Assembly: GCF_001458335.1 (NCBI RefSeq)
Contig: NZ_CYTO01000009.1
Coordinates: 320,385-384,384 of the forward strand
Length of the DNA: 64,000 bases
Source: Cognatishimia activa
GTDB lineage: Bacteria; Pseudomonadota; Alphaproteobacteria; Rhodobacterales; Rhodobacteraceae
Direction of reading: 5' to 3'
The translations under genes and the position numbers were made by a program. The notes beneath the pieces were generated by a model. The model ran no database searches, was not told the origin of the DNA, and was given only the letters and a program-made list of their open reading frames with translations. Of the stretch, positions 1 through 64,000 are shown piece after piece; the stretch's first letter is position 1, and every line of letters starts with the position of its first letter.

Positions 1-82
1 CGTTTTTGTTGTTGATCCGCATCCTAAACTCTATGGCCAGGTATTTCGACAGGCTTTGCGACATCAACTCGGCATTAAAGCA

Positions 83-108
83 AGGGCGATCATTTTGCTG
101 ATCGCCCT
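83..108 (-). terminator. Hairpin downstream of the TRAP operon
   Basis: A perfect 10-bp inverted repeat (AGGGCGATCA / TGATCGCCCT) with a 6-nt loop lies 15 bases past the dctM stop codon. Read on the minus strand it is followed by a short T-rich stretch (TTGCTTTAAT), so it probably ends the minus-strand TRAP operon, although the U-tract is weak. The 82 bases before it cannot be assigned. Two plus-strand frames are open there, so the 3' end of an upstream gene is possible. Confidence 0.55.
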
Positions 109-122
109 CGGGGGCTATGCTC

Positions 123-1436
123 CTATTTTCCGTAAACGAGTTCTGGGAGGAACATTGTCACGGCGGGGACAAAGGTGATCACGATCAGAGTTAGAACGAT
201 CGGGATATAGAAAGGCATCATTGCCCGGACCAATGATCCATACGAGATCTTTGCCACATCCATCATAATGAACAGGATCACACCGAATGGCGGCGTTACG
301 GCTCCGATCAGCAAGTTGAAGATCATCATCACACCGAACTGCACAGGATCAATCCCAAGATAGCCCACCATCGGCCAAAGGGTTGGCACGGCAATCAGCA
401 GGATCGCTGCTGTGTCCAGAACGAGGCCGGCCAGCAATAGCATCAGGTTGATCATCAACAGAAGCAGGATTGGGTTTTCTGTGACGGACAGCAGGAAGTT
501 CTGCAGGTCTTGCGGCACGTTAAGCGCAGAAATCAGCCATTGAATTGGAGCCGCACATGCAAGGATGAAGACCAGTGCGCCGATGGTGAAAACGGTGCTC
601 TTCGTAGCATCTAGCAGTGCTGGCATGCTTAGCTCTTTCATGGCGATACCTAGGATGATCGCGTAGACAGTCACAATTGCGCCAAGCTCGGTTGGGGTGG
701 CGATACCGGTCAACAGGCCGCCGACGAGCAACAATGGGGCCATCAAGCCAGGCAGAGCGCGCCAAGCGGAACACCGAACCTCGCGCAGTGTCGCGCGTTG
801 GGTCACCGGTGCCTCCACGCGCTTCGTGACAGCGAGGAAATAGATCAGCACCATAAGGACGAAACCCAGGAACAGACCCGGGATGATGCCTGCAAGAAAC
901 AGTTTGGCGATGGATTCACCAGACAGCACCGCATAGATCACCATGATCACGGATGGCGGAATGATTGGCCCGATGATGGAGGATGCTGCTGTGACAGCTG
1001 CGGAGAAGGCTTTCGAAAACCCGGCCTTTTCCATCGCCTTAATTTCAATCGCGCCAAGGCCTGCAGCGTCAGCCGCAGCCACGCCGGACATGCCGGAGAA
1101 CACGATGGACGCAAGGATGTTCACGTGTGCCAGACCGCCATGAATATGTGCCACAAGTGTTTTCGCAAAAGCAAAGATCCGGTCTGCTATGCCGCCCACG
1201 TTGAGCAGGTTTCCGGCAAAGACAAACAATGGGATCGCCAAAAGCGGGAAGCTTTCAAGTGACGGGGTCATCCGTTCAAGGATCACCTTTGGTCCCGCGA
1301 TAGAGATCATCAGGTGGCCGCCAGTCATTTGCTGGATCAAGATAAAGATCACAGCGGCGCCGAGCATGGCAAAAGGCACCGGCATACGCAGGAAGATTAG
1401 CCCGAACAGTAGGGAAAGTAGAAGGAGAGCTTCCAT
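123..1436 (-). CDS. dctM: TRAP transporter large permease (DctM family)
   Basis: This 437-aa, very hydrophobic protein is the normal length for the large membrane subunit of a tripartite ATP-independent periplasmic (TRAP) transporter, which drives solute uptake with an ion gradient. Family hallmarks are visible: a FPLLAIPLFVFAGNLL segment near residue 65, a GMSGVAAADAAGLG segment near 115, and IIGPIIPPSVIMV near 152. About 12 membrane segments are evident. The ATG overlaps the stop of the upstream small permease by one base (TAATG), indicating translational coupling. It is the last gene of a minus-strand operon that contains a binding protein, an enolase-superfamily dehydratase and a DapA-family lyase. 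The substrate is therefore probably a sugar acid; this is inference from context. Confidence 0.93.
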   Translation of the reverse strand: MEALLLLSLLFGLIFLRMPVPFAMLGAAVIFILIQQMTGGHLMISIAGPKVILERMTPSLESFPLLAIPLFVFAGNLLNVGGIADRIFAFAKTLVAHIHGGLAHVNILASIVFSGMSGVAAADAAGLGAIEIKAMEKAGFSKAFSAAVTAASSIIGPIIPPSVIMVIYAVLSGESIAKLFLAGIIPGLFLGFVLMVLIYFLAVTKRVEAPVTQRATLREVRCSAWRALPGLMAPLLLVGGLLTGIATPTELGAIVTVYAIILGIAMKELSMPALLDATKSTVFTIGALVFILACAAPIQWLISALNVPQDLQNFLLSVTENPILLLLMINLMLLLAGLVLDTAAILLIAVPTLWPMVGYLGIDPVQFGVMMIFNLLIGAVTPPFGVILFIMMDVAKISYGSLVRAMMPFYIPIVLTLIVITFVPAVTMFLPELVYGK

Positions 1437-1927
1437 TAGACCAAGGCCTCGTTTTCGTCTTTGCGCTCGTAGATCACGTCATAGGTCGTCGATAGGATGA
1501 TCGAGCCAAAACAATAGATTAGAGGCAGAATATTGTAGTAAGCGATTGGAAAGTTAACCGGCAGCGAGATGGTGCTGCGGATGAACTGGACCTTCAGGAC
1601 CGGGGCCGTGTATGTGAGTAAAACAACCAATATAGTGATTGTGCCAAGGGACATGACGACACCCAAGAACCGTGCAACGGGACCGCGTGGGAAGAGGTCC
1701 ACCAAGATATGGCGCTTGTCTTTCGCGGCCACGCAGGCCCCAAATAGAGTGAGCAGAATGAAGAAGATGGTCACAACCTCTTCCATCCAAGCCAAGGGTG
1801 CGTTGAACACATAGCGGGCAATTACTTGGTAGATGATGGTGCCAATGATCAGCCCTACGAGGAGCATGCAGATGGCCATTTCGATTTGGCCCTGCACGCG
1901 AATGAATGATTTGAGAGCGTGACGCAT
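1436..1927 (-). CDS. dctQ: TRAP transporter small permease (DctQ family)
   Basis: A protein of about 163 aa with four predicted membrane segments, the usual architecture of the small TRAP membrane subunit. The segment APLAWMEEVVTIFFILLTL, with an acidic pair inside a hydrophobic stretch, is typical of DctQ. The start was set at the ATG at 1927 because a strong Shine-Dalgarno (AAGGAGGGGG) sits just before it; a longer reading from 1948 would lie upstream of this site. It is coupled to dctM by a TAATG overlap. About 140 bases separate it from the binding-protein gene, so the periplasmic component may be expressed at a higher level than the membrane parts. Confidence 0.9.
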   Translation of the reverse strand: MRHALKSFIRVQGQIEMAICMLLVGLIIGTIIYQVIARYVFNAPLAWMEEVVTIFFILLTLFGACVAAKDKRHILVDLFPRGPVARFLGVVMSLGTITILVVLLTYTAPVLKVQFIRSTISLPVNFPIAYYNILPLIYCFGSIILSTTYDVIYERKDENEALV

Positions 1928-2069
1928 TGCCCCCTCCTTAAAGTTCAACCCGGTTTGAGTGATTTCAAATGTAGCATGGGCTACGACCTTTGGCGCAACA
2001 TTGCACCTGAGGTTTTAAAGGAGGGCCAAGCGTGGCTCAGCCCACCTCATGAGTTATCGAAAGCGAGGC

Positions 2070-3038
2070 TTACTGCGCTTGAACTTTCTCAAACAGGCCT
2101 GCGCTCCACAGACCATCTGCTTCGGCCTTTGCCACACCTTCACGCGCCGCTGCTTGCAGGGCAGTCGTGTCGTAGTCACGCACGGTCGCACCAGTGGAAC
2201 GCATTTGATCCAACACTTCGTCACGACGCGCGCTTGCGTCGTCAAAGGCGAATTTTGCAGCGTCCTCAGCCGCAGAAACCAGGATTTCTTGGTGCTCTGC
2301 TGACATGGACTGGAACTTGGTTTCGTTAATCATGATCGCGGAAGAGGCCCAAACGTGGTTTGTCATGTAAACATTCGGTGCAACCTCATGGAAACGCTGA
2401 GAGATCGCCGCTGTTGGAGGGCCTTCAGCGCCATCCACCAGACCGGTGTTCAGACCAAGGTAAACCTCGCCCCAAGCAACCTGCGTTGGTTGCGCGCCCA
2501 GAGCGGACCACAGACCCAGATAGGATGGGATTTGTGGGATGCGCATTTTGCGGCCATCAAAGCTGCCATCCGCTGGCAGTTCATCATTCATGAACACGAT
2601 GCGTGGTTCTGTTGGGCCGCCAGACAGCACACGGATACCCGCCTTTTCGCGCATGTCTGTTGTTAGGTCTTGGAAGAGTTCGGAGCGGAAGAAATCAAAC
2701 ACGTGGTCGCTGTCACGGAAAGTGAAGCCCCAAGTCATGATCGCTGTATCTGGTGCATAGGCAGAGAGCCAAGAACCCGCGGTGCCCAACGCATCCACAG
2801 AACCCGTCGCCATTTGGTCCATCACTTGTGGTGGCGTGCCCAGCTGGGTGCCGGTGATGTAGTTCACGGTGATGTCGCCGCCGGACCGCTCTTCGACCAA
2901 GCCTTTGAAATGCTTGTTCATGCGGTCCATCTGAGAGTCGATGGCGTCAGAGTTTACAAGCGTCAGGGTTTCAGCGGAAACCCCAAATGCCATAGCGCAA
3001 GCAGCAACGGCTCCTAGCATGGTGGTTTTGATATTCAC
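2070..3038 (-). CDS. dctP: TRAP transporter periplasmic binding protein (DctP family)
   Basis: A 322-aa solute-binding protein with an N-terminal signal peptide (hydrophobic core LGAVAACAMAFGVSAE). The GTG at 3038 is preceded by GGAGGAGG at good spacing. A longer open frame to 3158 would run into the upstream dehydratase gene and lacks a ribosome site, so the shorter form is preferred. The body shows DctP-type features: a QLGTPPQVMDQMATGSVDA stretch, the PRIVFMND region with a conserved Arg that usually contacts the substrate carboxylate, and LGLNTGLVDGAEGPP. The protein should capture the substrate in the periplasm and pass it to DctQM. The neighbouring enzymes point to a sugar acid. Confidence 0.93.
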   Translation of the reverse strand: MNIKTTMLGAVAACAMAFGVSAETLTLVNSDAIDSQMDRMNKHFKGLVEERSGGDITVNYITGTQLGTPPQVMDQMATGSVDALGTAGSWLSAYAPDTAIMTWGFTFRDSDHVFDFFRSELFQDLTTDMREKAGIRVLSGGPTEPRIVFMNDELPADGSFDGRKMRIPQIPSYLGLWSALGAQPTQVAWGEVYLGLNTGLVDGAEGPPTAAISQRFHEVAPNVYMTNHVWASSAIMINETKFQSMSAEHQEILVSAAEDAAKFAFDDASARRDEVLDQMRSTGATVRDYDTTALQAAAREGVAKAEADGLWSAGLFEKVQAQ

Positions 3039-3102
3039 GGTTTTTCCTCCTCCAATGAATAATTCGGTGTTTGATGGGTTGGCGGCCGAATTGGCGCGCC
3101 GG

Positions 3103-4272
3103 TTACAAAGGTTTGAGCAGGGCGATCGCCTCCTCAGAGAGTTCGACCCCAAGCCCATGGCCAGTCGGCGGCACGTAAGCGCCGTTTTGACAGTCCATGT
3201 CCCCCTTCAGGAGGCGGCGATTAGGCTCAAAAATCGAATGTTGGAATTCGTGGAATGTTGTGGCTTCCAATGCGCTTGACGCTTGGATGCTGGCGGCCAA
3301 GAAAATGCCGCTGCCAATTGTGGCATGTGGAATCACCGCGATACCATGCGCGTGGGCCAATTCGCCGATGCGCACGAAATTCGTGATGCCTTTGTGGCCC
3401 ATTTCTGGCTGTACAATAGCGATGTCACACCGCTCCACTCGGTGCTGCATGTCAAAATGGGTGCGCCATTCCTCACCCACAGCAGTGGGTGTCTTGGTGG
3501 CTTTGGAAACCTTTTCCAATCCGGCGATGTCTTCGGTGCGAACGGGCGCTTCCGCAAACCAAAGGCCGTGCGCGGCCATGCCCTCTATCAACTCGATCGC
3601 TTCGTCAGCAGTTTGGTTCCAATGCATGTCGGCTGCAATTTGTGCGTCGGGCCCAAGTCCTGCGCGCAACGCGGCAATCTCGGCAACCGGGCCGTCATCC
3701 GCAACCGGAGCGGCAAACTTGAAGGCATTGAAACCACGGGCTTGCCACGACTGTGCCAAGGCCACGCGTTTCTCAGTTGTGTCTTCTGGCAGGCCAGAAA
3801 TATATGCTGGAATGGTTTCGTGTTTGCGGCCACCGAGTAGGCTGGCGACGGACTCTTGAGCCAGTTTGCCCGCGATGTCCCAAAGGGCGATATCAATGGC
3901 GGCCAATGCGTCGACATAAAAACCGCCAGTGTAGCCTCGAACGCGCATGAGATCGTAGAGATCGTCATAAATTGCGGCAGGATCACTTGGGTCGCGCCCG
4001 ATAGTGAAGTCCGCGAGCAAGTCATTGATCAACTCACCAACCGCACCAGGGGCAACAAGCCCGTAAGTCTCGCCCCAGCCAATTGTGCCGCCAGTGGTTT
4101 CAATCCGAACGAGGATTGAGCGATCAAATGTTGGATAGACAGTCCGGTTGCCTTTGCGCACCAAATACCCTTTGGCATTTGGTTCTTCCCCTGGCCGGGC
4201 CGCGCCTAAATAAGGCACGTCCCGAGGGAGGGTCAGCGTAAAGACTTCGACGGAATTAACGGTCTCAGACAC
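3103..4272 (-). CDS. Enolase-superfamily sugar-acid dehydratase (mandelate racemase/muconate lactonizing type)
   Basis: The 389-aa length and layout match the mandelate racemase branch of the enolase superfamily: an N-terminal capping domain and a C-terminal barrel. The candidate metal ligands are Asp215 (AADMHWN), Glu241 (WFAEAP) and Glu267 (VGEEWR). Lys185 (AFKFAA) and His316 (VIPHATIG) are candidate acid/base residues, as expected for an acid-sugar dehydratase that makes a 2-keto-3-deoxy acid. It sits in the TRAP operon next to a DapA-family lyase and opposite dgoK, so an aldonate such as galactonate or a relative is a reasonable substrate. The fold and general chemistry are secure, the exact sugar acid is not. 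The stop is 65 bases from the dctP start. Confidence 0.85.
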   Translation of the reverse strand: MSETVNSVEVFTLTLPRDVPYLGAARPGEEPNAKGYLVRKGNRTVYPTFDRSILVRIETTGGTIGWGETYGLVAPGAVGELINDLLADFTIGRDPSDPAAIYDDLYDLMRVRGYTGGFYVDALAAIDIALWDIAGKLAQESVASLLGGRKHETIPAYISGLPEDTTEKRVALAQSWQARGFNAFKFAAPVADDGPVAEIAALRAGLGPDAQIAADMHWNQTADEAIELIEGMAAHGLWFAEAPVRTEDIAGLEKVSKATKTPTAVGEEWRTHFDMQHRVERCDIAIVQPEMGHKGITNFVRIGELAHAHGIAVIPHATIGSGIFLAASIQASSALEATTFHEFQHSIFEPNRRLLKGDMDCQNGAYVPPTGHGLGVELSEEAIALLKPL

Positions 4273-4281
4273 GGATGACTC

Positions 4282-5190
4282 CTATTCTGCTGCGGCTTGG
4301 ATGATCCCAAGCTCTGCCAGGTTTGAGTCAATATCGGCGATGGCATGGTCGTCCAGTGCTGCCGTGGGAGCGCGTACGAAAGAATTTTCAAGAATACCAC
4401 GGCGGATCATGGTGTGTTTGGTCAATCTCATGCGGTAAACCGCCTGCAATGTCAGCAAGGGCAGGGTACGGACATACAGGTCGCGCGCTCTTGCGAAGTC
4501 GCCATCGCGCCAAGCTTTGTCCATTTCGACATGCTCGCCGGAAATCTCCAGAGCGGGCATCGCTGCGCAGGCACCTCGTGCGTACTCATCTAAAATATAA
4601 CGGGCCCCGCCACCGCCAATAACACCCAAAACAGTGTCGGGTTTATGTGCCAGGATTTCAGTGATGGCAGGACCAGCCGGGAGAGTTTCTTCTTTGACGT
4701 AAGCCACCTGAGGGAAGCGCTGTGCAATTTCCAGAATGGTCGCCGCGGAAAGATCAGAGCCGCGCGGGGCAGGTGCGTTTTGCAAGATGACCCGGACCTC
4801 AGGCAGCGCGCTGAAGATAGGTTCAAAAAATGCTGTCACGGCTTCAACCGCATTACCAATGGATTTTGGCGGCTGGATCATAAGCCAGTTCACGCCAAGC
4901 TTCTGTGCCACGCGACCATGCGAAATGACCTCATCTGGAGTCTCAGCGCTCGCGCCAGCGACAATCGCAATCGCACCATCAACAGATTTCACCACTTCAG
5001 ATAGCAGCGCCTCGCGCTCGTCTGGCTGAAGGTGTTCTACCTCACTGGCAAAACCCGGGAAAACGACACCGGATACGCCGGAGTCAATCGCATAGCGGAC
5101 CAGCTTTGGCATCGCCTCAAGGTCAACGCCGCCTTCGGGCGTGAAGGGGGTTGGCAGGACGGGAAGTATTCCGTTTAGAGCGTCGTGCAT
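4282..5190 (-). CDS. DapA-family (dihydrodipicolinate synthase/KDG aldolase-like) lyase
   Basis: A class I lyase of the DapA/N-acetylneuraminate lyase family, about 302 aa from the ATG at 5190. The start is uncertain: ATG at 5202 and GTG at 5232 are alternatives, but GTG 5232 overlaps the likely divergent promoter. The Schiff-base lysine is Lys166 (VAYVKEE). The family's YNxP motif reads QNAP here (Gln137), so the tyrosine of the usual proton relay is absent. Ten bases separate it from the dehydratase gene, consistent with one operon. The likely role is cleavage or dehydration of the 2-keto-3-deoxy acid formed by that dehydratase. It could also act on a phosphorylated product, since a KDGal kinase gene lies opposite. 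Confidence 0.82.
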   Translation of the reverse strand: MHDALNGILPVLPTPFTPEGGVDLEAMPKLVRYAIDSGVSGVVFPGFASEVEHLQPDEREALLSEVVKSVDGAIAIVAGASAETPDEVISHGRVAQKLGVNWLMIQPPKSIGNAVEAVTAFFEPIFSALPEVRVILQNAPAPRGSDLSAATILEIAQRFPQVAYVKEETLPAGPAITEILAHKPDTVLGVIGGGGARYILDEYARGACAAMPALEISGEHVEMDKAWRDGDFARARDLYVRTLPLLTLQAVYRMRLTKHTMIRRGILENSFVRAPTAALDDHAIADIDSNLAELGIIQAAAE

Positions 5191-5225
5191 CGTGTGGTCC
5201 ATATTGTGATACTGCAAAACATATT

Positions 5226-5255
5226 TTGACACTAGCGATGGTTGCCCGATATATC
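5226..5255 (+). promoter_or_regulatory. Probable dgoK promoter in the divergent gap
   Basis: TTGACA (5226-5231) and TATATC (5250-5255) are separated by 18 bases and point toward dgoK, about 55 bases before its ATG. A weaker minus-strand pair (TTGATA / TAGTGT, 17-base spacing) overlaps it and could serve the TRAP/dehydratase operon. The two transcripts would then share one control region. No regulator gene is present beside it. Confidence 0.5.
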
Positions 5256-5311
5256 AACCCCAGAATTCAAACCCTGAGTTCAGGCCCAAAGTTCAACGGA
5301 GAAAAACTCAA

Positions 5312-6274
5312 ATGGAAACTTCTACACGTGTCCCAAACCCCTTTGCTAAAAGGGTTATTGTTGTCGACTGGGGCACCACGTCCCTGCGTTGCATGTTGGT
5401 GGAGCCTGACGGGGAGATCGCTCGGGAAACCGAATCAAGCCGGGGGATTCGGTTCATTGCAGACCGGGCATTTGAGCCGGAATTGATGAACGCTCTGTCT
5501 TCTTGGTTTGACGAATTTGGCAATTTACCGGTGATCGCTTTGGGAATGATCACAAGCCGCAATGGCTGGATTGAGGTGCCATATGTGCGCTGCCCAGCGA
5601 CCGCATCCGACCTAGCAGACGGTATTATTCAGCGCCGTTTGCCCAATGGGGCTGATTTATATTTTTTGCCCGGGATCACGGACACAACGCGCCAGCCTTT
5701 CCCAGATGTGATGCGGGGGGAAGAGACGCAGATCCTTGGTTTTGGTCTAGATAAAGAGGCGACAATTGTTTTGCCGGGGACCCACAGTAAGTGGGCAAAA
5801 GTTGGTCAGAACCGGATCTTGGGGTTCCAGACCTTTGTGACGGGCGAGATCTTTGCCTTGATGTCAGAGCATTCTTTCATCGCCAAAGCTGCTGCGAAAT
5901 CCGAAGGCATTGATTGGGAGAGCTATGATCGTGGGGTGAGGGTGGCTGAAAATGCAACTGCTGGCGATGCCGCTTTCCTGACGCAACTCTTCTCTGTGCG
6001 AACAGGAATGTTGGCCAATGAACTCAAATCAGAAGAGATGCAGGATTATGTCTCGGGTCTATTGATTGGACTTGAGTTCCGTCAGGCACGGGATTGCGGC
6101 TGGATGAAGGCCGGGGATTCCGTTGGCATTGTGGGCAATGATGGCTTGAACGACCGTTACCGCCGAGCGGCCGCGATCTTTGATTTGGTCACGGTGGACG
6201 GCGGCGAACACGCAGCAATCGCCGGGGCATTGGAAATCTTTGCATCCGTCAAGGCGCGCTCGGACGCGGCTTGA
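5312..6274 (+). CDS. dgoK: 2-dehydro-3-deoxygalactonokinase
   Basis: A 320-aa sugar-acid kinase of the DgoK family, which phosphorylates 2-keto-3-deoxygalactonate with ATP in the De Ley-Doudoroff pathway. Diagnostic stretches are VVDWGTTSLR at the N-terminus (ASKHA phosphate-binding loop), MRGEETQILG near residue 135, VLPGTHSKW near 155 and FVTGEIFALMSEHS near 175. The ATG at 5312 has a GGAG ribosome site 10 bases upstream. It is transcribed divergently from the TRAP, dehydratase and lyase genes, which together would give uptake, dehydration, phosphorylation and cleavage. No DgoA-type KDPGal aldolase is present in the window, so either the DapA-family protein does the cleavage or the aldolase is elsewhere. 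Confidence 0.9.
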   Translation: METSTRVPNPFAKRVIVVDWGTTSLRCMLVEPDGEIARETESSRGIRFIADRAFEPELMNALSSWFDEFGNLPVIALGMITSRNGWIEVPYVRCPATASDLADGIIQRRLPNGADLYFLPGITDTTRQPFPDVMRGEETQILGFGLDKEATIVLPGTHSKWAKVGQNRILGFQTFVTGEIFALMSEHSFIAKAAAKSEGIDWESYDRGVRVAENATAGDAAFLTQLFSVRTGMLANELKSEEMQDYVSGLLIGLEFRQARDCGWMKAGDSVGIVGNDGLNDRYRRAAAIFDLVTVDGGEHAAIAGALEIFASVKARSDAA

Positions 6275-6276
6275 GT

Positions 6277-6690
6277 TTAGTCCGCTAAGGAACGGCGGAC
6301 ACGTCGGTAAGGGACCGCGTTTTTAAAGAAACGCGGTCCTTCTGGTTTAAAGCCATTGCGCTCATAAAACGGCAGTGCGCTTTCGCGCGCGTCAAACCAA
6401 AAGAAAGTCGCATCCGTTTCTTTAGCTCTCTCCAGAAGGTACGCCAGCATCTCGCTCCCAAACCCTTGTCCTTGGTAATCGGGGTCGGTCGCAAATTTAC
6501 GCAGCCGGATTCCGTCATCCTCAAAAAGCGATGCCACGCAGACCAACCCACCATCGAGAAAACCGCCGAAATGCGACGCCGTTTCATCGCCTTCGACCTT
6601 GGATTGTTCGATCGGGTGATTTGGCCAAAGTACCTTGTGACGAAGGGGGAGGGTTTCAGCGTCGCTGATGCGTTTGATCGTCAAATTCAT
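6277..6690 (-). CDS. GNAT-family N-acetyltransferase
   Basis: A 137-aa protein from the ATG at 6690; an upstream TTG at 6753 would add 21 residues but looks less likely. The acetyl-CoA binding signature of the GNAT fold is present as DYQGQGFGSEMLAYL (Q/R-x-x-G-x-G/A), followed by FYERNGFKPEG, the usual C-terminal strand of this family. The substrate cannot be told from sequence. It ends three bases from the dgoK stop on the opposite strand, a convergent arrangement with no obvious terminator between them. Confidence 0.8.
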   Translation of the reverse strand: MNLTIKRISDAETLPLRHKVLWPNHPIEQSKVEGDETASHFGGFLDGGLVCVASLFEDDGIRLRKFATDPDYQGQGFGSEMLAYLLERAKETDATFFWFDARESALPFYERNGFKPEGPRFFKNAVPYRRVRRSLAD

Positions 6691-6817
6691 TTTGGCGTTG
6701 CTTATCCCTTTTTGTATTCGGCTTTGTACGTTGCCACCGTGGGCTGTTTTCAATGCTAGCCAATTCTGAATTGCCTTTCAGTATTTTGATTTCGCGTTTT
6801 TGGAACGCCGACCCCCC

Positions 6818-6846
6818 TTGCAAACAAGGCCATTCCCGCCTATACG
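6818..6846 (+). promoter_or_regulatory. Probable rpsA promoter
   Basis: TTGCAA (6818-6823) and TATACG (6841-6846) are separated by exactly 17 bases. Transcription from here would give a leader of roughly 185 nt before the rpsA ATG. No other gene is apparent between 6691 and 7040. Confidence 0.5.
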
Positions 6847-6889
6847 CCCCCTTGTCTGACGACCGTTAAGAGTCGCAAATCTGGTGAGC

Positions 6890-6915
6890 AGGGCCAAAGG
6901 GAAACCTTCGGCCCT
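6890..6915 (+). promoter_or_regulatory. Stem-loop in the rpsA leader
   Basis: AGGGCCAAAGG and CCTTCGGCCCT form an 11-bp stem with one mismatch, closed by a GAAA tetraloop, about 125 bases before the rpsA start codon. It is followed by a T/G-rich run (TTGTTGTTTGTG). It may be an attenuator or an autoregulatory S1-binding structure. It could also be a plain terminator for readthrough from upstream. Confidence 0.45.
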
Positions 6916-7039
6916 TGTTGTTTGTGTATTTTCACCAATGTTTGCAACGCTTTAGCACGCGGCGTTAGATGCAACGAAACCAAGACCGGCGGAGACAACC
7001 GCGCGGCCAGAAAACATTGTTAAAGGAAACTGAGACCAC

Positions 7040-8719
7040 ATGGCTCAAGCAACATCTATGGAGGAATTCGAAGCCCTCCTGCAAGAAAGCTTCGAAATGG
7101 ACACCCCAGAAGAGGGTTCCGTTGTTAAAGGCAAGATCATCGCAATTGAAGCGGGTCAGGCCATCATCGACGTAGGCTACAAAATGGAAGGCCGCGTTGA
7201 ACTTAAAGAATTCGCAAACCCTGGCGAAGCTCCTGAAGTTTCCGTTGGCGACGAGGTAGAAGTTTACCTGCGCGCAGCTGAAAACGCTCGTGGCGAAGCG
7301 GTTATCTCTCGTGAGATGGCACGTCGCGAAGAAGCATGGGATCGCCTGGAAAAAGCATACGCAGACGATGCACGCGTTGAAGGCGCGATCTTCGGACGCG
7401 TTAAAGGTGGCTTCACAGTCGATCTGGGCGGCGCTGTTGCGTTCTTGCCTGGCTCCCAAGTTGACGTACGTCCTGTACGTGACGCGGGCCCACTGATGGG
7501 TCTGAAGCAGCCATTCCAAATCCTGAAAATGGACCGTCGCCGTGGCAACATCGTTGTGTCCCGTCGTGCGATCCTGGAAGAGTCCCGCGCAGAACAGCGT
7601 GCTGAGGTTATCGGCAAGCTGGCAGAAGGTGATGCGGTTGACGGTGTTGTTAAGAACATCACTGAATACGGTGCATTCGTTGACCTGGGCGGCGTTGACG
7701 GCCTGCTGCACGTCACCGACATGGCATGGCGTCGTGTGAACCACCCATCTGAGATCCTGACAATCGGTGAAACCGTTAAGGTTCAGGTCATCAAGATCAA
7801 CAAAGAGACACACCGTATCTCCTTGGGCATGAAACAGCTGATGGAAGATCCATGGGATCTGGTTGCTGCGAAATACCCACTGGAATCTGTGCACACTGGT
7901 CGCGTCACCAACATCACCGATTACGGTGCATTTGTTGAGCTGGAAGCAGGCGTTGAAGGTCTGGTACACGTTTCTGAAATGTCTTGGACTAAGAAGAACG
8001 TACACCCAGGCAAGATCGTTTCTACTTCTCAAGAAGTCGAAGTCATGGTTCTGGAAATCGACGGCACCAAGCGCCGCGTTTCCTTGGGTCTGAAACAGAC
8101 ACAGCGCAACCCATGGGAAGTGTTTGCTGAATCTCACCCAGAGAACACCGAGGTTGAGGGCGAAGTTAAGAACATCACCGAATTCGGTCTGTTTATCGGC
8201 CTGCCAGGTGACATCGACGGTATGGTTCACCTGTCCGACATCTCTTGGGATGAGCGCGGCGAAGACGCGATCCAGAACTACCGCAAAGGCGACGTCGTCA
8301 AAGCGGTTGTGTCTGAAGTTGACGTTGAAAAAGAGCGTATCTCTCTGTCCATCAAAGCACTGGGTGGCGACAAGTTCGCAGACGCAGTTGGTGGCGTGAA
8401 GCGTGGCTCTATCGTAACTGTTGAAGTGACTGCGATCGAAGATGGCGGCATCGAAGTGGAATACGAAGGCATGAAATCCTTCATCCGCCGTTCTGACCTG
8501 GCGCGCGATCGTGCAGACCAGCGTCCAGAGCGCTTCAATGCAGGCGACAAAGTTGACGTACGTGTAACCAATGTTGACTCCAAGACTCGCCGTCTGGGTC
8601 TGTCCATCAAGGCACGCGAAATCGCGGAAGAGAAAGAAGCGGTACAACAGTACGGTTCTTCCGACTCCGGCGCGTCCCTGGGCGACATCCTGGGCGCAGC
8701 TCTGAAGGGCGACGAATAA
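7040..8719 (+). CDS. rpsA: 30S ribosomal protein S1
   Basis: A 559-aa protein built from six S1 (OB-fold) RNA-binding repeats, as expected for S1, which helps mRNA dock on the 30S subunit. Repeat signatures include VDGVVKNITEYGAFVDLGG, RVTNITDYGAFVELE and EVKNITEFGLFIGLPG. The ATG at 7040 follows AAAGGAAAC. Codon use is strongly biased, fitting very high expression. The gene has its own long structured leader and a strong terminator directly after it, so it is probably a separate transcript from the helicase. In related bacteria cmk usually precedes rpsA; here a GNAT gene on the other strand lies upstream instead. Confidence 0.98.
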   Translation: MAQATSMEEFEALLQESFEMDTPEEGSVVKGKIIAIEAGQAIIDVGYKMEGRVELKEFANPGEAPEVSVGDEVEVYLRAAENARGEAVISREMARREEAWDRLEKAYADDARVEGAIFGRVKGGFTVDLGGAVAFLPGSQVDVRPVRDAGPLMGLKQPFQILKMDRRRGNIVVSRRAILEESRAEQRAEVIGKLAEGDAVDGVVKNITEYGAFVDLGGVDGLLHVTDMAWRRVNHPSEILTIGETVKVQVIKINKETHRISLGMKQLMEDPWDLVAAKYPLESVHTGRVTNITDYGAFVELEAGVEGLVHVSEMSWTKKNVHPGKIVSTSQEVEVMVLEIDGTKRRVSLGLKQTQRNPWEVFAESHPENTEVEGEVKNITEFGLFIGLPGDIDGMVHLSDISWDERGEDAIQNYRKGDVVKAVVSEVDVEKERISLSIKALGGDKFADAVGGVKRGSIVTVEVTAIEDGGIEVEYEGMKSFIRRSDLARDRADQRPERFNAGDKVDVRVTNVDSKTRRLGLSIKAREIAEEKEAVQQYGSSDSGASLGDILGAALKGDE

Positions 8720-8753
8720 GTCGACCTTTAGATCAGCGATCTAAAAACCTTTT

Positions 8754-8787
8754 GGTCTCGCCCAATCGGGCGGGACCTTTCCTTTTT
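8754..8787 (+). terminator. Rho-independent terminator of rpsA
   Basis: A 10-bp stem (GGTCTCGCCC / GGGCGGGACC, one G-U pair) with an AATC loop is followed by TTTCCTTTTT. It stands 34 bases after the rpsA stop codon. Confidence 0.85.
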
Positions 8788-8825
8788 CGGCTCCCCTTGG
8801 AGCCACCTTTTGAAAGATCCCTTAC

Positions 8826-10820
8826 GTGAAACAAGCCCTGCAAGACGCGCTGGATGACCGCGGCTATGAAACCCTGACGCCTGTGCAACAGGCCGTCATC
8901 AGCGACGACTATGTGGGCAAAGACCTGTTGGTGTCCGCGCAAACTGGATCTGGCAAAACCATCGGCTTTGGATTGGCGATTGCGCCGACATTGCTGGGCG
9001 AAGGCGAACGGTTCGAGCGCGCAGACGCGCCTTTGGCTTTGGTGGTCGCACCCACCCGCGAATTGGCTTTGCAGGTGAAACGCGAGCTGGCTTGGCTTTA
9101 TGGTAAAGCAGGCGCAATTCTGGCCTCCACCGTGGGTGGCATGGATATCCGCACTGAACGTCGCAATCTGGATCGCGGCACGCATATTGTTGTGGCCACC
9201 CCAGGCCGCCTGCGTGACCACATTGAAAAGGGCGCGATTGATCTGTCTGAAGTGCGCGCGGTTGTGCTTGATGAAGCGGATGAGATGCTCGATCTGGGTT
9301 TCCGTGAAGACCTAGAGTTCATTCTGGGCGCATGCCCTGAAGACCGCCAGACGCTGCTTTTCTCAGCGACGGTTCCAAAAATGATCACAGCTCTGGCGAA
9401 GAACTACCAGAACGATGCGATCCGTGTTGTCGTGAAATCCGAAAACAAACAACACGCCGATATTGAATACCGCGCCATGAATGTGGTGGATCGCGACGTT
9501 GAAAACGCGGTGATCAACACATTGCTTTATTACGATGCGCCAAACGCGATTGTGTTCGGCAATACACGCGCAACAGTGAACCGCCTGACCACGCGGCTTT
9601 CAAACCGTGGGTTCCGGGTTGTTTGTCTGTCGGGTGAACTGACCCAAGCGGAGCGTACCAACGCATTGCAAGCGATGCGTGATGGACGGGCGAATGTCTG
9701 TGTCGCGACTGACGTTGCCGCGCGCGGCATTGACCTGCCTAACCTAGATCTGGTGGTGCACGCCGAACTTCCCGGTAGCCATGAAACGCTTCTGCACCGT
9801 TCTGGCCGGACGGGCCGGGCAGGGCGCAAGGGCACAAGTGCTTTGATCGTCACCAAACGCACGTCCAATAAAGCCAACCGCATCCTGAAAATGGCAAAAC
9901 TGGATGCCACATGGGGCGGTGCGCCAACGGCAGACGAAGTGTCTGCGCGTGAAGATGAGCGCATGATGGGTGATGAGGCTTGGACGCAACCGATCAACGA
10001 GGTTGAGCAGGGCAGTGTGGATGCGCTGACCGCAGCATTTTCCGCGGAACAACTGGCCGCAGCCTATCTGCGCCTGCGCCGTACTGCGCGATCTGCGCCA
10101 GAAGAGCTGAATGCTTTCACCGAATCCAAACCGCGACGCAAAGAAGATTTTGGGCCAAGCACTTGGTTCTCTGTGTCTGGTGGCCGCAAGGCGGGTGCAG
10201 AAGTGCGCCGGTTGCTGCCTATGCTGTGCAAGGCAGGTAACCTCACCAAAGACGATTTGGGCGCAATCCGCATTCAAGACAACGAAACCTATGTTCAGGT
10301 TTTGAGTTCGAGCGTTGATGGCTTCCTTGCAGCCATTGGCCCGGATCAAAAGGTCGAAGATGCCAAGATCGAGAAGGTCGACGGCGAGCCGAAGCTCGAG
10401 CGCCCAGAGCGTTCTGAGCGGCCAAACCGCGGGTTCAAAAGCCGAAAGTTCGATGATCGCGGACCGAGAAGAGACGGCCCTCCAAAGTTCAAAAAGCCGG
10501 GTGGCGGCAAGCGGTTTGATCCGTTGGATGACAAACCTAGAAAGAAGCCGCACCGTAAAGGTGGAGATTCTGCCGCGAAGCCGCGTGAAGACAAACCTTA
10601 CAAGCCGCGTGACGAAGAGGCTTGGAAAGATCGCTCTTCCAAAGGCGGGAAATCTGGCGACCGTAAGTCTAAAGGCCAGAGCTTCGGAAAACCTTCTGGT
10701 AAGCCAAGCGGTAAGCCAAAAGGCCCACCGCCGCCAAAGGGCAAACCCAATAGCAAAAAGAACAAAGCCCGTGCGGCAGCCAAAGCAGCTGGTGGCGACG
10801 CGCGCCCTAAACGGCGCTAA
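8826..10820 (+). CDS. DEAD-box ATP-dependent RNA helicase with DbpA-type RNA-binding domain and long basic tail
   Basis: A 664-aa helicase with the complete motif set: Q motif near residue 17, motif I AQTGSGKT, Ia PTRELA, Ib TPGR, II DEAD, III SAT and [12 protein letters not shown]. After the two RecA domains comes a DbpA/CsdA-like RNA-binding domain (about 455-540). The last ~130 residues are low-complexity and rich in Lys, Arg, Gly and Pro, probably a disordered RNA-binding tail. The start is GTG at 8826 with only a weak ribosome site. It probably helps ribosome assembly or mRNA unwinding, like DeaD/CsdA. It stands between rpsA and ihfB, genes that are usually adjacent or close in related genomes. 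Confidence 0.93.
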
Positions 10821-11068
10821 AGGCGACGTGCGATTGCGGCGAATCGACAAGGATTTGCCGCAACGCAGCATTCTTTGCGCCCGCAGAACATCGGGTCTTT
10901 GATCGGCATGCTATTGCTCAAAATACGACTTTGAAGCGTATTTTTGTAAGAAATCAGGGGTTTGTGAGGCTGAAACCGGAGTTAATGTTTCCGTTATGGG
11001 CCGAGATGCCTATAGTCGGGGTGGATGCATATAACAACATAAGCAATACCCCTGGGGAGTGGACATCG

Positions 11069-11353
11069 ATGATCCGATCGGAACTCATTCAAAAAATCGC
11101 CGACGAAAACCCGCATCTCTATCAGCGCGACGTCGAGCGTATTGTAAACACTATTTTCGACGAAATTACCGAAGCCATGTCTCGTGGTGATCGGGTGGAA
11201 TTGCGCGGCTTTGGCGCCTTTTCCGTAAAACAACGCGATGCCCGCGTCGGCCGCAATCCGCGCACCGGTGAATCTGTCGCAGTTGAAGAAAAACACGTTC
11301 CGTTCTTTAAGACAGGGAAACTCCTTCGGGATCGTCTGAACGGGAAAGCCTAA
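11069..11353 (+). CDS. ihfB: Integration host factor subunit beta
   Basis: A 94-aa HU/IHF-family DNA-bending protein, the normal IHF-beta length. Signatures are [11 protein letters not shown] at the start, [14 protein letters not shown] in the middle and the arm region [13 protein letters not shown], which inserts into the DNA minor groove. The start was set at ATG 11069, preceded by GGGGAG. A longer reading from 10931 adds 46 residues that do not look like IHF. IHF acts as a heterodimer with the alpha subunit in recombination, replication and transcription. Its stop is two bases from the LapA-like gene's ATG, so the two are co-transcribed. Confidence 0.95.
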
Positions 11354-11355
11354 AC

Positions 11356-11706
11356 ATGCGTTATATTCGCTATGCATTTTTGGCCACGCTGGGCGTGGTG
11401 CTGATTTCTATTGCCTTGGCTAATCGTGGTTCGGTGACATTGAACCTGTTGCCAGATCCATTGGCGCAACTCTCCGGCATGCATTACTCGATTTCACTTC
11501 CGCTTTTTGTGGTGATCTTTGGCAGCATCATTGCAGGCCTGATGATCGGCTTCGCATGGGAATGGATGCGCGAATACAAACTGCGTGCTGCAGCCGGACG
11601 TACAGAACGCGAATTGCAGCAAACCAAGCGCGAGGTTCGTCGCTTGAAAGGCAAGCAGGAAGAAGACAAGGACGAGGTTCTGGCGCTTCTGGAAGAAGCA
11701 AGCTAA
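11356..11706 (+). CDS. LapA-domain (DUF1049) inner-membrane protein
   Basis: A 116-aa protein with two membrane helices (about residues 5-22 and 45-66) joined by a short loop with SVTLNLLPDPLAQ, the pattern of the LapA/DUF1049 family. The C-terminal 40 residues form a charged coiled coil (ERELQQTKREVRRLKGKQEE). In E. coli, LapA works with LapB in regulating lipopolysaccharide synthesis; no lapB-like gene is present here. It immediately follows ihfB, the conserved order in this bacterial family. Confidence 0.85.
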   Translation: MRYIRYAFLATLGVVLISIALANRGSVTLNLLPDPLAQLSGMHYSISLPLFVVIFGSIIAGLMIGFAWEWMREYKLRAAAGRTERELQQTKREVRRLKGKQEEDKDEVLALLEEAS

Positions 11707-11730
11707 ACCCGTCATCAAGTCTGATGCAGC

Positions 11731-11756
11731 GCCTCGGATTGTTCCGGGGCGTTTTT
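11731..11756 (+). terminator. Terminator after the ihfB-lapA unit
   Basis: A 7-bp stem (GCCTCGG / CCGGGGC, one G-U pair) with a 6-base loop is followed by GTTTTT. It lies between the LapA-like gene and trpF, so trpF may use readthrough or its own promoter. Confidence 0.7.
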
Positions 11757-11771
11757 CGTTAAAGGTTTGTC

Positions 11772-12431
11772 ATGAAAACACGCGTCAAAATCTGCGGGCT
11801 AAAAGAAGCTGAACACATCAAAGTGGCCGCCGAGGCGGGCGCTGCCTACGTTGGGTTCAACTTCTTTGCCAAATCTCCGCGGTTTGTTTCCTTTGATCAG
11901 GCGCGGGAATTGGCGTTGCAGACACCCATTGGCGTGGCCAAGGTTGGGCTTGTGGTAAATGTCGAGAATGCGTTTCTGGATGACCTACTGGCCAAAGTGC
12001 CGCTTGATATGATCCAGCTGCATGGTCACGAAACACCCGAGCGCGTGGCAGAAGTGCGTGAAATCTACGGCCTGCCTGTGATCAAGGCTTTTGGCATCGC
12101 TTCCATAGAAGACACCAAGAACATTGATGTTTACGGCGCGGTCGCGGACCAACTTTTGGTGGATGCAAAACCTCCGAAAGATGCCAAGATGTTGGGTGGC
12201 AACGGCATCACCTTTGATTGGACTTTGGTGAAACGTAAGTTTTGGCCAAAACCTTGGATGCTGGCGGGGGGGCTGACGGTCGAAAACGTCGCCAGTGCGA
12301 TCCAAATGACGGGCGCTAAACAAGTGGACCTGTCTTCAGGTGTTGAAAGCGCGCCGGGTGTGAAAGACCCGGATTTGATCCGTGCTTTCATCAAAGCTGC
12401 AATGCAAGAGCCCGCGCCGAAACTTTCCTAA
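11772..12431 (+). CDS. trpF: Phosphoribosylanthranilate isomerase
   Basis: A 219-aa TIM-barrel enzyme that converts N-(5-phosphoribosyl)anthranilate to CdRP in tryptophan synthesis. TrpF motifs are visible: VKICGLKE at the N-terminus with the catalytic Cys, MIQLHGHE near residue 80, LLVDAKPP near 130 with the catalytic Asp, and [15 protein letters not shown] at the C-terminal phosphate site. Length is normal. trpB follows 80 bases downstream in the same direction. trpA lies about 12 kb away on the other strand, so the pathway genes are split. Confidence 0.96.
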
Positions 12432-12511
12432 CACTTAAGCAATACTTTGGCATGGAAACTTCCCCGCTTTCGCCCTAAGACAAAGGCTAAGAACCAGTGA
12501 GAGAGGCATCC

Positions 12512-13765
12512 ATGGCCAACGATCTTTTCAACAGCTTCATGAACGGTCCCGATGAAAAAGGCCGTTTCGGTGATTTCGGCGGGCGTTTTGTGTCAGAAAC
12601 CCTGATGCCGCTGATCCTTGATCTGGAAGCGGAATATGAAAAGGCAAAGGACGATCCGACCTTTTGGGCGGAGATGGATGACCTGTGGACACATTATGTA
12701 GGCCGCCCAAGCCCGCTGTATTTCGCGCCGCGCATGACCGAGGAACTCGGTGGTGCCAAAATCTATCTCAAGCGCGATGAGCTGAACCACACGGGTGCGC
12801 ATAAGATTAACAACGTGCTGGGTCAGATCATTCTGGCAAAACGCATGGGTAAGACCCGGATTATTGCAGAAACCGGTGCGGGCCAGCACGGCGTTGCCAC
12901 CGCAACGGTCTGCGCGAAGTTCGGTCTGAAATGCGTCGTCTACATGGGTGCCCATGATGTTGAACGCCAAGCGCCAAACGTCTTCCGCATGCGCTTGCTC
13001 GGTGCTGAAGTTGTGCCGGTGACCTCTGGTCGTGGCACACTGAAAGACGCGATGAACGACGCGCTGCGTGACTGGGTGACCAATGTCGCTGACACCTTCT
13101 ACTGCATTGGCACCGTGGCTGGTCCGCACCCATATCCAGCGATGGTGCGCGACTTCCAAGCGATCATCGGCAAAGAGGTCCGCACACAGCTCGCGGAACA
13201 AGAAGGCGAGGGCCGTTTGCCTGATACCGTGATCGCGGCAATCGGTGGCGGCTCCAACGCGATGGGTCTTTTCTTCCCGTTCCTTGACGATGACAGCGTG
13301 AATATCATCGGTGTTGAAGCAGGCGGCAAAGGTGTGAACCAGAAGATGGAGCACTGCGCTTCCCTAACTGGTGGTCGTCCGGGCGTGTTGCATGGCAATC
13401 GGACGTATCTTTTGCAGGATGATGACGGTCAAATCCTTGAAGGGTTCTCGATCTCTGCTGGCCTGGATTACCCGGGGATTGGTCCAGAGCATGCTTGGCT
13501 GCACGACATTGGCCGCGCGCAATATGTATCCATCACCGACAAAGAAGCTCTGGAGGCGTTCCAGTTTGCGTGCCGCACCGAAGGCATCATCCCAGCACTT
13601 GAGCCAAGCCACGCATTGGCACATGTGATGAAGCTCGCGCCAACCCTGCCAAAGGATCATATCCTGGTCATGAACATGTGTGGCCGCGGCGACAAAGATA
13701 TCTTCACGGTGGCCCGTCATCTCGGGTTTGACATGTCAGGCCCCGAGGGCCGCGTGTTCGAATAA
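12512..13765 (+). CDS. trpB: Tryptophan synthase beta chain
   Basis: A 417-aa PLP enzyme that joins indole and serine to give tryptophan. The PLP lysine is Lys98 in HTGAHKIN, and the phosphate-binding loop GGGSNAMG is present. The N-terminal [17 protein letters not shown] is typical of TrpB1. The start was set at ATG 12512, with AGAGAGG just upstream; a GTG at 12497 is possible. It works as an alpha2-beta2 complex with TrpA, encoded at 25.2-26.0 kb in this window. Confidence 0.96.
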
Positions 13766-13774
13766 AAATTCAGA

Positions 13775-13799
13775 GGCGGGCCCAGAGCCCGCCTTTTTC
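13775..13799 (+). terminator. Terminator of trpB
   Basis: A perfect 7-bp stem (GGCGGGC / GCCCGCC) with a CCAGA loop is followed by TTTTT, nine bases after the trpB stop codon. Confidence 0.88.
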
Positions 13800-13800
13800 T

Positions 13801-13998
13801 TTAGATCAGCTTATTTTTGATGGCGGTGCGGCTGCCAATCTCCCGAGCTATTCTTTGAAACTCATTGACGTTTGGGCAGCGATTGGGGGAGACACGGGCG
13901 CTCATTGGTTGCCTGTCAGTCACCGCATTCCAAATCGCCGCACATATGCGCAAGATTGGTTTTGGTTTGTTTTCGTTCGCTTTCGTTACAACTCGCAT
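13801..13998 (-). CDS. Possible small basic protein of unknown function
   Basis: A 65-aa open frame on the minus strand with a good ribosome site (GAGGTGG four bases before the ATG). It is basic, contains several Pro and Arg residues and a possible C-terminal helix (EFQRIAREIG), and has no recognised motif. It ends inside the T-run of the trpB terminator. It could be a real short gene or chance. The rest of the 13.8-14.27 kb gap shows no other convincing frame. Confidence 0.35.
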   Translation of the reverse strand: MRVVTKANENKPKPILRICAAIWNAVTDRQPMSARVSPNRCPNVNEFQRIAREIGSRTAIKNKLI

Positions 13999-14266
13999 AA
14001 TCCACCTCAGTTCAAAATTAATTCAGATATGCGCGTTTCGGAGTTCCATTTTACTTTATGGTTTCGACGAAATTTGGAAATCGTGTCGGTATCGGTACGT
14101 TCGGCGGCAATGGTGCCTTTGCGCCATAAACTCAAGTTTATGCCCATCCACATTAGGTTGATCTTTGGCTGGATAAACCCGCGTTCAATAGAGAACCCCT
14201 CAATCCTGCTGCATTTGTTTTTCACAGCCAGCGAGACTGCTGGTGCCCAACACATCGGAGAAACAA

Positions 14267-14659
14267 ATGAAAAAACTTCTTGCCACTACCGCCGCGATCA
14301 CACTGGGGTTTGCCACGCAGTCATATGCGCAAAGCTTTACCGACACGATTGTCGCCGACCTTGAAGCGCAAGGTTACACGGACATCGAAGTCGAAACCGA
14401 CGGCGATAAAACTATTGTCGAAGCTGTCCTAGGCGATACCGAGTATGAATTTACTTATGACAGCACCAGCCAGGAGCTTCTTGAGACTGAAGAAGAGCTC
14501 TTCGACGAAGATGATGAAGATGACCTCAAAGATGAAGACGGCGAGGGCGAAGACGAGGATGATGAGGATGATGAGGATGAAGACGAGGATGAAGACGAAG
14601 ATGATGAAGATGATGACGATGAAGATGAGGACGAAGACGACGACGAAGATGATGACTAA
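14267..14659 (+). CDS. Secreted PepSY-like protein with a highly acidic tail
   Basis: A 130-aa protein starting at ATG 14267 behind GGAGAA. Residues 1-21 are a signal peptide ending SYAQ. Residues 22-75 resemble a PepSY-type unit: a helix with IVADLEAQGYTDIEVE followed by strands with TIVEAVLGDTEYEFTYD. From about residue 77 to the end almost every residue is Asp or Glu (runs such as EDEDDEDDEDEDEDEDE). Such a tail would be strongly anionic and could bind divalent cations in the periplasm or outside. A paralogue follows 118 bases downstream. Function unknown; the PepSY assignment is by pattern only. Confidence 0.75.
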   Translation: MKKLLATTAAITLGFATQSYAQSFTDTIVADLEAQGYTDIEVETDGDKTIVEAVLGDTEYEFTYDSTSQELLETEEELFDEDDEDDLKDEDGEGEDEDDEDDEDEDEDEDEDDEDDDDEDEDEDDDEDDD

Positions 14660-14722
14660 CTAAGGCAGGGTAACAGGGCCTTGTCTTGAATTTCCCAGTC
14701 TAGTCCTGTTTATCCTCAGGCT

Positions 14723-14754
14723 GGTCCGTGTTGCATCCCCCGAAAGCACGGACC
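14723..14754 (+). promoter_or_regulatory. Stem-loop between the two acidic-protein genes
   Basis: A perfect 8-bp inverted repeat (GGTCCGTG / CACGGACC) with a 16-base loop sits just before the ribosome site of the second acidic-protein gene. There is no T-run, so it is more likely an mRNA processing or stability element than a terminator. Confidence 0.4.
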
Positions 14755-14776
14755 GGCCATTGCCATTGGAGGCACC

Positions 14777-15148
14777 ATGCAACATCGAATGATACTCGTA
14801 GCCACACTATGCGCCGTTTTGGCGACGCCTGCTTTTGCCAATCCGCATGTTGACCGCATCGTGAGCCAGCTGAAGGCTGAAGGCTATAACAGCTTTGAAA
14901 TGGAACGCACCTGGTTGGGGCGCATCCGGATTGAAGCAGAAAAAGGCGATATCGACCGTGAGATCGTGATCAACCGCAGCACTGGCGAGGTTCTTCGGGA
15001 TTACCTTGTAGAAGAAGGTGGCTTGTTCTCGGATGGGGAAGACGAGGACGATGATGAGGACAAGAAAGAAGAAGAAGACGAAGACGAAGAGGATGATGGT
15101 GATGATGACGATGGCGAAGATGAGGAAGATGATGATGACTCTGACTAG
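14777..15148 (+). CDS. Second secreted PepSY-like protein with acidic tail
   Basis: A 123-aa paralogue of the preceding protein. It has a signal peptide (cleavage after ATPAFA), then a PepSY-like unit beginning VDRIVSQLKAEGYNSFEME and ending TGEVLRDYLVEE. From about residue 85 it has an Asp/Glu-rich tail, here with a few Lys and Gly. The ATG at 14777 follows TTGGAGGCACC. The order signal peptide, PepSY-like unit, acidic tail is the same in both proteins, while their middle parts are only distantly similar, so the duplication is old. The gene precedes a membrane-anchored HTH regulator by 35 bases. Confidence 0.75.
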   Translation: MQHRMILVATLCAVLATPAFANPHVDRIVSQLKAEGYNSFEMERTWLGRIRIEAEKGDIDREIVINRSTGEVLRDYLVEEGGLFSDGEDEDDDEDKKEEEDEDEEDDGDDDDGEDEEDDDDSD

Positions 15149-15183
15149 CCATTTGTCCCATCTTCAGACCACGGAGAAGCGCA

Positions 15184-15663
15184 TTGGATAAAAAGCATCT
15201 TTTGCTGCTTCTGGCCGTTGTTCAGATCGGCTGCGCACTCTTTTTTGTTTCAGAGATAGTCTTAACGATATTTGGCGGGCGTACTGCCCCCATCAGCTGG
15301 CGCCTTCGCGAGCTGTTAGAAATTGGTGCGGCTGTGGGTTTGCTTTTAGGCACAAGCTTTGCGTTTGTCGCGCTAAGAACCGCCCAAAAACAGCAGGCAA
15401 AGGCCGAGGAAAGCCTGCGGCAGGTTCAATCTTCATTTCACGAACATCTTGAGGAAAGGTTTGACCAATGGGCGCTCACCAAAGCGGAACGAGATGTGGC
15501 TCTGTTTTCATTAAAAGGTCTATCGGTCTCAGAGATTGCTGGCGTGCGTGAGACGTCAGAAGGCACGGTGAAAGCACAAAGCAATGCGATCTATCGCAAA
15601 GCTGGAGTCAGTGGGCGCAGCCAGTTGCTGAGCCTGTTCATCGAAGATCTGATTGTTGACTAG
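15184..15663 (+). CDS. Membrane-anchored LuxR-type HTH protein
   Basis: A 159-aa protein with two N-terminal membrane helices (about residues 5-29 and 44-65), a short coiled-coil linker and a C-terminal LuxR/GerE-type helix-turn-helix. The HTH shows LTKAERDVALFSLKGLSVSEIAG and EGTVKAQSNAIYRKAGVSG spread over residues 98-145. The start is TTG at 15184, chosen because GGAG lies eight bases before it. The topology puts the DNA-binding domain in the cytoplasm and leaves only a short periplasmic loop. Its close linkage to two secreted acidic proteins suggests that it senses them or controls their genes; this is inference. Its stop overlaps that of the convergent DUF2237 gene (CTAG shared). Confidence 0.8.
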   Translation: MDKKHLLLLLAVVQIGCALFFVSEIVLTIFGGRTAPISWRLRELLEIGAAVGLLLGTSFAFVALRTAQKQQAKAEESLRQVQSSFHEHLEERFDQWALTKAERDVALFSLKGLSVSEIAGVRETSEGTVKAQSNAIYRKAGVSGRSQLLSLFIEDLIVD

Positions 15664-16031
15664 GTTGCAGTGTGCTCTTCCAAAATCCGCAATGGGATGA
15701 TTTCAAGAGCGCGTCCATGAGTGGCATTTAAATAGACCTTTGGCGCACAGCCTTCGTCATGGGCTTGCAGAAAGCGCGATGCACAAAGACACCACTTGTC
15801 GCCGGGGTTGAGGCCGGGAAAACCGAACTCTAGCCGCGGCGTAGACAGGTCATTGCCGACATATTTGGAATAGGCGAGAAATTCTGCCGTCATCACCGCA
15901 CAGACCGTATGGCTGCCAGCATCGGCATCACATGTATTACAGTGCCCGTCCCGGAAGAACCCGGTCATTGGGTCACTTGAGCAGGGTTCTAGAGTTTCCC
16001 CCAAGACGTTCAGGGATGGGTCTTTCTGCAT
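15660..16031 (-). CDS. DUF2237 family protein
   Basis: A 123-aa protein matching the small DUF2237 family, which has no established function. Recognisable stretches are PCSSDPMTGFFRDGHCNTC, GSHTVCAVMTAEFL and FGFPGLNPGDKWCLCASRF. Five cysteines and the acidic/aromatic pattern are family-typical. The gene is followed on the same strand by pieces of the plus-strand regulator, with which it shares the CTAG stop-codon overlap. It lies 13 bases downstream of the DUF2332 gene and is probably co-transcribed with it and pth. Confidence 0.88.
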   Translation of the reverse strand: MQKDPSLNVLGETLEPCSSDPMTGFFRDGHCNTCDADAGSHTVCAVMTAEFLAYSKYVGNDLSTPRLEFGFPGLNPGDKWCLCASRFLQAHDEGCAPKVYLNATHGRALEIIPLRILEEHTAT

Positions 16032-16044
16032 GTGTGTTCCTGAC

Positions 16045-17094
16045 CTATCTGATCCAGTCTAAAGTTTGCGGGGCCTGCCAGTCCATCCAGCGGCCGTGAA
16101 AATCGACCCGTCCAAGCTGAACTGTCAGGTCGCCGGGCCATAGGCGTAGCGTCAAAGCAGCGCCTGGGGAGGAACCGTCATTTTCCATTCTGAGCCAAGC
16201 CAAAGGACGGTCAGCAGTGGCGCTTTCACCCGAGGATTCAATAAGAGAGGCCCCTTTAGCCTGTGCTGTTTCAGGAAAATACTGCCACGCGATGGTGTGA
16301 TAAATCAAATGCAGCCCGTCAAATGGAGCTGATAGCCGGGACTCTAGCCATTCTATTGCGTCCCCTTGATCAACAGAGGCGTTTTGTATGGCAATCGCGG
16401 CTTTGGTGAGCGTGGCCCTTTCGGGTTGATCGGCCCAGAGATAGGCAAGAAGCCGCAACTGAGTTTCGGGATCTTGGCTGTCGAGCGGGTTCAAGTCGAC
16501 ACCACGGCGCGAAGCCACTTTGATGGATCTTGCCTCCGGCGGCGTGCCGATCCAATCCGGTGTTAAGTGGACAGATGAAGCGTCTCCAAAACTGTTCGGA
16601 CCTGCCTGCATTGAAAACTGGTCAAACATCAGATTGAGCCCCGCGCTGGCGCCGAGCTCTGAGAGATGGAAAGGGAGGGTCGTTTGCGCTGCAAGGTAAT
16701 GTGCTGCTGCAATAAGGGCGACAGACCTGCGCACTTCATTGGTTTGTGGGGCGTTTTCTAGCCACGCATTCCAAAATTCCGGATTGCTGATTAATGCAGT
16801 ATCGACCGCATCCCAAAGTGCGGCGTCGGGTACTTCATTGGGGGGGTAACAGGCTGCAAGAGCTGTGCTCTTTCTGGCAACAACCAGATATTGCAAACCG
16901 CCTGCGATCCGCAGCGGTAAGGATATTCCAGCCGGGCTAATGTCGCCAGAAAACTGGTTCTCCCAGCTGCGCAAAGCAGGATGTGTTGCGCTGTTGTCTG
17001 CCAGCAAGCCCATGAGTTTCACCATGAATGGGCTGCCAAGCCGGTCGCAATGCACCGCCTGATCACGGCATGCGATGGCAAGGCGGTTGCTCAT
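16045..17094 (-). CDS. DUF2332 family protein
   Basis: A 349-aa protein of the DUF2332 family, common in alphaproteobacteria and of unknown function. Family features include an early HPALRSWENQ segment, LPLRIAGGLQYLV, and HLSELGASAGLNLMFDQF near residue 145. The last is a glycine-rich turn that resembles a nucleotide or SAM-binding loop. No signal peptide or membrane helix is seen. Its start overlaps the pth stop by four bases (ATGA), so translation is coupled to peptidyl-tRNA hydrolase. Confidence 0.85.
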   Translation of the reverse strand: MSNRLAIACRDQAVHCDRLGSPFMVKLMGLLADNSATHPALRSWENQFSGDISPAGISLPLRIAGGLQYLVVARKSTALAACYPPNEVPDAALWDAVDTALISNPEFWNAWLENAPQTNEVRRSVALIAAAHYLAAQTTLPFHLSELGASAGLNLMFDQFSMQAGPNSFGDASSVHLTPDWIGTPPEARSIKVASRRGVDLNPLDSQDPETQLRLLAYLWADQPERATLTKAAIAIQNASVDQGDAIEWLESRLSAPFDGLHLIYHTIAWQYFPETAQAKGASLIESSGESATADRPLAWLRMENDGSSPGAALTLRLWPGDLTVQLGRVDFHGRWMDWQAPQTLDWIR

Positions 17095-17768
17095 TTAAAC
17101 TTGTCCATAAGTTTTTGCATCGGACTACGCGTGTCTTCGGGTTCCGGCTGTGGTTCTGGTGCTGGCTTGGCTGCTTTTGGCTTGCTTGTGGACGACCGCG
17201 GTGGAGCCACCCGCAAAGCGACCGCGTTCATAAACTTGCCTGAATCTCCAGCTGCCAAATGGGGCGCTCCGTCAGAAATGCCTCGGATCAGGTCATCCAA
17301 CCAGTCTTGATCTGCTTTCGCAAAGTCCCGCAAGACATAGCCCGCCACCGCGTCTTTGTGGCCGGGATGGCCGATCCCCAAGCGCACACGGTCATAATGC
17401 GGCCCAAGATGTTGGTGGATTGAGCGCAGCCCGTTGTGACCCGCATGGCCACCACCGGATTTCACGCGGCACTTACCGGGGGCAAGATCGAGCTCGTCGT
17501 GAAACACGGTTACATCTGTGCTTTCTAGTTTGTAAAACCGCATCGCTTCACCGACCGATTGACCCGACAGGTTCATAAAGGTCTCGGGCTTGAGCAACAC
17601 AACCTTCTCGCTTCCGAATTTCCCTTCGCTCACCTGGCCTTGGAACTTTTTCCGCCAAGGAGCAAAGCCGTGATCCTCTGCCAGACGGTCCAGCGCCATA
17701 AACCCGATATTGTGGCGATTGCCCGCGTATTTTGGGCCCGGATTTCCCAGACCGACGAAAAGTTTCAT
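17091..17768 (-). CDS. pth: Peptidyl-tRNA hydrolase
   Basis: A 225-aa enzyme that releases peptides from peptidyl-tRNA dropped by the ribosome. The N-terminal FVGLGNPGPKYAGNRHNIGF carries the catalytic His19 and Asn9. Further motifs are LLKPETFMNLSG, VFHDELDL with the catalytic Asp, and GGHAGHNGLRS. The catalytic domain ends around residue 185. A Pro/Lys/Glu-rich tail of about 35 residues follows and is longer than in many bacterial Pth proteins. In related genomes pth follows rplY; here four genes with an intervening divergent one lie between them, so the pair has been separated by inserted genes. Confidence 0.96.
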   Translation of the reverse strand: MKLFVGLGNPGPKYAGNRHNIGFMALDRLAEDHGFAPWRKKFQGQVSEGKFGSEKVVLLKPETFMNLSGQSVGEAMRFYKLESTDVTVFHDELDLAPGKCRVKSGGGHAGHNGLRSIHQHLGPHYDRVRLGIGHPGHKDAVAGYVLRDFAKADQDWLDDLIRGISDGAPHLAAGDSGKFMNAVALRVAPPRSSTSKPKAAKPAPEPQPEPEDTRSPMQKLMDKFK

Positions 17769-17921
17769 TATCTTTAGCCCTTTGACGGTCGCGATATGTT
17801 GGCGACCTCTGTTGCGGCAAATCTATGGGTGCGGGGGATTTTTTTCAATCGCCATTGGCGGTTGGGTCGTTGGGCAGTAGCGTATGGCAATAAGCTAAAA
17901 AAGAGCAGTCTTAGGGTTCAA

Positions 17922-18602
17922 ATGCGCGTTTTTACCATCAATGACATTGCGATTGAGCTGCCTGATTGGCTGGAAGGGACAGCGATTGAAGAAAAGCTCG
18001 CGTCTGGCGACTACGAAGGGCATGAAGCCCATGCCGCGCTTCAGCGGATCAAGCCGGGGATGCGGGTTTTGGAGGTTGGGGCAGGGCTTGGTTACGTGAG
18101 CTCGATCTGCGCAAAACTCGCAGGACCAGCCGCGGTGGTCAGTATTGAGGCCAATCCACGCATGGTAGAGGCGGCCAAAGCCACATTGAAGCGGAACGGT
18201 TTTGAAGACGTCTTGCTGGAACACGGTGCGGTGGTGGGGAATGGTCACCATGATGCGATGGTGAACTTCCGCGCGGGCACTTTGTTTTGGGGCGGGGCGA
18301 CCTTGCCCAATGGGGTTGAGAAAGAGGATATGGTGCCAGTCCCTGCTTTGCGCATTCGCCCATTATTGATGGAGTTTCGCCCCCGCTTTGTGATGCTTGA
18401 TGTCGAAGGGGGAGAGGCGGATCTGTTTAAAAAGCCCTGGCCGCCATTTGTGAAATTCGTTGTACTGGAACTGCATCCAAGCAAATACGACACTTCCGTG
18501 ATCAAAGAGATCGTGGATTGCATGTCAGAGACGGGGCTCACTTATGATCCGGTCACATCGCGCGGTCGCACGTTGGGGTTTCGGCGCGTGCCTAACGCGT
18601 AA
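17922..18602 (+). CDS. FkbM-family SAM-dependent methyltransferase
   Basis: A 226-aa protein from ATG 17922; a longer frame from 17796 gives a poor N-terminus. The SAM-binding loop is VLEVGAGLGYVSS near residue 48, followed by the acidic residue in SIEANPRM. Later VMLDVEGGEADLF is the FkbM-family motif. The family O-methylates sugars or small molecules, but no acceptor can be named. It runs divergently from pth and convergently with the alpha/beta hydrolase, whose end it overlaps by about 11 bases. Confidence 0.82.
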   Translation: MRVFTINDIAIELPDWLEGTAIEEKLASGDYEGHEAHAALQRIKPGMRVLEVGAGLGYVSSICAKLAGPAAVVSIEANPRMVEAAKATLKRNGFEDVLLEHGAVVGNGHHDAMVNFRAGTLFWGGATLPNGVEKEDMVPVPALRIRPLLMEFRPRFVMLDVEGGEADLFKKPWPPFVKFVVLELHPSKYDTSVIKEIVDCMSETGLTYDPVTSRGRTLGFRRVPNA

Positions 18603-19338
18603 GCAAGCGTTGAGAAGCATTTAGAACCGCAGCGAGCCATGCTGAAGAAAGCGCGCGATTGCCACGATGATCTCCGCCCGGGACGATTTGCAGGTCCACC
18701 GAAACGCCATGGGTCGTCAAGTGCCAGGCATAGCTTTCGCTGAGAACAGGCGGCGTCGTCTTGTCATTATCACCAACCAGAAGCGTGATATGTTCTATGA
18801 CTGGGCTGGGACGAGTGACCGCCGACACTGAGCGTGTAATCGTCCCCTTTGGCCAGTCAGGGTTCATGGATTTCCAAAGTTCTAAATCACAGGCGCAGCC
18901 GACAAGGATCGCTTCTTCAGCGAGGTTATTTTCGAGAGACATTGCAAGAGCCAATTGCGCTGCGCCGCCGGAATGGCCGATCGCAATAAGAGGTGTGTCT
19001 GCCTTCAACCGTTTTAGGTTCTCTGCGATGAGAGCAGCACTTTGAAGCGTGTATTGATCGCGTCTGCCATAGTTGTTTCCCGGGCTTTCGCGCCCCCACG
19101 GATCTTTGTATCCGGGCCGCAGTAACATGTGGACAGTGGCCATTGGGAGACGTCGGGCAATTTCTGCGCCGAATGCGGCGTAGGCCAAGGGGTCGCCGCC
19201 GTTTCCTTCGTCTCCGTGCAACATGACAATTGTTAGATCTTGTCCCGACCCGAGTTGAAGCCCGGCTAGGGGTTCTTCTGCACTGGCTGCAAATCCAAGT
19301 GCGATCCAGAGGGTGATGAGAAAACAGCGAACAAACAA
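18592..19338 (-). CDS. Exported alpha/beta-hydrolase-like protein
   Basis: A protein of about 248 aa with an N-terminal signal peptide (FLITLWIALGFAASA). The nucleophile elbow is AIGHSGGAAQLALA (G-x-S-x-G), and the motif TIVMLHGDEGNGGDP provides the oxyanion-hole region. GDNDKTTPP and GGDHRG supply plausible acid and histidine positions. The start was set at TTG 19338, seven bases after AAGGA. A longer frame to 19485 would overlap the rplY terminator, which argues against it. The substrate is unknown. Confidence 0.75.
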   Translation of the reverse strand: MFVRCFLITLWIALGFAASAEEPLAGLQLGSGQDLTIVMLHGDEGNGGDPLAYAAFGAEIARRLPMATVHMLLRPGYKDPWGRESPGNNYGRRDQYTLQSAALIAENLKRLKADTPLIAIGHSGGAAQLALAMSLENNLAEEAILVGCACDLELWKSMNPDWPKGTITRSVSAVTRPSPVIEHITLLVGDNDKTTPPVLSESYAWHLTTHGVSVDLQIVPGGDHRGNRALSSAWLAAVLNASQRLLTR

Positions 19339-19449
19339 CAAAACGTCCTTCGAAAATGAAAGGGTACACACAAGGTGAACACTCCCCAATCTAAATGGTT
19401 TGGTCAACCGCCGTTGGGTTTGGTCACCGACTGAATGCTCGCTATTAAC

Positions 19450-19482
19450 AAAAAAAACGCGGCCTCCTATGAGACCGCGTTT
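19450..19482 (-). terminator. Terminator of rplY
   Basis: On the minus strand an 8-bp stem (AAACGCGG / CCGCGTTT) with a 12-base loop is followed by a run of eight T. It lies about 30 bases after the rplY stop codon. Confidence 0.85.
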
Positions 19483-19511
19483 CAATCTTAACGCAGAATG
19501 CGCGCTGAGGA

Positions 19512-20168
19512 TTATTCCTCTGCTGCTGCCTCTTCTGCTGGTGCTTCCGCATCCGCTTCTGCTGCGTCGCCGTCTGCATCGTCGTCTTCAGAACGCAGTG
19601 CAGATGGTGCAGAAATGTTGCCGATCACGAAGTCACGGTCGATGGTTGGCTTCGCGCCTTCTGGCAGAGTCACGCCAGAGATTGTGAATGTGTCGCCAAC
19701 CTCGGCGCCAGCCATATCCACAACGATTTTCTCTGGGATATCGCCTGCGATTACGTTCAGTTCGACTTCGTTACGCACAACAGTCAGAACGCCGCCTTTT
19801 TTGATGCCAGGTGCTTCTTCTTCGTTGATGAACTCAACTGGGATGAAGAGGCTGATGCGGGATGTCCGCTTCAGGCGCAGCAGGTCCAGGTGTGTCGGCA
19901 GGTCTTTAACCACGTGACGCTGCACGTTACGGCAGATCACACGAACGTCTTCTTGACCTTCGACTTTCAGGTTGAAGAGCGTGCTCAGGAAGCGGCCGTC
20001 TTTCAGTTTTTTCAACAGAACGTTGAAAGGGATGTTGATCGCTTGTGGTTCTGCATCACCACCGTAAACAACACCAGGTACGAAGCCGTCGCGACGAGCT
20101 TGACGAGCGGCGCCCTTGCCTGTCCCCGTCCGGACTTCGGCGTGAAGATCAGGGATCTGTCCAGCCAT
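19512..20168 (-). CDS. rplY: 50S ribosomal protein L25/general stress protein Ctc
   Basis: A 218-aa long-form L25 (Ctc type), which binds 5S rRNA. Start at ATG 20168, seven bases after GGAG; a longer frame from 20234 adds unrelated residues. Features are [20 protein letters not shown] at the N-terminus, [10 protein letters not shown] in the RNA-binding domain and the TL5-type second domain. The last 30 residues are rich in Ala, Glu and Asp ([17 protein letters not shown]), a common trait of alphaproteobacterial L25. Confidence 0.96.
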
Positions 20169-20286
20169 AATAATTCTCCAAAAGTTAGGGCAGGGTTCCT
20201 CCAAGGCTGTAACCCCGCGTGAAGCCCGGGCCATAGCGCAGAATCATGAGGCTGGAAAGGGCGAAAATCACCTAAATAACGTGAAA

Positions 20287-20910
20287 TCAGCTCTCCATCG
20301 GGTTCAAATGGCCACCGGCCTGCAAAATCCGGTCATAGAGCGCAAATTCAGGGGCGCGGGCCTTGCGCAATTTGGCTTCGACATCCGGCGAGAGCGGAGT
20401 TGGGGCTTCTGGTGAAACGTTCTTGATGGGGAACTTAAGGCGCTTTTCAAAACGCTCTTCCAGCCAGCTTCGGGCAACCTTCTGTGTCTCATAGGCAAAG
20501 AGGTGCTCGAGTGGTTGTTTGCCGTCAGCCATTGTCAGAAACCCATACTGGCTGCCAATGGCCGCGAAGGGTGGTTCCGGGTCCTGAAGAGCCGCCAAAA
20601 CGAAGTCATCAAATGAACAATTTGCCACCTGATATTTGCGCTTTGGGTCAGAGCGATATCTGTACCAACTGCGGATCTGTTCAATCGGGTCGCGCATGAT
20701 CGCCATGCGCTCGGGTTTAAGGCCGTAGAACTGATCCAGAAACGGCATCATGCGGCGCTGGAATTGACCGGCCGTCATATGCTTGCGCCGCTTGGCAAAA
20801 ACGATGTCCGCATCTGCGCGCAAAGCCATTTCATAGGCCGTGGTTCCGGTTTTCGGGACCGCTAGAAACGCAAGGTTTTGTTTGAAATAGATCTGCACGG
20901 CATTGCCCAA
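20287..20910 (-). CDS. Sulfotransferase-like protein
   Basis: A 207-aa protein with the two PAPS-binding signatures of the sulfotransferase fold: a 5'-phosphosulfate loop LAVPKTGTTAYEMAL near residue 16 and a 3'-phosphate segment IMRDPIEQIRSWYRY near residue 70. It lacks a signal peptide. The substrate cannot be inferred. It is on the same strand as rplY but separated by 118 bases and is probably a separate transcript. Confidence 0.8.
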   Translation of the reverse strand: MGNAVQIYFKQNLAFLAVPKTGTTAYEMALRADADIVFAKRRKHMTAGQFQRRMMPFLDQFYGLKPERMAIMRDPIEQIRSWYRYRSDPKRKYQVANCSFDDFVLAALQDPEPPFAAIGSQYGFLTMADGKQPLEHLFAYETQKVARSWLEERFEKRLKFPIKNVSPEAPTPLSPDVEAKLRKARAPEFALYDRILQAGGHLNPMES

Positions 20911-20977
20911 TTTTTTTTGTATTTATCGCGCGACGGATAAAGCCTGTCAAAGATGTTTCGATTCCGACGCAGGCAGA

Positions 20978-21634
20978 TCACCCAGCTAAATCAAGTATTT
21001 TGAATGCCAACGGGACAGGAGCGACGGCGATTACCACGCTCAGCAGAAATGGCCAAAAACGATAGGCATTTGAGAGTCCTGCAAAGAAAGCAAGGCCGCC
21101 GCCTCCGCCGAGAATAGAATTTCCGGGCGTGTTCAGCAAAATGATCAAGACGAGGTATCGGTTTTTTACAGCAAATCGGGCGAGGCGGTTGTCGAGATTT
21201 TGCATGATAGCCTTAGGTTCATTCTGAGGTTCGGCCGCTTGCTGTCGGCGAAGAAATTCGGTGATCTTCCCCAGTCTCAACCAATTTGACAAAGATATTA
21301 GAGACCGAATTGGCACAATTTTTGCGACTGAATAGGACAAAAACATTGCGCCAACCATTCCCAGAAACACCAAGGGCGCGGCTTGTGCGCCGAAGAAGAA
21401 CAATAACGCAAAGCCAACCTCCGCGCCGGGGACAAAAGGTATTGCTGCGGCCACGATAAAAACCACGAGTGCCACCATGACCATCGCGTGAATACGTGGT
21501 TCATTCATGGGACGCATTTCAGGAATCGCAAGGTCTCTTAGGTATGATCCAGCGAGCCAGCCTAAGGTGAGTACCCCCGCGTAAAGCGCAACAGCGCGAC
21601 GGACCGTCCATATGCGCCCTAAAAGCGCGCGCAC
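20978..21634 (-). CDS. Polytopic membrane protein of unknown function
   Basis: A 218-aa integral membrane protein with about six helices. The pattern of a glycine-rich helix (IPFVPGAEVGFALLFFFG) and a C-terminal NTPGNSILGGGGG loop recalls the SNARE-associated/DedA-like families, but the match is only by appearance. The start appears to be GTG at 21634, which overlaps the end of the upstream exported protein by 16 bases, implying translational coupling. Confidence 0.65.
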   Translation of the reverse strand: MRALLGRIWTVRRAVALYAGVLTLGWLAGSYLRDLAIPEMRPMNEPRIHAMVMVALVVFIVAAAIPFVPGAEVGFALLFFFGAQAAPLVFLGMVGAMFLSYSVAKIVPIRSLISLSNWLRLGKITEFLRRQQAAEPQNEPKAIMQNLDNRLARFAVKNRYLVLIILLNTPGNSILGGGGGLAFFAGLSNAYRFWPFLLSVVIAVAPVPLAFKILDLAG

Positions 21635-22125
21635 ATCGGGTTCCCGTCTGGGTCCAGAGCTGACATTTTTTCAAGGATTTCAGGCAGGGTCATCGATGTG
21701 CGGTCTTGGTGTTCGTGGCCTTGAAACGCGATCTCTCGCTTTGTGGTCCAATACCAACGCTTGCGCTCCCAATTTATTGAAACGTCAATGCTGCCATCCT
21801 CTTGCACCACGCCGTCATAGGTGAAGCGACCACGGCTCTCGCTTTCCAAGACCCCTTGAAAGCGCATACCTTCGCTTGTGGGTTCAGTTGTGTACATTCC
21901 AGGCCTAAACCCGCAGCGGGTACAGATGTCTGACCAAAAATGGCCGTCGGAAAAATGCAAGCTATCTTCCAGATCGGGGTTCGTCCGGGGCCCGATCACT
22001 CCATTGAAAATTCGGCCATCCAGAGACTGTGCAGACACAGGCGCTATCGACAACGCCATCCACATAAGCGCCGCTCCAATCGCTGTCGCGATTATAGGTA
22101 GTTGAAATGACCTTCCGCTTCGCAT
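21619..22125 (-). CDS. Exported hypothetical protein
   Basis: A 168-aa protein with a signal sequence ending near IAPVSAQS. The mature part contains SLDGRIFNGVIG, a possible metal- or disulfide-forming DICTRCGF motif and several aromatic residues (NWERKRWYWTTKR). I do not recognise a family. The gene is coupled to the downstream membrane protein by a 16-base overlap, so the two may act together in the envelope. Confidence 0.6.
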   Translation of the reverse strand: MRSGRSFQLPIIATAIGAALMWMALSIAPVSAQSLDGRIFNGVIGPRTNPDLEDSLHFSDGHFWSDICTRCGFRPGMYTTEPTSEGMRFQGVLESESRGRFTYDGVVQEDGSIDVSINWERKRWYWTTKREIAFQGHEHQDRTSMTLPEILEKMSALDPDGNPMCARF

Positions 22126-22192
22126 CTCCTATAGATCCTGATTATGCACATTGCTTACTGGTACAAAAACAGAACTTTGGGGATTTGCCAAA

Positions 22193-23359
22193 TCACGATG
22201 CCCAATTCCCTTCAAAATCGTCAGGAATCATCAGGATGTCGCGGTCAATTGTCTCTACGCTTGTACGACCGCACAGGGCCATGGACACCTCGAACTCTTT
22301 TTGCATGACTTCCAAGGACTTAGTAACGCCCGCTTCGCCCATTGCTCCGAGGCCATAGATAAAGGCGCGCCCGATATAGGTGCCTTTGGCCCCCATGGCG
22401 ACGGCTTTCAGGATGTCTTGACCAGAACGAATGCCGCTATCCAAGTGCACTTCGATTTTGTCGCCAACCGCGTCCAAAATCGCGGGCAGGGCGCGGATGG
22501 AGGACAACGCGCCATCCAGCTGACGGCCGCCGTGGTTTGACACGATGATTGCATCCGCTCCAACGTTTAGCGCTTCTTTGGCGTCGCGCGGGTCAATGAT
22601 GCCTTTGATAATAAGCGGCCCGTCCCACATTTTGCGGAACTCGCGGATACGATCCCAGTTCAGTGCTTGATCGAACTGCGTATGCGTCCACTCAAACAGC
22701 GATGAGGGATCTTTTACGCCTTTCGCATGACCGACGATATTGCCAAAGAACCTGCGTTTTGTGCCCAGCATTTCCAGCCCCCAAGGGACTTTTGTTGCAA
22801 GGTTCACCATGTTCTTAAAGGTGGGTTTTGGCGGGGCGGAGAGCCCGTTCTTTAGATCCTTGTGACGTTGGCCAAGCATCTGAAGATCAACGGTAATCAC
22901 AGCGGCAGAGCATTTTGCATCCTTGGCGCGGTCAAAGAGACGCCGCATGAAATCATCGTCTTTTAGTGTATAGACCTGCATCCAGAACGGCTTGTCGGTG
23001 TTCTCGGCAACGTCTTCGATTGAACAGATCGACATTGTCGACAGCGTGAAAGGCACGCCGAACTTCTCTGCAGCACGCGCAGCTTTAATTTCGCCATCCG
23101 CTGATTGCATGCCGGTTAGCCCGACCGGTGCCAATGCCACAGGCAAAGACACATCTTGCCCTATCATCTGCGACGCGGTGCTACGCCCCGTCATGTCGAT
23201 CGCCACCCTCTGCCGCAAACGCAGTTGGTCAAAGTCAGATATGTTTTCGCGGAAGGTCTGCTCTGTGTAGCTGCCCGACTCCGCGTAATCGTAAAACATC
23301 TTTGGAACCCGGCGCTTATAGATGCGCTTTAGGTCTTCCACATTTGTAATGACTGGCAT
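22193..23359 (-). CDS. lldD: FMN-dependent L-lactate dehydrogenase / alpha-hydroxy-acid oxidase
   Basis: A 388-aa flavoenzyme of the alpha-hydroxy-acid oxidase family that oxidises L-lactate or a related 2-hydroxy acid and passes electrons to the respiratory chain. Key stretches are MFYDYAESGSYTE at the FMN site, the TVDLQMLGQRHKDLKNGLS region, and IIVSNHGGRQLDGA with the catalytic His and substrate Arg. HLDSGIRSGQDILKAVAMGA holds the FMN phosphate. Start at ATG 23359 (AGGG upstream); GTG 23380 is an alternative. It stands alone, without lactate permease or regulator nearby. Confidence 0.88.
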   Translation of the reverse strand: MPVITNVEDLKRIYKRRVPKMFYDYAESGSYTEQTFRENISDFDQLRLRQRVAIDMTGRSTASQMIGQDVSLPVALAPVGLTGMQSADGEIKAARAAEKFGVPFTLSTMSICSIEDVAENTDKPFWMQVYTLKDDDFMRRLFDRAKDAKCSAAVITVDLQMLGQRHKDLKNGLSAPPKPTFKNMVNLATKVPWGLEMLGTKRRFFGNIVGHAKGVKDPSSLFEWTHTQFDQALNWDRIREFRKMWDGPLIIKGIIDPRDAKEALNVGADAIIVSNHGGRQLDGALSSIRALPAILDAVGDKIEVHLDSGIRSGQDILKAVAMGAKGTYIGRAFIYGLGAMGEAGVTKSLEVMQKEFEVSMALCGRTSVETIDRDILMIPDDFEGNWAS

Positions 23360-23419
23360 GTTTAACCCTATTTTGGTCACCTAACATAACCAGTATGTGA
23401 CCGGGGATGTGAGTCAAGC

Positions 23420-23878
23420 CTAGACGGGGAGGGCAGTGCTGGATTTTGTGCGTCTGAGGACAAAATTCGTATGGGATGACCGGACAATCCCAAGCCGTAA
23501 CACGCGCTTCATGATGAAAGTTTCAAGTTCTTCTGGCCCCTCTGCCACCACTTTCAGCATGTAGTCATTGGACCCAGTGATCGAGCAACACTCAGTAATC
23601 TGATCTTCCGTCTGCACAAAACGGTCAAACGCCTCAATCGTTGCCTCCGTGTGATCCAGTAAGGAGACGTGCATATAGGCCTGCGCATGCAGCCCAAGCA
23701 GTCGAGGGTTCAAGATCGCCGCATAGCGGTCGATCAGCCCAGCTTCTTCTAACCGCTTTATCCGCCGCCAGCAGGGCGACGTGGACATGTTCACTTCGTC
23801 CGCCAAAGCTTGGAGGCTGATTTTGCCGTCCCTTTGCAGAACGCGGAGGATTTTTTTGTCATTTTCCTCAAGCAACAT
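23420..23878 (-). CDS. Lrp/AsnC-family regulator, divergent from phhA
   Basis: A 152-aa regulator with an N-terminal winged HTH (LLEENDKKILRVLQRDGKIS, then STSPCWRRIKRLEEAGLI) and a C-terminal ligand-binding RAM domain containing CCSITGSNDYMLKVVAE. The start was set at ATG 23878; open frame continues upstream to 24379 but would cover the phhA start region. The divergent position with phenylalanine hydroxylase, 120 bases apart over an AT-rich gap, suggests control of phenylalanine degradation by an aromatic amino acid. In other bacteria phhA is controlled by PhhR; here an Lrp-type protein seems to take that place. Confidence 0.9.
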   Translation of the reverse strand: MLLEENDKKILRVLQRDGKISLQALADEVNMSTSPCWRRIKRLEEAGLIDRYAAILNPRLLGLHAQAYMHVSLLDHTEATIEAFDRFVQTEDQITECCSITGSNDYMLKVVAEGPEELETFIMKRVLRLGIVRSSHTNFVLRRTKSSTALPV

Positions 23879-23998
23879 GGGATTTTTTCTCTTCGGTGGG
23901 ATTTTTGGGTAATATTTGCTGATAATTAGCCCGAATCCAAGTGAAACGGCATGTTTTCCCTCTAAATCCGGCAAAAAATCGGGGTAGAGGAGAGAAAC

Positions 23999-24799
23999 AT
24001 GCCAAAATCCACCAAATATGTTGCGAAAATCCCGAACGAGCAGGGGTTTATAGACTACACACCCGAGGAAGATGCGGTTTGGAGCGACCTGTATGCGGCA
24101 CAGATTGACGCGGTAGAGGCGCATATGGCGCGGCCATACCTTGATGGCCTGAAAAAGCTCAACATGCCCCAATCCAAGGTTCCGCAGTGCCCGGATATTT
24201 CCGAGGCTCTCACGCGGGAAACTGGGTGGAAGGTTCAGCCGGTTCCAGCGTTGATTGGTTTTGACAAGTTCTACGGTATGCTCGCAGACCGAACCTTTCC
24301 GGCCGCAAGCTTCATTCGGTCGCGCGAGGACTTTGACTACATCGAAGAGCCAGACATCTTCCACGAAATTTTTGGTCATACACCACTGCTGACCGATCCG
24401 CGTTTCGCAGAGTTCTCTAATGCCATCGGAAAAGCGGGACTGAAGGCTGAGAAAAAGGACTTCAGCTGGCTCATTCGCCTCTATTGGTTCACCATCGAGT
24501 TTGGCCTGACCCGCGAAAATGGGGAGCTGAAAGCACTTGGATCTGGCTTGGCATCTTCAAAGACTGAACTGCCCCATGCCGTCCTCTCCAATGAACCAAC
24601 ACTGCGCGCCTTTGATATCGAAGATATCCTGCGTACGCCTTACCGGATTGATATCCACCAGCCGATCTATTTCGTGATTGAGGATATGGATGAGTTGTTT
24701 GCCGCCGCCGACCGTGATCTGATGGTCGATATCAAAGCCGCTCAAGCCAAGGGACTGTTTGCACTCGTCTACCCAACTGTTGAAAAGAAGGCATCTTAA
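23999..24799 (+). CDS. phhA: Phenylalanine 4-monooxygenase
   Basis: A 266-aa bacterial phenylalanine hydroxylase, converting phenylalanine to tyrosine with tetrahydropterin and oxygen. The iron ligands are His122 and His127 in DIFHEIFGHTP and Glu167 in WFTIEFGL. The ATG at 23999 is preceded by GAGGAGAG. It lacks the regulatory ACT domain of animal enzymes, as is normal for bacteria. The stop is three bases from the start of phhB, which recycles the pterin cofactor. Confidence 0.96.
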   Translation: MPKSTKYVAKIPNEQGFIDYTPEEDAVWSDLYAAQIDAVEAHMARPYLDGLKKLNMPQSKVPQCPDISEALTRETGWKVQPVPALIGFDKFYGMLADRTFPAASFIRSREDFDYIEEPDIFHEIFGHTPLLTDPRFAEFSNAIGKAGLKAEKKDFSWLIRLYWFTIEFGLTRENGELKALGSGLASSKTELPHAVLSNEPTLRAFDIEDILRTPYRIDIHQPIYFVIEDMDELFAAADRDLMVDIKAAQAKGLFALVYPTVEKKAS

Positions 24800-24802
24800 A
24801 TC

Positions 24803-25123
24803 ATGACACAAGCAACAGAATGTGTGCCTTGCTCAGAAGGGACTGGCGTGTTGGATCAAGCGCGGATCGAAGAGGGGCTGGAGAGCTTGCCGGGATGGGA
24901 GCAGCGCGACAACACGATCTTTAAGCGCTACGCGTTCAAAGGCTTTGCGAAGGCGACGCAGATGGCGAACTTGGTGGCGTGGCATTCAGACAAGATGGGA
25001 CACCATGCGGATATCAGCTTTGGCTGGGGTTATTGCGAAGTGGTTTATACGAGCCACGAAGCGGGCGGTCTGACCGAGAATGATTTCCTCTGCGCGATAC
25101 GACTTGAGGCGCTGCTGGATTGA
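24803..25123 (+). CDS. phhB: 4a-hydroxytetrahydrobiopterin dehydratase
   Basis: A 106-aa pterin-4a-carbinolamine dehydratase, which dehydrates the pterin product of PhhA. The active-site segment HHADISFGWGYCEVVYTSHE and the following AGGLTENDF match the family. It has a short N-terminal extension containing two cysteines (CVPCSEG). It is co-transcribed with phhA. Confidence 0.93.
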   Translation: MTQATECVPCSEGTGVLDQARIEEGLESLPGWEQRDNTIFKRYAFKGFAKATQMANLVAWHSDKMGHHADISFGWGYCEVVYTSHEAGGLTENDFLCAIRLEALLD

Positions 25124-25148
25124 TATGTCCATAATAACCAATCGGCGA

Positions 25149-25211
25149 GGCCAGCCGCGGACCCTGGGTGGGGGTGAAGCCCCCTCCCGTGGGGAGGGTC
25201 GGGGGCTGGCC
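25149..25211. repeat. GC-rich palindromic element between phhB and trpA
   Basis: An outer 8-bp perfect inverted repeat (GGCCAGCC / GGCTGGCC) encloses an inner hairpin (CTCCC GTG GGGAG) flanked by GCCCC / GGGGGC arms. It lies between two convergent genes, phhB and trpA, and could act as a bidirectional terminator. It also has the look of a REP-like dispersed element. No second copy was seen in this window. Confidence 0.55.
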
Positions 25212-25232
25212 GACTGCGTCGGCTTTCAGTGA

Positions 25233-26024
25233 TTAAGCGCGGTGCGCGCCGTCTGCGAGGGACTTCACGAAGTCCAAAACCTCTGAAACCGGCTTGCCTT
25301 CTGCGATTTCGCTGACAATCGCAGAGCCAACAACAGCACCATCCGCAATCGACGCAATGTCTTCTGCGTTTTCAGGGGTTTTGATGCCGAAGCCTACAAT
25401 TACAGGGAGGTCGGTAGAGGCTTTGATCCGTGCCACTTCAGGCCCGACATTTGTCGCCTGCGCGGTCGCCGCGCCGGTGATGCCTGTGATGGACACGTAA
25501 TACACAAAACCGGATGTGTTTTGCAGAACAGTTGGCAGGCGTTTGTCATCGGTTGTGGGCGTTGCCAAACGGATGAAGTTCAAACCGGCGTTTTGCGCTG
25601 GAATGCAAAGCTCGTCATCTTCTTCCGGTGGAAGGTCTACAACGATCAATCCGTCAATGCCTGCTTCTTTGGCATCGACCAGAAACTTATCCACGCCGCG
25701 ATTATAGATCGGGTTGTAATAGCCCATCAGAACGATCGGTGTTGTATCGTCCTCTTTGCGGAACTCACGTGCCAGCTCAAGAGTCTTCTCCAAGGTCATG
25801 CCGATATCCAACGCGCGTTGGCCGGCAAGCTGAATGGTTGGACCGTCGGCCATCGGATCGGTGAAGGGCAGACCCAACTCAATCACATCAACGCCAGCAC
25901 TTGGCAGACCTTTGACGATCTCCAAAGAGGTCTCATAGTTGGGGTCGCCCGCCATCACATAGGACACAAATGCCTTTTTGCCTGCGGCTTTTAGTTCAGC
26001 GAATTTGGCGTCGATACGAGTCAT
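25233..26024 (-). CDS. trpA: Tryptophan synthase alpha chain
   Basis: A 263-aa TIM-barrel enzyme that cleaves indole-3-glycerol phosphate and passes indole to TrpB. Catalytic Glu49 and Asp60 sit in [19 protein letters not shown]. Phosphate-binding signatures include VSITGITGA and [10 protein letters not shown]. It is on the minus strand, about 11.5 kb from trpFB, an arrangement that requires independent regulation. Confidence 0.96.
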
Positions 26025-26168
26025 GGGGGCCCCTTACTAGTCTTGCTAGGGGTTTGCCCGTTAAATCCGGGAAAATCAATGGCCGTTGCGCTCTGGAATG
26101 TCTGCGGGCGCTTGCGTCATCTCTGATCCTTGCATAAGAGCGGTTCCAACATGTGACAGGAGACCAGA

Positions 26169-27266
26169 ATGGGCTTTAAAGTTGGGATCGTCGGGCTGCC
26201 AAACGTTGGCAAATCCACCACGTTTAACGCGCTGACAAAAACCGCTGCGGCGCAGGCGGCGAACTTCCCGTTCTGTACGATTGAACCAAATGTCGGCGAC
26301 GTGGCCGTTCCTGATGATCGTCTGGACAAGCTTGCGGCCATTGCCAGCTCCAAACAGATCATCCCAACCCGCATGACCTTTGTGGACATTGCAGGTTTGG
26401 TGAAAGGCGCGTCTAAAGGTGAAGGTCTGGGTAACCAGTTCCTTGCAAACATTCGTGAGACAGATGCCATCGCCCACGTACTGCGTTGTTTTGATGACGA
26501 TGATGTCACTCACGTGGATGATCGCGTTGATCCGGTCGCCGATGCTGAAACCATTGAAACCGAGCTGATGCTCGCGGATTTGGAAAGCATCGAAAAGCGC
26601 CGACAGGGTCTGGTGCGCAAGCTCAAGGGCAATGACAAAGAAGCCAAAGAGCAGGATCGCCTGTTGGCCATGGCGCAAGAGGCGATTGAGAACGACCGTC
26701 CTGCACGCACCGTTGAAATTGATCCAGAGGACGAAAAGCTTTGGAAAGGGCTGCAACTGCTCTCCACCAAACCGGTACTCTATGTTTGTAACGTCGGTGA
26801 ATCTGAAGCAGCCGAGGGTAATGAACACTCTACGGCTGTGGCTGAGATGGCGGCCAAGCAGGGCAATACTCATGTGATCATTTCTGCGCAGATCGAAGAA
26901 GAGATCAGCCAGCTGGAAGCAGAAGAAGCAGAGATGTTCCTCAGCGAAATGGGCCTTGAAGAAGCGGGCCTTGACCGTCTGATCCGCGCAGGCCACGACC
27001 TACTGCAACTGGAAACCTATTTCACCGTCGGCCCAAAAGAGGCGCGCGCGTGGACCATCACCAAGGGCACTGCGGCACCTCAAGCGGCTGGCGTGATCCA
27101 CGGCGATTTTGAACGCGGCTTTATTCGCGCTGAAACCATCGCTTACGATGACTACATCGCATTTAACGGTGAGCAGGGCGCAAAAGAAGCGGGTAAAATG
27201 CGGGCGGAAGGCAAGGGCTACATCGTCCAAGATGGCGATGTGATGCACTTCTTGTTTAATACCTAA
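26169..27266 (+). CDS. ychF: Redox-regulated ribosome-associated ATPase YchF
   Basis: A 365-aa Obg-family P-loop protein that prefers ATP over GTP. G1 is [12 protein letters not shown]3 [19 protein letters not shown] and G4 reads NVGE instead of NKxD, the mark of YchF/OLA1. A coiled-coil insertion (about 130-190) and a C-terminal TGS domain ([19 protein letters not shown] onward) complete the family layout. ATG 26169 follows AGGAGACCAGA. Confidence 0.96.
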
Positions 27267-27391
27267 TCCCGTTTTCGGAAAAATTTGAAACTGCTGTCAG
27301 TGGGCGCGATTGGTTTCGCGCTTGCACCTCCTGTTGCGTTTCGAAATAAGAAGCGATCAAACTTAGCTGAGCGCGTACAGGAATAATAAAA

Positions 27392-28309
27392 ATGACAAAA
27401 CTGATTATTGATACGGATCCAGGCGTCGATGACGCGATGGCGATTTTTTATGCGGCAGCTGCGCCTGACATTGAACTGCTGGGGCTGACCTCGATTTTTG
27501 GCAACGTGACCGTCGAAATGGCCACCCGGAATGCTCTGCGTTTGGTTGAGGCCGCTGGGCTTGATATTCCCGTGGCCGCCGGGGCCCCGACACCATTGGT
27601 CTTGCCTCCATTTACGCCCTCTTTCCACGTCCATGGCGACGAGGGGTTCGGCGACATTCCTGCTGTGACCCCCAAAGGCAAAGCAATCGACGAAAGCGCC
27701 GCTGATTTCCTGTGTCGTATGGCGCGTGAACATAAAGGCGAACTGGTCGTTTGCCCGATTGGCCCGCTGACCAACATTGCCCATGCGATCCAGCAAGATC
27801 CTGAATTTGCCACCAATGTGAAACGCATCGTTCTGATGGGCGGTAGCTATCGGGAAGGGGGCAACATTACCCCTCACGCCGAAGCCAATATCTATCACGA
27901 TCCCCATGCCGCAGAAGTTGTCTTTGCAAGCGGAGCACGGGTGGAAATGGTTGGTCTTGATGTGACCCACCGGATCCTTTGCACGGCTGAGGATTTTGCA
28001 GAAATGGCAGCAACGGCGCCAAAACTGGGTGGCATGCTTCAGGACATGAGCCACTTCTATCTGGAGTTCTACAAGACTGTCGGTAAATTTGACGGCTGCT
28101 CGCTCCACGACCCAGCCGCCGTGATCGCCTGCACCCATCCAGAATGGTTCACGGCAGAAAACGTCGCGATCCAAGTGTCTTGTGAAGAAGAGACGTCAGG
28201 TGCCACAATCGACGCAACGGACGAGCGTCGCCCAACAGCGGTTTACGTGGCGGTTGAGGCCGACAAGGTCAAAGCACGCTTCATGGAGCAAATCGCGAAA
28301 TTGGCATAA
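27392..28309 (+). CDS. Inosine-uridine preferring nucleoside hydrolase
   Basis: A 305-aa calcium-dependent hydrolase that splits ribonucleosides to base and ribose. The N-terminal aspartate cluster LIIDTDPGVDDAMA is the metal site and is diagnostic. Additional markers are GPLTNIAHA, IVLMGGSYREGGN, and the C-terminal HDPAAV segment with the final Ca2+-binding Asp. No transporter or regulator is adjacent. Confidence 0.92.
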   Translation: MTKLIIDTDPGVDDAMAIFYAAAAPDIELLGLTSIFGNVTVEMATRNALRLVEAAGLDIPVAAGAPTPLVLPPFTPSFHVHGDEGFGDIPAVTPKGKAIDESAADFLCRMAREHKGELVVCPIGPLTNIAHAIQQDPEFATNVKRIVLMGGSYREGGNITPHAEANIYHDPHAAEVVFASGARVEMVGLDVTHRILCTAEDFAEMAATAPKLGGMLQDMSHFYLEFYKTVGKFDGCSLHDPAAVIACTHPEWFTAENVAIQVSCEEETSGATIDATDERRPTAVYVAVEADKVKARFMEQIAKLA

Positions 28310-28422
28310 GCTGACCGCGCAAAAGACACTGATTGGCGCGGGCGGATTTCTTTGCCTGCGCCTTCAAAAAAGTGACAAAAACCGCTTGTCCTCCAAAGGC
28401 CTTATCATTACTACCGGTTCTC

Positions 28423-28512
28423 GGAGACGTGGCCGAGTGGTCGAAGGCGCTCCCCTGCTAAGGGAGTATACGTTAACGCGTATCGAGGGTTCGAATCCCT
28501 TCGTCTCCGCCA
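28423..28512 (+). tRNA. tRNA-Ser(GCU)
   Basis: A 90-base tRNA with the CCA end encoded. The acceptor stem GGAGACG pairs with CGTCTCC. The anticodon stem CTCCC / GGGAG encloses loop CTGCTAA with anticodon GCU (28457-28459). A long variable arm (TATACGTTAACGCGTA) identifies a class II serine tRNA. The T arm contains GGTTCGAATCC. Confidence 0.97.
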
Positions 28513-29030
28513 CTATAATTTTGCAGTGCGCTGAAAATGCGGGAAAATATGAGGCTCAATCCGCTGATTTCCCCCATTCTTTCCTCCAATAGGTGTCGAA
28601 TCAAGCGCGCACCTTGTTCGTTTGAATTCGTGCCGCTCACCCACGCGCGAAAGAGACATTCTCGCACACGGCATTGCCATCACGCTTCCCTGCGGATTTG
28701 CCGATCGTCGATCTCGGCCCATAGCAGACACTGGTGCAAAAAACGTCTAATGGCAGCAGCCAGCCCAAAGCGGACATTCAAGCGCAGCCGGAACTAGGCT
28801 CCAATGCTGCGCCAGGTCAGCGCATGATAGGAATAGTGCCGCGTAACATACGCCAACTCGATTACAGCACGCCGAAGAAAGTCAGTAAAAGAGCATATCG
28901 TTGAGATGACTTTTTCCGGCGCTTAGTGTGAAGGCAGAGGCTAAATCTCAAGATATTCGCGGCGCTGTCACGCGGCTGAATCTTGAACTGCTGTTATTTC
29001 AGGCTGAACGATATGGCACTGGAGTCGCGC
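28513..29030. other. Gene-free stretch, probably decayed sequence
   Basis: No convincing reading frame is visible between the tRNA and the phosphoesterase stub. Open frames here are short, lack ribosome sites and have unlikely composition. Together with the truncated gene at its right end this looks like remnant sequence after deletion or insertion downstream of the tRNA. Confidence 0.5.
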
Positions 29031-29105
29031 ATGCGCAAGTTTCTTGTTTTCAGCGATCTGCATCGTGTGGATACCGGCGAGACGTCAAACGGGCATGATA
29101 CATAG
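29031..29105 (+). pseudogene. Truncated N-terminus of a calcineurin-like metallophosphoesterase
   Basis: ATG 29031 opens a 24-codon frame reading MRKFLVFSDLHRVDTGE, then SNGHDT and stop. The start is typical of the cyclic-nucleotide phosphodiesterase/UDP-diacylglucosamine hydrolase-like phosphoesterases, including the first metal motif SDLH (D-x-H). The rest of the gene, over 200 codons, is missing, and a terminator for the next gene follows immediately. It is inferred to be the relic of a deleted gene. Confidence 0.6.
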
Positions 29106-29131
29106 CTTCGGTTCCAACCCAATCGGCTAAA

Positions 29132-29157
29132 AAAGCCCGCGACAGATCGCGGGCTTT
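29132..29157. terminator. Bidirectional terminator
   Basis: A perfect 11-bp stem (AAAGCCCGCGA / TCGCGGGCTTT) with a CAGA loop carries A/T runs on both sides. It lies 24 bases past the peroxiredoxin stop on the minus strand. Confidence 0.85.
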
Positions 29158-29180
29158 CGCATTTTCACTAGATAAGACCC

Positions 29181-29729
29181 TTAGGCCGCCGCTTCGGCTT
29201 TCGCCTCTTTCAGGTGCTTCAGCAGGTTCTCAGGGCTGGACACGCCATATGGATCCTCTGGGTAGTTGTCGTCACGGCCTGGCTCTTCAAACCATGCTTC
29301 GACGACACCGTTGTTGACGATCGCCGCATGACGTCAGGACCGCATGCCAAAGCCCAGGTTGTCTTTGTCAACCAGCATGCCAACTTTGCGAGTGAACTCG
29401 CCAGAACCGTCAGGGATCACTTTAACGTTGTTGATGCCTTGCGCTTCGGCCCATTTGTTCATGACAAAGCTGTCGTTCACGGACATGCAGTAAATCTCTT
29501 CAATGCCTTCTGCCGCGAAATCTTCGAAACCATTTTCAAAGCCCGGCAACTGGTAAGTGGAACAGGTCGGGGTGAAAGCGCCCGGCAGCGAGAACAGGAT
29601 CACACGTTTGCCTGCAAAATAATCCTCGGTGGACATGTCCTGCCAGCGGAAAGGGTTCGGACCTTCGATGCTTTCATCACGAACGCGGGTGCGGAAGGTC
29701 ACATTAGGGAGCTTTTGTCCTGCAAACAT
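29181..29729 (-). pseudogene. Peroxiredoxin (Prx5-like) interrupted by an in-frame TGA
   Basis: The full frame is 182 codons, the usual length of this thiol peroxidase group. The peroxidatic Cys56 is in LPGAFTPTCS. Codon 132 (29334-29336) is TGA, exactly where family members usually have Trp in GMRSWRY. After it the frame continues without a shift and clearly encodes the expected C-terminus (AAIVNNGVVEAWFEEPG, then EDPYGVSSPENLL) to a normal TAA at 29181. ATG 29729 follows AAGGA. A single G-to-A change would explain it: nonsense mutation, sequencing error, or less likely readthrough. The 131-aa product keeps the active Cys but lacks the last helix and strand. Confidence 0.85.
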
Positions 29730-29970
29730 TGGAAAATCCTTGGATTGGCTGTGTTCGTTGGTCGCGCATACAAGCTTGCCCCGTTGGAAGATCAATGCAC
29801 GTCCGTTAAGGTGTACTAATCAATTGAGAAGAAAAACTTGATGGTCGGAAAACGTGTCTTTCCAACTTATTGGTTAAGTCATTGCAATAAATATGAAAAA
29901 GTTGGTCGTAGAACTGGTCTGCGCTCGTAGAGGCTAGGAAAGACTCGAGACAAGAGTACTTTGTTTCATC

Positions 29971-30001
29971 TTGACCTTACAGTGACTGGAACCTTTATTT
30001 G
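29971..30001 (+). promoter_or_regulatory. CueR/MerR-type copper promoter
   Basis: TTGACC (29971-29976) and TATTTG (29996-30001) are separated by 19 bases, the stretched spacing typical of promoters activated by MerR-family regulators. The spacer TTACAGTGACTGGAACC resembles the copper operator (ACCTTCC-N7-GGAAGGT) with an imperfect right half. It drives the copper chaperone and copA genes. No merR/cueR gene is adjacent. Confidence 0.7.
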
Positions 30002-30029
30002 AAGTCTCGGCACAACAAAGGAGGCCGAG

Positions 30030-30248
30030 ATGACCCAAACCAATATTGCGATTCTTACCGTTCAGGGAATGAGCTGCACATCCTGTGCAAGTCGCGTCGA
30101 ACGTGGCTTGAACGCGACCCAAGGAATTTCAGGCGTGTCCGTGGATTTCAAGGCGTCGAAAGTGCATTTCAACTACGAATCTTCTGCATTGCTCGACAAG
30201 GCAACTGGAGTCCTTAGCGATTTGGGCTACCCCGCCCAAGTTGCCTAA
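30030..30248 (+). CDS. Copper chaperone (HMA domain, CopZ-like)
   Basis: A 72-aa single heavy-metal-associated domain with the metal motif VQGMSCTSCASRVE. It should carry Cu(I) to the following ATPase or act as a cytoplasmic buffer. ATG 30030 follows AAAGGAGG. copA begins 57 bases after its stop, so both are probably one transcript from the CueR-like promoter. Confidence 0.9.
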   Translation: MTQTNIAILTVQGMSCTSCASRVERGLNATQGISGVSVDFKASKVHFNYESSALLDKATGVLSDLGYPAQVA

Positions 30249-30304
30249 GAAAATGTCTGCCACACACCACTGATGAAGCATTAAGATTTCGAAAGGCTAT
30301 CTAG

Positions 30305-32779
30305 ATGGGATACCCACATTCTACCACGGTTCAAGTTGAAGGAATGAGTTGCGCGTCCTGTGTTGGACGGGTGGAACGCAGCCTAGAGGGCGTCAACGGT
30401 CTGACGGATGTGACAGTGAACCTAGCCTCTGAAACGGCGCGGTTCTCTTTTGAGGATACGAAAAACGTCTGGGACGCGGTCGAGGCGCTGCGGGAGCTGG
30501 GGTATCCAGCGCGCGAAAACACGCTAACACTGACAATTGACTCCATGTCTTGTGCGTCTTGTGTGGGGAGAGTGGAAAAAGCTTTGTCCTCCGTGCCGGG
30601 TGTCATTGCGGTCAACGTGAACTTAGCAGCGGAAACGGCACGAGTAACGTTTGTTGAAGGCGCTACAGATGCATCTACGATTCAAAAAGCTGCGACAGAA
30701 GCCGGGTACCCTGCCACAGTGGTGGAGGCGGCAAATACTCCAGACCGCTCAGCGCGAAAGGAAGAAGAGGCCAGTGCACTTGCGCGCCGTGTTTTGTTCG
30801 CATCGATCTTGGCGCTACCGGTGTTTTTGATGGAAATGGGTGGCCATGCTATCCCGGCCTTGCATCATATGATCGGGCAGACAATCGGCCACCAGACCAG
30901 TTGGGTTCTGCAATTCCTGCTTACCACTGCCGTTTTGTTTGGTCCGGGGCGGCAGTTTTATCTTAAAGGGTTTCCGGCACTCTTCAAAGGCGCTCCGGAC
31001 ATGAACAGTTTGGTGGCCGTAGGCACCAGTGCGGCTTACGGCTATTCGGTGATCTCTACTTTTTTACCGCAGCTTTTGCCGGATAACGTGCGCGCGGTCT
31101 ATTTTGAGGCAGCTGCTGTCATCGTCGTGCTGATCCTGCTCGGGCGCTGGATGGAAGCTCGCGCAAAGGGGCGAACCGGGGCAGCGATCCAAAAACTATT
31201 GGGACTGCAGGTGCGCAAGGCGCGTGTGGTACGCGATGGCGCAGAGTCCGAGATCGATGCGACTGACCTGCGCGTCGGCGATCTTGTGATCGTGCGTCCG
31301 GGCGAACGTTTAGCTGCCGATGGCGACGTGACCGAAGGCGAAAGCTATGTCGACGAAAGCATGATCACAGGCGAACCAGTTCCAGTGGTCAAATCCGAAG
31401 GTGCAACCGTGACTGGTGGCACTGTAAATGGTGCAGGCAGCCTGACCTTCCGCGCGGCTCGCGTTGGAAGTGACACAACACTCGCCCAGATCATCCGTAT
31501 GGTGGAAGATGCACAGGGGGCAAAGCTGCCAATTCAAGGTTTGGTGGACCAGATCACATTGCGATTTGTTCCAGCTGTCATGGCAGTGGCTGCTTTTACT
31601 ATAGTGGTTTGGCTGGTCTTGGGTCCAACTCCCACATTGACCAATGCACTCGTGGCGGGTGTTTCGGTTCTAATCATTGCATGCCCCTGTGCCATGGGGT
31701 TGGCAACGCCAACCTCGATCATGGTTGGCACAGGCAGGGCGGCGGGAATGGGTGTGCTCTTCCGAAAGGGGGACGCGCTTCAAACGCTGGGCAAGGTTGA
31801 TATCGTGGCGCTGGACAAGACTGGCACCGTAACGGAAGGCCGGCCGGAGTTGACCGATTTGGTCTTGGCCAGCGGATTTGAACGAAAGGATGTCCTACGC
31901 CTTGTGGCCTCAGTAGAAGCGCGTTCCGAGCATCCGATTGCCGATGCTATCGTGCGCGCCGCTAAAGCGGAAGGCGTTGAGCTATCTGAAGCGAATGAGT
32001 TTGTCTCAGCGACCGGGTATGGCGTCGCAGCTCAGGTTGAAGGGCGAGAGGTCTTAATCGGAGCGGATCGTTTGATGCAGCGGGAGGGTATCGTGCTTCA
32101 ATCGCTAAGCGAGGTGGAAAGCGAGATTGCAAAATCTGGGCGGTCCGCACTCTTTGCGGCCATTGATGGTCAGATTGCCGCCGTCGTTGGTGTGGCTGAT
32201 CCGGTCAAATCCAATAGTCGCAACGCAATCGCAAAGCTGAAAGCCAAGGGTCTGAAAGTCGTGATGATCACAGGCGATAAACAAGAGACAGCAGAAGCCA
32301 TTGCTCGCGAGACAGGGATTGAGCACGTCGTGGCAGGTGTCTTGCCGGATGCCAAATCCAAGGCGATTGAAGCACTTTCCAAAGAAGGCAGTGTGGCCTT
32401 TGTTGGTGATGGAATCAACGATGCCCCAGCGCTGGCGCGTGCAGATGTGGGGATTGCGATTGGCACCGGCACGGATGTCGCCATCGAAAGCGCTGATGTG
32501 GTTTTAATGTCAGGCGATCTTGGCGGAGTGGTCAACGGTATCGAAGCTTCGGCCAGCACTCTGCGCAATATCAAGCAGAACCTGGGCTGGGCATTTGGCT
32601 ATAACATAGCTTTGATTCCAGTTGCAGCAGGAGTTCTTTTTCCTGTCTTTGGCCTATTGTTATCGCCAGTTCTTGCCGCAGGCGCGATGGCGCTCAGCTC
32701 GGTTTTTGTCCTGACGAATGCACTGAGGTTGCGTTGGATAAAACCGGCGTTGGACGACACATCCCAAGTGCCGGCGTGA
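30305..32779 (+). CDS. copA: Cu(I)-exporting P1B-type ATPase
   Basis: An 824-aa P-type ATPase that pumps Cu(I) out of the cytoplasm. Two N-terminal HMA domains carry EGMSCASC and DSMSCASC. Eight membrane helices follow, with the transport motif IACPCAMGLATPTS. The actuator motif TGEP, phosphorylation site LDKTGTVTEG, HP motif SEHPIADA and hinge GDGINDAPALA are all intact. Length and order of domains are normal. It follows the small chaperone gene, and together they make a copper-resistance unit. Confidence 0.97.
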   Translation: MGYPHSTTVQVEGMSCASCVGRVERSLEGVNGLTDVTVNLASETARFSFEDTKNVWDAVEALRELGYPARENTLTLTIDSMSCASCVGRVEKALSSVPGVIAVNVNLAAETARVTFVEGATDASTIQKAATEAGYPATVVEAANTPDRSARKEEEASALARRVLFASILALPVFLMEMGGHAIPALHHMIGQTIGHQTSWVLQFLLTTAVLFGPGRQFYLKGFPALFKGAPDMNSLVAVGTSAAYGYSVISTFLPQLLPDNVRAVYFEAAAVIVVLILLGRWMEARAKGRTGAAIQKLLGLQVRKARVVRDGAESEIDATDLRVGDLVIVRPGERLAADGDVTEGESYVDESMITGEPVPVVKSEGATVTGGTVNGAGSLTFRAARVGSDTTLAQIIRMVEDAQGAKLPIQGLVDQITLRFVPAVMAVAAFTIVVWLVLGPTPTLTNALVAGVSVLIIACPCAMGLATPTSIMVGTGRAAGMGVLFRKGDALQTLGKVDIVALDKTGTVTEGRPELTDLVLASGFERKDVLRLVASVEARSEHPIADAIVRAAKAEGVELSEANEFVSATGYGVAAQVEGREVLIGADRLMQREGIVLQSLSEVESEIAKSGRSALFAAIDGQIAAVVGVADPVKSNSRNAIAKLKAKGLKVVMITGDKQETAEAIARETGIEHVVAGVLPDAKSKAIEALSKEGSVAFVGDGINDAPALARADVGIAIGTGTDVAIESADVVLMSGDLGGVVNGIEASASTLRNIKQNLGWAFGYNIALIPVAAGVLFPVFGLLLSPVLAAGAMALSSVFVLTNALRLRWIKPALDDTSQVPA

Positions 32780-33019
32780 TCAAACCCACATGAGTGGTCC
32801 AGTTTGATTGTTAGTTCATGATCGGCCTATGGTCCATCTGCATGATGGTTTTGTGAGGCGTTTGTAACCCAACAAAATCCGTACATCTAAACAAACGTTT
32901 AGTTTGTTTCGTCCCGGGATCTTGAACTCAGCGCACCCGTTGGTTGGGTGGGCAACAACACTGCGAATTGTTTCGGTGTTTTGAAGGTATCTCTGATGAT
33001 ACCGATTGTCGGTAGATCG

Positions 33020-33051
33020 TAGAGATCGCCGTAAGTCTAAGGCGATCTCTA
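33020..33051 (+). terminator. Strong hairpin in the gap after copA
   Basis: TAGAGATCGCC and GGCGATCTCTA form a perfect 11-bp stem with a 10-base loop, followed by TCTCTGTTTTCTCTTT. A smaller stem (GGTATC / GATACC) lies 25-40 bases before it. The 311-base gap from 32780 to 33090 has no coding frame. The pair may end copA transcription or belong to a small RNA. Confidence 0.45.
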
Positions 33052-33090
33052 TCTCTGTTTTCTCTTTGAAGGGCCAGAAGACTGGCTATC

Positions 33091-34311
33091 TCAAAGTTGC
33101 AGTTGCTTAAGGTCTTCGTAAGCGCCTGAAACCGTTGGTGTCAGCGGGAAAAGCACCGCCTGTATCGAGTGATAGATGTCAGGCTTGCCTTCAAATTGCG
33201 TCACTGTCGGAACGCCATTCGCATCAATCTCCGGGAACCACCCCCCATTTTCTTGATCGACGAAATGAGTGCGCGCAAAGTCCCATACGCGATTGTACCA
33301 TTCTAGATCAGAGGCGGCGGCATCCGTCTTCATTAGGGCGGCTAGAACACCGATGGCTTCAGTCACGGGCCACCAATAGCGGTCTGTGATGTCAGGTGTG
33401 CCGTCGAAATTCAAAGTATAGCAAAAGCCGCCCGCTTCGGTGTTCCATGCGTCCTCGAGGGCGCGGTAGGCGATCGTTCTGGCGGTTGCGATGCGGTCTG
33501 CGTTTGGTTGGCCGCAGAGTTCGTTGAACTGCAGTAAAAGTCTTGCAATTTCAAAGGAATGGCCGGGTGTCGTGCCTGCTGGCCGAAACATTGGGTTGCC
33601 GCTATAGCTGCGGTCTACGGCCCAGTTTTCCATATAGTGTTCGGGCAGCCTCCAACCCTCTGACGGGGCGATTTTGTGGGCGAAGAAATGAAGGATGCGG
33701 CTGGCCCTATCCAGATATTTCTCTCGGCCCGTCGCTTCAAACGCCGCAAGTAAAGCCTCAATTCCATGCATGTTGGCATTCATGCCGCGATAGGTCGAAA
33801 AAGGCGTCCAATCCGCATTGAATTCATCGCAGAAGAGACCGTGATCCTCTTCCCAAAAACGTTGTTCCAGAATCTGATCCACGTCCTCAAGCAACGCCAT
33901 TGCGTCTGGATGATCCACCGCAAGAGCGCTTGATGCTGCTAGCAAAACAAAGACGTGCCCGTAGGCGAGTTTGCGACCGTCGTGAATGTCAGCGCCCTCT
34001 AGGGCCCATAGATACCCGCCATGCGCTGCGTCTCTGTGGTGGGAGAAAAGGTACGAGACACCTTGATCGATGATGTTGTCACAATTGTTGCGTCCAGCAA
34101 GTTTGCCCAACGCGAAAGAGTGCACAAGACGCGTGGTGGTGTGTAGTTCTTGAACTGCGCTAGGTAACGGTTGTCCGGTGAGGTCCAGAGTGTAAAAACC
34201 GCCCGAAGGACAAAGGCTTGGCTGAAAAAAATCAAATTGGGTCTTAGCGTTCTGGACCAAAAAGTTCTGATGGTCTGGGGTCATCCAATGAGCTTGGGAG
34301 AAAGCGGACAT
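33091..34311 (-). CDS. AGE-family sugar epimerase/isomerase
   Basis: A 406-aa (alpha/alpha)6-barrel protein of the N-acylglucosamine 2-epimerase superfamily, which includes mannose isomerase, sulfoquinovose isomerase YihS and cellobiose 2-epimerase. Conserved stretches are RGMNANMHGIEALLAAFEATG near residue 180, GHSFEIARLLLQ near 250 and RYWWPVTEAIGVLAAL near 320, the last two contributing catalytic His and Glu. Beside it lie a LacI regulator and a PfkB-type kinase, so mannose-to-fructose isomerisation followed by phosphorylation is a sensible guess. The exact aldose is not determined. Confidence 0.87.
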   Translation of the reverse strand: MSAFSQAHWMTPDHQNFLVQNAKTQFDFFQPSLCPSGGFYTLDLTGQPLPSAVQELHTTTRLVHSFALGKLAGRNNCDNIIDQGVSYLFSHHRDAAHGGYLWALEGADIHDGRKLAYGHVFVLLAASSALAVDHPDAMALLEDVDQILEQRFWEEDHGLFCDEFNADWTPFSTYRGMNANMHGIEALLAAFEATGREKYLDRASRILHFFAHKIAPSEGWRLPEHYMENWAVDRSYSGNPMFRPAGTTPGHSFEIARLLLQFNELCGQPNADRIATARTIAYRALEDAWNTEAGGFCYTLNFDGTPDITDRYWWPVTEAIGVLAALMKTDAAASDLEWYNRVWDFARTHFVDQENGGWFPEIDANGVPTVTQFEGKPDIYHSIQAVLFPLTPTVSGAYEDLKQLQL

Positions 34312-34326
34312 CGTTAAGGAATCCTG

Positions 34327-35340
34327 TTATCGGTTTGGAGCTTGAGAGATTGGCTGAACGTATTGCAGCGATTCAATGGGGGCATTGTCGATGCGTTTGC
34401 GCAAGAGGGTGGCCATTTGAAATCCCGCCGTGGCCAGGTCCTCATAGATGCTACCGACTTTCGGCCGCGTAAGATCGAAGAGGCCAGAGGTTTGTTTTAC
34501 GACCATGCGAACGTCTTTTTCAGGAGTCAGTTCGAGGTCCTGAATGGCGGCAAGGGCGGCGAGCCCAGACACTTCGCCAGGCAGAATAAGGCCATTGGGC
34601 CGGTGCGCCTTCGCAAACCTTTCAGAGATTGCCGTTTCAATCTGTTCGGCGCTGCTTTCCAAAGTTGCACCTTCAATGATTTCAAAGGCCACGCCGGTTT
34701 CTCGCACTGCTGTCATGAATCCATGCAGCAAATGCTGTCGAAAGGTCAGGGTAGAGGGCGGGAGCAAGATGGCAATCTTGTCTGCGCCCTTTTGGATCAT
34801 GCGCAGCGCGGCTTCATATGCGAAACCGAAGTTGTCGTAGTCAACATATGCGTGCGGCGTCGCAAGTTCCGTACGTCCATGCGACACAAATGGGAAATTC
34901 GCTTCAGACAGGTACCTCACGCGCGGGTCGTTGGGTTCTGTTCTTGAGAAAAGGATCCCATCGGCCAACTTGTTTTTTACGATCCGGGTGAGGACGTCTC
35001 CATGATCATCCGCCCCGAAATCAGGTGTGACAACAAGATGGTAACCGCTGCCTTCCAGACCACGGGTGATCCCTCGAATGATAGATGTCCCAAATCCAAA
35101 AATCTCGTCATGAGGCGGTAGGATCAGGTTGATGACTTGGGTTTTTCCGGTCCGCAGCCGCTGTGCCGCGCGGTCAGGCGTGTAGCCAAGTTCAGTGGCG
35201 ATACTCAGAATGCGTTGGCGTGTGTCTGCGGCAATCTTTGGATCATTGGCCAAAGCTCGCGACACTGCTCCTACAGAAACCCCAGCTTTGCTAGCTATAG
35301 ATTTCTGGGTGGGGCGTTGATCCTGGGTCTTTTCCGCCAA
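34327..35340 (-). CDS. LacI-family transcriptional regulator of the isomerase/kinase locus
   Basis: A 337-aa repressor with an N-terminal LacI helix-turn-helix (QKSIASKAGVSVGAVSRAL) and a periplasmic-binding-protein-like sugar domain. TTG 35340 is preferred as start because AGGAGA sits eight bases before it; TTG 35361 would be seven residues longer. It is 15 bases upstream of the isomerase gene on the same strand and divergent from the kinase gene. Two TTTAAAACG-type palindromes in the shared gap are its likely operators. Confidence 0.9.
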   Translation of the reverse strand: MAEKTQDQRPTQKSIASKAGVSVGAVSRALANDPKIAADTRQRILSIATELGYTPDRAAQRLRTGKTQVINLILPPHDEIFGFGTSIIRGITRGLEGSGYHLVVTPDFGADDHGDVLTRIVKNKLADGILFSRTEPNDPRVRYLSEANFPFVSHGRTELATPHAYVDYDNFGFAYEAALRMIQKGADKIAILLPPSTLTFRQHLLHGFMTAVRETGVAFEIIEGATLESSAEQIETAISERFAKAHRPNGLILPGEVSGLAALAAIQDLELTPEKDVRMVVKQTSGLFDLTRPKVGSIYEDLATAGFQMATLLRKRIDNAPIESLQYVQPISQAPNR

Positions 35341-35373
35341 CCTGTTCTCTCCTGTTTTCAAAGGGTTTCATAA

Positions 35374-35389
35374 TTTTAAACGTTTTAAA
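35374..35389. promoter_or_regulatory. Putative LacI operator 1
   Basis: TTTTAAACGTTTTAAA is nearly palindromic around a central CG, the usual core of LacI-family operators. It lies 34 bases before the regulator start and would overlap its promoter. One base differs from the fully symmetric TTTAAAACGTTTTAAA. Confidence 0.65.
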
Positions 35390-35481
35390 CGTCAATGCTT
35401 TCCCGCCAATACCCAACGGAGTTTATGAAATAAGCAACTTATATTTATCAAGTTTTTAAAAATGACTTGAGTTCCAATGAC

Positions 35482-35497
35482 TTTAAAACGTATTAAA
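35482..35497. promoter_or_regulatory. Putative LacI operator 2
   Basis: TTTAAAACGTATTAAA is also one base off perfect symmetry and has the same CG centre. It is 108 bases from operator 1 (start to start) and about 100 bases before the kinase ATG. The pair could support looping or separate control of the two divergent promoters. Confidence 0.65.
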
Positions 35498-35597
35498 TTG
35501 GAGTCGCGGTAGTAAACCCCAATTTCTGCCTTGTGATTCCATGGTGGGTTCAAAGCTGGCGGGCTTGCGTTGATGCGATGGAAATAGGAGAGGCGCT

Positions 35598-36536
35598 ATG
35601 ATCCTTTGTTGCGGAGAAGCACTGATTGATATGATCCCAGAGCCACTCGCTATGAGCTCGGCTTCGGGCGCGGATGGGTTCGTGCCCCATTCTGGTGGGG
35701 CGATTTTTAACACAGCCATCGCTTTAGGCCGATTGAATGCGCCGGTTGCTATGATGACCGGGCTTTCAAACGATCTGTTTGGCCAGCAGCTTTATGACGA
35801 TTTGGCGAAATCAAAGGTGGATACCTCTTACCTTGTCCGCCAGGACCGTCCGACGACACTTGCTTTCGTTCAACTGACTGACGGACATGCAAGCTATCAA
35901 TTTTATGACGAGAATACCGCCGGTAGAATGTTGACGGTAGAAGACATGCCAGCGGTGCCAGACGAGGTGAAGGCGCTCTATTTTGGCGGGATCAGTTTGG
36001 CGTCTGAACCTTGTGGCGATGCTTACGCGGGCTTTCTTGAGCAAGCGCCAGAGGATTGTTTGATTATGATCGACCCGAACATACGGCCGAGCTTTATCGA
36101 AGACGAAGATCGTTACCGGGCGCGTCTTGCTAAGATGATGTCTCTGGCGACCATCGTGAAGACTTCGGACGAAGATTTGCTGTGGCTCTCGGGCCAGTCT
36201 GTTTCCCTTGATCAAGCAATCAAAGACTTGTTAGCGGCTGGACCAAGTGTTGTGATTTTGACGGAGGGCAGCAAAGGGGCCACTGCCTATTTGCAAAATG
36301 GCACGCAGGTGAGGGTGGCCGCCAATAAAGTTGATGTTGTCGATACTGTTGGGGCAGGCGACACGTTCAATGCCGGGGTGCTGTGCATGCTTTCACGTTT
36401 AGATCATTTGTCACGAGCGGCTTTGAACACTGCGGGGACCGACGTCATCGAAGAAGCGCTGCGTTTTGGCGCTAAAGTTGCGGCAGTCACCGTGTCTCGC
36501 GCTGGGGCGAACCCGCCTTGGGCGCAGGAACTGTAA
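35598..36536 (+). CDS. PfkB-family carbohydrate kinase (fructokinase-like)
   Basis: A 312-aa ribokinase-type kinase. The N-terminal CCGEALIDMIPE, sugar-binding SGGAIFNTAIALGRL and C-terminal signature DTVGAGDTFNAG with the catalytic Asp are clear. ATG 35598 follows AGGAGAGGC. Fructokinases and 2-keto-3-deoxygluconate kinases share this fold. With the AGE isomerase opposite, fructose is the favoured substrate, by inference. Confidence 0.88.
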   Translation: MILCCGEALIDMIPEPLAMSSASGADGFVPHSGGAIFNTAIALGRLNAPVAMMTGLSNDLFGQQLYDDLAKSKVDTSYLVRQDRPTTLAFVQLTDGHASYQFYDENTAGRMLTVEDMPAVPDEVKALYFGGISLASEPCGDAYAGFLEQAPEDCLIMIDPNIRPSFIEDEDRYRARLAKMMSLATIVKTSDEDLLWLSGQSVSLDQAIKDLLAAGPSVVILTEGSKGATAYLQNGTQVRVAANKVDVVDTVGAGDTFNAGVLCMLSRLDHLSRAALNTAGTDVIEEALRFGAKVAAVTVSRAGANPPWAQEL

Positions 36537-36565
36537 CGCGCGTGCGTTGCGCGTATTCTTTTTTG

Positions 36566-36594
36566 TTGCACGGCACTTTGTCCCGCAGTATGCG
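36566..36594 (+). promoter_or_regulatory. Probable promoter of the riboswitch transcript
   Basis: TTGCAC (36566-36571) and TATGCG (36589-36594) are separated by 17 bases. Transcription would start just before the first glycine aptamer. Confidence 0.45.
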
Positions 36595-36610
36595 TTTCCT
36601 ATAGGAAACA

Positions 36611-36778
36611 CGCCCGCCGGGAGAGTCTGGAATTCCAGCGCCGAAGGAGCAACCGCCCCGGTCCCTCTCAGGCAAATGGACCGGTGGGACGTGCAACACG
36701 CCGAAGAGCGGCCTTTTGGCCCACCGACGGAGCAAGCCCGGCAGGGTGAATCTCTCAGGTTACAGGACGGCGGGGGCA
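36611..36778 (+). ncRNA. Tandem glycine riboswitch
   Basis: Two glycine aptamers in series. The first (about 36611-36691) has GGGAGAGTCTGG, GCCGAAGGAGCAACCGCC and TCTCAGGCAAATGGACCG. The second (about 36692-36778) has GACGGAGCAAGCCC and AATCTCTCAGGTTACAGGAC. Both match the conserved core. A 7-bp hairpin (AGGTGGC GCA GCCACCT, 36778-36794) just after it lies before the ribosome site of the next gene and may belong to the expression platform. It controls a DadA-like dehydrogenase, not the usual gcv operon, implying induction by glycine. Confidence 0.92.
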
Positions 36779-36812
36779 GGTGGCGCAGCCACCTTAATGG
36801 CCGGAGTTTGCC

Positions 36813-38057
36813 ATGCCTCACGTCGCAATTCTTGGCGCCGGAATTACCGGTGTCACGACCGCTTTTGCCCTTCATCAAAAAGGCTTTGATGTCACCGTCT
36901 TTGATCGCCAGCGCTACGCAGCTATGGAAACATCGTTTGCCAATGGCGGTCAGCTTAGCGCATCGAATGCGGAAGTCTGGAACCAATGGTCCACGGTGAT
37001 CAAGGGCATCCGCTGGATGTTGCAAACGGACGCGCCCCTATCTGTCAGTCCCCGCCCAAGTTGGCACAAATTCAGCTGGATGGCAGAATTTTTGGCGCAA
37101 ATTCCCCGTTATCGCCGCAATACAATTCAGACGGCGCGTTTGGCGGTTCAGGCGCGTGCTGGCCTATCTGAAATGGCGGAACTGGCGGGGTTGGATTTTG
37201 ATTTTTCTCCGGCAGGAATTCTGCATTTCTATAAAACCAAATCTGATTTTGATCACGCAAAAATGGTGACGCAACTCTTGTCAGAAGGGGGTGTTCATCG
37301 CCGGCAATTGACGCTTGCTGAGGTGCAAGAGATCGAGCCAAGCCTAGAGGGAGACATCCTCGGTGGTTTCTGGACGGAAAGCGACAGCACCGGTGATATT
37401 CACAAATTCACGATTGGCCTCGTAGACTGGCTCGCGCGTCAGGGGGTGCTATTTAGGTTAGGGCGTCCCGTCGGTAACGTGCGCGCAACTGACAACTTTG
37501 TGGACGTCGATGGAGACCGTTTCGACAGTGTGGTCGTCGCTGCCGGTGTCGGCTCGCGCGCCTTGGCCAAGCAGTTTGGTGATCGCGTTAATATCTATCC
37601 TGTGAAAGGCTATTCAATCACCGTAAACCTGCGCGATGAGGTCAGCCAGAATGGTGCGCCGATGGTTTCGCTTTTGGATGATAAGGCTAAAATCGTGACC
37701 TCTCGCCTTGGAAAGGATCGCTTTCGGATCGCTGGGACTGCAGAGTTCAATGGCGAGAACCGCGACATCCGTGAGGATCGGGTCAGACCTTTGGTGACGT
37801 GGTGTGAAACCTATTTCCCGAACGTCAGCACGGAAAGCGTCGTTCCTTGGGCGGGACTGCGTCCAATGATGCCGAACATGATGCCGCGCGTTGGCCGTGG
37901 CCGCCATAGTCGGGTCTTCTATAACACAGGTCATGGTCACCTCGGGTGGACGCTCAGCGCAGCAACTGCCTCGATCATAGGGGACGTTGTCGCCGAAACG
38001 ACCAGAGCAAATTTGGGCGTCAATGGATCAAGTTCCGGAGCCGTTGTCCCTGTCTAA
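36813..38057 (+). CDS. FAD-dependent amino-acid dehydrogenase (DadA/glycine-oxidase-like)
   Basis: A 414-aa flavoprotein of the D-amino acid dehydrogenase small-subunit family. The FAD-binding Rossmann motif is VAILGAGITGVTTAFALHQ. Later motifs are NGGQLSASNAEVWN, VVAAGVGSRALA and the C-terminal GLRPMMPNMMP and NTGHGHLGWTLS, which are typical of DadA. ATG 36813 has GGAG ten bases before it. The upstream glycine riboswitch makes glycine, or a D-amino acid linked to glycine levels, the likely substrate. Confidence 0.9.
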   Translation: MPHVAILGAGITGVTTAFALHQKGFDVTVFDRQRYAAMETSFANGGQLSASNAEVWNQWSTVIKGIRWMLQTDAPLSVSPRPSWHKFSWMAEFLAQIPRYRRNTIQTARLAVQARAGLSEMAELAGLDFDFSPAGILHFYKTKSDFDHAKMVTQLLSEGGVHRRQLTLAEVQEIEPSLEGDILGGFWTESDSTGDIHKFTIGLVDWLARQGVLFRLGRPVGNVRATDNFVDVDGDRFDSVVVAAGVGSRALAKQFGDRVNIYPVKGYSITVNLRDEVSQNGAPMVSLLDDKAKIVTSRLGKDRFRIAGTAEFNGENRDIREDRVRPLVTWCETYFPNVSTESVVPWAGLRPMMPNMMPRVGRGRHSRVFYNTGHGHLGWTLSAATASIIGDVVAETTRANLGVNGSSSGAVVPV

Positions 38058-38108
38058 ACCAGAAATCCCGCGCCCCTGCGTCTGTCAGGGGTGCATTTTG
38101 GTTGTTAC

Positions 38109-39362
38109 TCAGTCTGCCGATTTCGATTGTTTGCAACGCAATACATCGGTCAGAGGTCTATATGCTTCGGGATCAACCAAGGCGCATCCAGCGCGGGCAG
38201 TTTGCTTTGGTTTATTTGTGGTCTTCTTGAATTGTACGGCGGTGTCTGTTGCAGCGCTAATATCTGTTCCTATCGGAACGCGCTTTGCCAACCGGATCCG
38301 TAAGCGTTTGAGCGTGTCAAAATCCGCGATGCCATTCACAACAAGCTGTTCGTCTGCTTGGAATTTCCCGATCACGCGGCGCATTGCAGCTGAGTTCTGC
38401 CCATTTACGGGCCCATTATAGTAATCGAGTTGGGTCAAACCCCGTTGCAGCTCTATCAGCGCGGATTTTTGAGTGCGCGCCGTAAAGGCATGTTCTTGCA
38501 AGTTGCTGCGTTTGGCATCGGTTTCGATGCTCGACAAACATTGCCAATAGGGCACGCCGCGATGGCGTCCGATCAGTTCAATCAAAGACAATTCGATCAG
38601 GTTTCGCACCGCTTGCCCCTGACTTTCAATGCGGTCGAGGCGGACTGACAGTCCTAGATCATCCAGGTTAATGATCCCGCTCGCCGTAGAGCGCCGCTGC
38701 ATGCTGCGCACGACCATTGAATTGGCGACCGATGCACCGGGGACCACCCGTCGGCTAGGATAGGACACGAGATGTAAGTCGACACTGACAACGGACAAGC
38801 CCTGCCGTCGGTTTCCTGTGACGTTTAATAGGCTATCGTCTGGCGCCAAGGCGTCTGTCCCGTCTTCCCAACCGAACCCAATTTCATCAGTAGCGACACT
38901 TGAATCAAGCTGACTTATAGAGCCACGGATATAATAGTCCGGTCGCGGTTCCTTTTTGCCTTGTGTGATGCTGAGATCGATCAGCCCGCCATCTTTAACA
39001 ATACCTTGGTCAAGGAAGACATAGGCGCGGCTCGTGCGGGTCATGCGATTGATCGCATTGATCAACATATCATCACCGCCGACGGAAATGCGTCGCGTTT
39101 TGTCGGGAATGCCTGTTGAAGACACCTTGATGGTGCGTTTGCCCTGCAAAAGCCCGTCCATGCAGCGGAGAGGCGCGTCAAATGATGTGAAATTCCGCGC
39201 AGGCCGCGTATTTGGTTGGGCGATTTCCGGCGCTAAACGCGGTGGTGTAACGCCACAGTTTGCGAGCGTCGTCGCTGCAATGACGACAATGCCGGCCCAC
39301 CCGCGCAATCCCGCCCTCGCTGCCAACACGCAATTTTTTCTAAACTCTTTGAGACATCGCAT
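38109..39362 (-). CDS. CsgG-like outer-membrane lipoprotein with C-terminal peptidoglycan-binding domain
   Basis: A 417-aa protein. Residues 1-36 are a signal sequence with a possible, non-canonical lipobox (TTLANC, Cys36). The central part resembles the CsgG/curli-export pore family: a SVGGDDMLINAINRM helix, then YYIRGSISQLD, a strand pair SVVSVDLHLVSYPSRRVV and ESQGQAVRNLIELSLIELIG. Residues about 305-360 form a PG_binding_1-like helix bundle (ALIELQRGLTQLDYYNG ... VNGIADFDTLKRL). The fusion would anchor a secretion pore to the cell wall. It is divergent from an OmpA-domain gene. The CsgG link is by pattern and should be tested. Confidence 0.65.
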   Translation of the reverse strand: MRCLKEFRKNCVLAARAGLRGWAGIVVIAATTLANCGVTPPRLAPEIAQPNTRPARNFTSFDAPLRCMDGLLQGKRTIKVSSTGIPDKTRRISVGGDDMLINAINRMTRTSRAYVFLDQGIVKDGGLIDLSITQGKKEPRPDYYIRGSISQLDSSVATDEIGFGWEDGTDALAPDDSLLNVTGNRRQGLSVVSVDLHLVSYPSRRVVPGASVANSMVVRSMQRRSTASGIINLDDLGLSVRLDRIESQGQAVRNLIELSLIELIGRHRGVPYWQCLSSIETDAKRSNLQEHAFTARTQKSALIELQRGLTQLDYYNGPVNGQNSAAMRRVIGKFQADEQLVVNGIADFDTLKRLRIRLAKRVPIGTDISAATDTAVQFKKTTNKPKQTARAGCALVDPEAYRPLTDVLRCKQSKSAD

Positions 39363-39491
39363 GGGCCTTTGCTAGGTCGGAAATGTTAACCAGAGGCTCA
39401 TCAACACAGAAACATATCTAAAATTGAACGTTTTGCGTTTGATTAAGGTTTTGCCGTCAGAACCTCATTGTGATTGAGAAGGAGACGGACA

Positions 39492-40076
39492 ATGCGACGA
39501 TTTGTGTTTTCGCTTTCGTTGGTAATGAGTGCCGCTTTCGTGTCATCCACGACGCAGGCTGATGTGTATGAATTGTCTTTAGAAGCAGATGTTTGCGCGA
39601 TCAAAACGGCCTTGGCAGGCAAACCGCCTGCGGGCTGCGTTGCTGATATAAACCTCGGCAAGATGAGGTCGATGAACACGCATCAAAACGGTTTGGTCGT
39701 GGATGCGGGGACGCCGCAAAATGGTTATTTTATTCACTTTGCGTTTGATTCCGATCGCTTGACCAGTGCGTACCAGCAACACTTGCAAAACCTGTCTCTG
39801 GCGCTTCGCTCCGAAGATATGGCCGGGATTTGCATTTTGTTGGTCGGGCATACTGATGCGGTTGGGTCATCGGCGTATAACCAAATTCTGTCAGAGCGAC
39901 GCGCGCGCAGCGTTAAAAATTTCTTGGTCGGTGCGCTATCCATGTCCTCTGGGCGCTTCGCGGCAAAGGGGCATGGTGAAGGGAACCTGCTAGACGGGTA
40001 TACACCCTCAGATGCGCATCATCGTCGGGTTGAAATTCTTGCACGAGAGTCGGATGGCGCATGTCGCAGCGGCTGA
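39492..40076 (+). CDS. OmpA-domain (peptidoglycan-associated) protein
   Basis: A 194-aa exported protein with a signal peptide (FVFSLSLVMSAAFVSS) and a C-terminal OmpA/MotB domain that binds peptidoglycan. The domain runs from YFIHFAFDSDRLTSAYQQ to the end and contains LLVGHTDAVGSSAYNQILSE and RRARSVKNFL. ATG 39492 follows AAGGAGACGGAC. It overlaps the next gene's start by 16 bases, so the caspase-like protein is translated from the same mRNA. Confidence 0.85.
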   Translation: MRRFVFSLSLVMSAAFVSSTTQADVYELSLEADVCAIKTALAGKPPAGCVADINLGKMRSMNTHQNGLVVDAGTPQNGYFIHFAFDSDRLTSAYQQHLQNLSLALRSEDMAGICILLVGHTDAVGSSAYNQILSERRARSVKNFLVGALSMSSGRFAAKGHGEGNLLDGYTPSDAHHRRVEILARESDGACRSG

Positions 40077-40699
40077 CGCGGCGCAATCTGCTGTTCAGTT
40101 TTGGCGGCGGACTGGCGGTCAGTTCTGCTGGGGTCGCACAGTCATCGGAATTGTTGCGTTCAGCCAAACACGGCGCGGGAAATGGGTCAGTTTCCCCATG
40201 GTTGCCGGGGCAGGCAACTGCGTTATGTATCGGCGTAGCGGACTATGAAGGCCGTGCGTATCTGCGTACACCGGGTGCAGACGCCAAAGCGGTCTCAGAT
40301 CGGCTTTCCAGGCTTGGTTATAAGGTGCACACCCTTATCAACCCGACTTTCAAAGAAACGCTTCGCGGACTTGCATCTTTTCGACTGCAATCAAGAGGCG
40401 CTAAATTAACTCTGATCTACGTTGCGGGTCATGGGATACAGATCGCAGACACGCTTCATTTTCTGACACGGGACGCCTTTAACGCGGGTGACATTCGACC
40501 GGAGAAGTTGGTTCCAGAGACCAGCTTTCTGCAGGCGACAGGAGACCAGCCAAGGCAGCGGGTTCTTATCTTAGATTGCTGTCGCACGGCTCCGGGTGTT
40601 TTGCGTGATCGTTGTGTTGGAAACAGAGCTATCACGCCTTCGGGCCAGGCGGGCATTTGTGTCACCTACGCCGCGCAACGAGGGGGGGGCGGCCTATGA
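40061..40699 (+). CDS. Tat-exported caspase-like peptidase (C14), truncated by frameshift
   Basis: A 212-aa protein as read. It begins with a twin-arginine signal (LTRRNLLFSFGGGLAVSSAG). The caspase p20-like domain starts at ALCIGVADYEG and shows the catalytic His124 (YVAGHGIQI) and Cys174 (LILDCCRT). At 40682-40689 a run of eight G shifts the frame, so the product ends GGGGL-stop soon after YAAQR. With seven G the frame would join the downstream segment and read QRGGAAYDGIGPHSP, the expected caspase continuation, to a stop at 40892 (276 aa in total). It could be phase-variable, a pseudogene or a sequencing error. Its ATG lies inside the OmpA gene. Confidence 0.75.
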   Translation: MSQRLTRRNLLFSFGGGLAVSSAGVAQSSELLRSAKHGAGNGSVSPWLPGQATALCIGVADYEGRAYLRTPGADAKAVSDRLSRLGYKVHTLINPTFKETLRGLASFRLQSRGAKLTLIYVAGHGIQIADTLHFLTRDAFNAGDIRPEKLVPETSFLQATGDQPRQRVLILDCCRTAPGVLRDRCVGNRAITPSGQAGICVTYAAQRGGGGL

Positions 40700-40892
40700 T
40701 GGGATCGGCCCGCACAGTCCCTTCGCCCATGCCTTTTTGCACAGCTTGGAGGCTCCGGAAATGGAGTTTGAGCGCGCGACGCGGCACATACGCTTGGATG
40801 TCATCAAGCGGACTCAGGGCTTGCAGGTGCCTTGGATGCGCTCTTCTCTGCTCCTGCCAATCTCAATTGCCGGCCATTTGCCGCAAGCGTAA
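40690..40892 (+). pseudogene. Out-of-frame 3' remainder of the caspase-like gene
   Basis: The frame beginning GAAYDGIGPHSPFAHAFL encodes the rest of the caspase fold, with the typical SPFAHAFLHSLE helix and a C-terminal LQVPWMRSSLLLP strand, and stops at 40892. It has no start codon or ribosome site of its own and joins the upstream gene if one G is removed from the G8 tract. Confidence 0.75.
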
Positions 40893-41164
40893 ACTGCGCG
40901 TTCACAAGGCAACGAGCTGGCAATGATGTCTCATTCTTACGAGTTTACGCAGTATGCGAAGGAAACGAGACGCAGGGTTACTTGTCCTTTAGCCATTCCA
41001 GGGATCTAAAAATTCATAATGAATACAAAAACCTAGCTTTCTGCCAACGCGACGTCATCCTGTCGAAATATTGCAGAGAAAGGACCTCTGTAGCATACAT
41101 TTGAGAGATGAGGAGCTTTTGCATCGGGTCAATCTGAGTGCTCCTTAATATTGGGGGGGTGACC

Positions 41165-41881
41165 GTGGCCATCATTGAATATCAGGTGCAGGGCAAAGTT
41201 GCCGTTGTCACCATGAATAATGCTGAAAACAAGCAGAACCCGGAATTCGCCCGGCAAATGCTGGCTGCGCTGGATCAGGCAGAGGCGGATAAATCCGTCA
41301 AAGCCATGGTGATCACCTCAAGCGATGAGAAGAACTGGAGTCAGGGTGTCGATCTCGGGTTTCTGAATGCGGCGCTCAAAGAGCAGCGCCATGATGACAT
41401 CAAAGCCTTTATGTATGGCATGAACGAGGTGTTCTCGCGCCTCTTACTTGCACCGTTCCCGGTGATTGCAGCCATCAACGGGCACGCGTTTGGTAATGGG
41501 GCGATGCTCGCTTGTGCCTGCGACTTCCGGTTTATGCGCTCTGATCGAGGCTATTTTTGTTTTCCTGAGGTGGATATCTCGATCCCATTCCTCCCGGGCA
41601 TGATCGCTTTCGTAAAAACCGCAGTGCCTTATTATCGTTTCAACGAGATGAAGCTGACGGGTCGTCGGGTGGGGGCGCCCGAATTGCAAGATGACCACAT
41701 CATTGAGTTGGCCTGTGTGGATGCCGAGGATACGTTCGCGAAAGCGATGGAGTTTGCTGGCACCTTCAACAAAGCCCGCGGGATTTTTGGCGAGCATAAG
41801 CGCCGCCTGCACAAACACATTCTGGAGGTGATGGAAGCGGAAGATAAACCGCTGATCGAGTCCCTCCAACTTATGGCGTAA
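41165..41881 (+). CDS. Enoyl-CoA hydratase/isomerase family protein
   Basis: A 238-aa crotonase-fold protein from GTG 41165 (G-rich ribosome site just before). It has the oxyanion-hole segments VITSSDEKNWSQGVDLGFL and AINGHAFGNGAMLACACDFR. The usual catalytic Glu pair of hydratases is not obvious: the position after GNGAMLACACDF reads FMRSDRGYFCFPEVD. An isomerase-like role is possible. It lies 18 bases upstream of a dienoyl-CoA-reductase-like gene, so the two probably act together on an unsaturated acyl-CoA. Confidence 0.8.
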   Translation: MAIIEYQVQGKVAVVTMNNAENKQNPEFARQMLAALDQAEADKSVKAMVITSSDEKNWSQGVDLGFLNAALKEQRHDDIKAFMYGMNEVFSRLLLAPFPVIAAINGHAFGNGAMLACACDFRFMRSDRGYFCFPEVDISIPFLPGMIAFVKTAVPYYRFNEMKLTGRRVGAPELQDDHIIELACVDAEDTFAKAMEFAGTFNKARGIFGEHKRRLHKHILEVMEAEDKPLIESLQLMA

Positions 41882-41899
41882 GCCGAAAGGACCCTTCAG

Positions 41900-42721
41900 A
41901 TGAGCATGAGTTTTGATTTTTCCGGCCAGAACGTATTTGTCGCTGGCGGCACCAGTGGCATCAACTACGGCATCGCGCAGGGCTTTGCCCGCTGGGGTGC
42001 GAAAGTGATGGTTGCGTCCCGTAAGCAGGACAAAGTTGATAAGGCCGTTGAAGGTCTGAAGGCGCTGGGCGCTGAGGCGGCAGGGGTTTCCTTTGATGTG
42101 CGCGATTATGCGGCTGTCGAAGAAGGTTTTGCCAAGGCGGCGGACTTCTTTGGTGGTGAGATCGACAACTTGATCTCTGGCGCGGCGGGCAATGTCCCAG
42201 GCCGTTTGATGGATCAATCGCCAAACCTCGTGAAATCGATGGTCGAGATCGACCTCATGGGCACATTTCACGTGATGCGCGCGGCCTATCCGCACCTAAA
42301 AAAGCCCGGCGCGAGCGTCGTGAATATCTCTGCGCCTCAAGCTTTTGCCGCAATGAGCCATCAATCCCCCGTATGTGCTGCCAAAGCCGGTGTCGATATG
42401 GTTACGAAATCCTTGGCGCTGGAATGGGGAGAAGACGGAATTCGTCTCAACTCTATCTCGCCGGGCCCAATCGATGGCACGGAAGGCATGGCGCGGCTGG
42501 CCCCAACAGAAGAGCTGCGCGCAATGGTCACCAAGTCGGTGCCGATCCAGCGGTTCGGCTCGCCAGATGACATTGCAAAGGCCGCAGGCTTCCTTTGTTC
42601 TGACGCTGGTTCTTATGTGTCAGGCGTGGTGTTGCCCGTTGATGGGGGCTGGGGCGTTTCTGGCGCATCCGTTGTGATGACCGGTGCCGCGAAATTTCTG
42701 GATAAGATGACAGGTCGTTAA
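41900..42721 (+). CDS. SDR-family oxidoreductase, 2,4-dienoyl-CoA reductase type
   Basis: A 273-aa short-chain dehydrogenase with NADP-binding loop VAGGTSGINYGIA and the motif SGAAGN. The standard active-site Tyr of YxxxK is missing: the segment reads HQSPVCAAKAGVDM, keeping the Lys but with Cys/Val in place of Tyr. This is the pattern of 2,4-dienoyl-CoA reductases, which use another residue. It is coupled to the preceding crotonase-fold gene and ends seven bases before the convergent LacI gene. Confidence 0.85.
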   Translation: MSMSFDFSGQNVFVAGGTSGINYGIAQGFARWGAKVMVASRKQDKVDKAVEGLKALGAEAAGVSFDVRDYAAVEEGFAKAADFFGGEIDNLISGAAGNVPGRLMDQSPNLVKSMVEIDLMGTFHVMRAAYPHLKKPGASVVNISAPQAFAAMSHQSPVCAAKAGVDMVTKSLALEWGEDGIRLNSISPGPIDGTEGMARLAPTEELRAMVTKSVPIQRFGSPDDIAKAAGFLCSDAGSYVSGVVLPVDGGWGVSGASVVMTGAAKFLDKMTGR

Positions 42722-42727
42722 GGCCGG

Positions 42728-43771
42728 TTATTCGACCTTCGAGCGTACGGTTGAGCCGGGGATTAAGTTGAAGCCCACGTCTTGGGCTCGTTTAACTGGC
42801 TCACCATTGATTTGTGCCAAGACCATCTCTGCCGCGATCTGACCGATGCGCAGGTGCGGCACCGATGTAGATGTCAAACGGTGGGGGAGGATCGACGCAA
42901 TCGGCAGATCACCCCAACCGGCGATGCCAATGTCATCGGGCACGGACAGGCCGCGTTTCTGGCAATATTGAAGCCCACCCACAGACATATTGTCGTTCTG
43001 GTAATAGATGACTTCCACGTCGTGATTGGCCGCCAAGAGCTGCTCTGTGCCATAGAAGCCCGTGTAAAAACCCGGCGCGTCTTTAAGCAAGAGCTGCTTT
43101 TTCAGCGAGCCGCCGGAATCCTCGATAACCTTCGCGTATCCTGCGAGACGTGCGCTGGCGGCGTTGGCCGTGTCATGGGATGTGCCAACATAACCGAACT
43201 TTTTGTAACCTAGCCCAGCAAGGTACCGGCCCATGCTATAGCCGCTGTCAAAATGGTTTAGCCCCACAGACATATCCAAAGGGCTGGTGTTGTGATCCCA
43301 GATCTCCACCAGCGGAATGCCAGAGCCACGCAGCAGCTGGATCGATTTTGGGGAATGCGACCCCCCAGTGATAATCAGACCCGCCGGTTGCCAAGACAGG
43401 ACCGTCTCCAGCCACTTCTCTTCCTGTTCCAGCGCATGCTCTGTCATGCCGAGAACGGTTTGGTGTCCGAAGGCGACCAGTTTGCGGTCGATCCCTTCAA
43501 GAACCTGCGTGAAGATTTCATTGCCCAATTCGGGGATCGAAACCCCGACAAAAGTCGACTTCTGATCCCCGGCAAAAACCGTCGCCAATCGATTCGGCAC
43601 ATAGCCAAGGCGCTCAACCTCAGCCATAACTTTAACCTTCGTGCTCTCCGAAAAACCGCCTTCATCGCGCAAAACGCGGCTTGCGGTCATCTTTGAGACC
43701 CCAGCGGCCTTTGCGACCTCTGCAAGGCTTACCTTATTGTTTTTAATTGATTTATCTTGGCTTTTGCTCAT
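42728..43771 (-). CDS. LacI-family transcriptional regulator (upstream ABC system)
   Basis: A 347-aa regulator with the HTH VSLAEVAKAAGVSKMTASRVL and a sugar-binding domain of the GntR/LacI type (VGVSIPELGNEIF, IIYYQNDNMSVGG-like motifs). ATG 43771 is preferred over 43816, as the latter would run into the operators. It is divergent from the first ABC transporter, and the gap contains two identical 18-base elements, one next to its own start and one overlapping the transporter promoter. Confidence 0.9.
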   Translation of the reverse strand: MSKSQDKSIKNNKVSLAEVAKAAGVSKMTASRVLRDEGGFSESTKVKVMAEVERLGYVPNRLATVFAGDQKSTFVGVSIPELGNEIFTQVLEGIDRKLVAFGHQTVLGMTEHALEQEEKWLETVLSWQPAGLIITGGSHSPKSIQLLRGSGIPLVEIWDHNTSPLDMSVGLNHFDSGYSMGRYLAGLGYKKFGYVGTSHDTANAASARLAGYAKVIEDSGGSLKKQLLLKDAPGFYTGFYGTEQLLAANHDVEVIYYQNDNMSVGGLQYCQKRGLSVPDDIGIAGWGDLPIASILPHRLTSTSVPHLRIGQIAAEMVLAQINGEPVKRAQDVGFNLIPGSTVRSKVE

Positions 43772-43782
43772 CGGGGTTACGC

Positions 43783-43858
43783 TAACGTTACGGGTAACTC
43801 TTTTTTGTTGACACATCGCTTAATCGAGAGAATGCTAGCGTAACGTTACGGGTAACTC
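43783..43858. promoter_or_regulatory. Paired LacI operators and promoter of the first ABC system
   Basis: The sequence TAACGTTACGGGTAACTC occurs exactly twice, at 43783-43800 and 43841-43858. Its left half contains the palindrome TAACGTTA. A promoter-like pair, TTGACA (43808-43813) and AATGCT (43831-43836), lies between them, with the second copy just downstream of the -10. A further reversed half-site (GAGTTACC) is at 43881-43888. These are probable binding sites of the adjacent LacI protein, controlling both directions. Confidence 0.75.
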
Positions 43859-43938
43859 AATAAAGATGTTGAGGAGCGTCGAGTTACCTGAACCACTTAG
43901 CTTCGTGACTGAAGCTTTGTCACTGAGGAGGACACCGC

Positions 43939-45444
43939 GTGCCAAGCGCATTACAGAACAATCTGTTTTTTGATGGCATTCAAAAGCACTTCGGTGGGAC
44001 CTACGCGCTGCGTGATGTGTCCCTCAACATCGAGCGTGGGGAAATTGTTGCCCTTCTCGGTGAAAACGGCGCGGGCAAGTCCACGCTAATCAAAATTCTG
44101 GGCGGGATCCACAAACCGGATGACGGTCGGGTTCTAATCGATGGTGAACCTTACGAGCACCGCCCGGGTGGATTTGGAGAGCGCCAGTCGGTGGCTTTCA
44201 TCCACCAAGACCTTGGCATGATCGAATGGATGACAGTTGCTGAGAATATCGCACTTGCTCTCGGTTATTCGCGAAAGGGGGGGCTGATCCGTTGGAGCTC
44301 TGTCGAAGAGTTCGCCCAGCAGGCCCTGGACAAGGTCGGGTGTGATATCGATCCAACGACGCGGGTTCAGGACCTGTCGCGCACTGAGAAGTCTTTGGTT
44401 GCCATTGCGCGAGCATTGGCAGTGGATTGCGACTTTCTGGTGCTTGATGAACCCACCGCATCTTTGCCCGCCGATGAGGTCGAACGTCTTTTCGAGGCAT
44501 TGCGTCCATTGAAAGAGCAGGGGGTGGGCATGATCTATGTGTCTCACCGTCTGGACGAGATCTTCCAGATTGCCGACCGCGTGGCGGTACTGCGGGATGG
44601 TGAACTGGTCGGCATGCGCGCCATTAGCCACACCACGCCAGAAGAGCTGGTTTACATGATCGTCGGCCGCAAGACGCGTCAGGTTCTGAAACCCAAAGCT
44701 GCGCCAGGCGAAGCGATCCTCAGCGTGCGCAATATGCAAGTGGATGCGGCTGGTCCGGTTGATTTTAGCCTGCACCGCAATGAGATTATCGGACTTGTGG
44801 GCCTGCGCGGGGCAGGGCACGAACATGTCTCTCGCGCTTTGTTTGGCTGTGAACCATTCTCTGGCATGGTGTCTGTGAATGGACGCGAGCCCAACCTCGC
44901 TTCGCCGCAGACCGCGCTGGAATCCGGTATCGGCTTGGTCGCACGGGATCGTACCGCTGAATCCGTGGCTATGTCGCTCAGCATCCGTGAGAACACTTTT
45001 ATGAACCCTGCGGCTGTGGGTCGGTCTCTGTTTTCCTTCATGAGCCCAAGAGAGGAATCCTCTTTGGCCGAAAAGATCGGCGCGGAGGTTGCGCTTTCGC
45101 CCAATGATCAAAGCATGTCGATCGAAAGCCTGTCGGGGGGCAACCAGCAAAAGGTTGTGATCGGTCGTTGGCTGGAAACCAAGCGGGAGCTTTTGATCTG
45201 CGAAGACCCCACCGCCGGTGTGGATGTGGGGGCAAAGGCCGAGATCTACGCTCTTTTGAACACCGCCATTGAAGACGGCGTTGGCATTGTTGTGGTATCC
45301 ACTGACTTTGAAGAAGTCGCCGCGATCTGCCACCGCGCCATCGTCTTTAGCCAAGGCAAAATCGCCGGAGAGCTATCCGGCACTGAACTTACAACTGAAA
45401 ACCTGATCCAGGTTGCATCGGCGTCAAACGTGGCGACGAACTGA
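43939..45444 (+). CDS. CUT2-type sugar ABC transporter ATP-binding protein (system 1)
   Basis: A 501-aa double ATPase of the RbsA/MglA type. The first half has Walker A LLGENGAGKSTLIKILGG, signature QDLSRTEKS (degenerate) and Walker B FLVLDEPTAS. The second half has a signature LSGGNQQKVVIGRWL and LLICEDPTAGVD, with the Walker A of that half degenerate, as in the family. GTG 43939 follows GAGGAGG. It should energise import of a monosaccharide with the permease and binding protein that follow. Confidence 0.93.
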   Translation: MPSALQNNLFFDGIQKHFGGTYALRDVSLNIERGEIVALLGENGAGKSTLIKILGGIHKPDDGRVLIDGEPYEHRPGGFGERQSVAFIHQDLGMIEWMTVAENIALALGYSRKGGLIRWSSVEEFAQQALDKVGCDIDPTTRVQDLSRTEKSLVAIARALAVDCDFLVLDEPTASLPADEVERLFEALRPLKEQGVGMIYVSHRLDEIFQIADRVAVLRDGELVGMRAISHTTPEELVYMIVGRKTRQVLKPKAAPGEAILSVRNMQVDAAGPVDFSLHRNEIIGLVGLRGAGHEHVSRALFGCEPFSGMVSVNGREPNLASPQTALESGIGLVARDRTAESVAMSLSIRENTFMNPAAVGRSLFSFMSPREESSLAEKIGAEVALSPNDQSMSIESLSGGNQQKVVIGRWLETKRELLICEDPTAGVDVGAKAEIYALLNTAIEDGVGIVVVSTDFEEVAAICHRAIVFSQGKIAGELSGTELTTENLIQVASASNVATN

Positions 45445-45454
45445 GGAAGAAGAA

Positions 45455-46474
45455 ATGCAATCCCTTGAATCCAATGCACTTGAGCCCACCAAAGCAGAGC
45501 TGAAAAATGCCAGCTCGCGCACCCGCCTCCTGCGGCTGCTACCCGTCTATGGTCTGGTGATTTTGACTGCACTTCTGATCCTGCTGTTCTCGATCCTGTT
45601 GCCAAATACCTTCCCGACGATGCTGAACCTGCGGGCGATCATTTCGGACAAAGCCATCATCGCGTTGCTGTCCTTGGGGGCCATGATCCCGATGGCCGCG
45701 GGGCGCATCGACCTGACCGTGGGCTATGGCATCGTCCTCTGGCACATTCTCGCGATCTCACTGCAAACGCTTTATGGCCTGCCTTGGCCCATGGCGGTCG
45801 CCATCGTGCTTGTGCTGGGACTGTTCACTGGTTTCCTGAATGGCTTGCTGGTGGAAGTGGCGCAAATCGACAGCTTTATTGCGACTTTGGGCACGGGCAC
45901 TGTGCTTTATGCGCTGGCTCTGTGGCATACCGGAGGTCGTCAGATGGTGGGTGCACTGCCCGATAGTTTCTATGCCATCAACGGTACCTTCGTCTTTGGC
46001 TTGCCCATCACCGGCTACTACGTGCTCGGCATCACCATCACCATGTGGCTGATCCTCGAATACACACCGATTGGCCGTTACCTGTACGCCATCGGAGCCA
46101 ACCAACGCGCCGCTCAACTCAACGGTATTCCCACACGCAAGTTTGTCATCGGGGCATTTATGTCCTCCGGTTTCATCACCGCTTTCGCAGGCGTGCTGCT
46201 TGCCTCCAAACTGCGCATTGGTCAGGCATCTGTGGGCCTAGAGTTCCTGCTGCCTGCACTTGTGGGCGCATTCTTGGGCTCAACAACCATTAAACCCGGC
46301 CGCGTGAATGTTTGGGGCACCATAGTTGGTGTTGCCATCCTCGCTGTGGGCATCTCGGGTATTCAGCAATTCGGCGGCTCTTTCTGGGTCGAACCGATGT
46401 TCAACGGTGTAACCTTGCTTATTGCCATCGGCATCGCGGGTTACGCTCAACGGCGCAAAGGCGCCAAAAAGTGA
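45455..46474 (+). CDS. CUT2-type sugar ABC transporter permease (system 1)
   Basis: A 339-aa permease of the RbsC/XylH type with about 8-10 membrane segments. The conserved AAGRIDLTVGYGIVL segment and the loop ANQRAAQLNGIPTRK, the usual contact with the ATPase, are present. ATG 45455 follows GAGGAAGAAG, and an upstream open extension from 45413 overlaps the ATPase gene and is not favoured. Confidence 0.93.
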   Translation: MQSLESNALEPTKAELKNASSRTRLLRLLPVYGLVILTALLILLFSILLPNTFPTMLNLRAIISDKAIIALLSLGAMIPMAAGRIDLTVGYGIVLWHILAISLQTLYGLPWPMAVAIVLVLGLFTGFLNGLLVEVAQIDSFIATLGTGTVLYALALWHTGGRQMVGALPDSFYAINGTFVFGLPITGYYVLGITITMWLILEYTPIGRYLYAIGANQRAAQLNGIPTRKFVIGAFMSSGFITAFAGVLLASKLRIGQASVGLEFLLPALVGAFLGSTTIKPGRVNVWGTIVGVAILAVGISGIQQFGGSFWVEPMFNGVTLLIAIGIAGYAQRRKGAKK

Positions 46475-46496
46475 AGCCAAGCATAAGGAGGAGATT

Positions 46497-47543
46497 ATGC
46501 TTAAACGGACCTTCATGGCAGTATCAACTGCCGCACTACTATCCGGTCTAGGTGTACCGGCTTTCGCAGAAACACCATTTGACGGCCCGACATCAGGCCC
46601 AACGGCAGCGGGTGGCAAGTCCATCGTGGTTGTTGCCGGTGATCTGAAAAACGGCGGTATTCTTGGGGTGACCAACGGCGGGGAGGAAGCGGGTGGAACC
46701 ATCGGATGGGACCTGCGCGTTCTTGACGGCGCTGGCTCGATCCAAGGTCGCACCGCGGCCATTGGTCAGGCACTTGCGCTGAACCCAGACGGGATCATCA
46801 TCAACGGCTTTGACGCGGTTGAACAGCAAGCAGCGCTGGAAGGTGTTGTAGGTGCGGGCATCCCAATGGTGGCCTGGCACTCCGGTCCAAAGATCGGCTG
46901 TGACGCGCCGGGTGGCATTTTCGCGAATGTTTCAACCGATGCGATGACCGTATCTGAAGTGGCCGCGGAATGGGCGATCAAAGACGCCGGTGATGGGGTA
47001 GGAGCCATCATCTTTACCGACAGCACATATCAAATTGCGATCGACAAAGCGGACCGTATCAAGGAAACGATTGAGGCGATGGGCGGCACCGTGTTGGAAT
47101 ACGTGGACACACCAATCGCGGACACGTCTTCGCGCATGGGGCCACTGACCACCAGCCTGTTGCAGAAGTATGGCGATCAATGGACGCATGCTTTAGCGAT
47201 CAACGATCTTTACTTTGACTTCATGGGCCCAGCATTGGCGTCCGTTGGCATCAGCAGCAAAGATGGTCCTCAGGCGGGTTCTGCAGGTGACGGCTCTGAA
47301 GCGGCCTTCCAGCGCATTCGCTCTGGTAACTATCAGACCATCACGGTGGCCGAGCCTCTGAACCTTCAGGGTTGGCAACTGGTGGACGAGCTTAACCGCG
47401 CCATCCAAGGCGAGGCTTGCTCTGGCTACGTGACATCTCCGGCGTTGGTGACCCAAGAGGGTCTCGCGAAGCTGGGAGATACCAACGAGTTCGATCCTGA
47501 TAGCCCATATCGCGAAGCATACACCGCGATCTGGGGCAAATAA
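46497..47543 (+). CDS. Sugar ABC transporter substrate-binding protein (system 1)
   Basis: A 348-aa periplasmic binding protein with a signal peptide (VSTAALLSGLGVPAFAE). The fold follows the RbsB/LacI type: IVVVAGDLKNGG, NPDGIIINGFDAVEQQAA and AINDLYFDFMGPAL. ATG 46497 follows AAGGAGGAG. It captures a sugar for the permease; the neighbours do not fix its identity. Confidence 0.9.
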   Translation: MLKRTFMAVSTAALLSGLGVPAFAETPFDGPTSGPTAAGGKSIVVVAGDLKNGGILGVTNGGEEAGGTIGWDLRVLDGAGSIQGRTAAIGQALALNPDGIIINGFDAVEQQAALEGVVGAGIPMVAWHSGPKIGCDAPGGIFANVSTDAMTVSEVAAEWAIKDAGDGVGAIIFTDSTYQIAIDKADRIKETIEAMGGTVLEYVDTPIADTSSRMGPLTTSLLQKYGDQWTHALAINDLYFDFMGPALASVGISSKDGPQAGSAGDGSEAAFQRIRSGNYQTITVAEPLNLQGWQLVDELNRAIQGEACSGYVTSPALVTQEGLAKLGDTNEFDPDSPYREAYTAIWGK

Positions 47544-47559
47544 GGCTCTCCCTCGGCGG

Positions 47560-47581
47560 CTCTCTCCGCTTCCTGAGAGAG
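47560..47581 (+). terminator. Hairpin after system 1
   Basis: CTCTCTC and GAGAGAG form a 7-bp stem with an 8-base loop 17 bases after the binding-protein stop, followed by a short TTTT at 47592. It may cut back readthrough into the downstream cytochrome and ABC genes. Confidence 0.45.
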
Positions 47582-47670
47582 GGTCGCCACTTTTAACGCA
47601 AACTGTACGAAGCGCGTTGCTTGGTCTGTGACCAGGATTGCGGAGCTTTGTCAAAAGAGAAGATGACACA

Positions 47671-48096
47671 ATGGGGAAATACACACTTATCGCATCATGC
47701 GCGCTGGCCGCTGCGGCAACTTTCGCATCTGCAGACGACGTTAAGAAACGCACCGCAGCCATGGATCAAATCCGTATGGGGGCGGCCACTTTGGTGCCTG
47801 TGATCAAAGGCGACAAAGAGTTTGATGCGCAGGTCGCAGATCTGGCTTTGCGGATGACCTATGCGGGCGCTTTGGCCTTTGAAGGAAAATTCCCGGAAGG
47901 CAGCACGTCCAAAGGGGCAAATCCCGCGATTTGGGAAAACAAAGCTGACTTTGATTCAAAGGTTTTGGAATTCATTTCCAATGCCGAAGCGGCTGTTGCG
48001 ATGCAACCGAATGACCTTTTGTCACTTCAGTCAGCCTATCAGCCTTTGCTGAAAAACTGCGCGGCTTGCCACAAGGCATACCGGATCAAGAACTGA
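47671..48096 (+). CDS. Cytochrome c'-like protein between two ABC systems
   Basis: A 141-aa exported cytochrome with a signal peptide (LIASCALAAAATFASA) and a C-terminal heme motif CAACHKAYR, the layout of class II (c'/c556) cytochromes. The helical bundle includes QIRMGAATLVPVIKGDKEFD. ATG 47671 is preferred to 47638. It is on the same strand, 128 bases after one sugar ABC system and 28 bases before another. A link to a periplasmic sugar dehydrogenase is a possibility, but no such gene is present here. Confidence 0.85.
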   Translation: MGKYTLIASCALAAAATFASADDVKKRTAAMDQIRMGAATLVPVIKGDKEFDAQVADLALRMTYAGALAFEGKFPEGSTSKGANPAIWENKADFDSKVLEFISNAEAAVAMQPNDLLSLQSAYQPLLKNCAACHKAYRIKN

Positions 48097-48123
48097 TCCA
48101 GCTGCAAACAAAGGAGATGCACA

Positions 48124-48885
48124 ATGGCTGGTAAACCGCTCGTGCAAATGAAGAACATTACAAAACGTTTCGGGGGCGTCACTGCCTTGCAAGACGTAAA
48201 CCTAGAAGCCTATGCCGGCGAAGTCCTGGCCATTGTTGGGGATAACGGGGCGGGCAAGTCCACCCTGATCAAAATCCTCACCGGTGTTTATCAAGCCAGC
48301 GAAGGTGAGATCTTTCTGGATGGAAAACCGCTTGAAATGGGGAGCCACTCTGACGCAATCGATGTGGGTATCGATGCCGTTTACCAGACCCTTGCCTTGG
48401 CGGATCACCTGACACCGGCCAATAACATGTTCTTGGGGAATGAACTGACCAAGACTGTCATGGGCATAAAGGTTCTCGACAACAAACGTATGAAATCTGA
48501 GGCGACCCGTGTTCTGGATGAACGCCTTGGTGTGCGTTTGCGCTCCATGGACGTGCAAACCGATAGCCTGTCGGGCGGTCAACGCCAAGCGGTGGCCATT
48601 GCACGTGCGGTTTATCATGAAGATCTGCGACTGCTGGTGATGGATGAACCCACCGCTGCGCTGGGTCCGCAGGAAACAGCACGCACATTGAAACTGATCA
48701 AGGCGCTGCGCGAGCAGGGTCTAGCCGTCATCTTGATCAGCCACTCGTTGGATGACGTGTTTGAAGTGTCTGACCGCGTTCATGTGCAACGCCGTGGCCG
48801 TGCCGTGGGGGTTGTGAAAACCGCTGAAAGCTCCGTGCAAGAGGTCCTTGGCCTCATCGTCGGCGCGCAAGACGCTGCGGCGTAA
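48124..48885 (+). CDS. CUT2-type sugar ABC transporter ATP-binding protein (system 2)
   Basis: A 253-aa single ATPase domain, half the size of the system 1 protein, like FrcA/ThuC-type subunits. Walker A VGDNGAGKSTLIKILTG, signature DSLSGGQRQAVAIARAV and Walker B LLVMDEPTAALG are intact. The Q-loop is VYQTLALADHLTP. Start ATG 48124 follows AAGGAGATGC. The cytochrome gene ends 28 bases upstream. Confidence 0.93.
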   Translation: MAGKPLVQMKNITKRFGGVTALQDVNLEAYAGEVLAIVGDNGAGKSTLIKILTGVYQASEGEIFLDGKPLEMGSHSDAIDVGIDAVYQTLALADHLTPANNMFLGNELTKTVMGIKVLDNKRMKSEATRVLDERLGVRLRSMDVQTDSLSGGQRQAVAIARAVYHEDLRLLVMDEPTAALGPQETARTLKLIKALREQGLAVILISHSLDDVFEVSDRVHVQRRGRAVGVVKTAESSVQEVLGLIVGAQDAAA

Positions 48886-48896
48886 GGAGAGAGACA

Positions 48897-50024
48897 ATGG
48901 CTGCAGCTACAACAAACTTACAAGAACGCACCATCATGGATCGGCTCGAGCCGTATCTGGCCTTCATTGGTCCCATGGTGATGATCTTCGCGATCCTTCT
49001 GTTTATGGGGATTGCTGAACCGGCACGCTATTTCCGCCTGTCAAATTTGAACCTGATCCTGCTGGATGCGGCGCTATACATGCCGATGGCCATGGCGATG
49101 ACTTTTGTCATCACACAGCGCGGGATCGACCTATCAATTGGTTCCATCGCCGCGCTCTCTGGCATTCTGATGGCCTTCTTGATCAAGCAATATGGATTCC
49201 CAGCCTATATCGCGATCCCTCTGGCGATCCTGATGGGCGCGGTCATGGGCCTGATCAATGGCTTGATCATCACTCGCTTTAAAGTGCCTGATCTGATCGG
49301 CACCTTGGCCATGGACCTTGTCTATCGCGGCCTCGCGCTGGTGATTGCGAAAGGTCTGGTTCTGGCGCGGTTCCCCGATCTATTGACGGATATTGGCCGT
49401 GGCCAAATCCCAGGCTTCATCCCTGTTCCGGTTGTGATCGGTCTGTTGACCATGGCGCTGGGCTATTGGGCGCTGACGCAAACGCATTTTGGACGTTACA
49501 CGATCTCGATCGGCTCTAGCCCTGAATCCAGTGAGATGACTGGCATCGCAGTGGATCGTCACAAGATCTATGCCTATGTGCTGATGGGGGCCTGTGCCGC
49601 GCTTGCCGGTGTCATGCTGACCGGCAAACTGAACGCGATCCAAGCGACCTCTGCGCCTTACTTCAACCTGCATGTCATTGCGGCTGTGGTTGTGGGTGGC
49701 ACGTCCCTCTTTGGTGGCCGCGCCTCCATGTTGGGCTCGCTCGCAGGCGTCCTGCTTCTATCCATGATGATCAACGCTCTGGTGACATTGCGCATCGAAT
49801 TCTTCTGGCAATCCGTCGCCTCCGGCGTGGTGATTGTGAGTTCGGTCGCGCTGTACACATGGATGCAAAAGAAAGACCGCGACGGTGCACGCAGCCTGCT
49901 GGCAGGCCTGCGGACCACTGAAGCACAAAAGATGATCAAATTTTCAGCCCTGCTGATTGGGTTGCTGATCCTGTTGCTAGCCGTTGGGGCTGGTCTGGCA
50001 ACTGATCCGACGCCAAGCGGCTAA
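48897..50024 (+). CDS. CUT2-type sugar ABC transporter permease (system 2)
   Basis: A 375-aa permease with the BPD_transp_2 layout and the characteristic TQRGIDLSIGSIAALSG loop. The C-terminus carries an additional hydrophobic helix (ALLIGLLILLLAVGAGL) that is not typical and is not seen in the system 1 permease. ATG 48897 follows AAGGAGAGAG, 11 bases after the ATPase stop. Confidence 0.92.
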   Translation: MAAATTNLQERTIMDRLEPYLAFIGPMVMIFAILLFMGIAEPARYFRLSNLNLILLDAALYMPMAMAMTFVITQRGIDLSIGSIAALSGILMAFLIKQYGFPAYIAIPLAILMGAVMGLINGLIITRFKVPDLIGTLAMDLVYRGLALVIAKGLVLARFPDLLTDIGRGQIPGFIPVPVVIGLLTMALGYWALTQTHFGRYTISIGSSPESSEMTGIAVDRHKIYAYVLMGACAALAGVMLTGKLNAIQATSAPYFNLHVIAAVVVGGTSLFGGRASMLGSLAGVLLLSMMINALVTLRIEFFWQSVASGVVIVSSVALYTWMQKKDRDGARSLLAGLRTTEAQKMIKFSALLIGLLILLLAVGAGLATDPTPSG

Positions 50025-50034
50025 GGATAAAGTT

Positions 50035-50065
50035 GGGACGTCGGAGGTAGGAGCTCCGGCGTCCC
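50035..50065 (+). promoter_or_regulatory. Stem-loop before the system 2 binding-protein gene
   Basis: GGGACGTCGGA and TCCGGCGTCCC form an 11-bp stem (one G-U pair) with a 9-base loop, without a T-run. Such stems often stabilise the adjacent mRNA so the binding protein is made in excess. Confidence 0.5.
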
Positions 50066-50104
50066 TGTAAGGCTCCACATTTTTCGCGAAAGGGAGGACT
50101 CACC

Positions 50105-51256
50105 GTGAAAACATTCAACAAACTACTACTCGCTACAAGTGCAATCTGTACGATTTCCGGCGCAGCGTTGGCGGAAGGCCACGCAAAACTTCCGCTGGTC
50201 GAGCTGCCAGGGATTGAAGACCGCGACTACTGGATCCCCGGCGAAGTGAACGCCGAAGGCAAGCTGGAAGCGATGCAAGCGGTCGTGGGCGCAGAAGCGG
50301 TGCCGTTTAGCGGCAGCCAAGATGGTCCGATCCAGATCGCTCTGATCTATCCATCAGCGGACACCTCCGACTTCTGGGCACGCAACTATATTGCGATGAC
50401 CAAACGTCTGGAGGAGTTGGGAATTGAATTCGAAACAACCGAATTCGCCAGCCGTCAGATCGAGCACTCTCTGCAGTCCACATATGCAAACCAAGTCGTG
50501 CAAGACGCAGACCTTTATGACTTTGTGATCTTCGGCCCGTCCGAGCTTGCGATCCAAGCTGATAACATCGATAAGATGGCACAAAGCGATGGTTTCTCGA
50601 CTTTCGTCTGGGCGTTCCACACACCGCTGAAAGATCTGAAAGCGCAGCCTGATGCGTGGTTTGACTTCAGCTCTGCAGCCGGTGCGCTGACCATGTGTGA
50701 CTACATGCTTGGTCGTTTGGGCAATGACGTAACGATGGCCATGAACCGCGGTATTCCGGGTATCACCGACAACCAACGTTCTGGCGATTTCAAAGCTTGC
50801 GTCGAAGAGAAGGGCAACTGGACAACCGCCTATGAGCACTATGGTGAATACCAGCGTGAAGGCGGCTTTGAAGGCACATCCCTGATCATGCAGGCTTACC
50901 CAGAAGCGAAGATCATCCACAACGCGAACACCGCGATGGCGATGGGTTCTGTGGAAGCGCAAGTTGCCATGGGCAAGGAAAAAGACATCTTCTCAACCGG
51001 TTGGGGTGGTACAGGTCTGGAACTTGACGCGATCCGTCGCGGCGAGCTGGACGCAACCCCAATGCGTATGGGTGACGATGTTGGTGCGGCCACAGCTGAG
51101 GCGATCAAGGCGCATATGGAAGAGCGGGCAGGGGACCTGCCATTCGTATTCCTAGGCCGGATCACCGTCGCGCATGACCAGATGTCTGCGGATGAGATCG
51201 ATGCACTTGAGAAAGAAGCCTTCCGCTTCTCCGGCGTCGGTGCCCTTGAGCGCTAA
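50105..51256 (+). CDS. Sugar ABC transporter substrate-binding protein (system 2)
   Basis: A 383-aa exported binding protein with signal peptide (AICTISGAALAEG). It is longer than common RbsB proteins and carries an N-terminal segment with LPLVELPGIEDRDYWIPGE before the sugar domain, which begins IQIALIYPSADTSDFWARN. TorT/LuxP-type proteins have a similar extended form. GTG 50105 follows AAGGGAGG. The ligand is unknown. Confidence 0.88.
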   Translation: MKTFNKLLLATSAICTISGAALAEGHAKLPLVELPGIEDRDYWIPGEVNAEGKLEAMQAVVGAEAVPFSGSQDGPIQIALIYPSADTSDFWARNYIAMTKRLEELGIEFETTEFASRQIEHSLQSTYANQVVQDADLYDFVIFGPSELAIQADNIDKMAQSDGFSTFVWAFHTPLKDLKAQPDAWFDFSSAAGALTMCDYMLGRLGNDVTMAMNRGIPGITDNQRSGDFKACVEEKGNWTTAYEHYGEYQREGGFEGTSLIMQAYPEAKIIHNANTAMAMGSVEAQVAMGKEKDIFSTGWGGTGLELDAIRRGELDATPMRMGDDVGAATAEAIKAHMEERAGDLPFVFLGRITVAHDQMSADEIDALEKEAFRFSGVGALER

Positions 51257-51264
51257 AGCAAATT

Positions 51265-51291
51265 GGGTGGGCCTTTTGGCCCACCCGTTTT
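51265..51291. terminator. Terminator between system 2 and its convergent LacI gene
   Basis: A perfect 9-bp stem (GGGTGGGCC / GGCCCACCC) with TTTT loop is followed by GTTTT on the plus strand. It separates the convergent ABC and LacI genes. Confidence 0.85.
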
Positions 51292-51297
51292 CCAGAC

Positions 51298-52317
51298 CTA
51301 GGTGGTGTTGCCTCGCTCGAGAACGATGGGTTCTATCTGCACACGGTCTACACTCTCTCCGGTATAAAGGGACACAACGCCTTTAGCGGCCTTGGTGCCG
51401 ATATCCAGATAAGACATGTTGATGGTAGTCAGCTTTGTCCGCACCGAATGAACATTGGACGTTGCGTTGAACCCTGCAATTTTCAGAGAGTCAGGAACCG
51501 AGATCCCGCGTTCATAAGAGACCCGCATCCCACCCAGAGCCATTGCGTCGTTCAGATAGTGGATGCCCTGAATATCTGGGTAATGATCGAGTAAACGCCG
51601 GGTCAGAACTTCGCCGCCTTCGGCCTGTCGGGGGAGATCTTCGGCAACGCAACGTATTAAGTCGACACCTTGCGCCTTAAGCGCGTCTTCGAACGCATTC
51701 GCCCGCTGAGCCGCGCAAATATCAAGTTCCAGTTCAGCGCCAACGTAACCAACTTTTTTCAGCCCAAGGGACAGGAAATGTTCTGCCATCAGTTTGCCCG
51801 CATCAGCATGAGAAGGCCCAATGTTGATGTTGAAATCAGTGTTTTCAACGTCCCAGATCTGGACGACCGGGCAAGCCTGTTTTTTCAGAAGCTTGATCGT
51901 TTCTGCTTTTCGTTCGATCCCGCCGTGCAGGATCAAGGCTGCGGGGCGGATCGACAGAAAGGACGAGACCTGCTCATAGTCAACCGCAGGATCGAAGTAG
52001 CTTTCACCTATGAATGTGCGCAAGCCGGCTGGGCGCAACTCGGCGTTTATCGCGCTCAGGATATCCGAATAAACGACGTCGCGAGCCGTTGGAATAAGCA
52101 CGCCGACCATATTGCTGCTTGCACCTGCAAGAAGGCTTGCCAACTGATTGGTGACATAGCCCAGTTCGTTTGCAGCTGCCTGGACGCGTTTTCTGGTCTC
52201 TTCAGGGATTCGTCCGGTTCCTCGCAGAACCTTGGAAACGGTCATTGCACTGACACCTGCCAGTTTTCCGACATCCGACAGAGTCACCTTCTGGTTAGTT
52301 TTGTTGTTTATTGTCAT
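51298..52317 (-). CDS. LacI-family transcriptional regulator (TRAP system)
   Basis: A 339-aa regulator with HTH VTLSDVGKLAGVSAMTVSKVL and a typical ligand domain (NMVGVLIPTARDVVYSDIL, IHYLNDAMALGGM). ATG 52317 is preceded by GAGG. It is convergent with ABC system 2 and divergent from a TRAP operon, whose promoter carries a near-perfect palindrome, so it most likely controls the TRAP genes. Confidence 0.9.
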   Translation of the reverse strand: MTINNKTNQKVTLSDVGKLAGVSAMTVSKVLRGTGRIPEETRKRVQAAANELGYVTNQLASLLAGASSNMVGVLIPTARDVVYSDILSAINAELRPAGLRTFIGESYFDPAVDYEQVSSFLSIRPAALILHGGIERKAETIKLLKKQACPVVQIWDVENTDFNINIGPSHADAGKLMAEHFLSLGLKKVGYVGAELELDICAAQRANAFEDALKAQGVDLIRCVAEDLPRQAEGGEVLTRRLLDHYPDIQGIHYLNDAMALGGMRVSYERGISVPDSLKIAGFNATSNVHSVRTKLTTINMSYLDIGTKAAKGVVSLYTGESVDRVQIEPIVLERGNTT

Positions 52318-52368
52318 GATCTTAACCTCAGGTCAGATGTTTTCCGAAAACCATTCTACAATATTTTA

Positions 52369-52404
52369 TTGACGTTCGGCTACATTGGGTTATCGTTAAC
52401 CCAA
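52369..52404 (+). promoter_or_regulatory. Promoter and LacI-type operator of the second TRAP operon
   Basis: The palindrome TTGGGTTA-TCGT-TAACCCAA (52385-52404) has 8-bp perfect arms and a central CG. It overlaps the -10 region of a TTGACG (52369-52374) / TATCGT (52391-52396) promoter, so a bound repressor would block transcription. It is 75 bases before the dctQ start and about 70 bases before the LacI start on the other strand. Confidence 0.75.
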
Positions 52405-52478
52405 GAATGCCGCTACGAAGTGATTTTGCAAGATCTCAATGCTGTACGGCGTAGAAATAAGTATTGGAAGGGAGGCCA

Positions 52479-52961
52479 ATGCGACTATTGAATTGGCTTT
52501 GGAAAGCCCTGGATGGGCTTATCGCGGTGTTAACGATCGGCATGATTTGCCTGGTCTTTACCAATGTTGTCTTGCGTTACGGTTTTTCTTCAAGCTTGCG
52601 CCCATCGGTCGAGCTTTCCCGGCTTGGATTGGTGTGGGTTGTGATGATGGGAGCAGTCGTGGCAATGCGTCGTGACGAGCATTTGGCCGTAACGGAGTTT
52701 TCAGCCAAGCTGTTCCCCAGGGCAGTGCCAGTGTTGCGCCGCATTGGTTGGGCGATCACTTTGATCTGCGTTTCCATGTTGTTCATTGGTGCATTTCGCC
52801 AAATGCAGGCGAATTGGGGGAATATCTCTCAGCTAACTGGGCTGCCTTCCGCTCTTTTCTATCTGGCGGGGGTGATCTCTGGCGGTTTGATGGCCTTCGT
52901 TGCGGCGGTTTGTATTTTCATTCCGACAGCATTGCTTCCGAAAGAGTTGGACTTGTCATGA
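52479..52961 (+). CDS. dctQ: TRAP transporter small permease (second system)
   Basis: A 160-aa membrane protein with four helices, starting at ATG 52479 behind GGGAGG. The VELSRLGLVWVVMMGAVVAM segment, with an acidic residue before the helix, matches DctQ proteins. Its stop codon overlaps the ATG of dctM (ATGA). Confidence 0.88.
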   Translation: MRLLNWLWKALDGLIAVLTIGMICLVFTNVVLRYGFSSSLRPSVELSRLGLVWVVMMGAVVAMRRDEHLAVTEFSAKLFPRAVPVLRRIGWAITLICVSMLFIGAFRQMQANWGNISQLTGLPSALFYLAGVISGGLMAFVAAVCIFIPTALLPKELDLS

Positions 52962-54238
52962 CCCTTGCACTTTTCCTTGGCGTTCTGCTGGTTTCTATCT
53001 TTTTGGGCCTACCGGTGGCTTTTGCGCTGCTCTTGTCTTCAATCGCATTGATGTTTCATTTGGATAGCTTCAGTCCTGATATTCTGGCGCAGTCGCTTAT
53101 CAATGGTGTCGATAGCTTCCCTCTTCTGGCAATTCCTTTCTTTCTCGTCGCAGGGGAAGTTATGTCTGCGGGTGGATTATCTCAGCGCATCGTTCGACTT
53201 GCGACCACATTGGTTGGTCATCGTCGCGGTGGCTTGGGATATGTCGCGATTTTTACATCGATCCTTCTGGCGGGGCTGTCCGGGTCTGCGGTCGCCGATG
53301 CTGCCGCATTGGTAAGCATCCTTTACCCGATGATGAAAAAGGCGGGCTATCCAGAGGGCCGTTCAATGGGATTGTTGGCGGCAGGCGGGATTATCGCGCC
53401 TGTCATCCCACCTTCCTTGCCGTTAATTCTAATCGGCGTAGCCGGCGGCATTTCCATTAAAAACCTGTTCTTGGGCGGCATCGTTCCCGGCCTCATGATG
53501 GGCGTCACCCTGATGATTGTTTGGTCATTCTTGGTGCGCGATGAGGACATGGAAGTCACACCGCGCGCGACAGGAAAAGAAAAACTGGAGGCATTGAAAG
53601 ACGGCTTCTGGGCACTGCTTTTGCCGATCATCATTATCGGAGGGATCCGCTTCGGAATCTTCACGCCAACCGAAGCGGCGGTTGTAGCAGCTGTTTACGC
53701 TCTTTTTGTTTCGACATTGGTTTATCGTGAACTCAACTTGAAAACACTATTCTCTGTGCTGGTTTCTGCAGGTCGCTCCACTGCAATGGTCATGTTCCTT
53801 GTGGGCTGCGCCATGGTCGCGGCTTGGCTGATCACCATTGCGCAACTCCCACAACAGCTCGCGGCAATGCTTGGTCCACTTGTGGACAACCCCCGGCTTC
53901 TCATGGCGGTGATCATGCTGATCGTTCTGGCCGTGGGTATGGTTATGGATCTCGCTCCGACAGTTTTGATCCTCGTTCCGCTGCTGATGCCCGTTGTGAA
54001 GATGGCCGGGATTGACCCTGTCTATTTCGGCCTAATGTTCGTCATCAATACATCTATCGGTCTGATCACACCGCCTGTTGGCAACGTTTTGAATGTTGTC
54101 TGCGGGGTAGGGCGCGTGCCCATGTCGGCTGCGGTGAAAGGGGTTGCTCCTTTCATTTTGGCTTACATCGCGCTGCTGACGCTCTTTGTGATCTTCCCAC
54201 AAATCATCATCGCACCAATGAAAATCATCATTGGGTAA
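52958..54238 (+). CDS. dctM: TRAP transporter large permease (second system)
   Basis: A 426-aa permease with the FPLLAIPFFLVAGEVMSAGG and GLSGSAVADAAALVSILYP signatures and the PVIPPSLPLIL loop. The start is the ATG at 52958, four bases overlapping dctQ. It forms the membrane channel with DctQ for the binding protein encoded next. Distinct in sequence from the first system at 0.1-1.9 kb. Confidence 0.93.
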   Translation: MTLALFLGVLLVSIFLGLPVAFALLLSSIALMFHLDSFSPDILAQSLINGVDSFPLLAIPFFLVAGEVMSAGGLSQRIVRLATTLVGHRRGGLGYVAIFTSILLAGLSGSAVADAAALVSILYPMMKKAGYPEGRSMGLLAAGGIIAPVIPPSLPLILIGVAGGISIKNLFLGGIVPGLMMGVTLMIVWSFLVRDEDMEVTPRATGKEKLEALKDGFWALLLPIIIIGGIRFGIFTPTEAAVVAAVYALFVSTLVYRELNLKTLFSVLVSAGRSTAMVMFLVGCAMVAAWLITIAQLPQQLAAMLGPLVDNPRLLMAVIMLIVLAVGMVMDLAPTVLILVPLLMPVVKMAGIDPVYFGLMFVINTSIGLITPPVGNVLNVVCGVGRVPMSAAVKGVAPFILAYIALLTLFVIFPQIIIAPMKIIIG

Positions 54239-54255
54239 AACTGGAGGAGTAAACG

Positions 54256-55233
54256 ATGAAAACTATGAAACGAATTGCAGGCGTAGCCGCAGCACTCGCT
54301 GTGAGCGCAACTGTCGCGGCTGCTGGGACCACGCTGAAGCTGGCTCATGCTGCACCTGAATCCGATTTGCAGCAGACCATGTCTTTGTTTTTCAAAGAAC
54401 AGGTTGAAGCGCGCACAAATGGCGAGGTCAAAGTAAATATCTTTCCATCAGGTCAGCTGGGAAATGACGCTCAGATGATTGATGGGACGCGCTCAGGTAT
54501 TATCGATATTTCGATGGTTGGCTTGAATAACTATTCCGGCCTGATGCCTGAATCTGCGGCTTTCACTTTGCCTTTTATGTTCCCGACACGTGACACTGCC
54601 TACAAAGTTCTGGACGGCGAAGTTGGCCAAGGCGTCTTGGATGACATGGGCGCGCATGGTTTGAAGGGGCTCGGATTCCCGGAGAATGGCTACCGCAATA
54701 TGACCAACAACCGCGGTCCAATCAAAACACCAGCGGATGTGCAGGGCCTGCAAATGCGTGTGAACAACTCCAAAGCCTTGAACGATATGTTCAATGCGTT
54801 GAAAGCGAACCCGCAGCAAATCCCGGTTGCTGAGTTATATACGGCGCTAGAAACAGGTGTTGTGGACGCGCAGGATCACCCGATTGGCGTGACACTATCA
54901 TTCAAGTTTTTTGAAGTTCAAAAGTACCTGAGCATGACACGCCATGCCTATTCTCCGCTGGCTGTTGCTATGAATCTGAAGAAATTCGAAGGCCTTTCCG
55001 CGGACGAACAAGCGGTCATTCTGGAGGTCGCCCAGGAAGCGGTCAATTTGCAACGTGAACTGAGCATCGAGAAAGAAGACAGCATGATTGCAGAGCTCGA
55101 ATCAGCGGGCATGACAGTGAACCAAGATGTCGACGGCGCGGCTTTCCAAGCAGCCATCACACCGGTTTGGGACTCCTTTATTTCCCAGAACGGCGACACG
55201 CTGGTGAACGCGATCCTCGCGGCTTCCAAATAA
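54256..55233 (+). CDS. dctP: TRAP transporter binding protein (second system)
   Basis: A 325-aa periplasmic binding protein with signal peptide (GVAAALAVSATVAAAG). DctP features are LAHAAPESDLQQTMSLFFKE, SGQLGNDAQMIDG and the MRVNNSKALNDMF segment that positions the conserved Arg. ATG 54256 follows GGAGGAG. It lies 17 bases after dctM. The ligand is unknown, but a GlcG-like gene follows. Confidence 0.93.
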   Translation: MKTMKRIAGVAAALAVSATVAAAGTTLKLAHAAPESDLQQTMSLFFKEQVEARTNGEVKVNIFPSGQLGNDAQMIDGTRSGIIDISMVGLNNYSGLMPESAAFTLPFMFPTRDTAYKVLDGEVGQGVLDDMGAHGLKGLGFPENGYRNMTNNRGPIKTPADVQGLQMRVNNSKALNDMFNALKANPQQIPVAELYTALETGVVDAQDHPIGVTLSFKFFEVQKYLSMTRHAYSPLAVAMNLKKFEGLSADEQAVILEVAQEAVNLQRELSIEKEDSMIAELESAGMTVNQDVDGAAFQAAITPVWDSFISQNGDTLVNAILAASK

Positions 55234-55244
55234 GTTCAAATATC

Positions 55245-55274
55245 GAGGAGCTGCGGAACCATCGGCAGCTCCTC
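55245..55274 (+). terminator. Hairpin after the TRAP operon
   Basis: GAGGAGCTGC and GCAGCTCCTC make a perfect 10-bp stem with a 10-base loop directly after the dctP stop. There is no T-run, so it may be a processing or attenuation site ahead of the GlcG-like gene. Confidence 0.45.
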
Positions 55275-55329
55275 AAACACACCACTATATTGATTTTTGG
55301 CATCACAAGAGATGTCGCAAAGGTGCACT

Positions 55330-55755
55330 ATGGAAAATACGATACAGGCCCGTGTTTTGACACATCGGGGCACTATGAAAATGCTGGATGCGGCGATCGC
55401 CGCTGCTGAAAAAATTGGACAACCGCAATGTATCGTCATCGTTGACGCAAGCGGCGAATTGCTGGCGGAAATCCGCATGTCTGGGGCAAAGTTCTTAAGT
55501 CGTAAGTCCGCAAAATCTAAAGCAATTACGGCAGCTTCTATCGGAGCGCCGTCCTCGAAAATCCCCGAATCTGTGAGGCCGCAAATCGCGGCGGCAACCT
55601 CTGGAAGCGTCACGGGTTTAGGGGGTGGGCTGCCCATTATCTGCGACTCTGCTTTGCTTGGTGGCATAGGCATCGGGTCTGGAAGTCCTGCTCAGGATAT
55701 CGCCGTGGCGACGGCCGCGCTTGAAGCCATCGGAGCAGAAACCGAATTCGCGTAA
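55330..55755 (+). CDS. GlcG/HbpS-family (DUF336) protein
   Basis: A 141-aa protein of the GlcG/HbpS family, start ATG 55330 with AAAGG upstream (an open frame continues to 55297). Typical parts are CIVIVDASGELLAEIRM, KSAKSKAITAAS and GLGGGLPIICDSALLGGIGI. Members bind heme or are found with glycolate and diol utilisation genes. It is about 96 bases after the TRAP operon, on the same strand, and just before a LacI-controlled operon. Confidence 0.85.
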   Translation: MENTIQARVLTHRGTMKMLDAAIAAAEKIGQPQCIVIVDASGELLAEIRMSGAKFLSRKSAKSKAITAASIGAPSSKIPESVRPQIAAATSGSVTGLGGGLPIICDSALLGGIGIGSGSPAQDIAVATAALEAIGAETEFA

Positions 55756-55820
55756 TTGTGCGCGTTTCATATCAACCATCGCCCTGAATTGAACTCGATT
55801 TGTGTTGACAGGGCTTGTGT

Positions 55821-55847
55821 GTGACCGGTAACACTGTGACCGGTCAC
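55821..55847 (+). promoter_or_regulatory. Pair of GTGACCGGTNAC operators before the pentonate pathway
   Basis: GTGACCGGTAAC (55821-55832) and the perfect palindrome GTGACCGGTCAC (55836-55847) are 15 bases apart, start to start. A TTGACA lies at 55805-55810, so the first site overlaps the -10 region. They precede the five-gene pathway operon and match sites in front of the LacI gene at 61.5 kb and the ABC gene at 62.6 kb. Confidence 0.8.
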
Positions 55848-55872
55848 ATTTGTGAATGAAGAGGAGATTCTC

Positions 55873-56835
55873 GTGGCGCAATCCATGATGCTTATCGAAA
55901 AATGCAGTCACTGCGTTAGCTGGTACGATATCGACACCGGTGAGCTGCAAGGGCGTCTGGGACTGCCTGACTTTCCGCACGAATTCGTGGTGGATGACGA
56001 ATTCCGCTATGCCTATGTGGGCCACTACGGCGTGCAGAACTCTGGCATCGATGGCACTGATGGCCGCTCTGTCATCGTGGTCGACATTCAGAAGCAAGAA
56101 ATCGTACATACCTATGATCTTGGCGAACACGCGCGTCCCCATGGCATTGACCTAGATGGGGAAGGACGTCTTTACGTTCTGTCCGAATGGACAGGTCATC
56201 TTCTGGTGAAAGAAAACCCACGTGCCTTTGATCAAGGCTGGGATCACATCACCCCAACGGGCGGCAGCAAATGTCACCTGTTTGCCTTGACCGCAAATGG
56301 GCGCACTGCCTATTCCATGAACCTGACCTCTGGCGATGTGACCGTCTTTGATCCTTATGATGCGTCGGTCAAACCGATTTCCATCAAAACCGGTGAAAAA
56401 CCAGAAGGCCGTTGCTTGCGCGAAGAGGCAGGCATCCTTTACACGTCGCAGCGTATTTCCAACACCGTCGCCGTGATCGATACGGACACTCTGGAAATCA
56501 AACGCCAGTTCCCGACACCAGATGATCCATGCCGCATCTACTATGACGGCAAGCGCAATCGTCTGGTCACCATGAACCACTTCGGCGGCTCTTTCTCTGT
56601 TTTTGACGAAGCAACAGGCGAGATGCTGCACGAACAAAAGACACCGGCGAACCCGCTTGCGCTTTGTATCGATGACAGCTGCGACTACGCCTATATCGCC
56701 ATCGATTGCGAGCAGGTGCAGCGTTTTAACCTAGACACATTTGAGGTCGTGCAGACCTTTGACACCGGTAAGGAACCAGACGTGATGGTCATCCTGCCGG
56801 ACGGATTTTCTAAACATTGGGAGAACAAGGCATGA
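55873..56835 (+). CDS. Beta-propeller protein (YncE/lactonase-like)
   Basis: A 320-aa protein, start GTG 55873 behind AGAGGAG. The repeats LDGEGRLYVLSEWTGH, ALTANGRTAYSMNLTSG, NTVAVIDTDTLEIKRQF and DSCDYAYIAIDCEQVQ indicate a seven-bladed propeller resembling YncE and 6-phosphogluconolactonase-like enzymes. No signal peptide is visible, so it probably acts in the cytoplasm. A lactonase opening a sugar lactone before dehydration is plausible. Its stop overlaps the ATG of the following pdxA-like gene. Confidence 0.75.
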   Translation: MAQSMMLIEKCSHCVSWYDIDTGELQGRLGLPDFPHEFVVDDEFRYAYVGHYGVQNSGIDGTDGRSVIVVDIQKQEIVHTYDLGEHARPHGIDLDGEGRLYVLSEWTGHLLVKENPRAFDQGWDHITPTGGSKCHLFALTANGRTAYSMNLTSGDVTVFDPYDASVKPISIKTGEKPEGRCLREEAGILYTSQRISNTVAVIDTDTLEIKRQFPTPDDPCRIYYDGKRNRLVTMNHFGGSFSVFDEATGEMLHEQKTPANPLALCIDDSCDYAYIAIDCEQVQRFNLDTFEVVQTFDTGKEPDVMVILPDGFSKHWENKA

Positions 56836-57842
56836 CCAAGCCTCGTATCGCCATCGTGCCGGGGGATCCCTCTGGCATTGGACCGGAACTGATCGCGAAA
56901 CTGATCAACGACGAAGGCGTGCTGGATGCCGCGAATGTGCTATTGGTGGGTGATAGCCACCTTTGGCAGCAAGGCGGGCGCCAGACAGAGCTGGACGTGC
57001 CTCTGACAACAATTTCTGAAGCCGAGATTGCCGACCAATCCGGCCTGTCTCACTTGGAAATGGAAACCATCGAGCCTGACGACATCCGCATCGCGGAAGT
57101 GACCGTTGCAGGTGGTACCACATCCTTGCGTTGCTTGGATAAGGCCCTGGATCTTGCGCAAGACGGTCTGGTGGATGGCGTGCTTTTTGGCCCGTTCAAT
57201 AAGGCGGCCATGACCTCTGCGGGTCTGAACGCGGAAGACGAACACAAATACATGGCGCGCTACCTTGGATTTGAGGGCTATCACTCTGAAATCAACGTGC
57301 TGGACGAGCTGATGACCACCCGTGTGACCAGCCATATCGGTCTTAAGGATGTGGCGGCCAATATCTCTGAGGAAGGGATCATGAAGGCGGTCAATCTGGC
57401 GAATGACACCCTGCGCAAAGCGGGCAAAGATCGACCAAGCATCGCTGTTGCCGCGCTCAACCCGCATGCGGGGGATAACGGCAAGTTCGGTCGTGAAGAG
57501 ATCGAGGTGCTGGAGCCAGCCGTCAAGAAAGCGCAGGAAAAACAGATGGATGTGACGGGTCCTTGGCCGTCTGACACCGTCTTTCTGAAGGCAAAGCGCG
57601 GCGAAGTGGACGCGGTTGTGACCATGTATCATGACCAAGGCCAGATCGCGATCAAGCTCATGGGCTTTGAGCGCGGCGTGACCGTTGCGGGCGGCTTGCC
57701 GATCCCAGTGGCAACACCGGCCCACGGCACCGCATTCGATATCGCAGGACAGAACAAAGCCAATGTAGGCGCAACCCGTCAGGCCTTTGACCTGCTGGTG
57801 CGCATGGCAAAAACACACCGCGCGGAACGCGACGCGGCTTAA
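56832..57842 (+). CDS. PdxA-family dehydrogenase (4-hydroxythreonine-4-phosphate dehydrogenase-like)
   Basis: A 336-aa NAD-dependent enzyme of the PdxA family. Signatures are AIVPGDPSGIGPEL at the start, GVLFGPFNKAAMTSAG, the metal-binding ALNPHAGDNGKFGREE and VTMYHDQGQIAIKL. Members outside vitamin B6 synthesis oxidise phosphorylated four-carbon acids, usually next to a DUF1537 kinase; none is present here. Start ATG 56832 overlaps the previous stop (ATGA). It is co-transcribed with the dehydratase gene, 12 bases downstream. Confidence 0.9.
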   Translation: MTKPRIAIVPGDPSGIGPELIAKLINDEGVLDAANVLLVGDSHLWQQGGRQTELDVPLTTISEAEIADQSGLSHLEMETIEPDDIRIAEVTVAGGTTSLRCLDKALDLAQDGLVDGVLFGPFNKAAMTSAGLNAEDEHKYMARYLGFEGYHSEINVLDELMTTRVTSHIGLKDVAANISEEGIMKAVNLANDTLRKAGKDRPSIAVAALNPHAGDNGKFGREEIEVLEPAVKKAQEKQMDVTGPWPSDTVFLKAKRGEVDAVVTMYHDQGQIAIKLMGFERGVTVAGGLPIPVATPAHGTAFDIAGQNKANVGATRQAFDLLVRMAKTHRAERDAA

Positions 57843-57854
57843 GGAGTTAAGACT

Positions 57855-59030
57855 ATGACAAAGATTAAGAGCGTTCGCACACGTGTCTGGAACTGGAAGG
57901 GCCCAACGGTACCGCCAGCGGGTAACTTCTGCACCAACGCATCGGATGTTTTGTGGGACAAGGGGGACGCGATGTCGTCCTTCCGGTTCCACAACTGGCT
58001 GACCTGTGAGATTGAGACGGAAGACGGCACTGTTGGCATCGGCAACGCGGCGCTAGCGCCGACGGTTGTGAAGAAAGCCATCGATGATTGGTTTGCGCCG
58101 ATGGTGATTGGCGAAGATCCGTTTGACTACGCCTATCTCTGGGAAAAGATGTACCGCCGCTCCCATGCATGGGGCCGCAAAGGCGTCGGCATGACCGCGA
58201 TCTCAGCGATCGACCTGGCGATCTGGGACCTGATGGGCAAGTTGACGGGCAAGCCCGTCTTTAAGCTGCTCGGTGGCCGCACCAAAGAGAAGATTCCGGT
58301 TTACTATTCCAAGCTTTACTCTGGCTCGATTGAATCCATGCAAGCGGAAGCGGAAGAAGCCAAGAAGAACAACTACCAAGGCTATAAGATGCGCTTTGGT
58401 TGGGGTCCAAAAGACGGCATGGCCGGCATGCGCGAGAACCTCAAGCGTGTCGAAGCGGTGCGCGAAGTTGTCGGCTATGACGTGGACCTGATGCTGGAAT
58501 GCTATCAGGGCTGGAACTTGGACTACACCAAACGCATGCTGCCAAAGCTGGTCAAATATGAACCTCGCTGGCTGGAAGAGCCGGTGATTGCCGATGATGT
58601 GGCGGGTTATGCCGAACTCAATGCCATGAACATCGTGCCAATCTCTGGCGGTGAGCACGAATTCTCGGTGATCGGCTGTAAAGATCTGATCGAGAAGAAA
58701 GCGGTTTCTGTTCTGCAATATGACACCAACCGTGTGGGCGGCATCACAGCGGCGCAAAAGATCAACGCGATTGCCGAAGCCTTCCAAGTGCCGGTGATCC
58801 CACATGCGGGTCAGATGCATAACTACCACCTGACCATGGCCAATGCGAACTGCATGATCTCGGAATACTTCCCGGTGCATGACGTCGAAGTGGGCAACGA
58901 GCTGTTCTATTATATCTTTGAGGGCGACCCAGACGCGGTCGATGGCTTCTTGCAGCTGGATGATGATCTGCCGGGTCTGGGCATCACCATCTCTGACAAG
59001 CACCTCGAACACTTCGATATCGAGGAATAA
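57855..59030 (+). CDS. Enolase-superfamily sugar-acid dehydratase (RhmD-like)
   Basis: A 391-aa enolase-superfamily protein resembling L-rhamnonate dehydratase: [30 protein letters not shown] and [14 protein letters not shown]. The first expected metal-ligand position is Glu215 (LMLECYQGW) where RhmD has Asp. The other candidates are Glu241 (WLEEPV) and Glu267 (GGEHEFS), and His317 is the probable catalytic base. It should remove water from an aldonic acid to give a 2-keto-3-deoxy acid for the following lyase. Confidence 0.87.
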
Positions 59031-59032
59031 GC

Positions 59033-59947
59033 ATGTCAGTCAGTTACACAGGAATTTGGCCAGTTGCGCCAACGCCGTTTAACCCGGATGGCACGCTTGA
59101 CCTTGAGGGTATGAAACGTGTTCTGGATTGCCTGATCGATCAGGGTGCAGATGGGATCTGTATTCTGGCGAACTTTTCAGAACAGTTTTTGCTGTCTGAT
59201 CAGGAACGCGAAGTCCTAACCCGTCTGAGCATCGAACATATCGCGGGCCGCGTGCCGGTGATTGTGACGATCAGCCATTACGCGACCCAGATCGCGGTGG
59301 AGCGGGCACAGTTCTGTAAAGATCTGGGTGCAGACATCGTGATGATGATGCCGCCCTATCACGGCGCTCTGCTGAAAGGCACGCCACAGCAAAGCTATGA
59401 TCAGTTCAAGGCTGTGGGCGAGGTCGGTATCCCAATCATGGTGCAAGACGCGCCGCTCTCTGGTGTGGAACTGCCGGTGCCGCTTTTGGTGAAGATGGCG
59501 CAAGAGATCGAAATGGTGAAACTGTTTAAGATCGAATGCCCGCGGGCGGCGAACAAACTGCGTGATCTGATTGCGCAGGGCGGGGACGCCATTGAAGCGC
59601 CCTTTGATGGCGAAGAAGCGATCACCTTGCTGGCCGATCTGGATGCGGGCTGCACTGGCTCCATGACCTCTGGCATGATCGTGGATCAGATCAAACCGGT
59701 TCTGACACACCACTATGCGGGCCGAATTGAAGAGGCGACTGCGGCTTACGGTCGTGTGGCCATGGCAATCAACCATGAGAACCGCCAATGCGGTTGGCAG
59801 TCTTGTAAGGCGGCCATGGTTGAAGGCGGCGTGATCAAATCCGAGTTCTGCCGCCACCCGATTGAACCGCTTCACCCGGCCATCCGGGAACGCTTGATTG
59901 ACCTTTTGAAACCTCTGGACCCGATGGTCCTAACCTGGGGCAAATAA
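59033..59947 (+). CDS. DapA-family lyase/dehydratase (2-keto-3-deoxypentonate dehydratase-like)
   Basis: A 304-aa DapA-family protein with Schiff-base Lys166 (VKLFKIECP). The usual YNxP motif reads QDAP (Gln138). Members with a QDAP motif next to a semialdehyde dehydrogenase act on 2-keto-3-deoxypentonates, forming alpha-ketoglutarate semialdehyde. The gene is two bases after the dehydratase stop and one base before the ALDH start, so the three are one operon. Aldolase activity cannot be excluded. Confidence 0.82.
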   Translation: MSVSYTGIWPVAPTPFNPDGTLDLEGMKRVLDCLIDQGADGICILANFSEQFLLSDQEREVLTRLSIEHIAGRVPVIVTISHYATQIAVERAQFCKDLGADIVMMMPPYHGALLKGTPQQSYDQFKAVGEVGIPIMVQDAPLSGVELPVPLLVKMAQEIEMVKLFKIECPRAANKLRDLIAQGGDAIEAPFDGEEAITLLADLDAGCTGSMTSGMIVDQIKPVLTHHYAGRIEEATAAYGRVAMAINHENRQCGWQSCKAAMVEGGVIKSEFCRHPIEPLHPAIRERLIDLLKPLDPMVLTWGK

Positions 59948-59948
59948 T

Positions 59949-61451
59949 ATGATTATCGGTAAAAATCTCATCGACGGCCAATGGGTTGGCTCAGACGAAG
60001 CAGCACAATCCCCTGACATCGAGGGCCAAAGCTTTGCTCTGGCCACCAGCGAGCAGGTGAATGACGCTTGTGAAGCCGCACGCCGTGACTTCCGCGCTTA
60101 TAGCGGCAAGTCCCGCGCGGAACGCGCTGCTTTCTTGCGCGAAATTGCTGTGCAAATGGATGCATTGGGTGATGAAATCACCAAAGCAGGCACCACAGAA
60201 ACCGGTCTGCCGGATGCGCGCCTTGAAGGCGAGCGCGGCCGCACCACCGGTCAGCTGCGCCTGTTTGCTGACCTGATCGAGGGCACAGATTACCTCGACA
60301 TTCGTAAAGACGGCGCCCTTCCTGACCGGACACCTCTCCCCCGTCCGGACCTGCGCCTGACGCACAAAGCCATCGGCCCAGTGGTCGTGTTTGGTGCGTC
60401 GAACTTCCCACTGGCCTTCTCCACCGCCGGGGGCGACACCGCCTCTGCATTGGCGGCTGGTTGCCCAGTGATCGTCAAGGGCCACAGCGCCCATGCGGGC
60501 ACCGCGGATCTGGTGGCGCAAGCCATCGCCCAAGCGATTGAAATCTGCGGCATGCCAAAAGCCACCTTCCAGATGCTGCAAGGTTCTGGTCGCAAGGTTG
60601 GGTCTGGTCTGGTCAATCACCCAGAGATCACCGCCGTTGGCTTCACGGGCTCTCTGGCCGGTGGTCGTGCACTCTATGACCAGTGTCACTCCCGTCCAAA
60701 ACCGATCCCATTCTATGGCGAACTGGGCTCTGTGAACCCAATGTTCTGCCTGCCAGAAGCGGTTGAGGCGCGCGGCGCGGCAATCGGCGCGGGCTGGGCC
60801 GGGTCCCTGACCATGGGCGCAGGCCAGTTCTGTACCAATCCAGGCGTGGCCGTGATGGTCAAAGGCTCCGGCGCGGATGCGCTGGAAGCGGCTTGTGTTG
60901 ACGGGCTGAAATGCGTGGCCGAGCAGAAAATGCTCACCGATGGCATTCATGACGCGTTTGAGCAGGGGGTTCAGACCTTCAAGGAACTGATGGTGGAAGT
61001 GGGCTCTTGCGGCACCGCGGCCGCCAAACGCTCGGCCCTGCCTGCGCTCTTCAAAGTCTCTGCAAAAGAGTGGATGGCAAACCATCAGCTGCAAGAAGAA
61101 GTCTTTGGCGCAGCGGGTATCTTGGTGCTTTGTGATGACGTTGCCGAAATGCAGGCCTTGGCGGAAAGCCTTGAAGGTCAGCTGACCTGCACCCTGCATA
61201 TGGATGAGGGTGACACGGAAGTAGCCCAAGCGCTCTTCCCTGTTCTGGAAGAAAAAGCCGGTCGTATTCTGGCCAATGGCTTCCCAACCGGTGTTGAGGT
61301 TTGTTCCTCAATGATGCACGGTGGGCCATACCCATCCAGCACCGATGTGCGTGCAACTTCGGTGGGGACCTTGGCGATCGTGCGTTGGCTGCGCCCAGTC
61401 AGCTACCAGAACATCCCAGCAGCTTTGCTTCCCGAAGAGCTAAAAGGCTGA
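59949..61451 (+). CDS. Alpha-ketoglutarate semialdehyde dehydrogenase (2,5-dioxovalerate dehydrogenase)
   Basis: A 500-aa NAD(P)-dependent aldehyde dehydrogenase. Catalytic Cys295 is in MGAGQFCTNPGV, Asn152 in GASNFPLAF and Glu258 in YGELGSVNP. The overall motif pattern follows the KGSADH group, which oxidises alpha-ketoglutarate semialdehyde to alpha-ketoglutarate at the end of the Weimberg-type pathways. It completes the dehydratase, DapA-like, ALDH order typical for pentonate degradation. Confidence 0.92.
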   Translation: MIIGKNLIDGQWVGSDEAAQSPDIEGQSFALATSEQVNDACEAARRDFRAYSGKSRAERAAFLREIAVQMDALGDEITKAGTTETGLPDARLEGERGRTTGQLRLFADLIEGTDYLDIRKDGALPDRTPLPRPDLRLTHKAIGPVVVFGASNFPLAFSTAGGDTASALAAGCPVIVKGHSAHAGTADLVAQAIAQAIEICGMPKATFQMLQGSGRKVGSGLVNHPEITAVGFTGSLAGGRALYDQCHSRPKPIPFYGELGSVNPMFCLPEAVEARGAAIGAGWAGSLTMGAGQFCTNPGVAVMVKGSGADALEAACVDGLKCVAEQKMLTDGIHDAFEQGVQTFKELMVEVGSCGTAAAKRSALPALFKVSAKEWMANHQLQEEVFGAAGILVLCDDVAEMQALAESLEGQLTCTLHMDEGDTEVAQALFPVLEEKAGRILANGFPTGVEVCSSMMHGGPYPSSTDVRATSVGTLAIVRWLRPVSYQNIPAALLPEELKG

Positions 61452-61463
61452 AATTAAACAATT

Positions 61464-61475
61464 GTGACCGGGAAC
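61464..61475. promoter_or_regulatory. Operator-like site before the LacI gene
   Basis: GTGACCGGGAAC differs by one base from the GTGACCGGTAAC sites at 55.8 and 62.6 kb. It is 38 bases before the regulator start and suggests autoregulation. Confidence 0.65.
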
Positions 61476-61512
61476 ATTCTGCGCTAACCTCTTCGTCAAA
61501 GGGAGAGGAAAT

Positions 61513-62553
61513 TTGGGCAGTAAGAATTCCGGTCACAAACCCACCACGATGCGTGATGTTGCCAAGGCAGCAGGGGTATCGCGAATGACTGTCAGCCGTG
61601 CGTTGAAAAAAGACAGTCCCATCTCAAAAGAAACGCGCGAGCATATCCTGAAAGTTGTGAAGGATATGAAATACGTTCCTGATCAAATGGCGGGCTCTTT
61701 GACCACCAAAAAATCAGGATTTGTTGGGCTTTTACTACCCTCTTTGGACAACTTGCACTTTGCATTGACGGTTCAGTCGCTCACTCAAGTGGTTGAAGAA
61801 AACGGTCTGCAAATGCTTTTTGGCCACACGGCCTATTCACCAGAACGCGAAGAACAAATTTTGGAAACTATGCTGCGCCGTCGGCCAGAGGCAATGATCT
61901 TGTCTTACGATGGCCACACGGATCGCACCTTGGAACTTCTGCAAGATGCCGCGATTCCCGTGGTCGAAATCTGGGAGCGTCCTAAGAATCCAATCGAGCA
62001 CACAGTCGGCTTCTCCAATGAGATCGCTGCCTACGACATGACGACGGCGTTGATCGGGCAGGGGTTCAAGAACATCGTTTTCCTCGGCGAAATCGACGAT
62101 GACTGGACCCGTGGTGCGGCGCGTCGCAATGGGTTTGAACGTGCGATGGCAGAGGCGGGGTTAGATCCAAAAGCCGAAGTACGTTTCGGCACGCCGCCAT
62201 TGTCTATTGAGAACGGTGCCGCAGCTGTCGAGCTGATCCTGAAAGAATACCCGGATGTGGACTGCGTTTTCTGCGTTTCAGACATGGCCGCTTTCGGTGT
62301 GCAAAGCCGTCTCAAAGCCATGGGGATTTCGGTTCCAGATCAGATATCTGTGGTCGGGTTTGGTAACTTTGAAGTCTCTCGTTTTGCGTCGCCAGCGATC
62401 AGCACAGTGGTGGTGGATCCAATCGCAATTGGTCGTGAAACAGGGGAGTTGATCGTGCGCTTGCTTGATGGCGCTAACGAAAACGACGAATCCCCAACCC
62501 ATGTCACTCTGCCCCCAAAGCTTGAATTCCGGGCCAGCTCAAAGACAGTCTAA
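61513..62553 (+). CDS. LacI-family regulator of the pentonate/ABC regulon
   Basis: A 346-aa repressor starting at TTG 61513 with GAGAGGAA upstream. The HTH is MRDVAKAAGVSRMTVSRAL and the ligand domain resembles GntR (VGLLLPSLDNLHFALTVQ, VFCVSDMAAFGVQSRLKAMG). It is placed between the pathway operon and the ABC genes, and the GTGACCGGT-type sites on both sides and before itself fit as its operators. The inducer is likely a pathway intermediate. Confidence 0.92.
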   Translation: MGSKNSGHKPTTMRDVAKAAGVSRMTVSRALKKDSPISKETREHILKVVKDMKYVPDQMAGSLTTKKSGFVGLLLPSLDNLHFALTVQSLTQVVEENGLQMLFGHTAYSPEREEQILETMLRRRPEAMILSYDGHTDRTLELLQDAAIPVVEIWERPKNPIEHTVGFSNEIAAYDMTTALIGQGFKNIVFLGEIDDDWTRGAARRNGFERAMAEAGLDPKAEVRFGTPPLSIENGAAAVELILKEYPDVDCVFCVSDMAAFGVQSRLKAMGISVPDQISVVGFGNFEVSRFASPAISTVVVDPIAIGRETGELIVRLLDGANENDESPTHVTLPPKLEFRASSKTV

Positions 62554-62597
62554 ATAAAGTGGCTAATGTGCTGATAAATAACATTTTATTTTTCTTT

Positions 62598-62633
62598 GTG
62601 ACCGGTCACATTAGTGATAGTGTGACCGGTAAC
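62598..62633 (+). promoter_or_regulatory. Pair of GTGACCGGTNAC operators before the ABC operon
   Basis: GTGACCGGTCAC (62598-62609) and GTGACCGGTAAC (62622-62633) are 24 bases apart, start to start, the reverse order of the pair at 55.8 kb. They end 14 bases before the ABC ATPase start codon, in an AT-rich promoter region. Confidence 0.8.
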
Positions 62634-62647
62634 AAGGCGGAGGAACA

Positions 62648-63736
62648 ATGCCAAAGATTCAGCTAGAAAACCTCGTAAAACGTTATGGGGACTTTGAGGT
62701 TCTTCACGGGATCAACCTCGAAATGGAAGAAAACGAGTTCACCGTTTTCGTTGGTCCTTCAGGCTGCGGTAAGTCAACGACCCTGCGTATGATTGCAGGT
62801 CTTGAGTCCGTATCCGGTGGGGAAATCTATATTGACGGAAAACCAGTCAGCAACCTCGAGCCAAAGGCGCGTGACCTAGCGATGGTGTTCCAGGACTACG
62901 CGCTGTACCCGCATATGAACGTCGCGCAAAACATGTCTTTTGCCCTGCGTCTGCAAAAAGCGCCAAAGTCTGAAATCGACTCTAAAGTCAAAGATGTTGC
63001 CAAGATGCTCGGTCTGACCGAATTCCTGCATCGTAAGCCGGGCGAGCTTTCCGGTGGTCAGCGTCAGCGTGTGGCCATGGGCCGTGCTTTGACCCGTGAC
63101 AGCGGCACCTTCCTCTTTGACGAACCACTGTCCAACTTGGACGCGAAGCTGCGCGGTCAAATGCGTGCAGAGCTCGCGCTGATGCGTCAGCAGGTTCAGA
63201 AGAACATGATTTACGTAACCCACGACCAGATCGAAGCGATGACGCTGGCGGATCGGATTGTGGTTATGCATGGCGGCTATATCCAGCAGCAGGGCACCCC
63301 TGAAGAGCTGTATAAGCGCCCGGTGAATAAATTCGTGGCAGGCTTCCTTGGGTCGCCTCCGATGAACTTCTTGGATGCCGAGCTGACCGACGAAGGTGGC
63401 AAACTCTTCGTTGTTGGGTCCGGCTTTAAGATTGCATTGCCAGAAGAGCGTGCACACACGCTACCAGCCAATGCAAAAGGTCCGGTCACCATGGGCATCC
63501 GTCCCGCGGACCTGACCTTCGCACCGAAAGCGGCGGATGATCAAAGTTTTGATCTGCAAGTTGTCGTCTCTGAATACATCGGCGCGCAATCAGTTCTGAT
63601 CTGTGACTGTGCAGGCCAGAAAGTAGAAGTCGAACTGAAGTCTGACACCCCAATCGCACTTGGAGAGAAGCTGCGCTTTGAGGCCAATACAGACGCCATT
63701 CACCTATTCGATCGCGAAACGGAGGCCGCACTTTAA
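62648..63736 (+). CDS. ABC transporter ATP-binding protein (MalK/UgpC type, CUT1)
   Basis: A 362-aa ATPase with Walker A VGPSGCGKSTTLRMIAGL, Q-loop VFQDYALYPHMNV, signature LSGGQRQRVAMGRAL and Walker B TFLFDEPLSNLDA. The C-terminal regulatory TOBE domain (from about 240, with MGIRPADLTF) identifies the CUT1 group. ATG 62648 follows AAGGCGGAGG. It is the first gene of a transporter operon that continues beyond the window. Confidence 0.94.
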   Translation: MPKIQLENLVKRYGDFEVLHGINLEMEENEFTVFVGPSGCGKSTTLRMIAGLESVSGGEIYIDGKPVSNLEPKARDLAMVFQDYALYPHMNVAQNMSFALRLQKAPKSEIDSKVKDVAKMLGLTEFLHRKPGELSGGQRQRVAMGRALTRDSGTFLFDEPLSNLDAKLRGQMRAELALMRQQVQKNMIYVTHDQIEAMTLADRIVVMHGGYIQQQGTPEELYKRPVNKFVAGFLGSPPMNFLDAELTDEGGKLFVVGSGFKIALPEERAHTLPANAKGPVTMGIRPADLTFAPKAADDQSFDLQVVVSEYIGAQSVLICDCAGQKVEVELKSDTPIALGEKLRFEANTDAIHLFDRETEAAL

Positions 63737-63768
63737 TTAAGCGGCACAAAACAGCAGTGGAGGAGCAT

Positions 63769-64000
63769 ATGCTGAATTACCTTACGAAAGCAGGAGCGGG
63801 CGTCGCAGCCCTAACCCTGTCCACTACCTTGGCAGTGGCCAACCCTTATGCGGATTATGAGGGCCAGACTCTGGTCGTGAACTTCCCAGCACACCCGCAC
63901 TTTGATGCGGTCATGAAAGTGCTGCCAGAATTCACAAAAGAAACTGGGATCCGCGTTGAAGTTGACCAACTGCAGTACCTGAAGATGCGTGAAAAGCAGA
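63769..64000 (+). CDS. ABC transporter extracellular solute-binding protein, 5' part
   Basis: ATG 63769 with strong GGAGGAG opens a frame that runs off the end of the window (77 codons visible). It has a signal peptide (GAGVAALTLSTTLAVA) and a mature start TLVVNFPAHPHFDAVMKVLP, which fits the family 1 solute-binding proteins of CUT1 systems. It follows the ATPase gene by 32 bases. Confidence 0.85.
   Translation, partial: MLNYLTKAGAGVAALTLSTTLAVANPYADYEGQTLVVNFPAHPHFDAVMKVLPEFTKETGIRVEVDQLQYLKMREKQ

Follow-up and report, generated by a model that had tools for sequence, protein, structure and literature searches.

What might two secreted proteins that end almost exclusively in aspartate and glutamate be doing beside a membrane-bound transcription factor? 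This question is raised by a locus within a 64,000-nucleotide stretch of the Cognatishimia activa genome, hereafter the window, in which three plus-strand genes follow one another: Acid1 (14267 to 14659, 130 amino acids), Acid2 (14777 to 15148, 123 amino acids), and a membrane helix-turn-helix (HTH) gene (15184 to 15663, 159 amino acids, TTG start). The gaps between them measure 117 nt (Acid1 to Acid2) and 35 nt (Acid2 to HTH), and their ribosome sites are GGAG-like. The module is flanked upstream by trpB (12497 to 13765, named from its sequence) and downstream by a minus-strand DUF2237 gene (15660 to 16031; PF09996, 1e-52), and inspection by eye of the neighbors between 11000 and 19000 found no kinase or receiver-like open reading frame (ORF). 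A preliminary description of this DNA had reported two acidic secreted proteins next to a membrane HTH protein, and the three ORFs are indeed found there.

Acid1 and Acid2 share a common plan, consisting of a signal peptide (judged by eye), a PepSY-like unit that spans approximately residues 23 to 79 in Acid2, and an acidic tail. Aspartate and glutamate occupy 47 of the 52 residues in the Acid1 tail (79 to 130) and 32 of 38 in the Acid2 tail (86 to 123), in agreement with the earlier characterization of these tails as almost only Asp/Glu; the length of 40 to 55 residues given for them fits Acid1 but slightly overstates Acid2. The tails do not reflect chance, because the best 40-residue share of these two amino acids is 95% in Acid1 and 80% in Acid2, versus a maximum of 35% elsewhere among the 299 window ORFs of at least 60 amino acids.

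The PepSY-like label, which was also part of that description, is right but weak by sequence. When tested against the Pfam PepSY families (PF13670 and PF03413), Acid1 and Acid2 scored 16.2 and 15.4 bits, respectively, for PepSY_2, which is under the cut-off of 24.3. PepSY_2 matches at E values up to 0.1 were obtained for 17 of 63 Acid2 homologs, the best at 6.6e-6. AlphaFold2 modeled the Acid2 core (residues 23 to 79) as one helix and four strands with a pLDDT above 90, leaving the tail at low confidence, and comparison of Acid2 to the PDB by fold (Foldseek) and by profile gave no confident match.

The third protein is a clearer case. It passes the Pfam GerE model (PF00196) with 28.5 bits against a gathering score of 23.5, and its AlphaFold2 model (mean pLDDT, 87) places helices at residues 3 to 29 and 39 to 95 ahead of a GerE-type bundle at approximately residues 98 to 158, which upholds the earlier view of two helices fused to a LuxR-type HTH. 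Foldseek ranked the DNA-binding domains of StyR, VraR, DosR, and NarL as the top matches of the HTH domain (best E value, 0.003). The hydrophobicity of the first helix and of the start of the second was assessed by eye, and we infer from the protein a membrane topology with a periplasmic portion. This predicted periplasmic loop is very short and carries the motif P-x2-W-x3-E (P36, W39, and E43 in the window protein).

Is this gene arrangement a peculiarity of one genome? The HTH protein occurs in 29 of 60 relatives and, at E values up to 1e-25, in 142 of 246 family genomes that represent one genome per genus. The claim that regulators of this kind are rare is therefore not supported, also in light of a survey that describes transmembrane regulators as widespread (PMC10269533).

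When named genomes were scanned with the HTH alignment, at least 546 relatives were retrieved, and we analyzed the best 80. At 79 of these 80 loci, an Acid2-type PepSY gene lies directly upstream of the HTH gene on the same strand, and the remaining locus is truncated by its contig, which begins 10 bases ahead of the match. Only two other PepSY matches were present in the 491 kb that make up these best 80 loci. Some seeds of the Acid1 and Acid2 profiles came from the same contigs as the best 80 (e.g., L074, L075, L080, and L124), and so those loci are not independent. Moreover, searching the 246 family genomes with the Acid2 core matched 111, all 111 of which have the HTH protein, while none of the 104 genomes lacking the HTH protein contained Acid2. 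The three-gene order, which the preliminary description had put forward as a check, is conserved in its Acid2-HTH part. Among 60 loci with long flanks, trpB is retained upstream in 49 and the DUF2237 gene downstream in 46. Two genomes have duplicated modules, one as two convergent Acid2-HTH pairs (L162/L176, G157:C4) and the other as two tandem HTH genes with Acid2-type genes (L197, G471:C6).

Acid1 is a less regular component. Acid1-type genes are present at 53 of the best 80 loci from at least 546 relatives, and across 137 loci with more than 1.9 kb of upstream DNA, 82 have a PepSY-type Acid1 together with Acid2, 54 have Acid2 without a PepSY-type Acid1, and one, L227, has neither. Acid1 is therefore missing or unrecognized in many loci. 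In two Acid1 homologs (L041, 3325 to 4314, and L048, 8550 to 9314), two tandem PepSY-like units, each with its own profile match, precede the acidic tail.

Acid2 tails vary while the core is conserved, being acidic, rich in Gly/Ser, or short, with D/E contents from 8 to 80%. Within the best 80 of at least 546 relatives, D/E content falls below 25% in 17 of 79 Acid2 tails and in 6 of 53 Acid1 tails; the median is 61% for Acid1 and 43% for Acid2, making Acid1 the more acidic on average. The shared core of the module is consequently the Acid2 PepSY core plus the membrane HTH protein, not the acidic tail. Similar C-terminal stretches (like F.YLTGG...DI.F) end proteins of the L093, L127, and L135 operons, and in L127 and L135 such a stretch occurs in both upstream genes; it is perhaps a sorting signal.

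An operator-like palindrome, CATAAAC-TCAA-GTTTATG (CATAAACTCAAGTTTATG), lies at 14125 to 14142, with its center 133 bp before the Acid1 start codon. A dyad search of 143 upstream regions, comprising the window and 142 relatives, recovered exact TAAAC-N4-GTTTA in 71, whereas none of the 143 had it in any of five shuffles, in which any dyad appeared at most 4 times; the median position of the center is -137 from the start codon. By weight matrix, 80 of the 143 regions stand out. Among Acid2-class loci with at least 1.5 kb upstream, the exact palindrome is found in 96 of 141 and is lacking in 45, and the reversed pattern is found in none of the 141. It is present in 4 of 29 loci of the short-PepSY class, of which two (L051 and L238) are broken Acid2-type loci, and in 1 of 13 loci of the class without PepSY, namely L227. 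A consensus anchored on the palindrome in the 71 regions reads GGTTTA, 12 bases, TAAACC, and a CAAT-like element; the rest of this conserved promoter region lies in the window on the plus strand between 14156 and 14192 and comprises a degenerate half-site (GGTTGA for GGTTTA), a TAAACC half-site at 14174 with one mismatch to consensus, and a CAAT element.

Genome-wide counts restrict how this site can be interpreted. In the 3.36-Mb genome from which the window derives, exact TAAAC-N4-GTTTA occurs at two places, and the reversed pattern gives five forward matches. The other exact site is in the window too, at 32888 to 32901, between the genes at 30305 to 32779, which by eye resembles a copper-type P-ATPase, and 33091 to 34311; the sequence on either side departs from the longer motif, and the site may be a chance occurrence. 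Across the 246 genomes, TAAAC-N4-GTTTATG yields 73 sites in 70 genomes, and at least 52 of the 73 are located upstream of an HTH gene at a distance of no more than 2.6 kb, a lower bound given that the HTH places compared were part of those found in these genomes. Sites occur in 62 of 142 genomes with the HTH protein versus 8 of 104 without it. The reversed control is about as frequent genome-wide as the palindrome (approximately 70 genomes each), and hence only the position of the palindrome argues for function. We make no claim to a wider regulon, since the other sites in the 246 genomes are no more numerous than the reversed control. Covariation between the recognition helix and the palindrome was considered and set aside as weak: columns 125, 131, and 134 correlate, yet so do 84, 96, and 152. 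The simplest reading of the positional data suggests that the palindrome is the operator for the module's own regulator, with an HTH dimer as its predicted ligand. Because the palindrome stands in front of the module, the HTH protein likely controls the acidic genes, and we are confident that the three genes constitute a co-conserved, autoregulated module.

Comparison of HTH proteins by the company they keep suggests that the loop may be the part that deals with Acid2. After the removal of 9 duplicates from 224 and with the class counts excluding matches whose profile alignment starts after position 60, 215 distinct HTH proteins were sorted by neighbor: 157 have Acid2, 32 another PepSY-like gene, 21 none, and 5 lie at a contig edge. 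In the Acid2 class, E43 is present in all 157 loops, W39 in 153, and P36 in 143. In the 53 proteins of the other-PepSY and no-PepSY classes, these residues are present in 5, 5, and 7, respectively. E46 was a candidate for the same motif, being found in 143 of the 157 Acid2-class proteins (Q in the remaining 14), but it was rejected, as 52 of the 53 proteins of the other classes have it; that commonality lowered our confidence that Acid2 acts via the loop. On the Acid2 side, T45, L47, R49, R51, R61, R74, and D75 are invariant across 63 proteins, and these mostly basic residues could face the loop of the HTH protein.

Phylogeny places a bound on this association. A tree built from 113 of the 215 rows groups all 55 Acid2 rows in one clade of 64 (support, 100/96), and because the Acid2 class forms a single clade, the link between Acid2 and the loop amounts to shared descent plus one coupled loss. 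That loss is seen inside the Acid2 clade in a sub-clade of L053, L266, and L304 (99/84 in a tree of 70 rows), whose genomes lack Acid2 at E values up to 1e-8 and whose loops have lost W39 and E43 (by eye in the case of L304). According to these sequences, Acid2 and the loop motif were lost together in one event; L304 had been a candidate for a second, independent loss, but given its grouping with L053 and L266, a single event suffices. The palindrome is retained at L304, with a short, nonacidic, secreted-looking gene behind it, and is absent at L053; upstream DNA at L266 is too short to judge. L227 has kept the loop motif without any PepSY gene.

Two loci resemble gene fusions. L051 looked like an Acid2-HTH fusion that might serve as a Rosetta stone, but the missing first helix lies in another frame, which identifies a frameshift. 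In L238 (2138 to 2605), the HTH ORF opens with an Acid2-like signal peptide that runs into the second helix; this could be a deletion of the PepSY core, tail, and first helix, either real or due to an assembly error, and the locus was given no weight as a fusion.

Clues to the signal come from genomes in which something else takes the place of Acid1. Twelve acidic ORFs have no PepSY match, of which L228 (not secreted looking) and L231 (masked) were set aside. At L090, L102, L123, L126, L127, and L196, and less clearly at L096, the Acid1 position is occupied by a secreted-looking, acidic-tailed protein without a recognized PepSY core. At L118, L146, and L227 (3 of 215 rows), a pattern scan for paired 12-residue Ca2+ loops identified instead an EF-hand pair with an Asp tail; five more pattern matches lie in the tails of PepSY proteins and were set aside. 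The EF-hand parts of L118 and L227 match calcium-binding proteins in the PDB (3.1e-7 and 6.1e-5, respectively) and each other at 45% identity, although the Pfam EF-hand cut-off was not reached by any of the three (EF-hand_6 at 0.004 for L227 and 0.002 for L146, no match for L118). An exact palindrome is situated upstream in L096, L102, L118, L123, L126, L127, L146, and L227, while L090 has no exact copy and L196 a loose match only. The distance from the palindrome to the likely start, as calculated from coordinates, is about 135 bases in L118, 139 in L146, and 157 in L227.

Considering the linkage and co-occurrence of the genes, the palindrome with its placement, the Acid2-linked loop motif, and the EF-hand proteins in the Acid1 position, all of which are direct products of the comparison, we propose that the module is an autoregulated co-component switch, docked by Acid2, that senses or buffers divalent cations, perhaps Ca2+. 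We assign this full explanation a probability of roughly 0.53. In this model, secreted Acid2 would dock on the short periplasmic loop and set the activity of the HTH protein, a dimer of which would bind CATAAAC-N4-GTTTATG and control its own operon. The main role of Acid1 would be as an output: it would be secreted and present an acidic tail able to bind divalent cations, perhaps Ca2+. Once the tails were loaded with cations, the contact of Acid2 with the loop would change, closing a feedback loop. We infer the Acid2-loop contact, the binding of the HTH protein to the palindrome, the ion, and the sign of control. That Acid2 acts through the loop is somewhat probable. The assignment of Acid2 as the modulator and of Acid1 to a second role draws on the position of the Acid2 gene next to the receptor and on analogy: the kinase DbfS is bound at its sensory domain by the small periplasmic PepSY protein DbfQ, two PepSY genes can precede a kinase, and binding to BqsS is predicted for PA2658 but not for PA2659, as reported in work on the DbfQRS system (PMC12714742).

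A divalent cation as the signal is the weakest step, at even odds, and derives from tail chemistry plus the three EF-hand loci; these loci are also the reason that a cation, perhaps Ca2+, is favored. The cation module of the preliminary description survives to this extent, while its setting in seawater is weakened. Record titles among the 80 top-ranked of at least 546 relatives name carriers such as Tabrizicola, Gemmobacter, and Rhodobacter, which are largely freshwater or soil genera. A more specific version, in which a PepSY subunit with a polyacidic tail would read Ca2+ for a LuxR-type factor and so set a secreted, polyaspartate-like Ca2+ buffer, making the system a one-component Ca2+ sensor, is tentative, and we consider it the less likely side of the question. 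Were the ion Ca2+, calcium sensing in bacteria could be studied in a compact system of two small genes and one operator, and the module would explain the role of long secreted acidic tails in Rhodobacteraceae.

The same observations can be read in other ways. The module might be an envelope-stress switch like DbfQRS, in which Acid2 signals the presence of cationic peptides or damage to the outer membrane and the tails neutralize polycations instead of serving Ca2+ homeostasis. DbfQ-DbfS responds to lipopolysaccharide defects and membrane-damaging agents (PMC12714742), and acidic tails would presumably bind any polycation; nevertheless, the EF-hand proteins that replace Acid1 in three genomes favor Ca2+, and we regard this alternative as unlikely. 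Less likely again is a switch that senses iron, copper, or redox state and has tails that bind transition metals. This idea gains from a sister class of five loci (L059, L240, L246, L248, and L261) in which a short PepSY gene, a cytochrome b561-like gene, and a membrane HTH gene occur together, as well as from reported links between PepSY proteins and metal binding (PMC12714742). The sister-class PepSY proteins are short and secreted looking and have no acidic tail, and the cytochrome gene of L246, the locus covered by the Pfam scan, matches Ni_hydr_CYTB at 1e-24; this class may represent a branch of the same family that is concerned with redox or iron. However, the genes of the window module have no cytochrome gene between them, and acidic tails and EF-hands are better suited to hard divalent cations than to transition metals, as is established chemistry.

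A last alternative dispenses with the Acid2 partnership altogether, such that the tails would be aids to solubility or localization, or templates for biominerals, and the HTH protein would answer another signal. The wide range of tail sequences, from poly-Asp to Gly/Ser rich, is in keeping with this notion, as is L227, which, if functional, works without any PepSY gene. Yet the strict co-occurrence of Acid2 and the HTH protein argues against independence, as does the disappearance of the loop motif together with Acid2, and we hold this to be the least probable of the alternatives. For the Acid2-docked cation switch, the predicted operator and the loop motif are both directly mutable.

How does this module relate to known systems? 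By name, the nearest family is that of the LIC13292 family transcriptional regulators (NF047608), the best NCBIfam match of the HTH protein (residues 34 to 157, 3.7e-19); at 69.5 bits against a cut-off of 200, the protein is not a member, and a literature search for the family name found no paper. Searches combining PepSY with LuxR and Rhodobacter, one-component transmembrane regulators, acidic tail, or Rhodobacteraceae likewise found no paper, within a body of literature that lay mostly outside subscription journals. By architecture, the module resembles the cocomponent systems (ToxR, TcpP, VtrA, and others), in which a one-component regulator anchored in the membrane has an exported partner encoded next to it (PMC10269533). 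The HTH protein has two long helices and a GerE domain in one chain, as a transmembrane regulator does, and an adjacent gene for an exported partner is found at 79 of the best 80 loci from at least 546 relatives. In contrast to these systems, the window module has a GerE/LuxR-type HTH that is C-terminal, after the two helices, and a partner that is PepSY rather than lipocalin-like or ToxS-type; the words LuxR, GerE, and PepSY are absent from the main text of the survey (PMC10269533).

The closest parallel in the partner is DbfQRS, represented by Vibrio cholerae DbfQ and by Pseudomonas PA2658/PA2659 with BqsRS, where one or two small secreted PepSY genes likewise sit just upstream of a membrane signaling protein, and where the binding of PepSY to the membrane protein has been shown for DbfQ and predicted for PA2658 (PMC12714742). 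Unlike DbfQRS, the window module has no histidine kinase or response regulator, as the DNA-binding domain is in the membrane protein itself, and it has long acidic tails and a very short periplasmic loop. By analogy, the best reading is that of a co-component regulator with a PepSY partner, a putative one-component analogue of DbfQRS. Recent work established that periplasmic PepSY proteins modulate a two-component receptor (PMC12714742); in the present case, they are apparently paired, family-wide, with a one-component membrane transcription factor.
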